A stretch of 42,597 bases of DNA from a virus, in IMG/VR virus record IMGVR_UViG_3300042691_031832, positions 1 to 42,597 of that record; one strand, given 5' to 3'. Position 1 is the first letter of the stretch; the number at the start of each line of letters is the position of its first letter. A program made the translations under genes and the position numbers. The notes beneath the pieces are model-generated. The model searched no databases. It was not told where the DNA came from and saw only the letters and a list, made by a program, of their open reading frames with translations. Positions 1 to 42,597 of this stretch are shown here, piece after piece.

Positions 1-7
1 CACTGAT

Positions 8-1231
8 ATGAAGATCGAATGCACCATCCGCCGCAGTTCGCCGGTGGTCACTACCGCCCGCGTCCTGCAGATGAGCGGCATGTTCGACGTTCAACCGAGC
101 CCCGAGAGCGTGGTGGAGTGGCGGCACTCGTTCGATCTGCCCGAGCCCTGGAACATCGGCGTCATCGTCGGGCCGTCGGGCGCCGGCAAGACCACGCTGG
201 CCCGCGAGGCCTTCGGCGATCAGATCGTGAGCGGCTGGACCTGGCCGGCGGACAAGAGCCTGCTGGACGGCTTCCCGGCCGGCATGGGCGTCAAGGACGT
301 GGTCGGCCTGCTGTCTTCGGTGGGCTTCTCCAGCCCGCCGGCATGGCTGCGGCCCTTCCACGTCCTGAGCAACGGAGAGCAGTTCCGGGTGAACCTGGCC
401 CGCACCATGGCGGAAATGCCCGAGCTGGCGGTGGTGGACGAATTCTCCAGCGTGGTGGACCGCACCGTGGCCCGCATCGGCTCTGCCGCCTTGCAGAAGG
501 CCGTGCGTCGCCGCGGCGGCAAGCTGGTGGCGGTCACGTGCCACTATGACGTGCTCGACTGGCTGGAGCCGGACTGGGTCTATGAACCTCACACGGGGAA
601 GCTCGAAAGGGGGCGGCTTCGGCGACGGCCAAAGATCCAACTGGACATCCATCGCACAACTACCGCGGCGTGGCAGCTTTTCAAGGGACATCACTATCTG
701 AGCCGGGACCTGCACCGCGGCTCCCATTGCTTCGCCGCGACGGTGGAGGGCCGGCCGGCCGCGTTCTGTGCGGTACTTTCGTTTCCTCATGCCCAGCGTC
801 CGGGCTGGCGGGAACATCGCGTGGTGTGCCTGCCGGACTTCCAGGGCGTGGGCATCGGGGAGGCCCTGTCCAACTACGTGGCGGGCTTGTTCGCGGCGAG
901 CGGGAAGCCCTACTGGACGAAGACGAGCCACCCCGGGCACCGGGCGGCGAAAGCGAAGTCGCCGCAGTGGAGGACCCGATACGCGGGCTCTCTCTCACGA
1001 CCGATAGGCAGAACGAGCAGCACGGGAGGCTATGCGGGCTTGGCGATCGACAGGGCCACCTGGAGCTTTGAGTACACCGGACCCGCCAACCCCGTAGACG
1101 CTGCCGCCTTCGGTCTCACCTTCACGCCAGCCCCAGCTCCCGTGCGGTCGTTTCGGGCACGTCTACCCGAAAGAGGCCCGGCTGGCCGCGGAAGGCGAAC
1201 GGTTCGGCGATCCTCACCGGCTCTTCCATGA
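8..1231 (+). CDS. ABC-type ATPase fused to a GNAT acetyltransferase (COG2401-like)
   Basis: The 407-residue product joins two domains. The first is an ABC-type ATPase: Walker A GPSGAGKTT at residues 55-63, a signature-like LSNGEQFRV at 120-128, Walker B LAVVDEF at 140-146 and a switch histidine near 179. From about residue 215 a GNAT-like domain follows, with an acetyl-CoA loop resembling FQGVGIGEAL at 278-287. This order matches COG2401, a family of ABC ATPases fused to a predicted acetyltransferase whose substrate is unknown. There are no membrane segments, so it is not a transporter. The ATG lies 8 bases from the window edge and its promoter is not visible. The last 110 bases are antisense to the facing ASCH gene, and the basic tail after about residue 372 may be dispensable. 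Confidence 0.85.
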   Translation: MKIECTIRRSSPVVTTARVLQMSGMFDVQPSPESVVEWRHSFDLPEPWNIGVIVGPSGAGKTTLAREAFGDQIVSGWTWPADKSLLDGFPAGMGVKDVVGLLSSVGFSSPPAWLRPFHVLSNGEQFRVNLARTMAEMPELAVVDEFSSVVDRTVARIGSAALQKAVRRRGGKLVAVTCHYDVLDWLEPDWVYEPHTGKLERGRLRRRPKIQLDIHRTTTAAWQLFKGHHYLSRDLHRGSHCFAATVEGRPAAFCAVLSFPHAQRPGWREHRVVCLPDFQGVGIGEALSNYVAGLFAASGKPYWTKTSHPGHRAAKAKSPQWRTRYAGSLSRPIGRTSSTGGYAGLAIDRATWSFEYTGPANPVDAAAFGLTFTPAPAPVRSFRARLPERGPAGRGRRTVRRSSPALP

Positions 1232-1526
1232 TCCACGCCACGGCGCCCGGGAAGCCCTCACAGCAGGCCGCCCGCTCGTGGTGCCGCGTCATCGGCTCGC
1301 AACCCACCAGGCGGACCAGGCAGATGGTGGCCTTGAGCGGCAGCGACGCGGCCGGCATCAGGAAGGCGTCGCACAACTGCGGGTCTGGCTCCAGGCGGGT
1401 GGAGCAGATGACCAGCGGGCCCCGGTAGCGGGTGGCCCAGGTCCTGGTTTCGATCGTCTTGCGGCCGCGGGCGATCAATTCTCCCCAGGGCTGGTGGACA
1501 CTCAAGGCTGGTATACTGGTGGTCAT
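1122..1526 (-). CDS. ASCH-domain protein
   Basis: A 134-residue protein opening with a strand followed by HQPWGELIARGRKTIETRTW, the typical ASCH signature (x-PW-x2-LI-x-G-x-K-x2-E-x-R). ASCH domains have a PUA-like fold and are proposed to bind RNA; phages often carry them as stand-alone genes. The start codon overlaps by two bases the ATG of the divergent zinc-ribbon gene at 1525, and the 3' end overlaps the COG2401-like gene by 110 bases. The specific RNA or nucleotide target cannot be inferred. Confidence 0.8.
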   Translation of the reverse strand: MTTSIPALSVHQPWGELIARGRKTIETRTWATRYRGPLVICSTRLEPDPQLCDAFLMPAASLPLKATICLVRLVGCEPMTRHHERAACCEGFPGAVAWIMEEPVRIAEPFAFRGQPGLFRVDVPETTARELGLA

Positions 1527-1779
1527 GGCGTTCCCTTCGTTCCCATGCCCGCGGTGCGGGCGTCTGCTGCTGCCGGAAAGTGCAATCGTGTCGCCCGCCG
1601 CCGGCCATGGCGGGCTGCTGCCTGTCTACTCCTGCCCCGTCTGCACCGTCGCCGCGTCCATGTTCGGCGAGGCGATGGCCCTGCCGTTGACGTTCGCGGT
1701 GGGCCCCGACGGCAAGCCGTTCGATCCGGCCACGCCCGACGGCGAGCTGGCCCCGCCGGCGCCGCAGGCGGATGCCTGA
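1525..1779 (+). CDS. small zinc-ribbon protein
   Basis: An 84-residue protein with CPRC at residues 8-11 and CPVC at 37-40, spaced as in a zinc ribbon, followed by a proline- and acid-rich tail. The ATG at 1525 is divergent from and overlaps the ASCH start. No strong ribosome binding site is seen, but a TATACT sequence about 8 bases upstream could be a -10 element of a leaderless transcript. The last 154 bases are antisense to the 3' end of the ribbon-helix-helix gene. Function unknown; a DNA- or protein-binding role is inferred only from the fold. Confidence 0.55.
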   Translation: MAFPSFPCPRCGRLLLPESAIVSPAAGHGGLLPVYSCPVCTVAASMFGEAMALPLTFAVGPDGKPFDPATPDGELAPPAPQADA

Positions 1780-1931
1780 TGGCGTTCGGCGTACTCGGCC
1801 AGGGCCTCCCTCATCACGTCAGCCGCCGGCATATTGCGACTGGCGGCCAGCTCCTGCAGGCAGTCGGCGGCCTCCGCGGTCAGGCGGAAGTTGATGATGC
1901 GTGTCAGCTTCAAGTGTCGAAAGGGCGACAT
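1626..1931 (-). CDS. ribbon-helix-helix (CopG/Arc-like) protein
   Basis: Residues 8-50 form a ribbon-helix-helix pattern: a strand INFRLT, then helices AEAADCLQELAASR and PAADVMREALAEYAERH. Such proteins dimerise and bind operators through the N-terminal strand. The ATG at 1931 has a GGAG site five bases upstream (reading leftward). The second half is glycine-, serine- and alanine-rich and lies antisense to the zinc-ribbon gene, so only the first half looks functional. The start lies inside the 3' end of the glutaminase gene, suggesting coupled translation. Possible roles are local repressor or antitoxin; no toxin partner is seen. Confidence 0.6.
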   Translation of the reverse strand: MSPFRHLKLTRIINFRLTAEAADCLQELAASRNMPAADVMREALAEYAERHQASACGAGGASSPSGVAGSNGLPSGPTANVNGRAIASPNMDAATVQTGQE

Positions 1932-2586
1932 GGAGTGCTCCGGTTCGGGTGAAAGTGTAGTCGGCCACGGTCGAATCGTTCACGTCGTAGACCTTGCCCA
2001 GGCCGCATCCCGCCAAGCGGGTGGCCAGGAACTTGGCATGGGGTGTATCGGCCACCTGCAGGGGATTGCCGCGCCGGGCGGCGATGATCCTGGAAGGGCC
2101 CGACCAGATGCCCAGAACGGCCAGGCAACCCTCGGTCATGTTCACGGCCCCGGCCAGCCTGCGGGCCCGGCTGCCGTCCAGCCGCTCCGCCAGGAGCCCG
2201 ATGGCTTCGCTGTCGCATTCGCTGGCGGTGGCGAGCCCGTGAGCGGCCACCAGGTCCTCGTAGTTGCGGACAATGCCGTTGTGGACCAAAAGCCCATCGT
2301 CGATCGGGTGCGGGTGGTTGTTGCGGTTGTCGCTGGGGCTGCCGTGTGTGGCCCAGCGAAGATGCCCGACCAGCATAACGCAGCCCGCCGCCCGCTTGAG
2401 CTGGTGCAGGTTGTCCGTGAACCGGCCCGGCCTCTTGAGGCTGCAGAGCTGGCCGGCCGCGTCCACCCAGGCGAGCCCGAAGGCGTGGGGCCCGCGGTCG
2501 ATGTTGGCGGCCACGATCCGCTCCAGGGTCTCCAGAGGGAAGGGCGAATCGGGCCGGCGGCGAATGTATCCGAAGATGCTGCACAT
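1819..2586 (-). CDS. class II glutamine amidotransferase (stand-alone GlmS-type glutaminase domain)
   Basis: A 255-residue protein that begins Met-Cys, giving the N-terminal cysteine nucleophile after Met removal. It keeps GlmS-family glutaminase landmarks: RWATHG at 78-83, HPH at 91-93, HNG at 102-104 and an ECDSE motif near 123-127. This domain hydrolyses glutamine and passes on ammonia. The sugar-isomerase (SIS) domains of GlmS are absent, so another protein must accept the ammonia; the amidoligase directly upstream is the obvious partner. A GGAG site eight bases before the ATG supports the start, and this SD region (GGAGTCAGTCA) is duplicated just upstream. The C-terminal 35 or so residues overlap the next gene and look non-conserved. 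Confidence 0.85.
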   Translation of the reverse strand: MCSIFGYIRRRPDSPFPLETLERIVAANIDRGPHAFGLAWVDAAGQLCSLKRPGRFTDNLHQLKRAAGCVMLVGHLRWATHGSPSDNRNNHPHPIDDGLLVHNGIVRNYEDLVAAHGLATASECDSEAIGLLAERLDGSRARRLAGAVNMTEGCLAVLGIWSGPSRIIAARRGNPLQVADTPHAKFLATRLAGCGLGKVYDVNDSTVADYTFTRTGALHVALSTLEADTHHQLPPDRGGRRLPAGAGRQSQYAGG

Positions 2587-2638
2587 GACTGACTCCTGTC
2601 CTGTTGACTGACTCCCCCGCCCCCCCCTTGGCCACCGG

Positions 2639-3541
2639 CTACAGGCCGGCGGCGATGGCCGAGTCGTATTTTTTCGCCAGCCGCATCAGCTCACGCTTGC
2701 TGGCGTTGAGGCTCGGGGCCCCGTCGGCCTGCAGAGCACCGAAGGCCACCGGCTGGCGGCCCCGGGTCCAGCCCAGCCCGTAGAACAGGCGGGCCATGTC
2801 GGTGGCACCGATCCCGCCGCGGCGGACGGGGCTGGTGGCGGCCACGGCCGGGGCATCCCATTCGGTTGCCCGGCGGCTGGTCATGGCCTTCTCAACCAGG
2901 CCCAGGTACATGCGGACATAGGCGACGATCTTGCCGAAGTTGAGGGTGCCGGGGGCGCCGCGGAATTCCACGGTCGGCTTGTTGGCGGTGAACAGGTTGG
3001 CCAGGTTGATGACGTGGTAGCGGTCGCCGGCGATGTTGCCCATGGCGGAGTAGGTGGTCACGTCGAACCGGAGGCCGCGGAAGGAATTCTTGATCGGCTT
3101 GCAGTAGTTGCCCCGCTCGCGGGCCAGGGTGCCGGTGGAGGCGAACAGGGCCGTCTGGAAGTTGGCGCCCAGGCAGACCAGGCGGCGGAGGGTCTCGGGG
3201 GTGCCCTGCCAGCCCACGTGGACGTGGAAGCCGCAGGTCCGATTGACCTTGGCGCCCCAGGCGGCCAGGGTGGCGAGCACGGCCTTAATCTGGCGGAGGC
3301 CATCGGCCCCGCGGAGCACCGGGGACACCACTTCGATCGGAGCATAGCCGGCCAGGTTCGGCACAATGCTGCCGTCGCGCTGGGCGTTCCAACCCTCGGG
3401 CATTCCCGGGATCTGGCGGCCGGCATGGTAGCTGCCGATCTGGACGTTCTCGGCGACCAGGGCGGCTACCGGAACGAAGCACTCGATTTCCACGCCGTAG
3501 GTCAGGGTCTCGGTCACGCTGTTGTTGTTGCTCTGCGGCAT
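2639..3541 (-). CDS. amidoligase (COOH-NH2 ligase, Amidoligase_2-like)
   Basis: A 300-residue protein with the layout of the Amidoligase_2 family (glutamine-synthetase/ATP-grasp-like fold): TYGVEIE at 14-20, a DGS at 56-58, IEVVSPVL at 69-76, CGFHVHVG at 103-110 and VEFRGAPGT at 191-199. These Glu/His/Arg clusters are the metal, ATP and acyl-phosphate residues of the family, which joins a carboxylate to an amine. The frame stays open 55 codons further upstream, but the ATG at 3541 is preferred because it has an AGGAAAGGA site and the family motifs begin just after it. It lies directly upstream of the glutaminase gene, with a promoter at 3579-3606. Substrate unknown; candidates are a peptide, a wall precursor or a small metabolite. 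Confidence 0.8.
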   Translation of the reverse strand: MPQSNNNSVTETLTYGVEIECFVPVAALVAENVQIGSYHAGRQIPGMPEGWNAQRDGSIVPNLAGYAPIEVVSPVLRGADGLRQIKAVLATLAAWGAKVNRTCGFHVHVGWQGTPETLRRLVCLGANFQTALFASTGTLARERGNYCKPIKNSFRGLRFDVTTYSAMGNIAGDRYHVINLANLFTANKPTVEFRGAPGTLNFGKIVAYVRMYLGLVEKAMTSRRATEWDAPAVAATSPVRRGGIGATDMARLFYGLGWTRGRQPVAFGALQADGAPSLNASKRELMRLAKKYDSAIAAGL

Positions 3542-3578
3542 CTTTCGTTCCTTTCCTGTGTCACTCAGTACGTAAGAC

Positions 3579-3606
3579 ATTATCGCACACGGGCGGAGAA
3601 AAACAA
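3579..3606 (-). promoter_or_regulatory. sigma70-like promoter for the amidoligase/glutaminase pair
   Basis: Reading leftward, TTGTTT (3606-3601), a 16-base spacer and GATAAT (3584-3579), inside an AT-rich island. The predicted RNA start is about 30 bases before the amidoligase ATG, leaving room for its ribosome binding site. A TTTGGAAA box on the plus strand at 3625-3632 resembles the box found at other promoters here. Confidence 0.5.
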
Positions 3607-3669
3607 GAGGAAAAATGGAAAAAATTTGGAAAGCGGCTAAGTCCTTGTGCGGCCAGCAGCAAACAGGAG

Positions 3670-3715
3670 GGGCCGGCCGGTCGGGGAGCGTGGTTTCCCG
3701 CGACACGGCCGGCCC
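3670..3715. repeat. 10-bp perfect inverted repeat (hairpin)
   Basis: GGGCCGGCCG at 3670-3679 pairs perfectly with CGGCCGGCCC at 3706-3715 around a 26-base loop. It lies just past the Gp37/Gp68-type gene, between that gene and the amidoligase promoter. There is no T-tract on either side, so a classic intrinsic terminator is not supported. Confidence 0.4.
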
Positions 3716-3754
3716 TGGGAGCGTGGAAGGGCTCGGGTATGACTCAGAAGACGT

Positions 3755-4618
3755 TCAAGGGCTCTGCGTCGATCCTGGGGCGATTGCGTGGCACTGGTCG
3801 ATCGGTGGCAGGTCCGGGCGCCAGCGGGTGGCCCCGGCCAGGTTGGCGTCCACCTGCGGCCACTGGCGAAGGTGCCCCGGTATTTCTGTCGCCGAGGCGG
3901 CCGCCGATCCCCATTGCTTGAAGAACACAGGCACGCCGGCACACTGGCACTGCACGACCACCGACGCCACCCATTCCGGTTGCATCTTCCGGGCGCCGGG
4001 CCCGCTCTCGCCGCCGACAATGACCCAGTGGACGCCCTCGATGCACCCCGACAGGTCCACCGGGCCGATGAGCGGCTCCAGGGAGAGAACGCGGCAGGCG
4101 GCCCGGCACTCCAGGAGCTGGCCGGCCCCGGCGTCAAGGCTTCGCTGGTCGGACGCTGAGTAGCCGATGGCCACGTTGGGCCATTCATCTTCCGGTGAGC
4201 CGCGAAGTTCTTCCCGCAGGAACACGGCCGCCGTCGCCGGCCGCTTGGTCAGGACGATGTAGGCGTGGTGATGAGCCACCCGCATGGCCGAGTAGACGGC
4301 GGCAATCTCATGGAATCCCAGGCGGGCGTGGAACAGGTCGGACATGCTGTTGACGAAGACGCAGGCCGGCCGTCGCCAAAGGATCGGATCGGCCAGCTTA
4401 TCGCCGAGCAGGTCCACGCGGCCGGTCCACCGCGGGCGGCCGCCCTCGCGGGTCACGTACCCGGCAAAGGGCCCGCCAGGCCCGGAGAATCGGCAGGCCT
4501 GGCGGGCAGCGTAGCAGTTGTCGCATCCGGCATGGACCGGCGAGCATCCGCGGACCGGATTCCAGACTCGGCCGGCGGCCAGTTGCGGGTGGTGGGTCCA
4601 CTCAATCGCGGTCTTCAC
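3755..4618 (-). CDS. phage Gp37/Gp68-family protein (DUF5131-like)
   Basis: A 287-residue protein starting with an IEWT motif, then VWNPVRGC and a cysteine cluster (Cys25, Cys32, Cys35, C-x6-C-x2-C ending in CDNCYA), and later FVNSMSDLFH, VLTKRP, LSLEPLIGPVDL, VIVGGESGPGAR and VFFKQWG. These are the hallmarks of the phage Gp37/Gp68 family (DUF5131), whose cysteine cluster suggests a radical-SAM-like iron-sulfur site; the reaction is unknown. The start is GTG and forms a GTGA overlap with the stop of the upstream gene, so translation is probably coupled. Confidence 0.8.
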   Translation of the reverse strand: MKTAIEWTHHPQLAAGRVWNPVRGCSPVHAGCDNCYAARQACRFSGPGGPFAGYVTREGGRPRWTGRVDLLGDKLADPILWRRPACVFVNSMSDLFHARLGFHEIAAVYSAMRVAHHHAYIVLTKRPATAAVFLREELRGSPEDEWPNVAIGYSASDQRSLDAGAGQLLECRAACRVLSLEPLIGPVDLSGCIEGVHWVIVGGESGPGARKMQPEWVASVVVQCQCAGVPVFFKQWGSAAASATEIPGHLRQWPQVDANLAGATRWRPDLPPIDQCHAIAPGSTQSP

Positions 4619-5010
4619 TTGGCCTCCGAGCCGTGAACGGCGAGTATGCCCTTCATCTGGATTTCGTAGAGCTGCCGCTGGGCCTCGGCCCGCAGGCTGC
4701 TGCCGATTTCCTTGGCCATCTCCAGGATGATGGTGGCCATGGCCTTGTTGGCCGCCAGGACCTCGTTACGGCGGCGAGCACTCAGGCTGCCGCCGGGCGG
4801 GCGGACAGACTTGCCCATCGTCGCCGCGGCGCCGCGGACGTTGTGGGCGGTGACGTGGAATCCCAGGTCCCCGAAGGCCGAGACGGCCATTTCCGCCAGG
4901 GTCATCCGGTGAATCTCGGCGCACCGCTGCCAGTTGGCCACCACCCAGTCCTCCAGGCGTCGCTCCTGGGCCCGGTCCAGCACGTTTCTTCCCTTGGAAT
5001 CGAGAGACAT
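4615..5010 (-). CDS. conserved-looking hypothetical protein, 131 aa
   Basis: A mostly helical protein that I do not recognise. The N-terminal half (VLDRAQERRLEDWVVANW, then LAEMAVSAFGDLGFHVTAHNV) could be a helix-turn-helix-like DNA-binding region; the C-terminal half is helical and probably coiled. A strong AAGGAG site lies seven bases before the ATG. The stop overlaps the GTG start of the Gp37/Gp68-type gene by four bases, so the two are likely co-translated. Confidence 0.7.
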   Translation of the reverse strand: MSLDSKGRNVLDRAQERRLEDWVVANWQRCAEIHRMTLAEMAVSAFGDLGFHVTAHNVRGAAATMGKSVRPPGGSLSARRRNEVLAANKAMATIILEMAKEIGSSLRAEAQRQLYEIQMKGILAVHGSEAK

Positions 5011-5076
5011 AGCCTACTCCTTCGCATGGTTCGCCGCGGCGGGGCCGGACACACGCCGGCCGCCGCCAGTCGGCAG

Positions 5077-5295
5077 CTATTGATACAGTCCGTTGGGCAG
5101 GCCTTCCCGCCGCACTTCCAGCATGAGGGCCGCCGCTTCCCGCGAGCATCGCCCGCCGACGGCCGCCAGGGCCAGCTCTTCCTCGGGCGAGAGCATGGCC
5201 ACGATCTGTTTCCGCCGCGGGCCTTGCTTGAGGGCCTGGGCCTCGGCCTTGGCCCGGTCGCACAGGCCCGCCAGCTTCGCAATCGCCGGGCTCAT
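5077..5295 (-). CDS. small hypothetical protein, 72 aa
   Basis: A short, helical, charged protein (alanine-, arginine- and glutamate-rich) with no recognised family. Its ATG forms an ATGA overlap with the stop of the upstream 72-residue gene, which supports both boundaries. A 66-base gap separates its stop from the next leftward gene. Confidence 0.6.
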   Translation of the reverse strand: MSPAIAKLAGLCDRAKAEAQALKQGPRRKQIVAMLSPEEELALAAVGGRCSREAAALMLEVRREGLPNGLYQ

Positions 5296-5510
5296 ACGGC
5301 CCCCCTTCGGATGCGGTGGCGAATCTGTTGCTCCGCCCCGTGCCGCACGATGGCCTGGTAGGTCACGTGGTAGCGTTCCTTTGTTCCGACCAGGCGGACT
5401 TCGATGTAGGACGGGTACAGCGTCGTCTCCACCGGCCGCTCATGCCCCCTGTCAAACTCGGTGGCCGCGGTGCGGAAGGGCCCGACGGCGGCCTTGATGG
5501 TCCTGGCCAT
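5292..5510 (-). CDS. small hypothetical protein, 72 aa
   Basis: The frame is open further upstream into the helicase gene, but the ATG at 5510 has a perfect AGGAGG site, which itself lies across the end of the helicase-methyltransferase gene. The protein is beta-rich (RPVETTLYPSYIEVRLV, YHVTYQAIVRHG). No family recognised. The position between the helicase-methyltransferase fusion and a coupled small gene suggests an early accessory role. Confidence 0.65.
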   Translation of the reverse strand: MARTIKAAVGPFRTAATEFDRGHERPVETTLYPSYIEVRLVGTKERYHVTYQAIVRHGAEQQIRHRIRRGAV

Positions 5511-5518
5511 GGTGCCTC

Positions 5519-7828
5519 CTAAGCTGGCATGTTGAAGAGAGACTTGGCCGACTCCTGCCGCTCCCGGGCGGCCCGCTCCAGATTGCGGGCGGCCACCTGG
5601 AAGTAGGCAGGCTTCAACTCGGACCCGATGAAACGCCGGCCCAGCTTGAGGGCGACGTATCCCTCGGAGCCGATCCCCGTAAAGGGCGAATAAACCAGGT
5701 CCCCGGGATTGGTCCACAGGTGAATGGCCCGCTCGATCACGTCCAGTTGCAGCGGGCAGATGTGTTTCTCGTCCCTGGCGTCCTTCGCAATCTGGTAGTT
5801 GAGGACGTTGGTCTGGTCAATGTCCATCCAGACCGGCGATGCGTACCGCTGCCAGACTTCGATCGACCACAGGCGGGCGTCCATGCCGCGGGGCGGGGGC
5901 TGCAGGCCCACGTAGCGGTCAAACCGCTCGCCGCCGGTGGTGACAGGACGCGGGAACTCGCCGGCTTCGGTCCACTTGCGGAAGGTAATCAGGTAGTCGG
6001 CCATGCCCTGGCGGCTGGCGGCCGAGTCCTTGCAGAGCTGTTTGTACAGCAGGCCGTGATTCTTGGTCCGCTGCATTTCAATGACGGGGTCTTTCCAGAT
6101 GGTGACGCGGCTGTGGTAGGTCCAGCCGTGCCGCTCGAAAGCGGCGATGATGGCCCCGGGGAAGTCGCGCAGACCGGCCGCCCCGTCGCGCCCCTTGTAG
6201 AGCGGAAGGTCCTTGCAGTGAACCGAGCACAGACGCCCGGGCACGGTGGCCCGGTACAGCTCGCCGATGAGGAACTCAAAGTGCCGCATGAACTCGGCAT
6301 CATCCTCGGCGTTGCCCATGTCGCGGACGCTGTCCGAGTAGATGTAGAGGTTCGAGAACGGCGGCGAGAAGACCGAAAAGTCCAGCGTGTCGGCTTCGAT
6401 CCGCCGGGCGTGTTCGCAGCAATCGTCCAGGTGAAGCTCCCAGCCGTCGCCGGTGGCCACCTGCCGATCAACGTCCATCCGCAGGGTGCGGACCTTGGCG
6501 AGCCCAGACAGTGACTCGGCCTTCATGGCTTCGATCATGGCCGCCTGCATCCGCTCGTGCTCCGCTTCCTTGTCCTGCACGGCCTTGAGCACGGCCCCCT
6601 CGGTGATGGCGGCCACGATATGCACGTCCACGGGCTTAGTCTGGCCGAACCGCCAGCAGCGGCGGACGGCCTGGTAGAACTGCTCAAAGCTGTAGGACAG
6701 CCCCACGAAAACCATCTGGTGGCAGCACTGCAGATTCAGACCCCACCCGCCGATCCTGGGCTTTGTCAGCAGCATCCGTGAACGGCCGAAGGCGAAGTCT
6801 TCCAGCCGGCCTGCCTTCAACTCCGGCGACTGTGACCCGCGGACCTCGACGGCCGCCGGCACCCGCTCGCGGATGGCGTCGGCTTCGTAGTCGGTGTTAC
6901 ACCAGATGAGCCACGTGCCGTCCGGGTCGGTGGCGACGATCCGGGCCACGGCGTCGGCCCGGTCGCCGGCGGTCATCCGCATTTCCCGGTGCATGCTGGT
7001 GGCGGTCAGCTTGCCGTCGCGGAAGATCTCGCCGTCGGCCGCCCCGGTCACAACGTCCACGTCCACGGGATGGTGGTGCATCCGCAGGGCCGGCAGGGCG
7101 AATCCTGCATCGTCATAGCCCAGGTCGGACGGCTTGGCGATGCACACCGCCCATGTGGCCACCCATCTCCAGTAGTCGGACTCGGCGTGGCCCTTGAGCC
7201 GATACCCGCCGGCCTGCATCGTGTCGTTGATGAACCAGCGGGAGATCATCTCGTTGGAGTCCATGATCCCCAGGAACTGGGCGTGGTTGCCAAGCTCCAG
7301 GTGGTCGTTGGGCGCCGGCGTCGCGGTGCAGCAAAGCCGGTAGGGCGTGCGGGAGAACGCTTCGATCAGGGCCTGCTTGGTCTTGCCCATGTAGCTCTTG
7401 AGGATGCCCGACTCATCCAGCACCACGCCGGCGAAGTGGCCGGTATCGAAGTGGGAGAGCATCTCATAGTTGGCGATGTTGACGCCCGGCCGCACGTCCT
7501 TTTGGGTCCGGCAGACCTGCACCGGCACGCCGAACTTCTGGCCTTCGGCTTCGGTCTGGCGGGCCACGGCAAGCGGGCAGAGGATGAGCACGTCGCCGCC
7601 GGTGTGGCGGTGGACGTTGGCCGCCCAGTCCAGTTGCATCAGCGTCTTGCCAAGCCCGCAGCCGGCGAAGATCGCCGCCCGGCCGCGCCGCAGGGCCCAG
7701 CGGACGATGTCTCTCTGGAACTGGAAGGCCTGGGGGTTGAGGGCATCTTCGGCCACGTCGAACCCGACGGCCGCCGCGGCCACCACGCGGGCCTGCAGAA
7801 AATCGTTGTACTCGTTGTTGTTGTTCAT
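5519..7828 (-). CDS. SF2 helicase (SNF2-like) fused to a DNA methyltransferase
   Basis: A 769-residue fusion. The N-terminal half is a superfamily 2 ATPase: Walker A AGCGLGKT at 55-62, Walker B VLDES at 136-140, motif III TATP at 168-171 and motif VI QAVRRCWRFGQ at 386-396, as in SNF2 translocases. The C-terminal third is a beta-class amino-methyltransferase: the catalytic motif SPPF at 488-491 comes before the SAM-binding motif SPFTGIGSEG at 714-723. SPPF is commoner in N4-cytosine enzymes than in N6-adenine ones, but the base cannot be settled by eye. No nuclease domain is visible, so a complete restriction system is not supported. It may translocate on phage DNA and methylate it as anti-restriction or for replication. 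A weak AAGGGT site precedes the ATG. Confidence 0.9.
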   Translation of the reverse strand: MNNNNEYNDFLQARVVAAAAVGFDVAEDALNPQAFQFQRDIVRWALRRGRAAIFAGCGLGKTLMQLDWAANVHRHTGGDVLILCPLAVARQTEAEGQKFGVPVQVCRTQKDVRPGVNIANYEMLSHFDTGHFAGVVLDESGILKSYMGKTKQALIEAFSRTPYRLCCTATPAPNDHLELGNHAQFLGIMDSNEMISRWFINDTMQAGGYRLKGHAESDYWRWVATWAVCIAKPSDLGYDDAGFALPALRMHHHPVDVDVVTGAADGEIFRDGKLTATSMHREMRMTAGDRADAVARIVATDPDGTWLIWCNTDYEADAIRERVPAAVEVRGSQSPELKAGRLEDFAFGRSRMLLTKPRIGGWGLNLQCCHQMVFVGLSYSFEQFYQAVRRCWRFGQTKPVDVHIVAAITEGAVLKAVQDKEAEHERMQAAMIEAMKAESLSGLAKVRTLRMDVDRQVATGDGWELHLDDCCEHARRIEADTLDFSVFSPPFSNLYIYSDSVRDMGNAEDDAEFMRHFEFLIGELYRATVPGRLCSVHCKDLPLYKGRDGAAGLRDFPGAIIAAFERHGWTYHSRVTIWKDPVIEMQRTKNHGLLYKQLCKDSAASRQGMADYLITFRKWTEAGEFPRPVTTGGERFDRYVGLQPPPRGMDARLWSIEVWQRYASPVWMDIDQTNVLNYQIAKDARDEKHICPLQLDVIERAIHLWTNPGDLVYSPFTGIGSEGYVALKLGRRFIGSELKPAYFQVAARNLERAARERQESAKSLFNMPA

Positions 7829-7837
7829 GGTAGACCC

Positions 7838-8017
7838 TTACGCCAGCCCATCCCAGTCCCGATCGGCCATGGCGTCGCCCAGGTCGTCCTGGTCCGCCCG
7901 CTCCAGGTCCCGCTGGATACCGTCCAGAACCTTCTGCCACAGGGCGTCATGGCCAGGCCGCGACGGGTCCAGGGCCGTCTTCTCCAAATCCAGAACGCTT
8001 GAGGGAATCGCCGACAT
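7838..8017 (-). CDS. small acidic hypothetical protein, 59 aa
   Basis: A 59-residue protein (begins MSAIPSSVLDLEKTALD, ends with an Asp-rich stretch DQDDLGDAMADRDWDGLA). The ATG at 8017 has an AGGAG site nine bases upstream, and the stop lies ten bases before the helicase-methyltransferase ATG. The other two frames over this stretch give tryptophan/arginine-rich nonsense. It is the first gene after the promoter at 8151-8179. Function unknown; its acidity and size would fit a DNA mimic or a partner of the helicase, which is only a guess. Confidence 0.65.
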   Translation of the reverse strand: MSAIPSSVLDLEKTALDPSRPGHDALWQKVLDGIQRDLERADQDDLGDAMADRDWDGLA

Positions 8018-8055
8018 TGAACCACGCTCCTGCTGGCGGATGAGGGTTGAAAGTG

Positions 8056-8086
8056 GCGGGGCCGGGTGAGTGAGTCCCGGCCCCGC
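8056..8086. repeat. 11-bp perfect inverted repeat in the 5' leader
   Basis: GCGGGGCCGGG (8056-8066) pairs perfectly with CCCGGCCCCGC (8076-8086) around a 9-base loop. It falls in the transcribed leader between the promoter at 8151-8179 and the first gene (8017). No T-tract follows. It could be an RNA hairpin controlling readthrough or mRNA stability. Confidence 0.5.
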
Positions 8087-8150
8087 TCATCAGGGAAGGA
8101 GGGCCGCCAGCGTGTTCCGTTTGCCTTCCCTGCCGATCGCTGACTCCCAC

Positions 8151-8179
8151 ACAGTATCGACCGGACAGGCGTAATGCAA
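8151..8179 (-). promoter_or_regulatory. sigma70-like promoter for the leftward helicase group
   Basis: Reading leftward, TTGCAT (8179-8174), a 17-base spacer and TACTGT (8156-8151). A TTTTGGAAT box (plus strand, 8186-8194) lies just upstream of the -35. The 11-mer CAGTATCGACC (8152-8162) recurs at the promoter at 35819-35847. Confidence 0.5.
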
Positions 8180-8210
8180 TAGTAATTTTGGAATTTTTTT
8201 GGAGAGAAGC

Positions 8211-8241
8211 ACCGCCCGACATCAGGAGGATGCCGGGCGGT
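8211..8241 (-). terminator. hairpin after the tail-protein gene, possible terminator
   Basis: ACCGCCCG (8211-8218) pairs with CGGGCGGT (8234-8241), 15-base loop. It lies 30 bases past the stop of the leftward 652-residue tail gene. The downstream sequence is CTTCTCTCC followed by an A-run rather than a T-run, so intrinsic termination would be weak; it may also protect the end of the late mRNA. Confidence 0.35.
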
Positions 8242-8271
8242 GGAGGGGCGGCCTGTATGCGGCCTGGGCCC

Positions 8272-10230
8272 CTACGTTCCGAGCGGGGCGATGCGAACGG
8301 TGAACTTGCCGGAGGCGATGAGGGCCCGATCGGTGACGTTCCAGAGCTTGTAGAAGGCCGAGCGGGCGGCGTCCGAGTCGGGCGTGGTGATGGTCGCGGT
8401 GACTTGGTTGTTGCTCGCCCCGCCGATGACTACCCCGCCGTCCACCGTGTCCACCTGGAACAGGGCCGCGCCCTGCCCGTCATGGACCACGAAGCGGACC
8501 AGCTTGCCGGCCAGGCTGATCGGGTCGCCGTCGGCGTCGGCGTAGGCAAACACGAAAGCGGCCGTCCCGTTCTGGGGCATGGTCAGGTCAGCTATGGTGC
8601 CGCCCAGCGACGTGTAGAAGCCCGAGAGCTGGGTAGCGGCCAGCGGCGTGATGGTGCCGCCGGCGGCGCTCACGTCGCCGTCCAGGTGGGCCCACTGCTG
8701 GGCCAGCGTGGCGGCCCCGTTCACGGTGCCGAGCAAGGCGGAGATGATCGTGGCGGCCGAAGGCGGAGCGGTGTAGGACGATGCGAGTACCCAATTCCCC
8801 TTGCCGTCAAGGGCCCCTGCCGCGATGGCGTTGGACGTGATAGCCCCGTTGGCCAGTGTCATCGCCGAGCCGACCGCGGCGGGGGCGCCAGGCAGGTTGT
8901 CGGTCTTGGCTTTGACGGCGGCCACGGTGGACTCGCTGGCCGGCGATGCCGGCAGGTTGTCGGTCTTGGCTTTGATGGCAAAGGCCTGGTCGTTCACGCC
9001 CTCCATGACCGAATTGGCATAGAGCACCTCGAACCCGAAGCTGGTAATCCCGAGGGGCTCGACGGGGTCGTCCAGGTCGTACCCGAAAACATCAATGGTG
9101 AGCCGGCCATGATGCTGGCGGCCTTCGCCGGTCCACTCCACCACGCCCTGGGCCTCGGCGGCATCATCGAAGCTGTTGGCCGCGTCCGAGAAGATCAGAA
9201 ATGGATAGTCGCCCGCGGTCACGATGTCGGTGGGCATGTCGCCGCGGTAGACTCCCGTGGCGGCGGTCTCGGTCAACGGCAGTAGGCAGTCGGCGAAGAC
9301 CGCCTCGTCCAGGTCCACCCATCCGGCGACGGCGGCAGTCTTCCATACCTGGCTGGTGGCCGGGTTGAAGATGACAGCCGACAGAGTGCGGCCGCTGCGG
9401 TCATGGTGTAGAAGATCAGCCATGGCAATGTTCCTCCACGCTCCCAGACCGCGTTCCCATGTCGGCGTGGGCTCGGCCACGAGATCGAAGGCGGTCAGGT
9501 CCAGTTCGGTGAGCTGGTAGCCGCCGCCCAGGGCGGTCATCGCGGCGTTGACGGCGGTCACGTGCCAGTGCAGCGACGTGCCCGACAGCGGGCTGGTGGC
9601 CACGCCGAGCAGGACTAGTTCCTCGTTGACCAGCAGACACCAGGGATTGCCGCTGTCGCCGCCGATCAGCGCTTCGTAGAACGCCAGCCGCGTGGCATCG
9701 GTCGGCACCTGGAAGCGGACTTCCGAGTTGAGGGCCCACAGGTCCACCACCAGAGCCTTTTCCTCGTAGTCGAGCGACAGAGCCGGAATGCCCGAGCCCC
9801 AGCGGGAAATGTAGTCCCGCCAGTCGGCCGGCAGGACCTTGGCAAAGCCGATGCCAGCCGGCACGTCGCTGTCGAGCAAAAAGAGCGACAGGTCGCCGGC
9901 TGGCGTTGCGGTGGCCGTGATGGTCCGGTTGACCACCGTCCCGTCCATGGCCACGAAGCGGACCGTGGCCCCCACCGGCAGGGCGAAGTGGGCGGCACAG
10001 ATGCCGTGCCGTGGCGAGACCAGGATACCCGCCTTGACGTGGGCGGCGTTGGAGTTCCACGGGCTCAGCGGCGTGGCATCGACGGCTGACCCTTGGGCCA
10101 GCCAGCAGGTTGCCGAGCGGACATACTCGGGCGTGGTGTGGTCCTGCAGGGAGAAGATGGGCTTGTCGGCCCCGATCGCGGCGATGCGGTCGTCGATCTG
10201 GGCGGCACAATGTTGGGCGAGCGTGGCCAT
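8272..10230 (-). CDS. tail-fibre-like structural protein with an N-terminal trypsin-like peptidase domain
   Basis: A 652-residue protein. Residues about 65-215 look like a chymotrypsin/trypsin-fold peptidase with a plausible triad: His81 in CAAH, Asp113 in AGDLSLFLL, and Ser193 in GGDSGNP, followed by a strand LVLLGVATS as after the serine in S1 enzymes. The middle is beta-rich. At 419-450 a short motif ending KAKTDNLP occurs twice, a feature common in phage tail-tip and fibre proteins. The C-terminal 150 residues are beta-rich and end in a BppU-like immunoglobulin-type pattern. It is the last gene of the late region, where receptor-binding proteins are usual. The peptidase may mature the fibre or cut host surface proteins. 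No strong ribosome site was seen at the ATG. Confidence 0.75.
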   Translation of the reverse strand: MATLAQHCAAQIDDRIAAIGADKPIFSLQDHTTPEYVRSATCWLAQGSAVDATPLSPWNSNAAHVKAGILVSPRHGICAAHFALPVGATVRFVAMDGTVVNRTITATATPAGDLSLFLLDSDVPAGIGFAKVLPADWRDYISRWGSGIPALSLDYEEKALVVDLWALNSEVRFQVPTDATRLAFYEALIGGDSGNPWCLLVNEELVLLGVATSPLSGTSLHWHVTAVNAAMTALGGGYQLTELDLTAFDLVAEPTPTWERGLGAWRNIAMADLLHHDRSGRTLSAVIFNPATSQVWKTAAVAGWVDLDEAVFADCLLPLTETAATGVYRGDMPTDIVTAGDYPFLIFSDAANSFDDAAEAQGVVEWTGEGRQHHGRLTIDVFGYDLDDPVEPLGITSFGFEVLYANSVMEGVNDQAFAIKAKTDNLPASPASESTVAAVKAKTDNLPGAPAAVGSAMTLANGAITSNAIAAGALDGKGNWVLASSYTAPPSAATIISALLGTVNGAATLAQQWAHLDGDVSAAGGTITPLAATQLSGFYTSLGGTIADLTMPQNGTAAFVFAYADADGDPISLAGKLVRFVVHDGQGAALFQVDTVDGGVVIGGASNNQVTATITTPDSDAARSAFYKLWNVTDRALIASGKFTVRIAPLGT

Positions 10231-10233
10231 GCA

Positions 10234-10458
10234 TCACGATCTCCAGCCCGGCAGCCGCCGCAGCGTGGGCAGGTTGCGCGCCAGCTCGGCCAGTTCCTCC
10301 CGGCGGGCCAACAGTTTCCGTATGGCGTCGGCGTCGGTGGGCTCGCGCCGCTGGACGGTCCATCCGTCGGCCTCGGCTCGGCTGGCGATGGCGTCGGCCC
10401 GGGCCTCGGGGGCCTGTACGGTGCGGGTGGCCTTGCCTTTGGTCAGGTGCAGGATCAT
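10234..10458 (-). CDS. small hypothetical protein, 74 aa
   Basis: A charged, arginine-rich helical protein with an N-terminal strand (MILHLTKGKATRTV) followed by two helices. The ATG at 10458 forms an ATGA overlap with the stop of the gene before it, which fixes the start although the frame is open further upstream. No family recognised; its place next to the fibre-like gene suggests a chaperone or small structural role. Confidence 0.6.
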   Translation of the reverse strand: MILHLTKGKATRTVQAPEARADAIASRAEADGWTVQRREPTDADAIRKLLARREELAELARNLPTLRRLPGWRS

Positions 10459-10916
10459 GGTTGCTTGAGAACCTCCACGGCCACCTGGACGCTGATGTTG
10501 GAGCTGGCAAAGTTGATGGCGGTCAGGTACAGCGTCCATGCCCCGGTCTGGTTAACGCCGACTCCGGTTCCTTGGGCGACCGCCATGCCCGATGCCGACG
10601 CCTGCAGGGTGCGGTAGCTTTGCGTGCCGGCCCCGTCGCCCTGGATGAGTCCGTCGCCGGGCGGGGCGAACAAGTCGCCCAAGTTCTGGAACAGGTAGCC
10701 ATAGGTGGCATCTTCCGATGCCACGCCCGCGGCTATGCTGGTCAACGGGTCGCCGGCGATCACCTCGCCGACGCTGGTCAGGCGGATGATGTCGCGTGGG
10801 CCCAGCTCGCCGGCGGCAAAAACAACCGTCTTGGCCTCGGTGGTCTCAGTGGTGAGACTGAACGTGACCATGGCCTTGAGCCGGCCAGTGGTGGAGGTTG
10901 GAGAGGCGAAGGGCAT
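10455..10916 (-). CDS. hypothetical late protein, probably structural, 153 aa
   Basis: A beta-rich, threonine/serine-rich protein with few charged residues, typical of small phage structural proteins (VTFSLTTETTEAKTVVF; AWTLYLTAINFASSNISVQVAVEVL). The assigned ATG at 10916 has no clear ribosome site; an internal ATG at residue 16 is an alternative. It overlaps the next gene by four bases. Confidence 0.6.
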   Translation of the reverse strand: MPFASPTSTTGRLKAMVTFSLTTETTEAKTVVFAAGELGPRDIIRLTSVGEVIAGDPLTSIAAGVASEDATYGYLFQNLGDLFAPPGDGLIQGDGAGTQSYRTLQASASGMAVAQGTGVGVNQTGAWTLYLTAINFASSNISVQVAVEVLKQP

Positions 10917-10926
10917 AGGCGACGTT

Positions 10927-11220
10927 TCAGCGTTGATGAGCCGCGTAAACCGACAGAAGCCAGAAGGCGCCGGCGACGATCAGGCCCGACAGAACCGGCG
11001 TTACCAGTTGCCACAGCCAACTACGGGAAGCCTCCAGCTTTTCCACACGCTCGCGGAGTACCAGCATCCCGTCATGCAGGCCCTGCCCCTTCGCCCACAC
11101 TTCATCCCGCAGGCGGCGAACGTCCTGCACGAGGGGGTGATTGTCCAGGACCTCGTGGGCGGCCTCGCGGGCGGCCTCGCGGACCAGGGCCATCTGTCCT
11201 TCATCCAGCTTGGGGGGCAT
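10927..11220 (-). CDS. membrane-anchored coiled-coil protein (XhlA/spanin-like), 97 aa
   Basis: Residues 10-65 are helical and charged with coiled-coil character; residues about 71-93 (LVTPVLSGLIVAGAFWLLSV) are one clear membrane segment near the C-terminus. This shape resembles hemolysin XhlA-type phage proteins that cooperate with holins. Its neighbours, a small two-helix membrane protein, a C-terminally anchored protein and a lipoprotein, suggest a lysis cassette. A GGGAG site lies ten bases before the ATG. Confidence 0.55.
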   Translation of the reverse strand: MPPKLDEGQMALVREAAREAAHEVLDNHPLVQDVRRLRDEVWAKGQGLHDGMLVLRERVEKLEASRSWLWQLVTPVLSGLIVAGAFWLLSVYAAHQR

Positions 11221-11247
11221 TGTCAGTTACTCCCGGGGGCTGGAGGA

Positions 11248-11454
11248 TTACTTGCCGTCGGACAGCTTGCGGCGGTCTCGGACGCTGCTCCAGAGCGACA
11301 GGCCAGCCAGGGCAATCGCGGCCAGGCCGTTGGCCATGGCCGACGCGACGCCCTCGGCTTCGGTTGCGTCCAGGCCCAGCTTCGCGGCAAAGACCCACGC
11401 CAGGCCGCGTGCCACGGCGAGCGTGGCCCAGGTGACAAGTTGCTTACGGTCCAT
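11248..11454 (-). CDS. small two-helix membrane protein, putative holin, 68 aa
   Basis: Two hydrophobic helices (about 6-24 and 40-56) separated by an acidic turn (LDATEAEG), followed by a charged tail RDRRKLSDGK, which is the usual holin layout. The ATG at 11454 is preceded by GAGGTGG. The frame stays open 27 codons further upstream, where a tryptophan-rich stretch could add a third segment, but that start has no ribosome site. No endolysin was recognised nearby, so the holin call rests on topology and context. Confidence 0.5.
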   Translation of the reverse strand: MDRKQLVTWATLAVARGLAWVFAAKLGLDATEAEGVASAMANGLAAIALAGLSLWSSVRDRRKLSDGK

Positions 11455-11494
11455 GATCCACCACCTCACGGCCAGCTTCAGCAGGCCCCAGGAG

Positions 11495-11818
11495 CTAAAG
11501 ACCCACCATGGCCAGAGCGGACGCCACCAGGACACGCATCACCGCGCCCATGGCATCCCGCTGCCACGCCATGCGGGCCGCGTTACGTTCGTTCGCGGCC
11601 GACCACTCGGCCGACTGCCGATCCCACTCCGCCAGCAGGTCCCCGTTGGGCAGCTTCGCCAGGATGGCCCGGTGGGCGGCGTAGATGTCGCCGCGGGCGG
11701 CCACCTGCAGCCACTCCCACGCCTGTTCGGTGGTCATGGCCACAAACGCCGGCCCGTACTGGGCGACGATCGGGCGCCATTCCTTGGGCAGCTTGGACTG
11801 CAGCTCTTCGAGGGTCAC
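11495..11818 (-). CDS. hypothetical protein with C-terminal membrane segment, 107 aa
   Basis: A soluble helical body with several tryptophans (LPKEWRPIVAQYG, WEWLQVAARGDIYAAHRAIL) ends in a short hydrophobic segment VMRVLVASALAMVGL. The start is GTG, overlapping the stop of the lipoprotein gene as GTGA. Family not recognised. The position between a lipoprotein and a putative holin fits a lysis or envelope role. Confidence 0.6.
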   Translation of the reverse strand: MTLEELQSKLPKEWRPIVAQYGPAFVAMTTEQAWEWLQVAARGDIYAAHRAILAKLPNGDLLAEWDRQSAEWSAANERNAARMAWQRDAMGAVMRVLVASALAMVGL

Positions 11819-12099
11819 GGCCGGCCGTCCTTTCCGTCGCGGGCGTCCCGGAACTTCTGCCAGGCGGCAGCCTGCAGACTAAGGGCCGTCCTCATGTCGG
11901 CTTCGGACAGCTCGCCGCGTTCGGCACGGGCGGCCGTCTCGGCTGAGAGGGCGGCGGTTCGGTCCAGAAGGCCGCTGTACTCGGCGGAAAGCTGCACGCC
12001 AGAGCAGCCGGCAAGCAGGACCAGGAGCAGGAGCCCCAGGACGATGGCCGTCCAGTACCAGGCGGCGGGTGCGGTTCGCGGTCGCATGGCCGCAATCAT
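11815..12099 (-). CDS. small lipoprotein (possible outer spanin), 94 aa
   Basis: A signal peptide with a long hydrophobic core (residues 15-29) ends in a lipobox LLAGC with Cys32 as the lipid-anchored residue; the mature part of about 62 residues is helical and charged. This matches Rz1-type outer spanins or other small phage lipoproteins. The start at 12099 is chosen because it forms an ATGA overlap with the upstream stop; a second ATG four codons later is possible. If it is an o-spanin, the coiled-coil protein at 10927-11220 is a candidate partner and a host with an outer membrane would be implied; this is inference. Confidence 0.65.
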   Translation of the reverse strand: MIAAMRPRTAPAAWYWTAIVLGLLLLVLLAGCSGVQLSAEYSGLLDRTAALSAETAARAERGELSEADMRTALSLQAAAWQKFRDARDGKDGRP

Positions 12100-12548
12100 G
12101 CGGCAGGGGGCTGGCGGGGCGAAGTTGGTTCGGCGGCCCGCAGGCGGCGGCGGCGGTTGGCGGCCGAGAGCGACACGTCCAACTGGGCCCGCTCCAGATG
12201 CACGCCGACGATGGCCCAGGCCTTGGGCGGAAGGTCGGCCACCGCCTTGCCCGCCGCGGCGATTTCGCCGGCCAGGGCGGCCCTGGCAGACTCCAGCTCT
12301 TCGGCGGTCGCAGCCTTGCCAAGGTCGCCGGCAGCCCGCCGCTCCAGGGCCATGATCTTGCCGATGGCAGCCTGCACGGCCAGGTGGCTCGCCTGTTGGC
12401 ACTGCGGACAAACGGCCGGCGGCGGATCGGTGGGCTGGCCGATCTGGCCGTTCTCCAGCACAGGGGCGGTGGTCCGCCGTGGCGATGGCCTCCGGCACTG
12501 CTGGCACTCGGCGTCGATCTCTACGATGACTCGCATGGATGCTTTCAT
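12096..12548 (-). CDS. zinc-ribbon and coiled-coil hypothetical protein, 150 aa
   Basis: The N-terminus has two CxxC pairs (CQQC near residues 15-18 and CPQC near 47-50), a zinc-ribbon pattern; the rest is a long helical, alanine-rich segment and a basic, proline-rich tail. No family recognised. No clear ribosome site; a second ATG four codons in is an alternative start. It lies between a late structural gene and the lysis-like group. Confidence 0.6.
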   Translation of the reverse strand: MKASMRVIVEIDAECQQCRRPSPRRTTAPVLENGQIGQPTDPPPAVCPQCQQASHLAVQAAIGKIMALERRAAGDLGKAATAEELESARAALAGEIAAAGKAVADLPPKAWAIVGVHLERAQLDVSLSAANRRRRLRAAEPTSPRQPPAA

Positions 12549-12554
12549 GGGTTC

Positions 12555-13376
12555 TTACGCGGTAAGAGCGCCGTGCCCCCACACGTCGAAATAGACGGTG
12601 CCCGTGCCTCCGCCGGCCAGCTCGAAGTCGGCCTCATAGGCGGGGTAGGCGTTGTTGTAGCCCGGCGAGTAACGATGTATCAGCGACGCGGTAGAGCCGA
12701 CCCCGAGCAGCGTGATGGCGGTGCCGTCCACCTCGATTCGCTTGGCAGGCATCACGCCGGTATCGTTCTCCAGGTCGTAGACCATCAGCTCGCGGGTCCG
12801 GTCGGCCACCTGGAAGACGCGGACGCCGTCGGCGTTCATGTACACGAAGCGGGCCAGGACGATGTCGCCGCCCGCCAGCAGGTGCGATGGCTGGCCGTCC
12901 TGGGCCAGGAGCGGGTCCTCTGACAGGTTGCGGAGGATGACATCCTCGCCGCCGCTGCTGGAGGCTTCGGACACGGAAACGGACGTGGCTGGGTCGATGT
13001 CGGACCCCGGGCCGGCACAGATGCGGCCGTTGTAGGTGCCATCGCCGCAGCCCGTCGTGTCGATGACCTCCACCATTTCCTGCCGCTCGTGGTTGACCTC
13101 CCGCCAGTAGACGCCGTCGCCGTCCACGTTCGCATCGGTGCCCTCGGGCGAGAGCATGGCGTAGAAGACCGAATCCTCCGGCCGGGGCATGAGCATACGG
13201 ACGACGGTCTCCCGATCGCTCTCCACGGCGGCATCTGTCCCGCCCACGGCATGGCACAGGGCCAGGTAGTTGTCCGACTCGTAGGGGCACGTGACCACTT
13301 TGAACCGCCTCACCACCGGCGGCGGATCGTAGGATTCATCGAAGCGGTCAGCGGTATGGAAGTTCACTCCGCCCAT
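12555..13376 (-). CDS. late structural protein of unknown type, 273 aa
   Basis: A beta-rich, acidic protein with many glycine, aspartate and valine residues and several cysteines (TTGCGDGTYNGRICAG). It contains typical virion-like strands and a C-terminal TGTVYFDVWGHGALTA. The ATG at 13376 has an AAGGAA site and overlaps the end of the hub gene, so the longer open frame is not used. The position between tail hub and lysis-like genes suggests a tail-tip or baseplate component. Confidence 0.65.
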   Translation of the reverse strand: MGGVNFHTADRFDESYDPPPVVRRFKVVTCPYESDNYLALCHAVGGTDAAVESDRETVVRMLMPRPEDSVFYAMLSPEGTDANVDGDGVYWREVNHERQEMVEVIDTTGCGDGTYNGRICAGPGSDIDPATSVSVSEASSSGGEDVILRNLSEDPLLAQDGQPSHLLAGGDIVLARFVYMNADGVRVFQVADRTRELMVYDLENDTGVMPAKRIEVDGTAITLLGVGSTASLIHRYSPGYNNAYPAYEADFELAGGGTGTVYFDVWGHGALTA

Positions 13377-13377
13377 G

Positions 13378-15666
13378 CTATTCCTTCCCCGGCAGCGGCT
13401 TGCCCAGCAGGCCGGCGATCGCCGCGGCCGGCTTGCCTCTGCGGATCGTTCGCCCCTCACGCCGCATCTTCAACGCCACTGATTCAGTGAGAAGCTCCAC
13501 GGTCATGCCCACGGCGTCCAGCGTCATGCCGACCACCTGGGCGCCGCGGCTGGAAGGCCCGCCCCGCAGGCTGATGGCCCGGCCGCCGCCGGTGGCACTG
13601 ATGACTCGGCCGATGGTCTGCAGCGGCCAGTCCGCCGCGGTGGCGATGCTGCAATGGGTCTGCAGGTCCTGCCCGGCGGCCTGGTACTGCTCGGCCAGTT
13701 GCAGGGCGTAGAAGGCATCGGTCTGCACCGGCAGGGCGTCCCGTGCTGATGGATCGTCGGGAATGTTCGGGCCGGGCCAACGGCGCACGTAGTCCCAGCC
13801 CGCCCGCACCATGCCCGATCGCACCAGATAGGTGCCGCTCTGGTCGGTCCGCGGCTTGGACTCGGTCAACCCGTAGTCGGTTTCCACGCAGGCGTCCACC
13901 AGCAGCCGCAGATGGCCGTTGTGCAGAAGGGTCATGTACGAGCGGTAGTCGCCGCACCGCTCGGCTAGCGGCTGCCAGCGGGCCAGGTCTTCGCGGACGA
14001 TCCACAGGGCCGCCCGGTCGGGGTCAATGCGGTAGTCGGACCCCGACTTGAGGCGAATCCATTCGGTGAACGTGCCGTCGCCTTTCTTGGCCCGCAGATA
14101 GACCTGTGCCGGCAGCTTCCGCCACTGGTCGGGCGAGCCTTCCTCCTGGTAGGGAGTGTCCAGCAGGGGCCGGCGGCGGCGGGCGTACATGCCCACGTCG
14201 GGGCAGTCAAGCCCCTGGACGATCACGGACAACACAGGCGGCGTCCAGTTGTAGTCCACGCCGGCGTAGGCCGGGTTGCTCGCCGCGTCGGCCCCGTGAA
14301 ACTCGTTGGCCTCGTTCCAGACGAAAAGCCGGAAGACGTGGGCGTACCGGGTGGACTCTTCGCCCGACCGCACAAACCGCTTCCGCCATATCTCGGTGGC
14401 GGCCGCCCCCTGGGCCTCAACGGTGGCCGAGTCGATGTACTCGCCCACGCCGGGATCGTTTTTCATCCAGTCGGCCGGATTGCCTTCGGTCTTGTTCCAT
14501 CCGTGCTGCAGGGCATACGTGGCGTCGCCGGCGGCCAGTGTCGGGGTGGCGCCGCCATGGTAGGTCAGCCGCACCTGGACAACGTCCTTGCCCACCACCT
14601 CAACGGCGTTGAGGCACCGCCTCCCATCCTTGGCCGCCTCCAGCCTTTTGATGCTTCGCTCGGCGTCGGCCATGCGGGTGCCCATGGCGTTGAGCCGGAC
14701 ATCGCCGGCGTCGCCCTCGCCTCGCTGAAAAAACTTGACCGCGAACGGCCCCCATGCGTCCACGGTCGCCGGTCGCGGGTCAACGTAGAAGTTCCAGTCG
14801 GGGGCGAGCACACGGCGGAGTGCTTCCCAGAGCCCCAGCCCGTCCACGCTGGTTTCCTGCAGGCGGGTGGCCGGCAGGTTGGCAACTTCCGGGATGGGGT
14901 TGGAAATGCCGCTGGTCAGCGGATCGTTGTACCACGCCAGCAGCATTCCGGCAGCCTCTTTGATGCTCCACCACTCAGAGGTGGCCTGCCCGTTGAGTTC
15001 GCCACGGTCGGGCGTCTCGAAGCATCGGCCCGGACAGATGGCCTCTCCCGCACGGTGCAGGAACAGGTCCACGGCGGTCATGTTGTGCCGGCCGCGGGGA
15101 TTGAAGACGGCGGGCTCATCCCGGCAAGGGAACAGTTCGTGCCGCTCGGTCTGGACGAGCTGGCCCAGGACGATGGCCGCCAGCAGGGCGTCATCGGCCG
15201 CGGCGGTGCGGCGGATTTGGCCAATGATCGGGGCATCGCACCCTTCCAATGGGTTGCCGCCCCAGAACCATTCCGGGCCGGCCAGCGAGTAGATGATGGT
15301 TTCCCGGCTGCCCTCCACCTGAATCTGGGCCGACACACAGTAGCCGCCGAAGATGGGCCGCTCGCCGGCGGCGATGATGACTCGGTCGCCGATGTTCAGG
15401 TTGGCCACGGTTTCAATGCGGGCGTCGGGATCATCCACGGGCTGGCCGGCCACCCATTGCAGGCGGGCGTGGCTCATGCCGGCCACCGAGGACCCGCAGA
15501 AGGCCGACAGGAACTTGAGGGAAGGCTCGATCAGGAACGCCCCCCAGCTTGGCGGCTGGTCGGGGTTGAGGATGTTCGGGGATACCCGCGACACGCGGAC
15601 CACGAACTCGGGGACATCGACGCTCAAGGGCTGATCGGGGACGCTGGATGGATCGAAGATGGCCAT
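13378..15666 (-). CDS. tail hub/baseplate-like protein, 762 aa
   Basis: A large protein located immediately after the tape-measure and a tail protein in transcription order, where distal-tail and hub proteins sit. The first 130 residues are beta-rich, with a stretch NLNIGDRVIIAAGERPIFGGYCV resembling the start of gpD/gp27-type hub domains, where the tail tube meets the tip. It carries a good GGAG site eight bases before its ATG. No lysozyme or other enzymatic domain was recognised. The hub assignment rests on context, size and the N-terminal pattern. Confidence 0.6.
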   Translation of the reverse strand: MAIFDPSSVPDQPLSVDVPEFVVRVSRVSPNILNPDQPPSWGAFLIEPSLKFLSAFCGSSVAGMSHARLQWVAGQPVDDPDARIETVANLNIGDRVIIAAGERPIFGGYCVSAQIQVEGSRETIIYSLAGPEWFWGGNPLEGCDAPIIGQIRRTAAADDALLAAIVLGQLVQTERHELFPCRDEPAVFNPRGRHNMTAVDLFLHRAGEAICPGRCFETPDRGELNGQATSEWWSIKEAAGMLLAWYNDPLTSGISNPIPEVANLPATRLQETSVDGLGLWEALRRVLAPDWNFYVDPRPATVDAWGPFAVKFFQRGEGDAGDVRLNAMGTRMADAERSIKRLEAAKDGRRCLNAVEVVGKDVVQVRLTYHGGATPTLAAGDATYALQHGWNKTEGNPADWMKNDPGVGEYIDSATVEAQGAAATEIWRKRFVRSGEESTRYAHVFRLFVWNEANEFHGADAASNPAYAGVDYNWTPPVLSVIVQGLDCPDVGMYARRRRPLLDTPYQEEGSPDQWRKLPAQVYLRAKKGDGTFTEWIRLKSGSDYRIDPDRAALWIVREDLARWQPLAERCGDYRSYMTLLHNGHLRLLVDACVETDYGLTESKPRTDQSGTYLVRSGMVRAGWDYVRRWPGPNIPDDPSARDALPVQTDAFYALQLAEQYQAAGQDLQTHCSIATAADWPLQTIGRVISATGGGRAISLRGGPSSRGAQVVGMTLDAVGMTVELLTESVALKMRREGRTIRRGKPAAAIAGLLGKPLPGKE

Positions 15667-15681
15667 GCCGCAGCTCCAGGC

Positions 15682-16050
15682 TCAGGCGATGCACTCCACG
15701 GTGGCCGTCACCTCTTGGGTAAAGCCGGCCGAACACGCGGCCGGCGGACCCACCGGGGCCCAGGCATTGAGCAGGCAGTTCTGGTAGTAGGTCCCGTCGC
15801 TGTCCACGAAGTCGTAGACCCGGCCGTCCACGTAAGCGATGGCGTCGGCGGTCTGCTGCTTGATCCCCGCCAGCGTGGAATCGACCAGCCGGCCGCGGAT
15901 CGTCCACATGAGGGAGTTGGCGCCCAGCCGGTAGACTCGCTTGCCGGACACGCCCGGGAAAGTCTCTTCCTGGCGCCGGTAGCCGCCGCTCAGGGGGCCG
16001 GTAACCTTGCAGGCCAGGCCGAAGATGTACGCGCCGTTGAAGGTGGCCAC
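15682..16050 (-). CDS. tail protein, 122 aa
   Basis: A beta-rich protein with a motif TFPGVSGKRVYRLGANSLMWTIRGRLV that resembles small tail proteins and the N-terminal region of DNA-circularisation-type tail proteins. The start is GTG at 16050 without an evident ribosome site; an ATG six bases upstream is in another frame. It lies between the tape measure and the hub gene, as expected for a distal tail or tape-measure-linked protein. Confidence 0.55.
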   Translation of the reverse strand: MATFNGAYIFGLACKVTGPLSGGYRRQEETFPGVSGKRVYRLGANSLMWTIRGRLVDSTLAGIKQQTADAIAYVDGRVYDFVDSDGTYYQNCLLNAWAPVGPPAACSAGFTQEVTATVECIA

Positions 16051-16133
16051 GGGGCCATTATGGTCAAGCCGCGGCCGTGGGCTAAGTTCGGTGCGACTTG
16101 CCGCCAGGGCGGCCGCGGTGTAGCGTGGGCGCC

Positions 16134-16427
16134 ATGAACCCTCACTATCGCAGGGCGTTGGCGGCCTGGATGGAGGCGGGCCGGCTTGCGCTTGCCGTTG
16201 TCGCCCGCATCGCCGGGCTGGTCCTGGCAGCGGGGGCGGCCGTGGTCGGCGTGCTCGGCTGGTGGAACAATCCGGGCCTCGTCAACGAATACGCCCTGCT
16301 GGTCGCCCTGGGGGCGATGGCCCTTGCAGGCGTCTGGCCCCGCGACTGGTGGCCTACCCCAGCCGCCCCGGCAGAGAGTCCAGATCGTCACCGGGCCCCT
16401 GCCACTGGTTGCCCACGTTCTGATTGA
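16134..16427 (+). CDS. small membrane protein on the opposite strand, 97 aa
   Basis: Two hydrophobic segments (about 17-42 and 52-68) joined by GWWNNPGLVNEY, with a basic N-terminus and a polar tail. It sits in the only sizeable gap of the late tail region, oriented against all its neighbours, and its last 74 bases are antisense to the end of the tape-measure gene. No strong ribosome site. It could be a moron-type gene, a membrane-associated exclusion factor or a holin-like protein; the hydrophobic pattern is clear but expression is uncertain. Confidence 0.5.
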   Translation: MNPHYRRALAAWMEAGRLALAVVARIAGLVLAAGAAVVGVLGWWNNPGLVNEYALLVALGAMALAGVWPRDWWPTPAAPAESPDRHRAPATGCPRSD

Positions 16428-18687
16428 TGATGATGGTGGCCCCGCCGCCAGCGTCCGCCAGCGGTCCGCCCGCCATGGGGGCCTGCATGGTGCCGCCGGC
16501 CGCGGCCTGGGGCTCTCCGCCGGTGGAGGCTTGGCCCGCGGCGCCGCCCTTGGACTGGGCGCCGGCGGGCTTTTGCTTGCGGAGGGAGTCTCGCCAGGCT
16601 CGGCTGATGCCGGTCCACCGCAGCCACCGCATGATCTGCCGGCGGCGGTCGCCCGCGGTACGGGAGGCATTGCCGGCCACGTCCCGCATCTCCTGGCCGA
16701 GGGCATCGACGCTCTTGCCCATCTGTTGCTCCAGGGACGCCTTCTCTTCGGGCGACAGGGAGCCCACAAATTCCTTGAAGTCGGCCTGCAGCCGCTCGTA
16801 GAGGATGGCGTTCTCCCGCTGGTCATCGGACCACATGAATCCTTCGCCGCTCCAGCCGCCCCACATCATGGCATCCCCCTGGGCCGTGCGTCGCTGCAGC
16901 TCGCTCTTGGCCTCGGTCAACGCCCGGGCGGCATACTCCTGCCCCACGTCCACCGTCGCCACGTTCTTCTGCATTTCCTCGGCCGCCTGCATCGTGTTCT
17001 TGGCCGGCGAAGTCTCCAGGTAGAGCCGGTTGGACTCATCCAGTTTCTTGACCGCGTCGGGATCGTTGACGCCCGCCACGGCCGCGGCTTCGCGCTCGCC
17101 CGCCGCCTTGCCGCTGGCCAGCACCAGGGCATCAAACAACTCCGGCCGGCCGCCCATCGCCTCGCGGACTTCCTGGGGGCTCTTGGACGCCAGCTCCTTG
17201 AGCTTGGCCAGTCGCTGCTCCAGTGGCAGGGCACGCCACGCCGCGACGTTGGCTTCGCCCTGCATCGTGCCGCGGAGCTTGCCTTCACGCTGCCGCAGGT
17301 CTTCGGCCATGTTGGACAGCTTCTGCTGCCTCTCCCGCAGCCGCAGCTCCTGCTCTTTTTTTTCCAGGGCCTCCCTCTGCTGCAGCTCCTGCTCTTCCTT
17401 GGCCTGGGCCTCGGGCGTCCACTTGCCCCGCCGCTTGAGGCTTCCCATCTGCTCGCCGAACTTGTCACGGCGGGCGGCGTTGGCGGCGGCCCACTTCTCA
17501 TCCTCGATGGTTCCCTTGTCGCGGGTGTCCACCAGGTCCTGCCGCAAACGGCGGATGGCTTGGGAGTCTTCGCCTTCACCGGCCACGCGGGCCTCAAAGG
17601 CCTTGTCGCCCACCTGCACGCTGCCCGGCAACAGGCCCTTGGACGCCACCAGGGCGGAGATCTTCTCCTGCATTTCCGGCTGGCCAGAGCCGACCACGTG
17701 CCAGAGCATCCTGGACTTCTCGGCCCCCTGCTCGGGGCTGGTGGCCACGCTCATCATCGCCGATGCCTGAGTCACGGCCCGCTTGAAGCTCACGCCCTGG
17801 GCCATGGCCGGGGCGATGGCCGACAACAGGGACCGCTGGAAGGCCTTGGGGTCGCTGGTGCCGGTGACGATCGCCGCCTGTTCCATCTGGCCGAGGATCT
17901 GCTTGACGTTCATGCCCTGAGCCTGGCCGGCCAGCACCGTCTTAAAGAGCTGGTCCATTTCCTCTTTGGACTCCATGCCGATGCGGGCGGCGTACTTGCC
18001 AACTTCGGTTACCACGTCCGCCCCCTTCTTCTCCCGCACGTCAAAGCCGAAGCTGGCGCCAGCACCGATCAGGTTCGCCGACTGGGCGAAGTTGAGGGCC
18101 GTCTTCCGCATCGTGTCAATGCCCAGTTGACGGGCGGTGTCTTCGCCGGTCTTGCCCTTTAAGGCCAGGTTGTCCATGATGGACTTGGCCATCAGGTCCG
18201 CCGCCCACTTCTCGCCCACCAGCTTGGTCTGGGCCTCCACAATGGACTTCAGCCGCTCATCGTAGAGGGCCAGCAGGCGAAGTGCCCCGGTGATGGCGGC
18301 GGACACGCCAAGATACTGCCCGGCCATCTTGCCAAGACTGTCGGACAGGCCCTCGGTGGCCTTGCGGCTCTTGTCGCTGGCGTCGGCGTGCTCGCGTTTG
18401 CTCCGGGCGGCCCGCTCGCTGGTCTTGGCCGCCTCTTCGGTCTTGGCGGCGGCCTGAGTCTCCGCCTTGGCTTCCTTCTCGGCCGCCTTGGCCACATCTT
18501 CGGTCTTGGCGGCCAGCTCGCCCTGGGCGTCGGCCGCCTTCTCGGAGGCGGTCTCCAGTTTCTTGGTGGCTTCCTCCTGCTGGCGGGTGGCGTCTTCCAC
18601 GCGGTCCAGGCCTTCGTACAGCCGTTGCAGGTCCACCACCGCCTGAGCCGTGCGCAGGTCAACGTCAATTTCCATCTTCTCGGCCAT
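16354..18687 (-). CDS. tail tape measure protein
   Basis: A 777-residue, strongly helical protein. The first 120 residues are coiled-coil with many Lys/Glu/Ala heptads (KKLETASEKAADAQGELAAK), the middle is helical with another coiled-coil (EEQELQQREALEKKEQELRL), and the C-terminus is Gly/Ala-rich ending in GGATIIINQNVGNQ, a common tape-measure ending. It sets tail length and is ejected into the host. The ATG at 18687 has a GGGAGG site; a start ten codons earlier is less likely. Assuming about 1.5 angstrom per residue, it predicts a tail a little over 100 nm long. Confidence 0.85.
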   Translation of the reverse strand: MAEKMEIDVDLRTAQAVVDLQRLYEGLDRVEDATRQQEEATKKLETASEKAADAQGELAAKTEDVAKAAEKEAKAETQAAAKTEEAAKTSERAARSKREHADASDKSRKATEGLSDSLGKMAGQYLGVSAAITGALRLLALYDERLKSIVEAQTKLVGEKWAADLMAKSIMDNLALKGKTGEDTARQLGIDTMRKTALNFAQSANLIGAGASFGFDVREKKGADVVTEVGKYAARIGMESKEEMDQLFKTVLAGQAQGMNVKQILGQMEQAAIVTGTSDPKAFQRSLLSAIAPAMAQGVSFKRAVTQASAMMSVATSPEQGAEKSRMLWHVVGSGQPEMQEKISALVASKGLLPGSVQVGDKAFEARVAGEGEDSQAIRRLRQDLVDTRDKGTIEDEKWAAANAARRDKFGEQMGSLKRRGKWTPEAQAKEEQELQQREALEKKEQELRLRERQQKLSNMAEDLRQREGKLRGTMQGEANVAAWRALPLEQRLAKLKELASKSPQEVREAMGGRPELFDALVLASGKAAGEREAAAVAGVNDPDAVKKLDESNRLYLETSPAKNTMQAAEEMQKNVATVDVGQEYAARALTEAKSELQRRTAQGDAMMWGGWSGEGFMWSDDQRENAILYERLQADFKEFVGSLSPEEKASLEQQMGKSVDALGQEMRDVAGNASRTAGDRRRQIMRWLRWTGISRAWRDSLRKQKPAGAQSKGGAAGQASTGGEPQAAAGGTMQAPMAGGPLADAGGGATIIINQNVGNQWQGPGDDLDSLPGRLG

Positions 18688-18689
18688 GG

Positions 18690-19223
18690 CTACCTCCCAA
18701 GCAGTCGGGCCACCCATCCGCGTCGGGGTGCGGCAGTCGGCGGCGTCGGGGCGGCGGGCATCGGCAGGACACGCGGCGACAGCTCCAGGACCAGGGCGAG
18801 CACGTCATCCCCGCCGGCCAGGTGTTCCATCACGCCCTGATGCCATGCAGTGCCGCTCAGGACCATGCCCAGCTCGGCATCGGTCAGCCGGTAGTTGCGC
18901 AGCACCACGGCGGCCGCGTAGCGGAAGAAACTCATGCCCGCCAGCATTCGCAGGCCGTCGGTGAGGGCCAGCTCCTTCATCGCCAGCCGCCGCCGGTCGG
19001 CGATGGCTGGCTCGGTCATGCACGATGGCACAAGCTCGCGGACGGGCTCGCCGGCAAAGTAGACGATCCGCACGTCCTGGCGGGGGCTGGGCAGCCAGAG
19101 GCAATGCTGGCCCTGGGGCCCGAAACCAGAAACGGGCACGTCAAAGTGCCCGTCCTGGCGGCGGCGTTCTTGTTGCCATGCGAACTCTTCGCCGCCGGGA
19201 GCCTGGAGGATGCCGCCTTCCAT
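18690..19223 (-). CDS. tail assembly protein, 177 aa
   Basis: Directly upstream of the tape measure, the usual position of tail assembly chaperones. The N-terminal 80 residues are mixed; the middle is helical (LALTDGLRMLAGMSFFRYAAAVVLRNYRLTDAELGMVL) and the tail is proline-rich ending in a basic RRGWVARLLGR. A GGGGAG site precedes the ATG. I saw no clear slippery sequence that would make the frameshifted second chaperone product found in many siphoviruses. Confidence 0.5.
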   Translation of the reverse strand: MEGGILQAPGGEEFAWQQERRRQDGHFDVPVSGFGPQGQHCLWLPSPRQDVRIVYFAGEPVRELVPSCMTEPAIADRRRLAMKELALTDGLRMLAGMSFFRYAAAVVLRNYRLTDAELGMVLSGTAWHQGVMEHLAGGDDVLALVLELSPRVLPMPAAPTPPTAAPRRGWVARLLGR

Positions 19224-19241
19224 GGATGCTCCCCGGGTTGT

Positions 19242-19628
19242 CTACACGGTCGGGTCAATCAGGACGCGGATCTCCAGCGTGCCGCCGGCGGTGGAGGTGA
19301 CATACAGGGCGGTCACGTCGGTGGTCAGCGGGTTGGCCCGGTTGTCGCCGGTCTGCCACTCTTCCACGCCGTTGGCGGCCAGCGTGATGGTGTTCGCCGG
19401 CGAGCCGCCGCTGTTGGTTTCCAGGGTCATGGCCCCGCCGGTGGCCTTGATGTAGAGGGACTTGATTTGGCTCACGTCCAGCGTCAGGGCCACCAGGAGA
19501 TCCGAAGACAGGGCAGGGATGACCTCCGACACGTTCAGCTCCTGCCCGGCGGACTGAGACATCTCGGCGGTGATCTGCGTGCCGTTGGTGCCGATGAAGG
19601 TGCGGATGATGCGGTGAGTCAGTGCCAT
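19242..19628 (-). CDS. probable tail structural protein, 128 aa
   Basis: A small beta-rich protein with threonine/alanine strands (DLLVALTLDVSQIKSLYIKA, TLEIRVLIDPTV) and conserved-looking turns (TNSGGSPANTITLAANG). The sequence is of the kind seen in phage tail and decoration proteins. An AGGAAA site precedes the ATG. It lies between the tail-tube-like gene and the tail assembly gene. Confidence 0.55.
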   Translation of the reverse strand: MALTHRIIRTFIGTNGTQITAEMSQSAGQELNVSEVIPALSSDLLVALTLDVSQIKSLYIKATGGAMTLETNSGGSPANTITLAANGVEEWQTGDNRANPLTTDVTALYVTSTAGGTLEIRVLIDPTV

Positions 19629-19665
19629 GGTTTGCTTTCCTGTTGATGGTTGCCAGATTGCAGGA

Positions 19666-20058
19666 CTACGCCGCGGCGATCGTCACCGGGTTGCCGCCGT
19701 CGGTCTTGGAGGCGACACCGGAAACGGAGCCGGTCCACACCGCCCCATGCTGGGCCGACGTGCGGGGATTGCCGAAGGTCACGCCCTCAACGGTGACGAT
19801 GACCTCGGTGCCGCCCGACTCGGGGACACCGCGGAAGATCAGCGTGCCGTTGGCGGCCGCCATAGCCCACGCCTGCACGGGGTCCTTGAGGTTCACGCTC
19901 ACGTCGGTGGTGCCCGGGCCGCGGGCGGACCAGGACGTATAAGAGTCGTTGTCGCCCGAGTCGCGGAGCATCTGGTGCGACTGGTTCACGTCGATGGACT
20001 GAATGGTGGTGTACGACACGCCGCCGACGGTGCAGGTCTTGACGTTGAAGTAACGCAT
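19666..20058 (-). CDS. probable tail tube protein, 130 aa
   Basis: A beta-sandwich-like protein (CTVGGVSYTTIQSIDVNQSH, TTDVSVNLKDPVQAW, GTEVIVTVEGVTFG) in the position of the major tail protein between head-tail joining genes and tape measure. The frame is open for 82 more codons, but the ATG at 20058 has a TAGGAG site and the upstream codons look non-coding. A 7-bp perfect hairpin (GCCGGCG/CGCCGGC) lies in the 82-base gap upstream. The assignment is from gene order and fold pattern. Confidence 0.5.
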   Translation of the reverse strand: MRYFNVKTCTVGGVSYTTIQSIDVNQSHQMLRDSGDNDSYTSWSARGPGTTDVSVNLKDPVQAWAMAAANGTLIFRGVPESGGTEVIVTVEGVTFGNPRTSAQHGAVWTGSVSGVASKTDGGNPVTIAAA

Positions 20059-20140
20059 GGGCTTTGGTTCTCCTATGCTCTGTGGTCGCTCTCTTGCCGG
20101 CGACAGGATAGAGGATCGGGCCGCCGGCCGATAAGTTGGT

Positions 20141-20632
20141 CTACAGGGCCTGCTGGTAGCCGCACACCACGTCAATGACCGCCGCCCGCATCTGGTCGTT
20201 GCTCGCCGAACGGTACTGCCGGTAGGCCCCGTGGACGCGGGTGCCCGGGATGTACTCGCCGCCAAACATGATCCGGGCGGCGTTGCCGTCGCGGAGCGGG
20301 TCAACGTCCAGGGCGTCGCGGATCAGGTCGGCCAGGCGGGCCAGCTCGATGGCCAGGCCGCCGTCGGCATCGGTCCCGGTGGCGTCGTTCACCTTCACAA
20401 CGACCTGAACCGGCACACGGCAGACAAAGTCCAGGTCGTTCTCGGTGGGCTGTCGCCGCTCGGGGTCGCCCACCACGATGGCCACCGCCGATCGCTGGAG
20501 CGGGTCGGCGGCGTTGACGAACGTATCCACCGCGGGGGCCGTGGACACCGAATCAAAGAGGGTGACGCCGGTTTCATCCAGCAGCCGCTCCAGGGTGTCG
20601 CGGATGTTGGCGACGATCTCCGATTCAGGCAT
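20141..20632 (-). CDS. head-tail/tail terminator-like protein, 163 aa
   Basis: A mixed alpha/beta protein with an N-terminal helix (SEIVANIRDTLERLLDETG), central strands (CRVPVQVVVKVND) and a helix LAIELARLADLIRDAL, similar in layout to tail terminator or tail completion proteins. It overlaps the upstream gene by eight bases. The position between a gp10-like protein and the tail-tube-like protein agrees. Confidence 0.5.
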   Translation of the reverse strand: MPESEIVANIRDTLERLLDETGVTLFDSVSTAPAVDTFVNAADPLQRSAVAIVVGDPERRQPTENDLDFVCRVPVQVVVKVNDATGTDADGGLAIELARLADLIRDALDVDPLRDGNAARIMFGGEYIPGTRVHGAYRQYRSASNDQMRAAVIDVVCGYQQAL

Positions 20633-21293
20633 AGGTCAGCCCTCCGATGTTGTGCGAGTTGAACCATGCCACGCGGGCCTTGATGGCTTCCCGCAGCGTG
20701 GTCAGCAGGGCCTGCTGGACCTTGGTCTTCTCCAGCGTGAACCATCGCCGCTGGGGGCCTCGGCCGGTGCCCTCGTTGTGGTGGATCATGTACGGCTTCT
20801 CCCTGGGGGCGTAGGTCAGCTTGAGGTAGCTGCCCCAGGCGGTGACAAAGATCAGGTCCAGGCTCATTTCCGAAAGCGGGTCAATGATGCCCTTGGCCGG
20901 CCGGGTGATGCCCGTCTTGGCGGTGAAGGCCACCGACCGGCCGCCCTTGGTGGTGAAGCCCACGGCGATGTAGGCCCGCCGGCCCTCCCGGTACTGGCGC
21001 CGCCTCTCGGGGTTGCGGAAGCGGACGCGCTTCTGGCCGGCATGGTAGAACAGGCCGCGAAGGTTCACGGTCTGCTGGGGCTTGCCGCCCACGGCGTCGA
21101 TGGTGGCCAGGTAGGCCGGGGAGTACGGGGCGAAGGGCTGATCGTTCTCGCCGATGCCCGCCAGGGTGGTGGACACGATGGCCTCGGCGGCGTTCTCGCC
21201 GGCGAATTTCAGATCTTCCTGGAGGTTGGCCAGGACGCCCCGGAGCCGGGCCTTCACGCGACGGATGGAGGCGATGGAGCTGGAGACGGGCAT
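20625..21293 (-). CDS. virion morphogenesis/head-tail joining protein, 222 aa
   Basis: A basic protein whose features resemble phage virion-morphogenesis and HK97 gp10-like proteins: an N-terminal helix, NLRGLFYHAG, PYMIHHNEGTGRGPQRRWFTL (the HxxG-x-PxRxF pattern common in that family) and a C-terminal helix. Such proteins help join tails to filled heads. A strong GGAGG site precedes the ATG. Confidence 0.6.
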   Translation of the reverse strand: MPVSSSIASIRRVKARLRGVLANLQEDLKFAGENAAEAIVSTTLAGIGENDQPFAPYSPAYLATIDAVGGKPQQTVNLRGLFYHAGQKRVRFRNPERRRQYREGRRAYIAVGFTTKGGRSVAFTAKTGITRPAKGIIDPLSEMSLDLIFVTAWGSYLKLTYAPREKPYMIHHNEGTGRGPQRRWFTLEKTKVQQALLTTLREAIKARVAWFNSHNIGGLTYA

Positions 21294-21300
21294 GGAGGCT

Positions 21301-22056
21301 TTACCTCCGGGACCATGATCCCACGGAAATGCCGGCGGTCTGGGCCTGTCCGGCCTGGGCGGCAGTTTGCTCCTGGGGGTTGGCCGCGGCGGCCGCCTTC
21401 ATCAGGTCATCGAACCGTTGCAGGCACTGCTCCATGATGGCGGCGAACTCGGCCACGTGCTCGCTCTCGCGGGCGGAAAGGCCCTTGGTCAGTTCGGCCT
21501 GGGCCCGCCGGAGCTGGTCAATGTTCGCCAGCCGCGACAGGTCGGGCAGGCGGATGCCCGTCAGATGAGGAACGAAGGCCCCGGCGCCAGAGCCGCCGAA
21601 GAGCCAGGGCATGGCCGCCGGCAGGCTGGAGGCGACGATCTGCCGCATGGCCTGGGCGTGCAGGTGGGCCAGGCCGTAGGTGGAGTCATAGCCCGGCAGC
21701 TTGGCGGCAGCGGTGGCGGAGAGCATCACGTCTTCATCCACAGCGAACGTCGGGACCACCACCAGATTGGTTTCCGTGCCGGAAGCGGTCAGGATGGCCC
21801 GGCCGGTCATGCCGCTGCCGCTGGCCGGCGACAGGTCGAAGTAGGAGCCCGCCGCAGACGCTGTCCCGGTCAATACGGGCGTCGATTTCGCCGGGGATGA
21901 GTACAGAGTCAGGGTGAGGCCCGAAAGCGTGCCGTAGAGCCTGCCACGATCGGAGAACGTGCTTCCGTGGCGAGTGCTCAGGCCGGAAAGCATGGCCACC
22001 TGCACGGCCGAGGTGGCCGGCAGGATCGGGACATACTCAAAGGCTGGCACGCTCAT
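21301..22056 (-). CDS. hypothetical head-tail region protein, 251 aa
   Basis: The N-terminal 100 residues are beta-rich (TFSDRGRLYGTLSGLTLTLYSS) and the C-terminal half helical (LANIDQLRRAQAELTKGLSARESEHVAEFAAIMEQCLQRFDDLMKAA) with a glutamine/alanine tail. No family recognised. It lies among connector genes after the capsid, so it is probably structural. Ribosome site weak. Confidence 0.55.
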   Translation of the reverse strand: MSVPAFEYVPILPATSAVQVAMLSGLSTRHGSTFSDRGRLYGTLSGLTLTLYSSPAKSTPVLTGTASAAGSYFDLSPASGSGMTGRAILTASGTETNLVVVPTFAVDEDVMLSATAAAKLPGYDSTYGLAHLHAQAMRQIVASSLPAAMPWLFGGSGAGAFVPHLTGIRLPDLSRLANIDQLRRAQAELTKGLSARESEHVAEFAAIMEQCLQRFDDLMKAAAAANPQEQTAAQAGQAQTAGISVGSWSRR

Positions 22057-22063
22057 GGTTCGT

Positions 22064-22525
22064 TCACTTGGCCTTGCTGGCCCGGCGAATCTCGCGGATG
22101 GTGGCCCGGCTGATGCCCTCGATGGCCAGGAGCTGCTCGTCGCTCATGTCGGCCAGCTCGGACAGCCGCCGTCCGGCGAAGGTGGGCTCCTGGGCCGCCG
22201 GGGCCTGGGCCTTGGGCTCAGGGGTCCAGCCGGGCACCGGAATGCCGCGGACCTGGAGGGCGTCCAGAACGGCGGCCACCTTGGCGGCGTCGGCCGCCTC
22301 GGCCTCGATGGCGGCCTTGGTCTTGCCCCACCAGTACGCCAGCGGCCGGCCGGCGACGTGAACCTGTAGGTCATGGCGGGAGCTGCTGCCCATGGCCTCC
22401 AGGACCGCCGGCAGCAGGTTGGACTGGTTGAGCACCACGTAGAGCCCGGCGACGATGAAACGCTCGGCCGGGGTGGCACCCCGCAGGATGCCCGTCATAC
22501 GCGGATCGTCGGCGACGCTGTTCAT
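22064..22525 (-). CDS. hypothetical protein with C-terminal helix-hairpin-helix-like motif, 153 aa
   Basis: The ATG at 22525 is chosen because a GGAG site lies nine bases upstream; an in-frame TTG two codons earlier is less likely. The body is helical and Ala-rich; the last 30 residues (LSELADMSDEQLLAIEGISRATIREIRR) look like a helix-hairpin-helix DNA-binding motif, though short. It lies in the connector cluster, where a head-tail adaptor is usual, but the motif makes a DNA-contacting role possible. Confidence 0.55.
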   Translation of the reverse strand: MNSVADDPRMTGILRGATPAERFIVAGLYVVLNQSNLLPAVLEAMGSSSRHDLQVHVAGRPLAYWWGKTKAAIEAEAADAAKVAAVLDALQVRGIPVPGWTPEPKAQAPAAQEPTFAGRRLSELADMSDEQLLAIEGISRATIREIRRASKAK

Positions 22526-22527
22526 GC

Positions 22528-22896
22528 TCAACGCTCCAGCAGGCAGAATTCCAGGTTGACGGCGGCGGTGTCGGCCTTGGCGTAGAGGGTGGTAGTCGCC
22601 AGCGGCACAATCGCACAGTCGCCCGGCAGCAGCTTCACCAGGGGATAGAAGGCGGCCCCCACGTCCACGCCGATCTGCACGAAGTTGGTGGCGTCCAGGT
22701 TCTTGAACCAGCAGAAGCCGGCCGTGGCCACCTCGGCGGCGATGACCACCGCCTCATGGGCCGCGAAGCCGATGGCCTGGACGCCGGCGGCGTAGGAGTC
22801 TCCGGAGATGTCCCTCCGCAGGCTGGCGGCGGACCGGGACACCAGGAATCCCTTGGAGGCGGACATGGACAGGGTGAGGGTCAGTTCATTGGCCAT
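22528..22896 (-). CDS. small beta-rich structural protein, 122 aa
   Basis: A hydrophobic, beta-rich protein (VVIAAEVATAGFCWFKNLD, FVQIGVDVGAAFYPLVKLLPGDCAIVPLA) of the kind found as minor tail or capsid-linked proteins. It is the first gene after the capsid gene in transcription order, separated from it by a terminator-like hairpin. The upstream ribosome site is weak. Confidence 0.5.
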   Translation of the reverse strand: MANELTLTLSMSASKGFLVSRSAASLRRDISGDSYAAGVQAIGFAAHEAVVIAAEVATAGFCWFKNLDATNFVQIGVDVGAAFYPLVKLLPGDCAIVPLATTTLYAKADTAAVNLEFCLLER

Positions 22897-22979
22897 GATG
22901 CACCAGAATGGCAGGCCCGGGAATCGCGCCCGGCTGGCAGTGGGTATGAGCCACCTTGAGACACTATGCCTCCCGCCTG

Positions 22980-23043
22980 CTAAAAGAATGGGCGAGCCGG
23001 CAGTCAGCGAACCGGCCCGCCCGAAGGGGCAACTTGCTCGCCC
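22980..23043 (-). terminator. terminator-like hairpin after the major capsid gene
   Basis: Reading leftward, GGGCGAGC (23043-23036) and GCTCGCCC (22997-22990) pair perfectly; an inner GCCGG/CCGGC stem extends the structure, and ATTCTTTT follows directly. It starts five bases past the capsid stop. A partial terminator here would keep capsid mRNA more abundant than that of the downstream tail genes. Confidence 0.5.
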
Positions 23044-23047
23044 GGCC

Positions 23048-24124
23048 TTAAATGGTCGGGTCGGTGTAGCTGGTGCTCGCCGCCACGTGGGCGGCCACGC
23101 CGTTGGGCCGGTTGTAGACCGCGGCGCCGGCGATGCGCTCCCATCGCTTGTTGCGGAGGGCGGCGTCGCCGTAGACCGCGCGGGTGTCGTCCTGCACCAG
23201 GCGGAAGCCGCGGAACTGGGCGAGCTTGTGCTCGCGGACCTTCACGGGCTTTTCGTCGGCCCGGTCGTACATGAAGAAATAGCCGGTCGGCATGAACGGC
23301 TGGACCACCACCTCGCACGAGCAGCCGGCCACCTCGATGCGGCCAATGGCCCGCGGCGACGTGACCAGGGCGTAGCTGCCGGTGGGGTCGATGACCCGGG
23401 CGTTCTGCACGGGCTCAAAGCCCGTGAAGCCGCGGATGGTGTCGGCGGCGGCCGAGTTGATGAGCATGACCACATCCTTGGTCTTGCCCACCGCCACCAG
23501 CTTGGCGTAGGCCGCCGTGGGCGAGGCGATCGTCATGCTCGCCTCGTTGGTTCCGATGTAATGCTGCAGGCTGCCGATGTCGGTCTTGGTCCCGTCGATG
23601 TAGACGGCGCCCACGGCCGAGTCGTTGTTGCACAGCCGCTTGACGGCCAGGCTGCCCAGGTTGGACCCGGGGAAGATGCCGTCGGTGAAGGTGTAGTTGG
23701 CCGAGTACATGGCCGACCGGAGAATCATCTTCACCATGGTTTCGTAGTCGCGGGTGGCCGCGGCCAGAACGTCCTTCTGCAGGTCCTCCAGCGTGCAGAC
23801 CTGGAGCCACTCTTCGGAGTAGAGCTGCCGGTCACGGAGGCGGCGGATCGGGAGCGCCACGCTCCACTGGTCCAGGGCCCGCGTCGCCTCGGTCTCGCCG
23901 GCTTCGGTGTAGGGCTGCATCTCGCCGCCGAAGTTGTAGCCGAAGTTGGCCTGGGCGATGGTGTCGATGGTGCAGAGATTGCGCAGCATCTCCTGCAGGA
24001 CTTCGTCGTACTGGCGGGCGAAGCTGCGCAGGGCCTCCATGGCCCGCTGTTCGGTGAAGTCGATCAGCGACTGGCTGGCCAGGTCGCGGGTGTCGTAGTT
24101 GCCGAAGATGTTCAGGATGGCCAT
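23048..24124 (-). CDS. major capsid protein (HK97-fold-like)
   Basis: A 358-residue protein with the composition and pattern of HK97-fold capsid proteins: an N-terminal helical arm (SLIDFTEQRAMEALRSFARQYDEVL), then Ile/Val-rich P-domain strands and helices (LINSAAADTIRGFTGFEPV), and a C-terminal region with VQPFMPTGYFFMYDRAD, a strand pair often seen in major capsid proteins. It lies next to the decoration protein gene. A CGGAG site precedes the ATG. No clear protease or delta-domain is fused to it. Confidence 0.75.
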   Translation of the reverse strand: MAILNIFGNYDTRDLASQSLIDFTEQRAMEALRSFARQYDEVLQEMLRNLCTIDTIAQANFGYNFGGEMQPYTEAGETEATRALDQWSVALPIRRLRDRQLYSEEWLQVCTLEDLQKDVLAAATRDYETMVKMILRSAMYSANYTFTDGIFPGSNLGSLAVKRLCNNDSAVGAVYIDGTKTDIGSLQHYIGTNEASMTIASPTAAYAKLVAVGKTKDVVMLINSAAADTIRGFTGFEPVQNARVIDPTGSYALVTSPRAIGRIEVAGCSCEVVVQPFMPTGYFFMYDRADEKPVKVREHKLAQFRGFRLVQDDTRAVYGDAALRNKRWERIAGAAVYNRPNGVAAHVAASTSYTDPTI

Positions 24125-24203
24125 GGCTCGTTTCTCCGTTTCGTGCTATCGGTCGTGTCGGTGCGTTGCCTGCTCGTTGACTCGTTGACGCTTCCGCCCG
24201 ACG

Positions 24204-25391
24204 TTACGGGTAGAAGTAAATCTTCGTGGTGCTCACGCCGAGGCCGATGGCGTTGCTGGCCGACTGATCGGGGGCCTCAAACTGCAGCTCCACCACGGGC
24301 TGGTCGATCGCCGCGGCGGCCGCGGTCTTGGTCATGGTCAGCTCCAGCACGTGGCCGGGGGTGACCGCCAGATTGCCGGCGGTGCCGTGCAGGGTGAGGC
24401 TGCGGGCGACATAGCCCGTCAAGGCACTGCCGCCGGTGGCCTTCGTGGTATTGGCGTCGGTCGCGGCCAGCATCGGGGTAGTCCCGTCGCCGGCGGCGCC
24501 CTTGTTGGTGAGGGCGAAGGTCCAGTAGTTCGTGTCGCTGGTGGCGATGGTGGTCTTGGCCGAGAGCTTGACGGCCCGCAGGGTCGCGGCGCCCGGGGGC
24601 ACCAGGACGCTGAAAGCGGAAGTGCTCGCCACTTCCGACTGCTCAAACTCCAGCTCAACCACCAGCTCCACCAGGTTGGCGCCGCTGGCCGCCTTGGTGG
24701 CCGAGAACTCCAGCACGTGGCCAGGAGTCACAGCAAGGTTGCCGGCGGTGCCGTGGATGGTCAGAGCCCGTGCCACGTAAGCGGTGATCCCGCTGCCGCC
24801 GGTTGACTTGGTGGTGTTCGCATCGCTGGCCGCCAGCATGGCCGTGCTACCGTCGCCGGCGGCGCCCTTGTTGGTGAGGGCGAAGGTCCAGTAGTTGGTG
24901 TCGTTCGCGGTGATGGCCGTCTTCACGGACACGCGGGCCGCCTTGAGGGTGTTAGCGCCCTGGGGCACCACGACGTTGAAGGCGGTGGTGGCGGACAGAT
25001 CGGCCAGGCTGGACACGGCCACGGCCACCACCCGCTTGCCGGGGTTGATGGTGGAGCCGATCGTATTGGTGGCGGGCGGAGTGTGGGTCAGGCTGCCGTT
25101 GTCGGCGATGTAGACCTTGCCGCCCTGGGTGACGCCGGTAAAGCCCTCAACGATGGCCCCGTTGGCGAGGGCGGCCTGATCGCCGATGGGCACCGCGGCC
25201 TGGTACGAATAGCCCAGGTAGCTGGCCCGGTTGGTGGACGTGCAGGCCACCACGGGCGGGGCGCCGCCGTCGCCGGTGCCCGAAGAGGCGATGGCGACAG
25301 GGCCCGCGGCCGCCAGGGCCGAAGTCACAACCACGTTGGGAATGGCGCGGTTAAGGGTGGTCAGTCGCAGGGTTCCGGCGGTAATGGCCAT
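24204..25391 (-). CDS. capsid decoration protein with a duplicated beta domain
   Basis: A 395-residue protein. Residues 1-130 resemble small head-decoration proteins (DUF2190-like turn GVTQGGKVYIADNGSL). Two copies of a domain of about 117 residues follow, at 134-250 and 256-372, offset by 122 residues; both contain DTNYWTFALTNKGAAGDG and LHGTAGNLAVTPGHVLE-like stretches almost unchanged. DNA identity between the copies is also high, so the duplication looks recent or homogenised. It lies directly upstream of the capsid gene. A TAGGAG site precedes the ATG. Confidence 0.75.
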   Translation of the reverse strand: MAITAGTLRLTTLNRAIPNVVVTSALAAAGPVAIASSGTGDGGAPPVVACTSTNRASYLGYSYQAAVPIGDQAALANGAIVEGFTGVTQGGKVYIADNGSLTHTPPATNTIGSTINPGKRVVAVAVSSLADLSATTAFNVVVPQGANTLKAARVSVKTAITANDTNYWTFALTNKGAAGDGSTAMLAASDANTTKSTGGSGITAYVARALTIHGTAGNLAVTPGHVLEFSATKAASGANLVELVVELEFEQSEVASTSAFSVLVPPGAATLRAVKLSAKTTIATSDTNYWTFALTNKGAAGDGTTPMLAATDANTTKATGGSALTGYVARSLTLHGTAGNLAVTPGHVLELTMTKTAAAAAIDQPVVELQFEAPDQSASNAIGLGVSTTKIYFYP

Positions 25392-25406
25392 GACGTTCTC
25401 CTATGC

Positions 25407-26291
25407 TCAGTTCGTGGGCAGACCAAAGAACATCCGGCCCAGACGGCCGGACTGAGTGTTACCGTTGTTGGGCTGGCTGGCAGCCTGGCCGCTCTGGCCG
25501 TTGCCGCCTACGCCAGGACCCGGGCGGAAGCCGGGCTTTTTCAGGTGCGGCCGCTTGTTCAGGAAGCTGGCCACCAGTTGGCGGACAGTGGCCGGCTCGC
25601 CCTTGCCGTCCAGCATCGGCGTGCCGTCTTCGTTGAGAGGCGAGACCTTGACCTTGAGCCGGCCGCCGTTTTCGTCCACGTCGGCCGATACGCCAATCCG
25701 CGGGGCCAGCAGGGCCACCACGTCGTCAAAGGTGCCGTTGTCGCTGTCGATGGCGTTTTCGGCCAGGCAGGCGGCCCGGATCGGGCTGATGACTGCGTGC
25801 TCGCGGACCCAGGCATCGCGGGCGGCGATCTGCAGGTCCTTGGCCTCGGCCACCTTCTTGACCTGCCGCTGGTGGGCGGAGTTCAGCTCGGCCTCGCGGT
25901 CTTCCCACTTGGCCTTGCCGCGGCTGGCACTGCGGGCGGCGGCGACGGTCTGCAGCAGCTCATCCAGGCCGTCGGCTTCGATGGCCACGGGCTGGTCAGC
26001 GTTGCCGGTCGGCTTGACCTGGAAGGCATCGGGGTCAAGGCCGAACTGGCTGGCGAGAAACCGCAGGCCCTGGCGGAGCTGGTCGCGTTCCTTCTGGAGC
26101 CGCTGGGCCTCGGCCTTCGGCACGGTATCGCCGCCCTGGCCGCCCTGGCCGTCGCCGCCTTCAACGAAGTGCAGGGCCAGCATGAGCGGGCTCATGGCCC
26201 GGCTGCTGCGGTTGCCGCGTCGGTTGTGGATTCTCGCCCAAGGCATCGACCGGCAGTATGGGAATCGGGGCGACGGGCTCCAAAGTTCCAT
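25407..26291 (-). CDS. capsid assembly scaffold-like protein, 294 aa
   Basis: A helical, charged protein with a coiled-coil (AEAQRLQKERDQLRQGLRFL; EDREAELNSAHQRQVKKVAEA), an acidic middle and a Gly/Asn/Gln-rich tail; directly before the decoration and capsid genes, this is where scaffold proteins occur. The ATG at 26291 is chosen because it forms a TAATG overlap with the stop of the small membrane gene; later ATGs (for example at 26195) cannot be excluded because no strong ribosome site is seen. Confidence 0.6.
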   Translation of the reverse strand: MELWSPSPRFPYCRSMPWARIHNRRGNRSSRAMSPLMLALHFVEGGDGQGGQGGDTVPKAEAQRLQKERDQLRQGLRFLASQFGLDPDAFQVKPTGNADQPVAIEADGLDELLQTVAAARSASRGKAKWEDREAELNSAHQRQVKKVAEAKDLQIAARDAWVREHAVISPIRAACLAENAIDSDNGTFDDVVALLAPRIGVSADVDENGGRLKVKVSPLNEDGTPMLDGKGEPATVRQLVASFLNKRPHLKKPGFRPGPGVGGNGQSGQAASQPNNGNTQSGRLGRMFFGLPTN

Positions 26292-26458
26292 TATGCCCGG
26301 CGGGCGGAGCGGAGGGTGCGCCAGCCCCCGGCGGTGCGGTACTGGAGGGAGCGGTAAAGAAACTTCTGGAAGGCGGTGGTGGTCAGGTAGGCAAGAATGA
26401 CCAGCCACAAGACGGCACTGGGGCGGATGCGGACTTCAAGGTGGATAGTCCCTGGCAT
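26291..26458 (-). CDS. small membrane protein, 55 aa
   Basis: A 55-residue protein with one hydrophobic segment (VLWLVILAYLTTTAF, about residues 16-30) and a basic C-terminal tail. Its stop TAA overlaps the ATG of the scaffold-like gene (TAATG), indicating coupled translation. The ribosome site is weak. Function unknown. Confidence 0.5.
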   Translation of the reverse strand: MPGTIHLEVRIRPSAVLWLVILAYLTTTAFQKFLYRSLQYRTAGGWRTLRSARRA

Positions 26459-26485
26459 GATGGCTCGTGTCTTGGCGGCGGCCGG

Positions 26486-26965
26486 TCAGTATTTCTTACC
26501 GCCAGGCGACAGCCTCGCGGCGTCGGTGTGGTCCTGCCGTGTCGCGTTGTAGGCGAGCTTCTCCACCATCGCCCCGCCCAGGTCCAGGCCCAGTCCGCCG
26601 GCAATGTCCAGCAGGCGGATAAGAGCGTCGGCCAGTTCGACCTCGAACATGCGGCGGTGCGGTAGCTTGTCGTCCATCAGGCCCTTGCGGTGGCCCTCCA
26701 GGGCTTCGGCAAGTTCGCTGGTGACCAGCATCAGCATCTCGCCGACGTTGCGTTCGATGAGGTAGCCCGTGGCCGGGTCGCGCCACCAGCGAGTGTTCAT
26801 GTTGTGGACATGCGCGGCGATGGAGTTGATCGCCGGGGCGGTCATCAGCTTCACGGGCGACAGATCGGGCATCGTCCAGACCACTCCATTGCCGGGGCAG
26901 TCAAACGTGCCGCACAGACCAGCGGTGTTGATCGCTCGGCCGCATCGGGGGCAGTTCGTGTTCAT
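26486..26965 (-). CDS. zinc ribbon fused to a MazG-like NTP pyrophosphohydrolase
   Basis: A 159-residue protein. The N-terminus holds four cysteines (Cys5, Cys8, Cys18, Cys23) as a zinc ribbon. From about residue 73 an all-alpha NTP pyrophosphohydrolase follows: helix VTSELAEALEGHRKG and later EVELADALIRLLDIAGG, with acidic metal-binding residues placed as in MazG (E-x-x-E then E-x-x-D). Such enzymes hydrolyse nucleoside triphosphates and occur in many phages, where they may lower (p)ppGpp or remove modified nucleotides. The ATG forms an ATGA overlap with the upstream stop. Confidence 0.75.
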   Translation of the reverse strand: MNTNCPRCGRAINTAGLCGTFDCPGNGVVWTMPDLSPVKLMTAPAINSIAAHVHNMNTRWWRDPATGYLIERNVGEMLMLVTSELAEALEGHRKGLMDDKLPHRRMFEVELADALIRLLDIAGGLGLDLGGAMVEKLAYNATRQDHTDAARLSPGGKKY

Positions 26966-27360
26966 GGCTTCACCTTCTCCATCCCCCGCACAGCCGCACG
27001 AATCGCCACCAGGGCCTTCGCCGCCGCCCCGCCGTGCCGCTCATCGAAGGCCAGCATGTGCAGGTCGTCCAGCGTCGCCATGATCGTGCCGATGCACTCC
27101 TGGTACTCGGCAATCTGCCGCGTCATCGTCGGCACTGATGCCAGCACCTGGCCCAGCCGCTCCGATGATTCCCGCATGGCCTCATAGATCGCCGCTTTGT
27201 CCACGTCGGGCCGGCGTGGTGTTTCACGGCGAATCGTCAGCGTGGTCTTGTCATCCCAGAACAGTTCGGTCTCGGTCACGTAGTTGACCACCTCCAGCGT
27301 GCCGCGGTGCTCGTGGCAGGTGGCGTAGCTCGTGCGTCCAACAACGGGGGTCGGGGCCAT
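26962..27360 (-). CDS. hypothetical protein, 132 aa
   Basis: An N-terminal half with strands (RGTLEVVNYVTETELFWDDKTTLTIRR) and a helical C-terminal half (KAAIYEAMRESSERLGQVLASV). No family recognised. Three ATGs lie close together; the last at 27360 has a GAAAGG site nine bases upstream. The stop overlaps the MazG-like start by four bases. Confidence 0.6.
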   Translation of the reverse strand: MAPTPVVGRTSYATCHEHRGTLEVVNYVTETELFWDDKTTLTIRRETPRRPDVDKAAIYEAMRESSERLGQVLASVPTMTRQIAEYQECIGTIMATLDDLHMLAFDERHGGAAAKALVAIRAAVRGMEKVKP

Positions 27361-27373
27361 GGTCATCATCCTT

Positions 27374-27676
27374 TCACTTGCAGAAACATGCGTTGCAGAG
27401 GCCGTCATACAGCCCCTTTCCTTGCTTGCAGATTCGGCACACGGGCGGCGGCGCGTCGGGTTGATGCTCCAGCTTCCACCGGGCATCGGCGGCCGCCTCG
27501 CGCTCGGCAATGTCCGCGCACTCGGCTATCTGCCGCGCCACGCGGCGGGCCAGCACGGGCGACAGGACCGAAATGGTTTCGCCCTCACGGTCCCACGCCG
27601 TGAGCAGCACGCTGCCGCCGTTGCCGACTGTGGCCTGGAGCGTTGAACCGTCGTCATGGTTGACAGAGAAAATCAT
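27374..27676 (-). CDS. small protein with C-terminal zinc ribbon, 100 aa
   Basis: The N-terminal 50 residues form strands (MIFSVNHDDGSTLQATV) and helices; the C-terminus has CRIC and later CNACFC, a zinc-ribbon pattern. The ATG at 27676 has a GAGAGGTG site and forms an ATGA overlap with the upstream small gene. Function unknown. Confidence 0.65.
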   Translation of the reverse strand: MIFSVNHDDGSTLQATVGNGGSVLLTAWDREGETISVLSPVLARRVARQIAECADIAEREAAADARWKLEHQPDAPPPVCRICKQGKGLYDGLCNACFCK

Positions 27677-27849
27677 GGCTTCACCTCTCGCGATGGCCTG
27701 CACCGGCAGTCCCACGATTTCTTGCGACAGCTCGTGCAGCGGCCGCTGGCGATGTGTCGCAGTCGGCGTGCCTCGGCCGGGTTGTCGCGGGGGTACTCGC
27801 CCCACATGCCGAGCATCGTGGCGGCAACAAGTGTCAACGGTGGTCTCAT
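27673..27849 (-). CDS. small cysteine-rich protein, 58 aa
   Basis: A 58-residue protein whose C-terminal half carries CTSC and CRC (Cys38, Cys41, Cys48, Cys50), likely a zinc-binding knuckle. The ATG at 27849 has a GAGGTGA site; the stop forms an ATGA overlap with the next gene. It is under the size usually called by automated tools but well supported by these signals. Confidence 0.6.
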   Translation of the reverse strand: MRPPLTLVAATMLGMWGEYPRDNPAEARRLRHIASGRCTSCRKKSWDCRCRPSREVKP

Positions 27850-27876
27850 TGCGTCACCTCGTTCCTTCGCTTCTCC

Positions 27877-27893
27877 CGCACCGTTCGGGTGCG
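27877..27893. repeat. short hairpin between genes
   Basis: CGCACC (27877-27882) pairs with GGTGCG (27888-27893) around GTTCG. It lies in the 52-base gap after the beta-helix gene. No T-tract follows, so termination is not supported. Confidence 0.3.
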
Positions 27894-27901
27894 TCTAGAG
27901 T

Positions 27902-28684
27902 TCACTTCTCGTTATCCGGTGCCTGGTAGCCCAGGCCCGCCGTTCTCCGCTTCAACCAAGCCCGATACTCGCGGGCCACAGGCAGCGGCGCCGGCAGGTG
28001 CCGGTTGTCGCGGTTGAGAGCTTGGAGCTGGGCGGCCTGCTTCGCCCACCAGTCATTCCGGCCTTTGGTCCAGGATCGCCGCCAGTAGACGCGATTGCCC
28101 GTCGCCGCGTTTCCCAGGAACGAGTCTCCCGCGTAGGTGTCATCCAGGGCCACGTACAGGCCGACGTTGCCCACTTCCCTGGCGTCCGCGGTCTGCTGGA
28201 GTGTGCAGGCCCCGATCGCGTTGTTGCATCCGCCGGCGATGGCCGCCCCGCAGTTGCCGGTATCGAAGATCAGGCAATCCGTGACGCTGCAGGCGTGCGA
28301 TGAGCGGTCAATCATCGCTCCGCTGCCGCTCTTGCTCTGCAGGCACGGACGGGACCGGATGAACGCTGCGTGGAGGTGGCACTGGTCGCTGGAAAAAAAG
28401 TTGACGTTGTCTTCAATGAGCCCATCGCCGCCGGCCTGGTCGTTCCACACGTCCAGCCATTCGATGCTTGATCCTTCGCACTTGTCCAGCAGGACCGCAT
28501 TCCGCCTGGCATTGCGGACGGCACAGCCGATGCAGGCCACGGTGGCGTGCAGGGCCCGCAGGCTGCGGAAGCGGGCGCCCTCGATGCGGAAGCTGACCAG
28601 CCGCCTGGGGCCGCCCTCAACTTCGATCACGTCGAACTCGCCGCCGCGGATGGTCGAACTGCCGGTGACGCGGTAGACGTTCAT
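27902..28684 (-). CDS. parallel beta-helix-like protein, 260 aa
   Basis: Regularly spaced short strands with Asn/Gly/Cys turns (FDVIEVEGG, FRIEGARFRSL, ACIGCAVRNA, SIEWLDVWND, HLHAAFIRSR, VTDCLIFDTGNCGAAIAGG) indicate a right-handed parallel beta-helix, the fold of pectate lyases and phage tailspikes. No signal peptide is seen. Its ATG overlaps the stop of the upstream kinase fusion gene (ATGA). Unlike most phage beta-helix proteins it is far from the tail-fibre gene. It may be a tailspike, a host-surface polysaccharide enzyme or an odd head protein. Confidence 0.6.
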   Translation of the reverse strand: MNVYRVTGSSTIRGGEFDVIEVEGGPRRLVSFRIEGARFRSLRALHATVACIGCAVRNARRNAVLLDKCEGSSIEWLDVWNDQAGGDGLIEDNVNFFSSDQCHLHAAFIRSRPCLQSKSGSGAMIDRSSHACSVTDCLIFDTGNCGAAIAGGCNNAIGACTLQQTADAREVGNVGLYVALDDTYAGDSFLGNAATGNRVYWRRSWTKGRNDWWAKQAAQLQALNRDNRHLPAPLPVAREYRAWLKRRTAGLGYQAPDNEK

Positions 28685-29535
28685 GGGCGGGCCTCCAGCT
28701 CAAGCTCGGCCGAGGCGAAGTGCTCCACCGCCAGCCGCCTGACATCGTCGCCCGCCTCGTCCAGCCGGCCCTCCGTTTCCACTTCGGGCAGGTCGAACTG
28801 CAGGCCGATCTGGAACAAGCTGGAGGCCTCTTCCTCATTCGCCGGCGCCCATCCCCTGCGGTTCAGCCGCACCACCAGGCCGCCCTGCTCCAGGATGGCC
28901 GCGGCCTCGTTGGCATAGCGCACGTCGGCGATGGCCACCGACTGGCCCTGCGGCAGGAGGATGTTGTCCAGCCAGTACGTCGGGCTGATGGCCCTGGCGG
29001 CCTTGCCCAGCTCCACGTAGAGCGGCCGGATGGTTTCCTTGTCGGACGGCGAGCCGGCGTTGATGGCGTGGACGGCGGGCGACAACAGGACCTTGAGCCA
29101 GTCCGCGAAGCCCGCCCGCCAGAGGCCCAACCGCGAAGCGATGGAATCCTTGCCGCACCTGGCCACCCCGCACAGGCCCAGCAGCCGGCCCGAGAAGGTC
29201 CGCATGGGCACCAGTTCGGCCAGCTCTCCACGCAGCGGCCCGGAACGGAAGGCGTAGAGCTTGCGGCCGGTCTCGCGGGCCACCAGGAACTCCATGGCCG
29301 CCCCGCGTGACTCATGCCAGCCTTCCAGCATGACGATGCCGTCCGAATCGACCACGTGGGCCAGGTCCAGCCGCATGTACTCCGCCCGCGTCTTCCGCGT
29401 GCATCCGCCGAAGTTCTCGGCGGGGTTGAGCACGCTCCAGCCGCGGGCCCGTAGTTCGCTGGCGGCGGCGTGGAAGGCGGGAAAGTTGTGGTCGGGGCGG
29501 CCCGTCATGGGCCCGGAGATGTATAGAGTCGCCAT
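28681..29535 (-). CDS. DUF4406-like domain fused to a deoxynucleotide kinase-like domain
   Basis: A 284-residue fusion. Residues 1-95 carry YISGPMTG at 5-12 and LEGWHESRGAAMEF at 70-83, signatures of DUF4406, a relative of nucleoside deoxyribosyltransferases. From about residue 118 a P-loop kinase follows: GLCGVARCGKDS at 120-131 and FADWLK at 143-148, like T4-type deoxynucleoside monophosphate kinases. The fusion suggests nucleotide salvage, perhaps making a modified dNTP. The start has no ribosome site; a promoter -10 lies eight bases upstream, so a leaderless message is predicted. Confidence 0.75.
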   Translation of the reverse strand: MATLYISGPMTGRPDHNFPAFHAAASELRARGWSVLNPAENFGGCTRKTRAEYMRLDLAHVVDSDGIVMLEGWHESRGAAMEFLVARETGRKLYAFRSGPLRGELAELVPMRTFSGRLLGLCGVARCGKDSIASRLGLWRAGFADWLKVLLSPAVHAINAGSPSDKETIRPLYVELGKAARAISPTYWLDNILLPQGQSVAIADVRYANEAAAILEQGGLVVRLNRRGWAPANEEEASSLFQIGLQFDLPEVETEGRLDEAGDDVRRLAVEHFASAELELEARP

Positions 29536-29543
29536 GCTGGCAG

Positions 29544-29572
29544 ACTATACCAGCACTCCAAATTCATTACAA
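29544..29572 (-). promoter_or_regulatory. sigma70-like promoter giving a near-leaderless transcript
   Basis: Reading leftward, TTGTAA (29572-29567), a 17-base spacer and TATAGT (29549-29544). A TTTGGAGT box lies in the spacer (plus strand ACTCCAAA, 29555-29562). The -10 is only eight bases before the ATG of the kinase fusion gene. Confidence 0.6.
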
Positions 29573-29575
29573 GAC

Positions 29576-29860
29576 TTATCCACGCTTTTTTCTGGACCCG
29601 GCCGCCGGCGCCAGGCCGTATACCGGCACCGGCTTGCGGGTGCCGTCGATGGCCTGGATGGTGCGGCGGCCGACGGTCATAGTGCCCAGTCGGACGCCCT
29701 CGCGGATGAGCCGCCGCGTGGCGTGGATGCCGCAGCCCCATGCCGCCCGCCACTCTTCGGCACTCCGGCTTCCGGAGCCGGTCATGGGCGTTGCCGCGGT
29801 GTTTACGGCCTTTCGCCACTGGTCCACGGTCAAGCCGATCGGGGTAACGTCGCGGTCCAT
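29576..29860 (-). CDS. hypothetical protein with helix-turn-helix-like region, 94 aa
   Basis: The central part (SAEEWRAAWGCGIHATRRLIREGVRLGTMTVGRRTIQAIDG) resembles a winged-helix fold like that of small phage DNA-binding proteins; the tail GSRKKRG is basic. The gene starts at the base where the phosphoesterase gene ends, so translation is coupled. Function unknown. Confidence 0.55.
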   Translation of the reverse strand: MDRDVTPIGLTVDQWRKAVNTAATPMTGSGSRSAEEWRAAWGCGIHATRRLIREGVRLGTMTVGRRTIQAIDGTRKPVPVYGLAPAAGSRKKRG

Positions 29861-30711
29861 TACTCAGCCTCCGGACGCTCAAACGCCCAAACTCGATGCC
29901 GGGTGTGCAGCTCTTCGTCGCCGCGTCGGATGAGCGTGCCGCCGATCTGGGGCTCGGACGTGCGGCCGTGCATGAGCCGAGTCATAAAGGGAGTCTTGAG
30001 CTGCCAGCCAGCGGTGACCAGCGACGTGGCGTAGCCGTTGGCGTGCGGCAGGCGGATCTCGGCACAGCGGTGGCGGTGGCTGCGCACGACGATGTCCGGC
30101 GGACGCTTCCCCCAGCGGCCCGAGTCGGTGAAGGCGGCCGCCAGCTCCGCGTTGATGGCCGACGTTTCATGGGCGGACGAGTTGGTGGTGCCGATCGTGT
30201 GGGCGAAGTGGACCAGCCCCTCGCCGACAGAAAGCCACAGATCCCAGCGGGCGAACTGGCCGGCGGTGTTCGCCGCCGCCTCCAGGTCCCGGGCCAGCCG
30301 CTCTTCCTCTTCGCCGCTCTCGCCGGCGTGGGCGGTGGTCCCGCGGATCATGTAGAGCTTTCCGCCCCGGGCACGGCAGGCCTCGGCCACGGGCGCCAGG
30401 ATCAGCCGGGCGTGCCGCGACTGGTCGGCCAGGTTCTGGGACCATTGCGACGTGGCGCCGTGGTGCCGGCCGTCCAGCGTGTCGCCGTTCAAGACAGCGT
30501 GGTAGGGCTCGTCGTGAGTCACTCGCGGGACCCACTCGCCCCAGAACTCCTGCCACATGCGCCACAGGGCGAGCTGGGCCGGCGTGGGCTTGTAGGTGCC
30601 GCCGTTGTCGAGCCGGCCGCCGTCGGGGTGGCAGAGGGCGAGCTGACAGCCGATGTGAAGGTCCGACACTACGATGACATTCTTGGGACGTGCGGGCGAA
30701 CGCTTGGCCAT
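29860..30711 (-). CDS. calcineurin-like metallophosphoesterase
   Basis: A 283-residue protein with the motifs of the family: VSDLHIG near residue 15, LNGDTLDG around residue 75, an RGTTAH replacing the usual GNHD, and SHRHR near the C-terminus (GHxH-type). These bind two metals that hydrolyse phosphodiesters. Phage homologues may degrade or repair DNA or cut signalling nucleotides. The Asn of GNHD is replaced, which could alter activity. The ATG at 30711 is preferred over one four codons earlier, but neither has a strong ribosome site. Confidence 0.8.
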   Translation of the reverse strand: MAKRSPARPKNVIVVSDLHIGCQLALCHPDGGRLDNGGTYKPTPAQLALWRMWQEFWGEWVPRVTHDEPYHAVLNGDTLDGRHHGATSQWSQNLADQSRHARLILAPVAEACRARGGKLYMIRGTTAHAGESGEEEERLARDLEAAANTAGQFARWDLWLSVGEGLVHFAHTIGTTNSSAHETSAINAELAAAFTDSGRWGKRPPDIVVRSHRHRCAEIRLPHANGYATSLVTAGWQLKTPFMTRLMHGRTSEPQIGGTLIRRGDEELHTRHRVWAFERPEAE

Positions 30712-30844
30712 GGTGCACAGCATGGCCTGATTGCCGGCGTGGTCAAAGTTGGGCGAAGTCGGGCACTTCCAGCCGCCCCCCCCCTCTACACTCCCCCAAG
30801 AAGGAACACTACCACGCCCCTCTTAATACACCCCTATTCTTATA

Positions 30845-30872
30845 CTTTCTGCTTTCTGCTTTCTGCTTTCTG
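30845..30872. repeat. heptamer tandem repeat (CTTTCTG x4)
   Basis: Four perfect head-to-tail copies of CTTTCTG at 30845-30872, pyrimidine-rich on the plus strand, followed by TTTCCCC and then the first 12-bp array. It lies in the non-coding stretch upstream of the metallophosphoesterase gene, which also holds a run of nine C's near 30777-30784. Confidence 0.85.
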
Positions 30873-30879
30873 TTTCCCC

Positions 30880-30951
30880 AAAGTCTTTACCCAAGGCTTA
30901 CCCAAAGCCTTTCCTAAAGGCTTTCGGGAAGGCTTTCCCAAAGGCTTTCCG
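30880..30951. repeat. 12-bp tandem repeat array 1 (6 units)
   Basis: Six contiguous units of exactly 12 bases with consensus NAAGGCTTTNNN (units begin at 30880, 30892, 30904, 30916, 30928 and 30940), followed by one decayed unit. The core AAAGGCTTT is nearly its own reverse complement. The last three positions vary (ACC, CCC, CCT, CGG, CCC, CCG). In any frame it encodes tetrapeptides such as KGFP/EGFP (plus) or GKPF-type (minus), but no open frame here is convincing. Confidence 0.85.
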
Positions 30952-30963
30952 CAAGCTCCAGTG

Positions 30964-31087
30964 CCCGCACAAGTCGGGCGATAACTGCCACTTGCGCCGC
31001 GGCCTACAGGTCGCCGTCCTGGGCCTTTCAACGGACCGACGGGCCACAACTCGGCCGCCCGTAGGGCTTCGGCGATGCGAGCCGGCG
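30964..31087. other. unique spacer between the two 12-bp arrays
   Basis: A 124-base GC-rich stretch that separates the arrays. No start with a ribosome site, no family-like protein and no promoter was found in it. Weak traces of the repeat core (GGGCTTCGG near 31064) suggest older, decayed units. With the arrays it fills the 507-base gap 30712-31218 between minor head protein and phosphoesterase, which I read as non-coding. Confidence 0.5.
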
Positions 31088-31219
31088 AGAGGCTTCCCGA
31101 TAGGCTTCCGTGAAGGCTTCGGGGCACCCTTTGGGCAAGGCTTTACCCAAGGCTTTGGCAAAGGCTTCGGGGAAGCCTTCCGGAAAGGCTTTCGGGAAGG
31201 CTTTCCCAAAGGCTTTGGC
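31088..31219. repeat. 12-bp tandem repeat array 2 (11 units)
   Basis: Eleven contiguous 12-base units in perfect register from 31088 to 31219, ending at the stop codon of the minor head gene. Most match NAAGGCTTTNNN or NAAGGCTTCNNN; the fourth (GCACCCTTTGGG) and eighth (GAAGCCTTCCGG) are divergent, the latter in inverted form. Same orientation and consensus as array 1, so both descend from one repeat family. Confidence 0.85.
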
Positions 31220-32082
31220 TATCGAGCGGGAACGGTCAGGCCCTGGTTGAGAGAGGGCGACACTCTGAGAGTCTCGGCGGGCACCAGCATACAGAAGCAG
31301 GCCGTCTTGCAGACGGTGTCCCCTGAGCCAGGCCGGCCCTGGGCATCCCAGTAGGCCATGTCGCCCGTCATGCCCTGCCGCTGCCGGCAGTCGGGGCAGG
31401 CGTCGCCGGCGTTGACGGCTACCCATGACAGCCGCTTGTGACCTTCGGCCACGTAGAGCGTGGTCTGGGCGTCGGTGCCTTCGCGGCGGGCCTGCTCGCG
31501 GAAGGACTGCTTGGTGTCCGACACCATGCGGCTCATGTAGTCAATCTGGGGCTTCGCCGGCCGGCGATCGGAAACACCTTCCAGGAAGTCTTTCATCTTC
31601 GATTCATACGCCAGCCGGCGGCGTTCCATGTCGTCGTGGAGGGCCCGCAGCTTGGCCAGCTTCTCTTTGGCGCCGGGCCCGGGCTGTAGCCAGTAGGCGG
31701 CCAGTCGGTTCTCCAGCGTGTTTGCCCGGTCGTTCACCTCAAAGCGGATCACCTGCAGCCGCGTAGTGGCCCGCCGGCGGCCCTCCATCAGCACGCGGGC
31801 ACGCCAGGCCTCATCATCCACGGTTCCGGGCCCAAGGGCATCCAGGAGCCGCTTGGCGGCCCTGTAGCCGATCTCGCGGGCGGCGGGCTGGACAACGGCG
31901 GCGTAGTGCTCCACCAGCTCCTGCTCGAAACTCTCGATGGCCCGCCGTCGCCGCCTGGCGTCGCGCTCCCAGAGCACCGCGTCCAGGACGCCCGCGGCAA
32001 TGCGGTCCACCGTGGGCGCCAGGCGGAGTACCCGGTCAAAGCTCTGAATGGCCCGCAGATTCTGTAGGAGAAGACGCTCCAC
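31219..32082 (-). CDS. minor head protein (SPP1 gp7 / Mu gpF-like)
   Basis: A 287-residue helical protein with the phage head morphogenesis signature near the C-terminus: LSWVAVNAGDACPDCRQRQG and later KTACFCMLVP, where paired cysteines are typical of the gp7/gpF family. These proteins are packed in the procapsid near the portal. It follows the portal gene, as expected. Start codon GTG; a GAGG element lies a few bases upstream. The 12-bp repeat array begins directly at its stop codon. Confidence 0.75.
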   Translation of the reverse strand: MERLLLQNLRAIQSFDRVLRLAPTVDRIAAGVLDAVLWERDARRRRRAIESFEQELVEHYAAVVQPAAREIGYRAAKRLLDALGPGTVDDEAWRARVLMEGRRRATTRLQVIRFEVNDRANTLENRLAAYWLQPGPGAKEKLAKLRALHDDMERRRLAYESKMKDFLEGVSDRRPAKPQIDYMSRMVSDTKQSFREQARREGTDAQTTLYVAEGHKRLSWVAVNAGDACPDCRQRQGMTGDMAYWDAQGRPGSGDTVCKTACFCMLVPAETLRVSPSLNQGLTVPAR

Positions 32083-32084
32083 GG

Positions 32085-33704
32085 TTATGCCTCATCGCCG
32101 GCGGAGGCTTCCCCGTTCTCGGATACGTTCATGGAGGCTTTGCCGTCATTGATGGCGGCGGCCTGGGCCAGCAGGCTGGACAGGCGGCCCGGGATGGAAA
32201 CGTCCGAGGACAGCCGCTCAATTTCATCCAGGATCGGCTGCAGCTCGGGATCGTCCTGGTAGATGACCGATCGGGCCGCGGCCTTGAGCACATTCCGGAC
32301 CAGCGTCGGCGAGAACTCGCCCAGAAGGTCAATGCTCGCCGCCGCATCCCTCAAGACCGAACGCAGGGGCTCGACGTTGTACGGGCCCTTGTACCAGCGG
32401 ACCGCCAGGCGGGGGTTGGCTGCCGTCAAGCGCTCCACGCTCCAGTCTTCGCCGGTCGCCCAAGACTTGGCCAGGGCGAGCACCTCCAGCGTGAAGCGGT
32501 CCAGGCGGCTGGCCAGGTCGCTCAACTCGTTGGTCAGCTCGGCCCGGTTGACCATGGCGTGAAAGCCGCTCTTCTCTTCGCCGGCGGCCTCGCCGTAGAC
32601 GCCCGCCAGGTGCGACAGCCGCAGGATCTCCTTGACGTAGGACAGGGCCAACTCCAGCTTCATCCTGATATGCGACACGTCGCCCTGCAGGACCTGCGGC
32701 CGCATGGTGGACTGGGAATCCACCCAGATAACCGAGAAGGCGGAGAACTGAGACACCAGAGGGTTGCCCTGATCGTCCGTGGGGGCCTGGCCACCCTTGG
32801 ACGGCAGGCAGGTAATGGCTAGGTTGGCCAGGATGTCCTCATGAATCCAGGACAGAAGCTGGATGATGGTCTTGGTCAGTGCCGCGGCCATCGCCAGCTT
32901 GGAAACGCCGAAGTGCCGGCGGGCGGGATCGTTGGCCTTGGCGTAGTAGAGCGTGGCCAGCGGCAAGCGTTGAGTTGGGCAGTAGCCAACATCGTGAGAC
33001 AGGGCCCCCTGGTAGCCGGACGAGCGAATCCACACCGCCCGATCTTCGCGGATGCCTGAGCCGGCCAGCACGCCGGGCGCCAGCAGCGAAACGTAGCTGA
33101 CCGCCTGCTGGGCCATGCGGTCAAACGGGGTGGGGCTCTCGTTGGCCCGGTCCTGGAAACAGGCCCAGTTGTAGGAATCGTCGGGCCGGCAGCTCCAGTT
33201 GAGCCTTTGCGTGGGCAGCAGCGTGCCCGCCCGCGGCTGCAGGTCGGCGGCCCGGGCGTCGGCCTCGGTGGCGATCTCCGCGGTGGTCGGCGGGTTGGTC
33301 ACCAGCACGTCAACCCAGCCCATCGCCAGGGCCATGGGCAGGATGGTCTGCCGCACGTAGTCGGTCCAGCGGGTGCCGGCACCGTCACAGTTGGCCAGGA
33401 AAGCGGCAAGCTGCGGATCGTCGCCCACGTCGATGGTCGGCTCGTCGGCCCACAGGTAGAGCCGCATCACCTCGATGATGGTCGGGCAGAGGTTGAAGGC
33501 GGTGGCGAGCTGCTGGCGGAGGGCGTACTTCGCCGCGGGCTCATCGGTGGAGTGCCGCTGGACCAGGGCGGCGATCTTCTGCTGATCGGGCTCGGCCAGG
33601 TCCAGGTAGAGCTGCCACAGCGGCAGGAGCGTGGAATACTCCGACCGCACCGTGGACGGGTCAAACGAGTGGGCAGACAGGGCCGCCAGTAGCTCGGGTC
33701 GCAT
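32085..33704 (-). CDS. portal protein
   Basis: A 539-residue protein between the terminase block and the minor head protein, with the portal-like pattern of an N-terminal helical region, a central beta region (WIRSSGYQGALSHDVGYCPTQRLPLATLYY) and a helical stem region (FGVSKLAMAAALTKTIIQLLSWIHEDILANL). Portals form the dodecameric DNA channel. It has a Ser/Asn/Glu-rich tail. No ribosome site is evident before the ATG at 33704. Confidence 0.65.
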   Translation of the reverse strand: MRPELLAALSAHSFDPSTVRSEYSTLLPLWQLYLDLAEPDQQKIAALVQRHSTDEPAAKYALRQQLATAFNLCPTIIEVMRLYLWADEPTIDVGDDPQLAAFLANCDGAGTRWTDYVRQTILPMALAMGWVDVLVTNPPTTAEIATEADARAADLQPRAGTLLPTQRLNWSCRPDDSYNWACFQDRANESPTPFDRMAQQAVSYVSLLAPGVLAGSGIREDRAVWIRSSGYQGALSHDVGYCPTQRLPLATLYYAKANDPARRHFGVSKLAMAAALTKTIIQLLSWIHEDILANLAITCLPSKGGQAPTDDQGNPLVSQFSAFSVIWVDSQSTMRPQVLQGDVSHIRMKLELALSYVKEILRLSHLAGVYGEAAGEEKSGFHAMVNRAELTNELSDLASRLDRFTLEVLALAKSWATGEDWSVERLTAANPRLAVRWYKGPYNVEPLRSVLRDAAASIDLLGEFSPTLVRNVLKAAARSVIYQDDPELQPILDEIERLSSDVSIPGRLSSLLAQAAAINDGKASMNVSENGEASAGDEA

Positions 33705-33713
33705 GCCCGAACA

Positions 33714-33962
33714 TCATGCCGATTTGCCGCGGCGGCGGGAACTTGGTAGCGGCAGGTCGTAGGCGAATCCCAGGGCGTCGGCGATGGCGTTTAGCCTGGC
33801 CTCCCCCAGGACGTGGTCCCGGCCGCGAAGCCAGGCGTAGAAGTCCGGCTCGCCGATGCCCAGCTTCCGCCGCAAGTCGCCGCGTTCGGTGCGGGCCAGT
33901 TGATGGACGCGGGTGCGGAGTTGGTTTTGGCCGTGATGTAGCCATTTCGTGTACTGGCTCAC
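33714..33962 (-). CDS. XRE-type helix-turn-helix protein, 82 aa
   Basis: The start is taken as GTG at 33962 because GGAGG lies five bases upstream and GTGA overlaps the previous stop; an ATG six codons earlier lacks such a site. The sequence ERGDLRRKLGIGEPDFYAWLRGRDHVLGEARLNAIADALG fits a helix-turn-helix of the XRE/Cro type. Lying between late genes and just before the portal gene, it may regulate late transcription or packaging. Confidence 0.65.
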   Translation of the reverse strand: MSQYTKWLHHGQNQLRTRVHQLARTERGDLRRKLGIGEPDFYAWLRGRDHVLGEARLNAIADALGFAYDLPLPSSRRRGKSA

Positions 33963-34435
33963 TTTGACCTCCGCACCCATGCCGCTATCGCCATTTCTCC
34001 TGCCAGTGCGGCCAGTTCATCAACGGTGCTTACGTTCAACCAATCGAAGACCCGGGCCGTGATGCCGTCGCCAGTGTCGAGGTAAATCACCGGGTCCCTT
34101 TCTTCGTTTCCCAAATCTCCGGTAATCGACCATCCATTCCAAATGCAGCGGCATCCAGCGGCATCCTTGTCCCACGCAAACGGCCGCGTCGCCGGCTCCA
34201 GCGACTCGTATTTCTGCCGCCATTCCATCTGACACGGAGCAGCGGGCATTGTAACGGGCCACCACTCTGGTCGATTATGCCACTCGCGCAGGATCGTCCA
34301 GGCCGTCAGCGAGCCAGCGCGCAGGCAGGCCCCGTAAGCCGCCGAGGCATCGCGCAACACAAGCTCCCGGTGCTGGGGGTCGTAGGCAATCCAATCGGCC
34401 GCCGCTGTCGGGCTCGTAATCAGTGGCGTGTTCAC
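33959..34435 (-). CDS. hypothetical protein, 158 aa
   Basis: The start is a GTG at 34435 with a GGAGGTG site and a GTGA overlap with the upstream gene; the longer open frame runs through that gene and is not used. The protein is Trp-rich in the middle (WTILREWHNRPEWWPVTMP) and has a C-terminal half with GDLGNEERDPVIYLDTGDGITARVFDWLNV. No family recognised. Confidence 0.6.
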   Translation of the reverse strand: MNTPLITSPTAAADWIAYDPQHRELVLRDASAAYGACLRAGSLTAWTILREWHNRPEWWPVTMPAAPCQMEWRQKYESLEPATRPFAWDKDAAGCRCIWNGWSITGDLGNEERDPVIYLDTGDGITARVFDWLNVSTVDELAALAGEMAIAAWVRRSK

Positions 34436-34644
34436 GTCCGCACCTCCTCGATGGCCACGGCGCGGCCCAGCTCGCGGGCGATTTTCCACCAGCACGCGGT
34501 CCACCCGTGGCCGCTGGCCCATCGCGTCTGCTCGCCGTTGGCATCCTCGACGCGGGGCAGCGTGCGGCGGGCGCGGTCTAACGCGGCGTCGTCCTCGGCC
34601 CACACAACATACGTTCCGGCCGGTGCGTCAACAATCGTGGTCAT
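34432..34644 (-). CDS. small hypothetical protein, 70 aa
   Basis: The ATG at 34644 has a GGAGAAGGA site; upstream codons look non-coding. The protein starts with strands (MTTIVDAPAGTYVVWAEDD) and a helix. No family recognised. It is coupled by GTGA overlap to the next gene. Confidence 0.6.
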   Translation of the reverse strand: MTTIVDAPAGTYVVWAEDDAALDRARRTLPRVEDANGEQTRWASGHGWTACWWKIARELGRAVAIEEVRT

Positions 34645-34715
34645 GGTATTCCTTCTCCCGGCCAACCGGCGCGGGCACCCAGCCCCAGCGGCGGGGCGGG
34701 GAGTCCGAGCCGGGG

Positions 34716-34955
34716 CTATGACAGTTGCCTGCGATTGTCCTCGTCGTACCGTGACACTACGACCCCCCATTTAAGCCGCACCCCGTTCAAGCTGTACCGT
34801 CGCCGGCAGCCGCAAGACGACCCGGTTGCAGCGTCCAATTCCTCTATCTCCACGCTGGCCCTACGGCCCGCGCCGTACACGACGGCCGCAAAGCGCCTGC
34901 CGCCAATCCTGAATTTCAGCTTTTGCTCACACTCATATATCCTTGGCCGTAGCAT
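34716..34955 (-). CDS. small hypothetical protein, 79 aa
   Basis: A beta-rich, arginine-rich protein (KLKFRIGGRRFAAVVYGAGRRASVEIEEL) with a CGC near the middle. A CAGGAG site precedes the ATG. A hairpin at 34991-35020 lies upstream in its leader. Family unknown. Confidence 0.6.
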   Translation of the reverse strand: MLRPRIYECEQKLKFRIGGRRFAAVVYGAGRRASVEIEELDAATGSSCGCRRRYSLNGVRLKWGVVVSRYDEDNRRQLS

Positions 34956-34990
34956 CGTGTTCTCCTGTTTGGTGTTCTCGATCTGACAAG

Positions 34991-35020
34991 CCCCCGCCCA
35001 GGGTTTATCCCGGACGGGGG
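34991..35020 (-). terminator. hairpin between small genes (possible terminator)
   Basis: Reading leftward, CCCCCGTCCGG (35020-35010) pairs with CTGGGCGGGGG (35001-34991), 11 bp with two G-U pairs and a loop of about eight bases. Only CTTGTC follows, so it may be a weak terminator or an mRNA end protector for the 78-residue gene upstream. Confidence 0.35.
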
Positions 35021-35032
35021 TGGGGGAGTGCT

Positions 35033-35269
35033 CTACTCGATACGCTGGGTCGCCGGCACGCCGCTGTTGAAGTTGCGGTCGGTGGCCACGCCGTCCCTCA
35101 CGATATGCCAGTATTGCGTGTAGCTGACCACGGCGGTACGCCGGCCTGTGCGGCGATAGGAGGCGTGGCAGGCGGCCACGGCCGCGGCGTAGGTGCCCGT
35201 GAACAGTTCCACAGACTCACACATGGACGGGGCGGGGTTCAAGGTCCGAATTTCGTAGGTCGTTTCCAT
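35033..35269 (-). CDS. small hypothetical protein, 78 aa
   Basis: The ATG at 35269 has a GGAG site six bases upstream; an ATG four codons earlier lacks one. The protein carries TYEIRTLNPAP, a helix (GTYAAAVAACHASYRRTG) and strands (TAVVSYTQYWHIVRDGV). No family recognised. Confidence 0.6.
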   Translation of the reverse strand: METTYEIRTLNPAPSMCESVELFTGTYAAAVAACHASYRRTGRRTAVVSYTQYWHIVRDGVATDRNFNSGVPATQRIE

Positions 35270-35303
35270 CGTAGTCTCCATTTAGGCTACCTGGCCTCAT
35301 CAG

Positions 35304-35339
35304 CGGTGGCAAAACCACCGGACGCCCCGGGCGGGGCGT
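35304..35339. repeat. two adjacent hairpins after the DUF2958-like gene
   Basis: CGGTGG/CCACCG (35304-35309 and 35315-35320, loop CAAAA) and ACGCCCC/GGGGCGT (35322-35328 and 35333-35339, loop GGGC). They lie 10-45 bases past the stop of the leftward gene. No T-tract follows in either direction except TTT next to the second hairpin on the plus strand. Confidence 0.4.
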
Positions 35340-35349
35340 TTCGGCCTGC

Positions 35350-35778
35350 TCAGGCGGTCACCGACCGGCGGCGGCCGGATCGCACCTTGGCCAGGGTCTT
35401 CGGGGTCCAGTGAAAGTCCAGGTCTGCATTGATCGCCCGCAATTCATCGATCGAAATATACCCAACCTCGCCGCCGTCGCCGTACAGGTCGGCCAGCCAG
35501 AACGTCTGGAGCTGGTCGGGCTGGCTGTCCTTTTCGATGATGAACCAGTCGGACCCGCCCTTGAAGTAGTGCAGATGCACGGTCGCGGCCCCGCCCTGGC
35601 CGTCGGTCTGGTAGGTCTCGGGCATCTGGCGGATGGTCCTGGCCAGCTCCAGCAGCTTTGCCTTGAACCAAGCGCCCTCTTCGCCCTTGGTCATCTGCAG
35701 GGCCACGTTGAGCTGCTGGGGGGACATGAAGTTCCGCAGGTAGTTCGCCGCGTTCCGCAGGTCGTTTCTCGTTTCCAT
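35350..35778 (-). CDS. DUF2958-like protein, 142 aa
   Basis: The ATG at 35778 has a CAGGAG site. The N-terminal half is helical (LRNAANYLRNFMSPQQLNVALQM, FKAKLLELARTIRQM). The C-terminal half resembles DUF2958: HYFKGGSDWFIIEKD, FWLADLYGDGGEVGYISIDEL and FHWTPKTLAKV. The role of the family is unknown; it is carried on many mobile elements. It has its own promoter and palindromic operator just upstream and a strong terminator before that, so it is transcribed as a separate unit. Confidence 0.6.
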   Translation of the reverse strand: METRNDLRNAANYLRNFMSPQQLNVALQMTKGEEGAWFKAKLLELARTIRQMPETYQTDGQGGAATVHLHYFKGGSDWFIIEKDSQPDQLQTFWLADLYGDGGEVGYISIDELRAINADLDFHWTPKTLAKVRSGRRRSVTA

Positions 35779-35812
35779 CTGAGTCTCCTGTTTGGTTCCT
35801 TCGTCCTTCACT

Positions 35813-35832
35813 ACTGAGAATATATTCCCAGT
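35813..35832. promoter_or_regulatory. 20-bp palindromic operator overlapping a -10
   Basis: ACTGAGAATATATTCCCAGT (20 bases) is a palindrome with one mismatched pair. It covers the -10 TATATT of the promoter at 35819-35847, so binding there would block transcription of the DUF2958-like gene. A dimeric repressor, LexA-like or the phage's own, is the likely ligand. Confidence 0.55.
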
Positions 35833-35847
35833 ATCGACCCGATGCAA
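35819..35847 (-). promoter_or_regulatory. sigma70-like promoter for the DUF2958-like gene
   Basis: Reading leftward, TTGCAT (35847-35842), a 17-base spacer and TATATT (35824-35819), with the 20-base palindrome over the -10. The 11-mer CAGTATCGACC (35829-35839) is shared with the promoter at 8151-8179. The leader is about 35 bases long with a normal ribosome site. Confidence 0.6.
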
Positions 35848-35912
35848 GGGGAAAATGAAAGATTCCGCGCGGATTTTTTGCCCACGGCCTGCTACCAGCG
35901 GCGCAACAAAAA

Positions 35913-35943
35913 GCCCCGCCGGGGGCTCGGGTGCTGGCGGGGC
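35913..35943 (-). terminator. rho-independent terminator
   Basis: Reading leftward, GCCCCGCC (35943-35936), a 15-base loop, GGCGGGGC (35920-35913) and then TTTTTG. This is the clearest intrinsic terminator in the window. It ends transcripts of the 48-residue gene and its upstream partner, and lies directly ahead of the promoter and operator of the DUF2958-like gene. Confidence 0.75.
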
Positions 35944-35964
35944 CAAGAGGGGGAAAATGGGGGC

Positions 35965-36111
35965 TCAAGCTCTAACCGCCCGCCAGCCCCAGCGGTCCGT
36001 CGGGTCCCCGCCGACAGCGGCCACGGCCTTGCGGGCGGTTGACTCGGCAACCCGTGCAACCTCTACCCAGCCGACGCCGGGCCGGTAATGTTCCACGATC
36101 CACCACTTCAT
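35965..36111 (-). CDS. small hypothetical protein, 48 aa
   Basis: A 48-residue protein (begins MKWWIVEHYRPGVGWVEVA, ends GWRAVRA) rich in Trp and Val. An AAGGAG site sits six bases before the ATG at 36111, and a rho-independent terminator lies 22 bases past its stop, giving a clean gene unit. Too short for most gene callers. Function unknown. Confidence 0.65.
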   Translation of the reverse strand: MKWWIVEHYRPGVGWVEVARVAESTARKAVAAVGGDPTDRWGWRAVRA

Positions 36112-36121
36112 GGGAAGCTCC

Positions 36122-36379
36122 TTAGACTAGGGCGGCCGCCCGCTTCTCGGCCATGTTCTCCAGCCGGTACAGCGTCGCCGCGGACAATGCGGACTGGGGC
36201 ACCTCTGCGGACTCCCCGCAGACCCAGAGAATGACCACCTCGGCACCGTCGCCAGGCCCCCGCCATGTGGCAGGGACAGCCGGCACCACCTGGGCCTGGA
36301 CCCACACGGGCAGGTCATCGCCGCCGAAGCTGATGGTGGCCTCAAACTCGACTTCCACGGTTTGCCGATCGGTGTACAT
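36122..36379 (-). CDS. small hypothetical protein, 85 aa
   Basis: A beta-rich protein (VEVEFEATISFGGDDLPVWVQAQVVPAVPA, AEVVILWVCGE) followed by a helix. The ATG at 36379 is only seven bases after the -10 of the promoter at 36387-36414, predicting a leaderless message; a GTG two codons earlier is an alternative. Function unknown. Confidence 0.6.
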   Translation of the reverse strand: MYTDRQTVEVEFEATISFGGDDLPVWVQAQVVPAVPATWRGPGDGAEVVILWVCGESAEVPQSALSAATLYRLENMAEKRAAALV

Positions 36380-36386
36380 GGGCACC

Positions 36387-36414
36387 AGTCTACCCTGTCG
36401 CCACCCAAAATCAA
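36387..36414 (-). promoter_or_regulatory. sigma70-like promoter, near-leaderless
   Basis: Reading leftward, TTGATT (36414-36409), a 16-base spacer and TAGACT (36392-36387). A TTTTGGAAT box (plus strand, 36421-36429) lies upstream of the -35 at the same spacing as in the promoter at 8151-8179. The -10 is seven bases before the ATG. Confidence 0.5.
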
Positions 36415-36441
36415 TACAAATTTTGGAATTGTTCTAGAATG

Positions 36442-37815
36442 TTACCCGCCAAGCGTGGGCAACCGCAGAGCCCCGACGCCGGCAATGGCCCGCCGCTCGC
36501 CGAACTGGGCGTAGCAGTAGTAGCGGAGGGCCGCCAGGCAGTGGTACGGGGCCAGTTGCCGCCGGTCGGGCCAGGGGGCGGTCCGGCAGTCTTCGATCAG
36601 CCGGCGGGCCTGGGGCGCCACAAGCAGCCGCACTTCGCCGGCGGCCGATGAGCAGCGGCAGCGGACGGCGTTCAGACTGTCCTTGACCAGCGGATTGCCG
36701 TCCAGAACGCACCACTCCACAGGCTCGCCGCGCATGTACTGCCGCAGGATGTCGTAGTCACTCACGCCGATGTTGGAGTGCCGGTTGGCCCCGGCGGCGT
36801 CGCCGAAGATCCGAATACGCCGCGGCGCCCACCCGGCCGTGGCCAGTGCCCGGCGGAAGGCCTCCACCTGGGCGGGAACGCTGCCGTCGGTGTCCACCAC
36901 CACCTCCCGCAGCACGCGGACAACGCCGCGGTAGGTCTGGCACAACAGGGCCGCCGCCGGCGTTACCCCGAAGTCCAGGCTCCAGTCCAGCGGCAGCTCC
37001 GGCCAGAACTCGCCGGCCCTTTCGTCCACGTGGACCATCCGATCAAACGTGGGTAGGGCCTTGCCGCCGCTGCGGACGAACTGACCGCCCAGCTCCTGCT
37101 CAAACTCCAGCGGGTCCATCTCCCGCCGCATGGCCTCCACCTCGGAAGCCTCGATGATGTCTGAGCTGGTCCAGTGAAAAGAGCATATGTCCGGGTCGCC
37201 GTGCGGCCAGTCCAGGCCGACCTCGTAAAGCTCTTCGTACTCGGCCTGGTTGCGGCCGTTCTCATCGGGCACGCCGATCAGGTCGCACTCGCCGCGGCGC
37301 CCGAGCGTCGCCAGGGCGGGGCGGACATGGCGGGCGAAGCATCGCGGCGGGCAGTCGGCCAGCTCGTCTATGCCGATGAAGTCCCACGGCACGCCCTCGA
37401 TTCGCCGCGGCCGATCGAAGCCGAACACGCGGACGCTGGCCCCCCACCGCGTCGTAATCTGCATGTCGCTCTCGCGGACGGAGGCTATCCAGTGCTCGGG
37501 GATCAGCGCCTTCAAGTCATCCCAGAAGATATCCTTGGCCTGCCCGTAGGTCGGTGCCGCCAGGGCGATCTTCACCGCCCACGGCTTCCGCTGGGCCAGC
37601 TTCAAGGCCGCCTTCCGCTTGAGGATCTCCGTCTTCCCGGAGCGGCGGCCGGATGGGTTGAGCTTGATCCGGGCCGGGTGCCATGCGAAGGCGGCCTGCC
37701 CGCTGTGGGGCTTGAGCGGCGTCCACCGCGGCGTCAAGCGGAGCGTCCGGCCGGCGGCGGGCGACAACTCGGGTTGTGGTGGGCACAACTCAGGTTGTGG
37801 CAGCCCCTCGCTCAC
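36442..37815 (-). CDS. terL: terminase large subunit
   Basis: A 457-residue packaging motor. Walker A PSGRRSGKT at 54-62, Walker B WDFIGIDE at 144-151 (catalytic Glu151), and a nuclease domain with SLDFG at 279-283 and FGDAAGANR at 338-345, the acidic residues of the RNase-H-like site. The start is GTG, overlapping the upstream stop as GTGA. It cuts concatemers and pumps DNA into the procapsid through the portal encoded downstream. Confidence 0.9.
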   Translation of the reverse strand: MSEGLPQPELCPPQPELSPAAGRTLRLTPRWTPLKPHSGQAAFAWHPARIKLNPSGRRSGKTEILKRKAALKLAQRKPWAVKIALAAPTYGQAKDIFWDDLKALIPEHWIASVRESDMQITTRWGASVRVFGFDRPRRIEGVPWDFIGIDELADCPPRCFARHVRPALATLGRRGECDLIGVPDENGRNQAEYEELYEVGLDWPHGDPDICSFHWTSSDIIEASEVEAMRREMDPLEFEQELGGQFVRSGGKALPTFDRMVHVDERAGEFWPELPLDWSLDFGVTPAAALLCQTYRGVVRVLREVVVDTDGSVPAQVEAFRRALATAGWAPRRIRIFGDAAGANRHSNIGVSDYDILRQYMRGEPVEWCVLDGNPLVKDSLNAVRCRCSSAAGEVRLLVAPQARRLIEDCRTAPWPDRRQLAPYHCLAALRYYCYAQFGERRAIAGVGALRLPTLGG

Positions 37816-38204
37816 TGCCGCCTCCGGTAGCCCAGGTCCACGATGCGGCCGGCCAGGGCCTCCACCAGGGCCTCCACGGCGTTGCCGTACATGCGGCGGG
37901 CCATCCGCCGGGCCTCCCGCGGCAGCGACGGCAGAAGCTCATCCTCCACGGCCTGGTCAACGCGGGCGTGGACGATGTGCAGCAGCTCATGGACGATGGT
38001 CACCCGCCACTCCCTGCTGTCTTCGGCATCGGTCCGGAGCGTCACCTTCGCCCGCCGGTTGTTGCAGTCGAACTCCACGGACGCCAGGTTGCCGCTTAAC
38101 TCTCCCGGCTCCCGGTCCATGGCCACGTCAATGTCCCAGGCGTCAAGCCCCAGGTCGGCGGCGGCGTGGTGAATGAACCTCTCGGCCCATTGTGGAAGCT
38201 GCAT
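37812..38204 (-). CDS. HExxH metalloprotease-like protein, 130 aa
   Basis: A protein with VTIVHELLHIVH at residues 68-79: His72, Glu73 and His76 form a zincin HExxH motif in a helix, after a beta strand (RAKVTLRTD). The overall size and motif resemble small zinc metalloproteases. The ATG at 38204 has a GAGGTG site; the longer open frame is not used. It lies between the small and large terminase genes, an unusual position. It may process a capsid or packaging protein, or act on the host; a structural zincin remnant is possible. Confidence 0.65.
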   Translation of the reverse strand: MQLPQWAERFIHHAAADLGLDAWDIDVAMDREPGELSGNLASVEFDCNNRRAKVTLRTDAEDSREWRVTIVHELLHIVHARVDQAVEDELLPSLPREARRMARRMYGNAVEALVEALAGRIVDLGYRRRQ

Positions 38205-38212
38205 GGCACACC

Positions 38213-38914
38213 TCACGGCCGGGGAATGGTTGCTGGTCGCTTGAGGGCAGACTCTCCGGCGGCGGCTTCGCCTCCTGCCCTCATGCCGTCGGGCAGCTTC
38301 GCCGGGTCGGCCGGCATGTCCGGCATGGCGCCGGCCGGCAGGGCGTCGGCCACTTGCCCGGTAGTGTGAAACAGTCCCTCTGCCGCCCCGGTCTTGGGCG
38401 GCTCGGCGATCTGAAGCGGCATCTCCGCGGCGCCGCGGGCCAGCTCGCGGGCGATGTTCAACAGGGCGGCCACGTCGGCCAGCTTCCATCGCATCGGCTC
38501 ATAGATGATGAGGGTCCGCCCCTCGGGGTCTCTCTTCTCAACCTTGCGGGCCAGGCCGAAGGACAGCATCTTCCGGGCCTTCTCGACCAGCAGGCCCCGC
38601 AGCTCCCATTCGGACTGCCGCCACTCTTCCCTCCGCTTGGCCCAGTCCACCGCAACCGCCTCGATGGCCCGCTGCCGGCCGGAGTCCATGGCCGCGGCGT
38701 TGGAGTCATCCCAGGCCCGGGCACGGATCGGCCAGCGGTAACGAGCGGACCACCGCGTCCACCAGCCCGGGGCGTTACCTTTTTCTCGCCGCGTGTGTGC
38801 GCGGTAGGCCTTGTGCAAGCTCCGCTCCGGCCCCAGGGCCAGGTAACAGGCGAACGCGGCAAATGCCTTGCCTGTCTCATCATCCAGTTGATGCCATGGC
38901 TGCCGCTCGACCAT
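38213..38914 (-). CDS. probable terminase small subunit, 233 aa
   Basis: A helical protein with an N-terminal region rich in basic and aromatic residues (LDDETGKAFAAFACYLALGPERSLHKAYRAHT), then a central coiled region and a flexible proline/alanine tail. Small terminases bind pac/cos sites through an N-terminal helix-turn-helix and oligomerise through such a central domain. The assignment rests on position just before the large subunit and helical layout; no ribosome site is clear before the ATG. Confidence 0.6.
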   Translation of the reverse strand: MVERQPWHQLDDETGKAFAAFACYLALGPERSLHKAYRAHTRREKGNAPGWWTRWSARYRWPIRARAWDDSNAAAMDSGRQRAIEAVAVDWAKRREEWRQSEWELRGLLVEKARKMLSFGLARKVEKRDPEGRTLIIYEPMRWKLADVAALLNIARELARGAAEMPLQIAEPPKTGAAEGLFHTTGQVADALPAGAMPDMPADPAKLPDGMRAGGEAAAGESALKRPATIPRP

Positions 38915-38917
38915 GAT

Positions 38918-39379
38918 TTAACGTATAGCCGCCACGGCACCGGCTGGCGGCGTTGGTTCACCCCGGCAACGCTGTCGGATGGATTTGGAAGGAACAAAGA
39001 ACAATCTTCCCGCGGCCGTCACCAGCTCGCCCGGGCCCATGGCGTCCAGGTAGGCGAACCGCTTGCCGTTGCAGGTGCCCCGCCGGCTGATGCTCTGGGC
39101 GACGTTGTCACAGGCCCGGCCCACGCTGGCGCCGGCGTCGGTCACCGATCGGAAGACGGGATGGCCGCCGGTCGCCGGGTCCACGTCGCTGATGCAGACC
39201 ACCTGCCGCCGGCTTCCGCGGTGGCTCTTGCCGCGTCGGCGGAGCTGGAAGTCCACTTGTTCACTCAGGAGCTGGATGCGGGCTTCCCGCTCGGCCCGGA
39301 ACTGCCGCTGGTCGGCCTCTGACTTGGCGGCGGCCACGGCGTCGGGCGGGGCGTCCGGCGGCTCCCAGGAGCGGGCCAT
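38918..39379 (-). CDS. NUMOD1-like DNA-binding protein, 153 aa
   Basis: The ATG at 39379 is the first in frame after the upstream stop, although its ribosome site is close and weak. Residues 60-111 (VCISDVDPATGG, PVFRSVTDAGASVGRACDNVAQSISRRGTCNGKRFAYL) resemble the NUMOD1 helix-turn-helix found with homing endonucleases. The N-terminal part is charged and helical. It lies directly after an HNH gene, so the two may form a split homing-type unit or a packaging-associated nuclease pair. Confidence 0.55.
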   Translation of the reverse strand: MARSWEPPDAPPDAVAAAKSEADQRQFRAEREARIQLLSEQVDFQLRRRGKSHRGSRRQVVCISDVDPATGGHPVFRSVTDAGASVGRACDNVAQSISRRGTCNGKRFAYLDAMGPGELVTAAGRLFFVPSKSIRQRCRGEPTPPAGAVAAIR

Positions 39380-39410
39380 CGCCTCATCCCAATCGTAGGC
39401 AAAAGGGTAG

Positions 39411-39653
39411 TCAACGGGACCTGGCGGCCAGAAGGGCCTCGCGGATGATGTGCCCGTTGTGGGCCTCGGCGTGGCATTTCCAGCACAGACAGATGAGATT
39501 CTCGGGTGCGTCGGACCCACCAGCCCCGCGACTTCGGATATGATGGACGTGACGCGGTCCAACGTAGGAGCCGCAACACTCGCACCACGGGCGAGCGGCA
39601 GCCGCAAGAGCGGCACGCGAACGCACACGGCGGGGACGGGGAGCAGCGGGCAT
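39411..39653 (-). CDS. HNH endonuclease, 80 aa
   Basis: An HNH fold with zinc-binding pairs (Cys24, Cys27; Cys57, Cys60) and VHHIRSRG containing the catalytic His pair, then the conserved Asn52 in SDAPENLICLCWKCH. Phage HNH proteins next to the terminase genes often support DNA packaging by cos cleavage. The ATG at 39653 lies eight bases after a -10, suggesting a leaderless message. The longer open frame is not used. Confidence 0.85.
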   Translation of the reverse strand: MPAAPRPRRVRSRAALAAAARPWCECCGSYVGPRHVHHIRSRGAGGSDAPENLICLCWKCHAEAHNGHIIREALLAARSR

Positions 39654-39661
39654 CGCAAGGT

Positions 39662-39689
39662 ATGTTACAAAATACTCCAAAACTTGTAA
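39662..39689 (-). promoter_or_regulatory. sigma70-like promoter for the HNH gene, near-leaderless
   Basis: Reading leftward, TTACAA (39689-39684), a 16-base spacer and TAACAT (39667-39662). A TTTGGAGT box lies in the spacer. The -10 is eight bases before the HNH ATG. The -35 hexamer is shared, on the opposite strand, with the promoter at 39684-39712. Confidence 0.55.
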
Positions 39690-39712
39690 GCGCCAGTTCC
39701 AGAATGTAGGAT
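39684..39712 (+). promoter_or_regulatory. sigma70-like promoter for the ribbon-helix-helix gene
   Basis: TTGTAA (39684-39689), a 17-base spacer and TAGGAT (39707-39712). The ACTCCAAA box (39674-39681) lies upstream. An ATG ten bases downstream (39723) would give a nearly leaderless message. Divergent from, and overlapping, the HNH promoter. Confidence 0.5.
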
Positions 39713-39722
39713 GCGGTCCACG

Positions 39723-39956
39723 ATGGGGCCCAGAGCGGGCCCGGCACGTTGGGCGAAGGGAAACGGGCATATGCGGCAACTCACCAAGGAAGGCGGCCGG
39801 CCGCCACGTCTGCGGCTCTGCAAGGTCCGAATAACCGAGTCCACCTACCACGGGCTGATGAGTCTACGGGATGCCCACGGCTGCAAAGACCTAAGTGAGG
39901 CGATGCGGCTGGCGATGTCGCACGGGCTGCGGGCCCTGGTGCAGAGGCCGTCCTGA
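39723..39956 (+). CDS. ribbon-helix-helix protein, 77 aa
   Basis: The core is GRPPRLRLCKVRITESTYHGL (strand and first helix) with a second helix DLSEAMRLAMSHGLRALV, a ribbon-helix-helix (Arc/CopG-type) pattern; such proteins repress promoters. The ATG at 39723 is ten bases after a -10; the ATG at 39771 with an AAGGG element is an alternative start. It probably binds the shared HNH/RHH promoter region, an inference from autoregulation in similar genes. Confidence 0.6.
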   Translation: MGPRAGPARWAKGNGHMRQLTKEGGRPPRLRLCKVRITESTYHGLMSLRDAHGCKDLSEAMRLAMSHGLRALVQRPS

Positions 39957-39972
39957 AATGTCGTCCCCCGCG

Positions 39973-40200
39973 TTACATTCTGCCCGCAGCGGCGTCGCCT
40001 TCTGTGCGGACGATCTCCAGGGAGTGGAATCCCATGGGGCAGGCTCGGCGGGCGGCTCTGAGGATGCGGGCGGCGGCGGTTCGGCTGGACAACAACTGAC
40101 CATACAGCAGCAGAAAGGCCCGGCACGGCTCATCGGGCTGGCCGATGCTCATGGTGGGCCGTTTCAGGGGCACTTTCGAGATGACGCGGTAGCGGATCAT
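39973..40200 (-). CDS. small hypothetical protein, 75 aa
   Basis: A basic protein (MIRYRVISKVPLKRP, then CRAFLLLYGQLLSSRTAAARILRAARRAC) with strand and helix content; no family recognised. It runs opposite to its neighbours, between the ribbon-helix-helix gene and the 121-residue gene. The ribosome site is weak, and a convincing promoter is lacking. Confidence 0.45.
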   Translation of the reverse strand: MIRYRVISKVPLKRPTMSIGQPDEPCRAFLLLYGQLLSSRTAAARILRAARRACPMGFHSLEIVRTEGDAAAGRM

Positions 40201-40216
40201 GGGCGGCTGCAGGGCC

Positions 40217-40245
40217 TTGACATTACCCTAACTTGTTTATTGAAT
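40217..40245 (+). promoter_or_regulatory. possible promoter upstream of the 121-aa gene
   Basis: A consensus -35 TTGACA (40217-40222), a 17-base spacer and a weak -10 TTGAAT (40240-40245), in an AT-rich island that lies between divergent genes. A TATAAC at 40247 is an alternative -10 but at poor spacing. Confidence 0.35.
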
Positions 40246-40286
40246 GTATAACCTCATCATGGGTGTACGGGATGGAGGTTGCGACG

Positions 40287-40652
40287 ATGCAAACATGGAC
40301 GATGCGGCTGGAGCGGATGGCCCAGGTTGTCAACGGGCAGCCGTGCGACGTTTTCGTGGACGGCCAGGACCGGACGGCGGTGGTCTGCATCCCCAAGGGC
40401 TGCCGGCGTGCCGACGCTGCCGAGAGGATCATCCTCGCCATGGGCCAGATTGCGGCCTACGCCAAGACGATCAGTGATTTGCCCGGTGGCGTCCCTTCGG
40501 CCGTTGACCCCGTGGTGACGATTCAGGTGGTCGCACCGCTATCCGTACTGGCCCGCTACGTCCCGCCTGGGGGGCAGGCGCAGGTAATCCCGCAACATGC
40601 CGCTCCAGCCACGCCGACGGCGACAGGCCCTCGGCGTCGGCTTGAACCCTAA
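40287..40652 (+). CDS. hypothetical protein, 121 aa
   Basis: The ATG at 40287 has a GGAGG site eight bases upstream. The protein has a strand-helix start (MQTWTMRLERMAQVV), strands (CDVFVDGQDRTAVVCIPKG), a helix and a Pro/Ala-rich tail. The last 182 bases are antisense to the XRE-type gene. No family recognised. Confidence 0.55.
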   Translation: MQTWTMRLERMAQVVNGQPCDVFVDGQDRTAVVCIPKGCRRADAAERIILAMGQIAAYAKTISDLPGGVPSAVDPVVTIQVVAPLSVLARYVPPGGQAQVIPQHAAPATPTATGPRRRLEP

Positions 40653-40926
40653 TCCGCTGGGCGGTCTCCGCGGACACCGCCAGTTCTTCGGACTGCTCGA
40701 CCGTGCCGCCGGACAGGTAGCGGATGAACGCCTCGACGGTGCCGAATCCGAAGAACTGGGCCAGGGCCAGCAGCGTGGATGGCCTCCCGCCGGTTACGTC
40801 CGGCCGCCCTTCCATCGTGGAGATGGTCTGGTCGGTCATGTTGCACTTCTTGGCCAGGCTCGCCTGCGTTTCAAAGCGGGCCTTCCGCAGTTCGGCCAGT
40901 GCCTTGCCCATGTGTCTGCCGCTCAT
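40471..40926 (-). CDS. XRE-family transcription regulator with RHH-like C-terminus
   Basis: A 151-residue protein. Residues 6-61 form an XRE/Cro helix-turn-helix (LAELRKARFETQASLAKKCNMTDQTISTMEG, TLLALAQFFG). Residues 84-113 (VSAETAQRIRVQADAEGLSPSAWLERHVAG) resemble a ribbon-helix-helix or CopG-like motif, an unusual pairing. A GGAGG site precedes the ATG. It faces the promoter at 40972-41000, the position of a phage repressor. The 3' tail is antisense to the 121-residue gene and may be dispensable. Confidence 0.7.
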   Translation of the reverse strand: MSGRHMGKALAELRKARFETQASLAKKCNMTDQTISTMEGRPDVTGGRPSTLLALAQFFGFGTVEAFIRYLSGGTVEQSEELAVSAETAQRIRVQADAEGLSPSAWLERHVAGLPAPAPQAGRSGPVRIAVRPPESSPRGQRPKGRHRANH

Positions 40927-40971
40927 CGTTGCCTCCGTTTCGGTCAGTGCCGATTCACTCCAGAATGATTA

Positions 40972-41000
40972 TTGACTTTGGAATAGAATTGGAGTAGGCT
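40972..41000 (+). promoter_or_regulatory. sigma70-like promoter with flanking box repeats
   Basis: TTGACT (40972-40977), a 17-base spacer and TAGGCT (40995-41000), with the start ATG nine bases after the -10. TTTGGAAT (40977-40984) and ATTGGAGT (40988-40995) lie in the spacer and an inverted ACTCCAGA (40957-40964) upstream, so the region looks like a switch operator next to the XRE repressor gene. Confidence 0.65.
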
Positions 41001-41009
41001 AACGGCACC

Positions 41010-41234
41010 ATGAGTACCACTACCCTGCCGTCGGAAGATCGGGCAATGCAGAAAATAATCCTGACCGATCCTCACTCCATCAAGATCGCCATGGCCTACG
41101 CCGACAAGCGCGGCGTGACGGCCAGCAAGGCCGTCGCCCAGCTCATCCTTCAATATGCTACGATCGACCAATTGACCTCTGCGTCCGAACGTTCCCAACC
41201 TCGGTCCAGCCGGACGCAGGCTGACGCCAAGTAG
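41010..41234 (+). CDS. ribbon-helix-helix-like protein, 74 aa
   Basis: The sequence IILTDPHSIKIAMAYADKRGVTASKAVAQLILQYA is a ribbon-helix-helix pattern with a short N-terminus and a Ser/Thr-rich tail. The ATG at 41010 lies nine bases after the -10 without a ribosome site, so a leaderless message is predicted. It is divergent from the XRE repressor gene, as Cro-like or anti-repressor genes often are. Confidence 0.6.
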   Translation: MSTTTLPSEDRAMQKIILTDPHSIKIAMAYADKRGVTASKAVAQLILQYATIDQLTSASERSQPRSSRTQADAK

Positions 41235-41243
41235 ACTACCCCT

Positions 41244-41251
41244 ATTGGAGT
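41244..41251 (+). promoter_or_regulatory. ATTGGAGT box in the gap before the 155-aa gene
   Basis: One more copy of the box found at the promoters, in the 87-base gap ahead of the gene at 41322. No clear -35/-10 pair was found here. Confidence 0.3.
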
Positions 41252-41321
41252 CTTGAGTCAAACGCAACCTGTCAACCACCGGCCGCCGATGCGGCCACAG
41301 TCACCATAGAAGGAGTCAGCT

Positions 41322-41789
41322 ATGCCGGACGTATCAGCAGCCCCTCCGGGCAGTTACGTGGAGCTTTGCACCGATCTGATTGACGAGGGCGGCCTCAAGC
41401 GGGCCATGGACCGGGCCATCGGCCGGACCCTCCGCGAGCTGCGGGACTACGAGCGGGACACGCTCGACCGCGGCGGCGAGGTGAGCGTCCAGGCCACCAT
41501 CCGCGTCAAGCGGAGCCCGGGCACCAGCGAACACTTCGACGTGGTCTACCACGTCACCACGAAGGTGCCAACGCCGAAGCACAAGAGCCAGGTCAAGGAA
41601 CGCGGCGGCCGGCTTCTGTGCCAGCCGTCGGGCTCCAGCGACGGCGACCCCGACCAGATGCTTTTCTTCGACTCCCGCGGCCGGATCATCGGCCCCAGCG
41701 GGCCCGGCGAGAACGTGGACCCGGCCACCGGCGAAGTCGTGGACGCCGGCGACGTTGCAGGGAGCATCCGCCCCGCCGCTTCCATGTAA
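41322..41789 (+). CDS. hypothetical early protein, 155 aa
   Basis: An AAGGAG site lies six bases before the ATG. The protein has helices (LIDEGGLKRAMDRAIGRTLRELRDYERDTL), strands (EVSVQATIRVKRSPG, FDVVYHVTTKVP) and a Gly/Pro-rich tail. No family recognised. It precedes the DUF2303 gene in the same direction and probably belongs to an early recombination or anti-host operon. Confidence 0.6.
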   Translation: MPDVSAAPPGSYVELCTDLIDEGGLKRAMDRAIGRTLRELRDYERDTLDRGGEVSVQATIRVKRSPGTSEHFDVVYHVTTKVPTPKHKSQVKERGGRLLCQPSGSSDGDPDQMLFFDSRGRIIGPSGPGENVDPATGEVVDAGDVAGSIRPAASM

Positions 41790-41830
41790 TCCAACATCGG
41801 GGGCCGACAAGGCACCCATAGGAGCAGACC

Positions 41831-42597
41831 ATGAGCAACGCGACACCACAGAACACCACCGAAGCCGCCGCCCAGGAGAACGCCCTGGACGAATTCGTCC
41901 GCAGCCTCCTGCGGGATGAGCGGGCCCACCGCCGCGGCTTTGTGCTCGACCTGCTGGAGCAGCAGGACGGCAAGGTCAGCATCGAAGTCAAGCAGAGCCT
42001 GCCACCGCGCGACCTGTTCATCCCGCCGGCGGATCATCGGGCCCACCTCATCGGTTCGGTGGACAGCTTCATTGCCTACGCCCGACGCTACGGCAACCCG
42101 GAGAAGAGCCTGGTCCTGTACGACAAGGCGGCCGTGGTCCTGGTCGTTGACGAGCTGCCGTCCCAGGGCGAGCGGGAGCTGGTCGCCCTGCCGCTGGACT
42201 ACTCCGACGCCATCAAGGCGTGGCAGGAGCTGTTCGGGGCCCCGGTGGGGCACAAGCAGCTTCTCTCTTTCCTCCGAGCACGCGAAGCCGACCTGGCCCA
42301 GCCGGACATGCTTCGGGCGATGGGCTCGATTCGCCTCAGCTCCACCGTCAACGTGGAGAGCGACATCCAGGACAACGGCAAGACGATGGGCCTCTTTTTC
42401 AAGACCAACGCCGGCGAGGAACTCCGCCAGTTCCCCAAGACGTTCGATGTCAACGTGCCGCTGCTGGCGATGGATGAGGGCGACGATGAGCGGTGGGATG
42501 ATCTGGCCGTCCGCGTGTCGATCGAGCTGCCCGATGAGCCCCGGGGCCTGCCGACGTTTACGCTGTCATGCCCCACGCTGGAGCGTAGCCTGAGCGC
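41831..42597 (+). CDS. DUF2303-family protein, cut by the window edge
   Basis: A GGAG site lies six bases before the ATG. Visible residues (about 255) include PPADHRAHLIGSVDSFIAYARRYG, VVLVVDELPSQGERELVALPL, DAIKAWQELFGAPV and a later VNVESDIQDNGKTMGLFFKTNAGEELRQFPKTFDVNVPLL, a layout like the DUF2303 (YfdQ-like) proteins of temperate phages, whose function is unknown. The 3' end lies outside the window. No stop was seen, so the true length is unknown; most of the expected family length is present. Confidence 0.65.
   Translation, partial: MSNATPQNTTEAAAQENALDEFVRSLLRDERAHRRGFVLDLLEQQDGKVSIEVKQSLPPRDLFIPPADHRAHLIGSVDSFIAYARRYGNPEKSLVLYDKAAVVLVVDELPSQGERELVALPLDYSDAIKAWQELFGAPVGHKQLLSFLRAREADLAQPDMLRAMGSIRLSSTVNVESDIQDNGKTMGLFFKTNAGEELRQFPKTFDVNVPLLAMDEGDDERWDDLAVRVSIELPDEPRGLPTFTLSCPTLERSLS

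Follow-up and report, generated by a model that had tools for sequence, protein, structure and literature searches.

What reaction does a phage encode when an amidoligase gene is followed directly by a stand-alone glutaminase gene? We address this for a 42,597 bp stretch of DNA (the window), which is the entire IMG/VR virus record IMGVR_UViG_3300042691_031832 and possibly a fragment, by combining profile searches, structure models and the gene neighbourhoods of viral and cellular relatives. The reading we favour, at a probability of about one half, is that this gene pair of a tailed phage encodes a compact module for amidation, in which the glutaminase passes ammonia to a ligase of the glutamine synthetase (GS) fold.

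A ligase and a glutaminase side by side

The record carries matches to both terminase subunits and therefore belongs to a tailed phage. The amidoligase lies 52 bp upstream of the glutaminase, and both were recovered on the minus strand at the coordinates where the first-pass annotation, made from the sequence alone, had placed them. The features that define the locus are as follows.

37815-36442, minus strand: terminase large subunit, marking a tailed phage
near 38914-38213: terminase small-subunit match
4618-3755, minus strand: DUF5131 gene, upstream of the amidoligase
3579-3606, minus strand: weak, sub-threshold promoter-like TTGTTT-N16-GATAAT, TG-extended, some 38 nt ahead of the amidoligase ATG
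3548-3557, minus strand: ribosome-binding-like AGGAAAGGAA, before the amidoligase ATG
2639-3541, minus strand: amidoligase of the GS fold (PF12224), 300 aa, ATG at 3541 and stop at 2639
2593-2597, minus strand: ribosome-binding-like AGGAG, 6 nt before the glutaminase ATG
1819-2586, minus strand: stand-alone GlmS-type class II glutaminase (PF13522), 255 aa, ATG at 2586 and stop at 1819
1931-1626, minus strand: ribbon-helix-helix-like short ORF downstream of the glutaminase, overlapping its poorly conserved tail in another frame
1526-1122, minus strand: ASCH-domain ORF, beyond the ribbon-helix-helix-like ORF

The promoter of its own that had been proposed for the pair is doubtful: a consensus scan found no site above threshold, and the sub-threshold element listed here was read from the sequence itself.

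Elsewhere in the window, an ORF at 8-1231 (plus strand, opposite to the pair) fuses an ABC-type ATPase to a GNAT acetyltransferase (PHROG 11143, function unknown, E = 1e-110), and a 769-aa ORF at 5519-7828 (minus strand) joins SNF2-type helicase and N6/N4 DNA methylase domains. An ORF that adjoins the terminase large subunit (37815-38489, minus strand) contains VHELLH, a HExxH metallopeptidase-like motif, and matches neither Pfam nor the HExxH gene family described below. Most ORFs of the structural region have no Pfam match, no RNA families were found near the two genes and no tRNAs in the window, and PADLOC gave no hit for either the amidoligase or the glutaminase.

The amidoligase aligns with positions 2-244 of the 245 in PF12224 (E = 9.7e-23, 81.7 bits against a cut-off of 22) and matches PHROG 2443, 'amidoligase enzyme', at E = 2.5e-29; a search of its family profile against PDB sequences returned nothing at E values up to 1. 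Its structure model (pLDDT 90.5) has as best solved matches a predicted glutathione synthase from Salmonella, YbdK, glutamine synthetases and the Pup ligase PafA, at modest Foldseek TM-scores of about 0.3-0.5. At this level of structural similarity the protein groups with the glutamine synthetase fold, and it has GS-type catalytic residues: the pattern E18, E20, E70, N100-x-x-x-G104-x-H106-x-H108, R174, N179 and E192-F-R194 is invariant or nearly so among relatives paired with a glutaminase, with E18, E20, E70, H106, E192 and R194 invariant. A C-terminal segment (residues ~243-293, ending in RLAKKYD) is present throughout the phage/planctomycete group of amidoligases and missing from all nine distant cellular sequences compared; this clade-specific segment could be a partner-binding site.

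The glutaminase matches PF13522 above the cut-off (E = 4.8e-8), and its family profile finds E. coli GlmS in the PDB at 9.7e-29, making GlmS its closest sequence relative at about 30% identity. The structure model (pLDDT 87.3) matches GlmS, PurF and EgtC, the first two of which are known ammonia-channelling enzymes; EgtC has no sequence match to the glutaminase at E ≤ 0.001. Cys2, Arg77, Thr80, Asn103, Gly104 and Asp125, which correspond to Cys1, Arg73, Thr76, Asn98, Gly99 and Asp123 in the established numbering of E. coli GlmS, are all present and are kept in essentially all of 82 distinct relatives. Together they provide the class II signature of an N-terminal cysteine, an arginine for the glutamine carboxylate, an Asn-Gly oxyanion pair and an aspartate for the amino group, so the full active site claimed in the first-pass annotation holds for every catalytic and glutamine-binding residue. 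In 74 of the 82 the gate position of the Q-loop holds an aromatic residue (W, Y or F).

Conservation and confident modelling extend only over the first ~214-220 residues of the glutaminase; the last ~35 are unconserved, modelled with low confidence and overlapped by the ORF at 1931-1626. Unlike GlmS, the protein has no C-terminal SIS isomerase domains: the ORF stops after the glutaminase fold, and no SIS match was found anywhere in the record, with positive controls in 14 of 14 genomes, in agreement with the earlier statement that an acceptor domain is missing.

Conservation of the pair in viruses and cells

Viral contigs were searched with both proteins individually and with profiles, and the loci were combined with those from a set holding one genome for every GTDB species. 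Pairing was counted over the non-redundant amidoligase loci that have 2.5 kb or more of downstream sequence, 90 in number. A glutaminase of the same family lies within the limits used in 64 of these and just outside them in two more (L213 and L235), while in L144, L168 and L171 the amidoligase is followed by a different class II glutaminase subtype. In all, about 69 of the 90 are followed closely, on the same strand, by a class II glutaminase, and the pairing is thus not due to chance. Glutaminase-signature ORFs at amidoligase-anchored loci lie less than 1 kb downstream and on the same strand in 60 of 61 viral and all 41 cellular cases, and the gap from stop to ATG is often merely 15-20 bp. 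The same order recurs in Bacteroidota, Nitrospirota and one archaeal MAG; in Bacteroidales genomes the amidoligase is followed by a GATase_4-like glutaminase of about 175 aa.

Co-occurrence in relatives, on which the first-pass annotation had staked its proposal, is therefore frequent, and its idea of a two-gene unit holds up well. Judged from these genome comparisons, the conserved order, strand and spacing strongly support a functional unit, maintained across widely diverged relatives, and the swap of one glutaminase subtype for another in an unchanged gene order is strong evidence of joint function. No natural fusions of the two proteins were noticed; overlapping hits sat in separate frames. 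One planctomycete contig (L037) carries two amidoligase copies within 4 kb (5941-6843 and 8929-9858), with a glutaminase after the second only.

Loci that lack a partner fall into three groups on the amidoligase tree: a clade of 17 distinct loci, and two pairs, L035/L038 and L040/L050. A whole-record search, run without a positive control, detected no glutaminase in members of the 17-locus clade, and these amidoligases retain the core ligase residues. In this clade (L132, L140, L149 and 14 related loci) H108 is replaced by T or S and T190 by R. Loss of H108, T or S in 17 of 17, was considered as an independent correlate of glutaminase loss and rejected, because the sister locus L228 has the same changes yet keeps its glutaminase, and because L035/L038 and L040/L050 have no glutaminase yet keep H108.

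A third ORF of about 150-200 aa sits between the two genes or just behind them at 23 of the 90 loci, all but one of which have the glutaminase. Its family has no Pfam match above the cut-off, and PDB searches gave nothing useful. The consensus contains LSVVTYLHEFAHA-G-DER-ACRWSINLFRRCFPRSF and carries an HExxH motif of the zincin-like kind, which about half of the members preserve intact and the others have in degenerate form. Examples are the following, with about 20 more loci:

L114, 3913-4359: third HExxH gene
L210, 7482-7979: third HExxH gene
L033, 1530-2123: third HExxH gene

A scan for this family recovered 28 viral loci, 17 of them with a profile-matching amidoligase; the family also occurs in phages without an amidoligase, such as L269 and L273. 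The gene is usual in relatives within the window's own group and marks the amidoligases closest to that of the window, but neither the window nor L115 has it: the best match in the window (E = 0.077) is to another ORF, and other HExxH strings there, considered as candidates, sit in unrelated ORFs. A gamma-glutamyl cyclotransferase is found in a few loci, and between both genes in L009 and L199.

The closest cellular relatives (L033-L051) come nearly all from MAGs of Planctomycetota, with one exception by record title; a planctomycete host is likely for the window's phage. Only one of 294 sampled planctomycete genomes, the centre genome, matches both profiles strongly, so that the pair behaves as an accessory of viruses or mobile elements.

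Related systems

Neighbourhoods of the kind described by Iyer et al. are reported to place a class II glutamine amidotransferase after a PF12224 ligase on the same strand, which is the order seen here; the window differs in holding only two genes. As summarised in later papers, these neighbourhoods of Amidoligase_2 (PF12224) and glutamine amidotransferases are the usual source of functional prediction (Iyer et al. 2009, via PMC10580990 and PMC11318856). The pair has also been reported from LUZ24-like phages (PMC3890496, PMC3517423), from RIO1-like podoviruses as part of a 'peptidoglycan modification cassette' (PMC5498523) that phiEco32/LUZ24-type phages share (PMC3890496), from OM43 phages (PMC10580990) and from the planctomycete phage ZRK32, which has a cultured host (eLife 2024, PMC10945688).

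In the RIO1/phiEco32/LUZ24 cassettes, too, the glutamine amidotransferase directly follows the amidoligase (gp18-gp19 in LUZ24), and they additionally contain a COOH-NH2 ligase, a RimK-type ATP-grasp protein and a gamma-glutamyl cyclotransferase. On inspection, LUZ24 has a COOH-NH2 ligase, an amidoligase, a glutaminase-containing protein, a RimK-type ligase and a cyclotransferase within seven genes, although its gp18 has diverged too far for a match to the profile built on the amidoligase of the window. By comparison, the window carries a cassette reduced to two genes: a RimK-like ATP-grasp (PF08443 only; 13 of 14 controls positive) and a gamma-glutamyl cyclotransferase (PF06094; 9 of 14 controls positive) were not found in the record, which may be incomplete, and the COOH-NH2 ligase profile (PF14395) had zero matches both there and in the control genomes. 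ZRK32 resembles the window, whose host is also a likely planctomycete, in having amidoligase and glutamine amidotransferase genes, a likeness of annotation, and differs in having glutathione synthase and cyclotransferase genes as well.

The pairing itself is genuine and widespread among phages and bacteria alike, though already described, including in a planctomycete phage, so that the first-pass proposal stands for the two-gene unit and falls short on a separate promoter, for which no site passed the threshold, and on novelty for phages. Although annotation of the pair is wide, the cited phage literature holds no biochemical test of it.

Two further systems bear on its chemistry. In ergothioneine synthesis, EgtA and EgtC combine a GS-fold ligase with a cysteine hydrolase of the class II fold; unlike the proposed glutaminase, to which it has no sequence match, EgtC takes off a gamma-glutamyl group rather than supplying ammonia. 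MurT/GatD unites a Mur-ligase fold with a class I glutaminase, and its sequences are unrelated to those of the window pair. The two-gene logic of ligase and glutaminase is nevertheless the same, and the system is reported to amidate a wall peptide carboxylate (PMC3267633).

Proposed amide formation and its alternatives

In the reaction we propose, the ligase would spend ATP on activating a carboxylate in the form of an acyl-phosphate, as in glutamine synthetase and its relatives, the N-terminal cysteine of the glutaminase would hydrolyse glutamine, and the ammonia would be handed over within a complex to give a primary amide. The intact glutaminase site and the GS-fold motifs of the ligase fit such glutamine-dependent amide formation, and the closeness to GlmS together with the aromatic gate residue favours a true glutaminase. 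Least firmly, the substrate may be a peptide or gamma-glutamyl carboxylate, most likely of a host cell-wall peptide or precursor, and modifying it during infection might affect wall metabolism or keep competing phages out. Neighbouring genes in relatives, the cyclotransferase and the peptidase-like gene, favour gamma-glutamyl or peptide chemistry, with which a supply of ammonia can be compatible within one pathway. An extended scheme, in which a dedicated class II glutaminase feeds the GS-fold ligase in a complex, planctomycete phages amidate carboxylates of the host wall or of peptides and the HExxH protein joins the pathway in most relatives, seems to us rather doubtful as a whole.

Several observations count against ammonia transfer. 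Enzymes of the GS fold normally work with free ammonia or an amine and have no need of a glutaminase, the 17-locus clade keeps its core ligase residues in the absence of one, and the cyclotransferase and HExxH genes of related cassettes are just as well suited to cleaving gamma-glutamyl or peptide bonds. The main rival, which we consider possible but less probable, is a ligase coupled to a hydrolase of gamma-glutamyl or isopeptide bonds that would trim or recycle the ligase product or the host wall and feed no ammonia; EgtC acting after EgtA is a precedent. EgtC as a structural match, the cyclotransferase in the cassettes of relatives and of LUZ24, the peptidase-like HExxH gene of the window's group and a podovirus study that places the phage glutamine amidotransferase under peptidoglycan degradation (PMC5498523) all suit this view, against which stand the greater sequence similarity to GlmS, the retained gate residue and the failure of EgtC to match by sequence.

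For ZRK32 it was proposed that both annotated genes boost nitrogen assimilation (PMC10945688), and two separate auxiliary metabolic genes acting on glutamine and glutamate turnover during infection would be the corresponding reading here. We regard it as unlikely, since tight order, spacing and subtype replacement indicate a joint reaction, and the ZRK32 evidence consists of whole-phage growth data with no enzyme tests (PMC10945688). We consider it very improbable that a nucleotide or DNA base is what the pair modifies, as amidotransferases of 7-deazaguanine pathways do. The nearby helicase-methylase and ABC-ATPase/GNAT fusions and the presence of LUZ24-like and other Pseudomonas phages among the distant glutaminase matches point that way; however, QueC is unmatched in the record (12 of 14 controls positive), and these neighbours were seen beside the pair in the window itself.

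With neither cyclotransferase nor RimK, the two-gene version offers a simpler target for defining the reaction and its substrate. If the glutaminase feeds the ligase, the pair would be a case of a GS-fold ligase that cooperates with a glutaminase; if gamma-glutamyl bonds are hydrolysed instead, many phage 'glutamine amidotransferase' genes would be misnamed.
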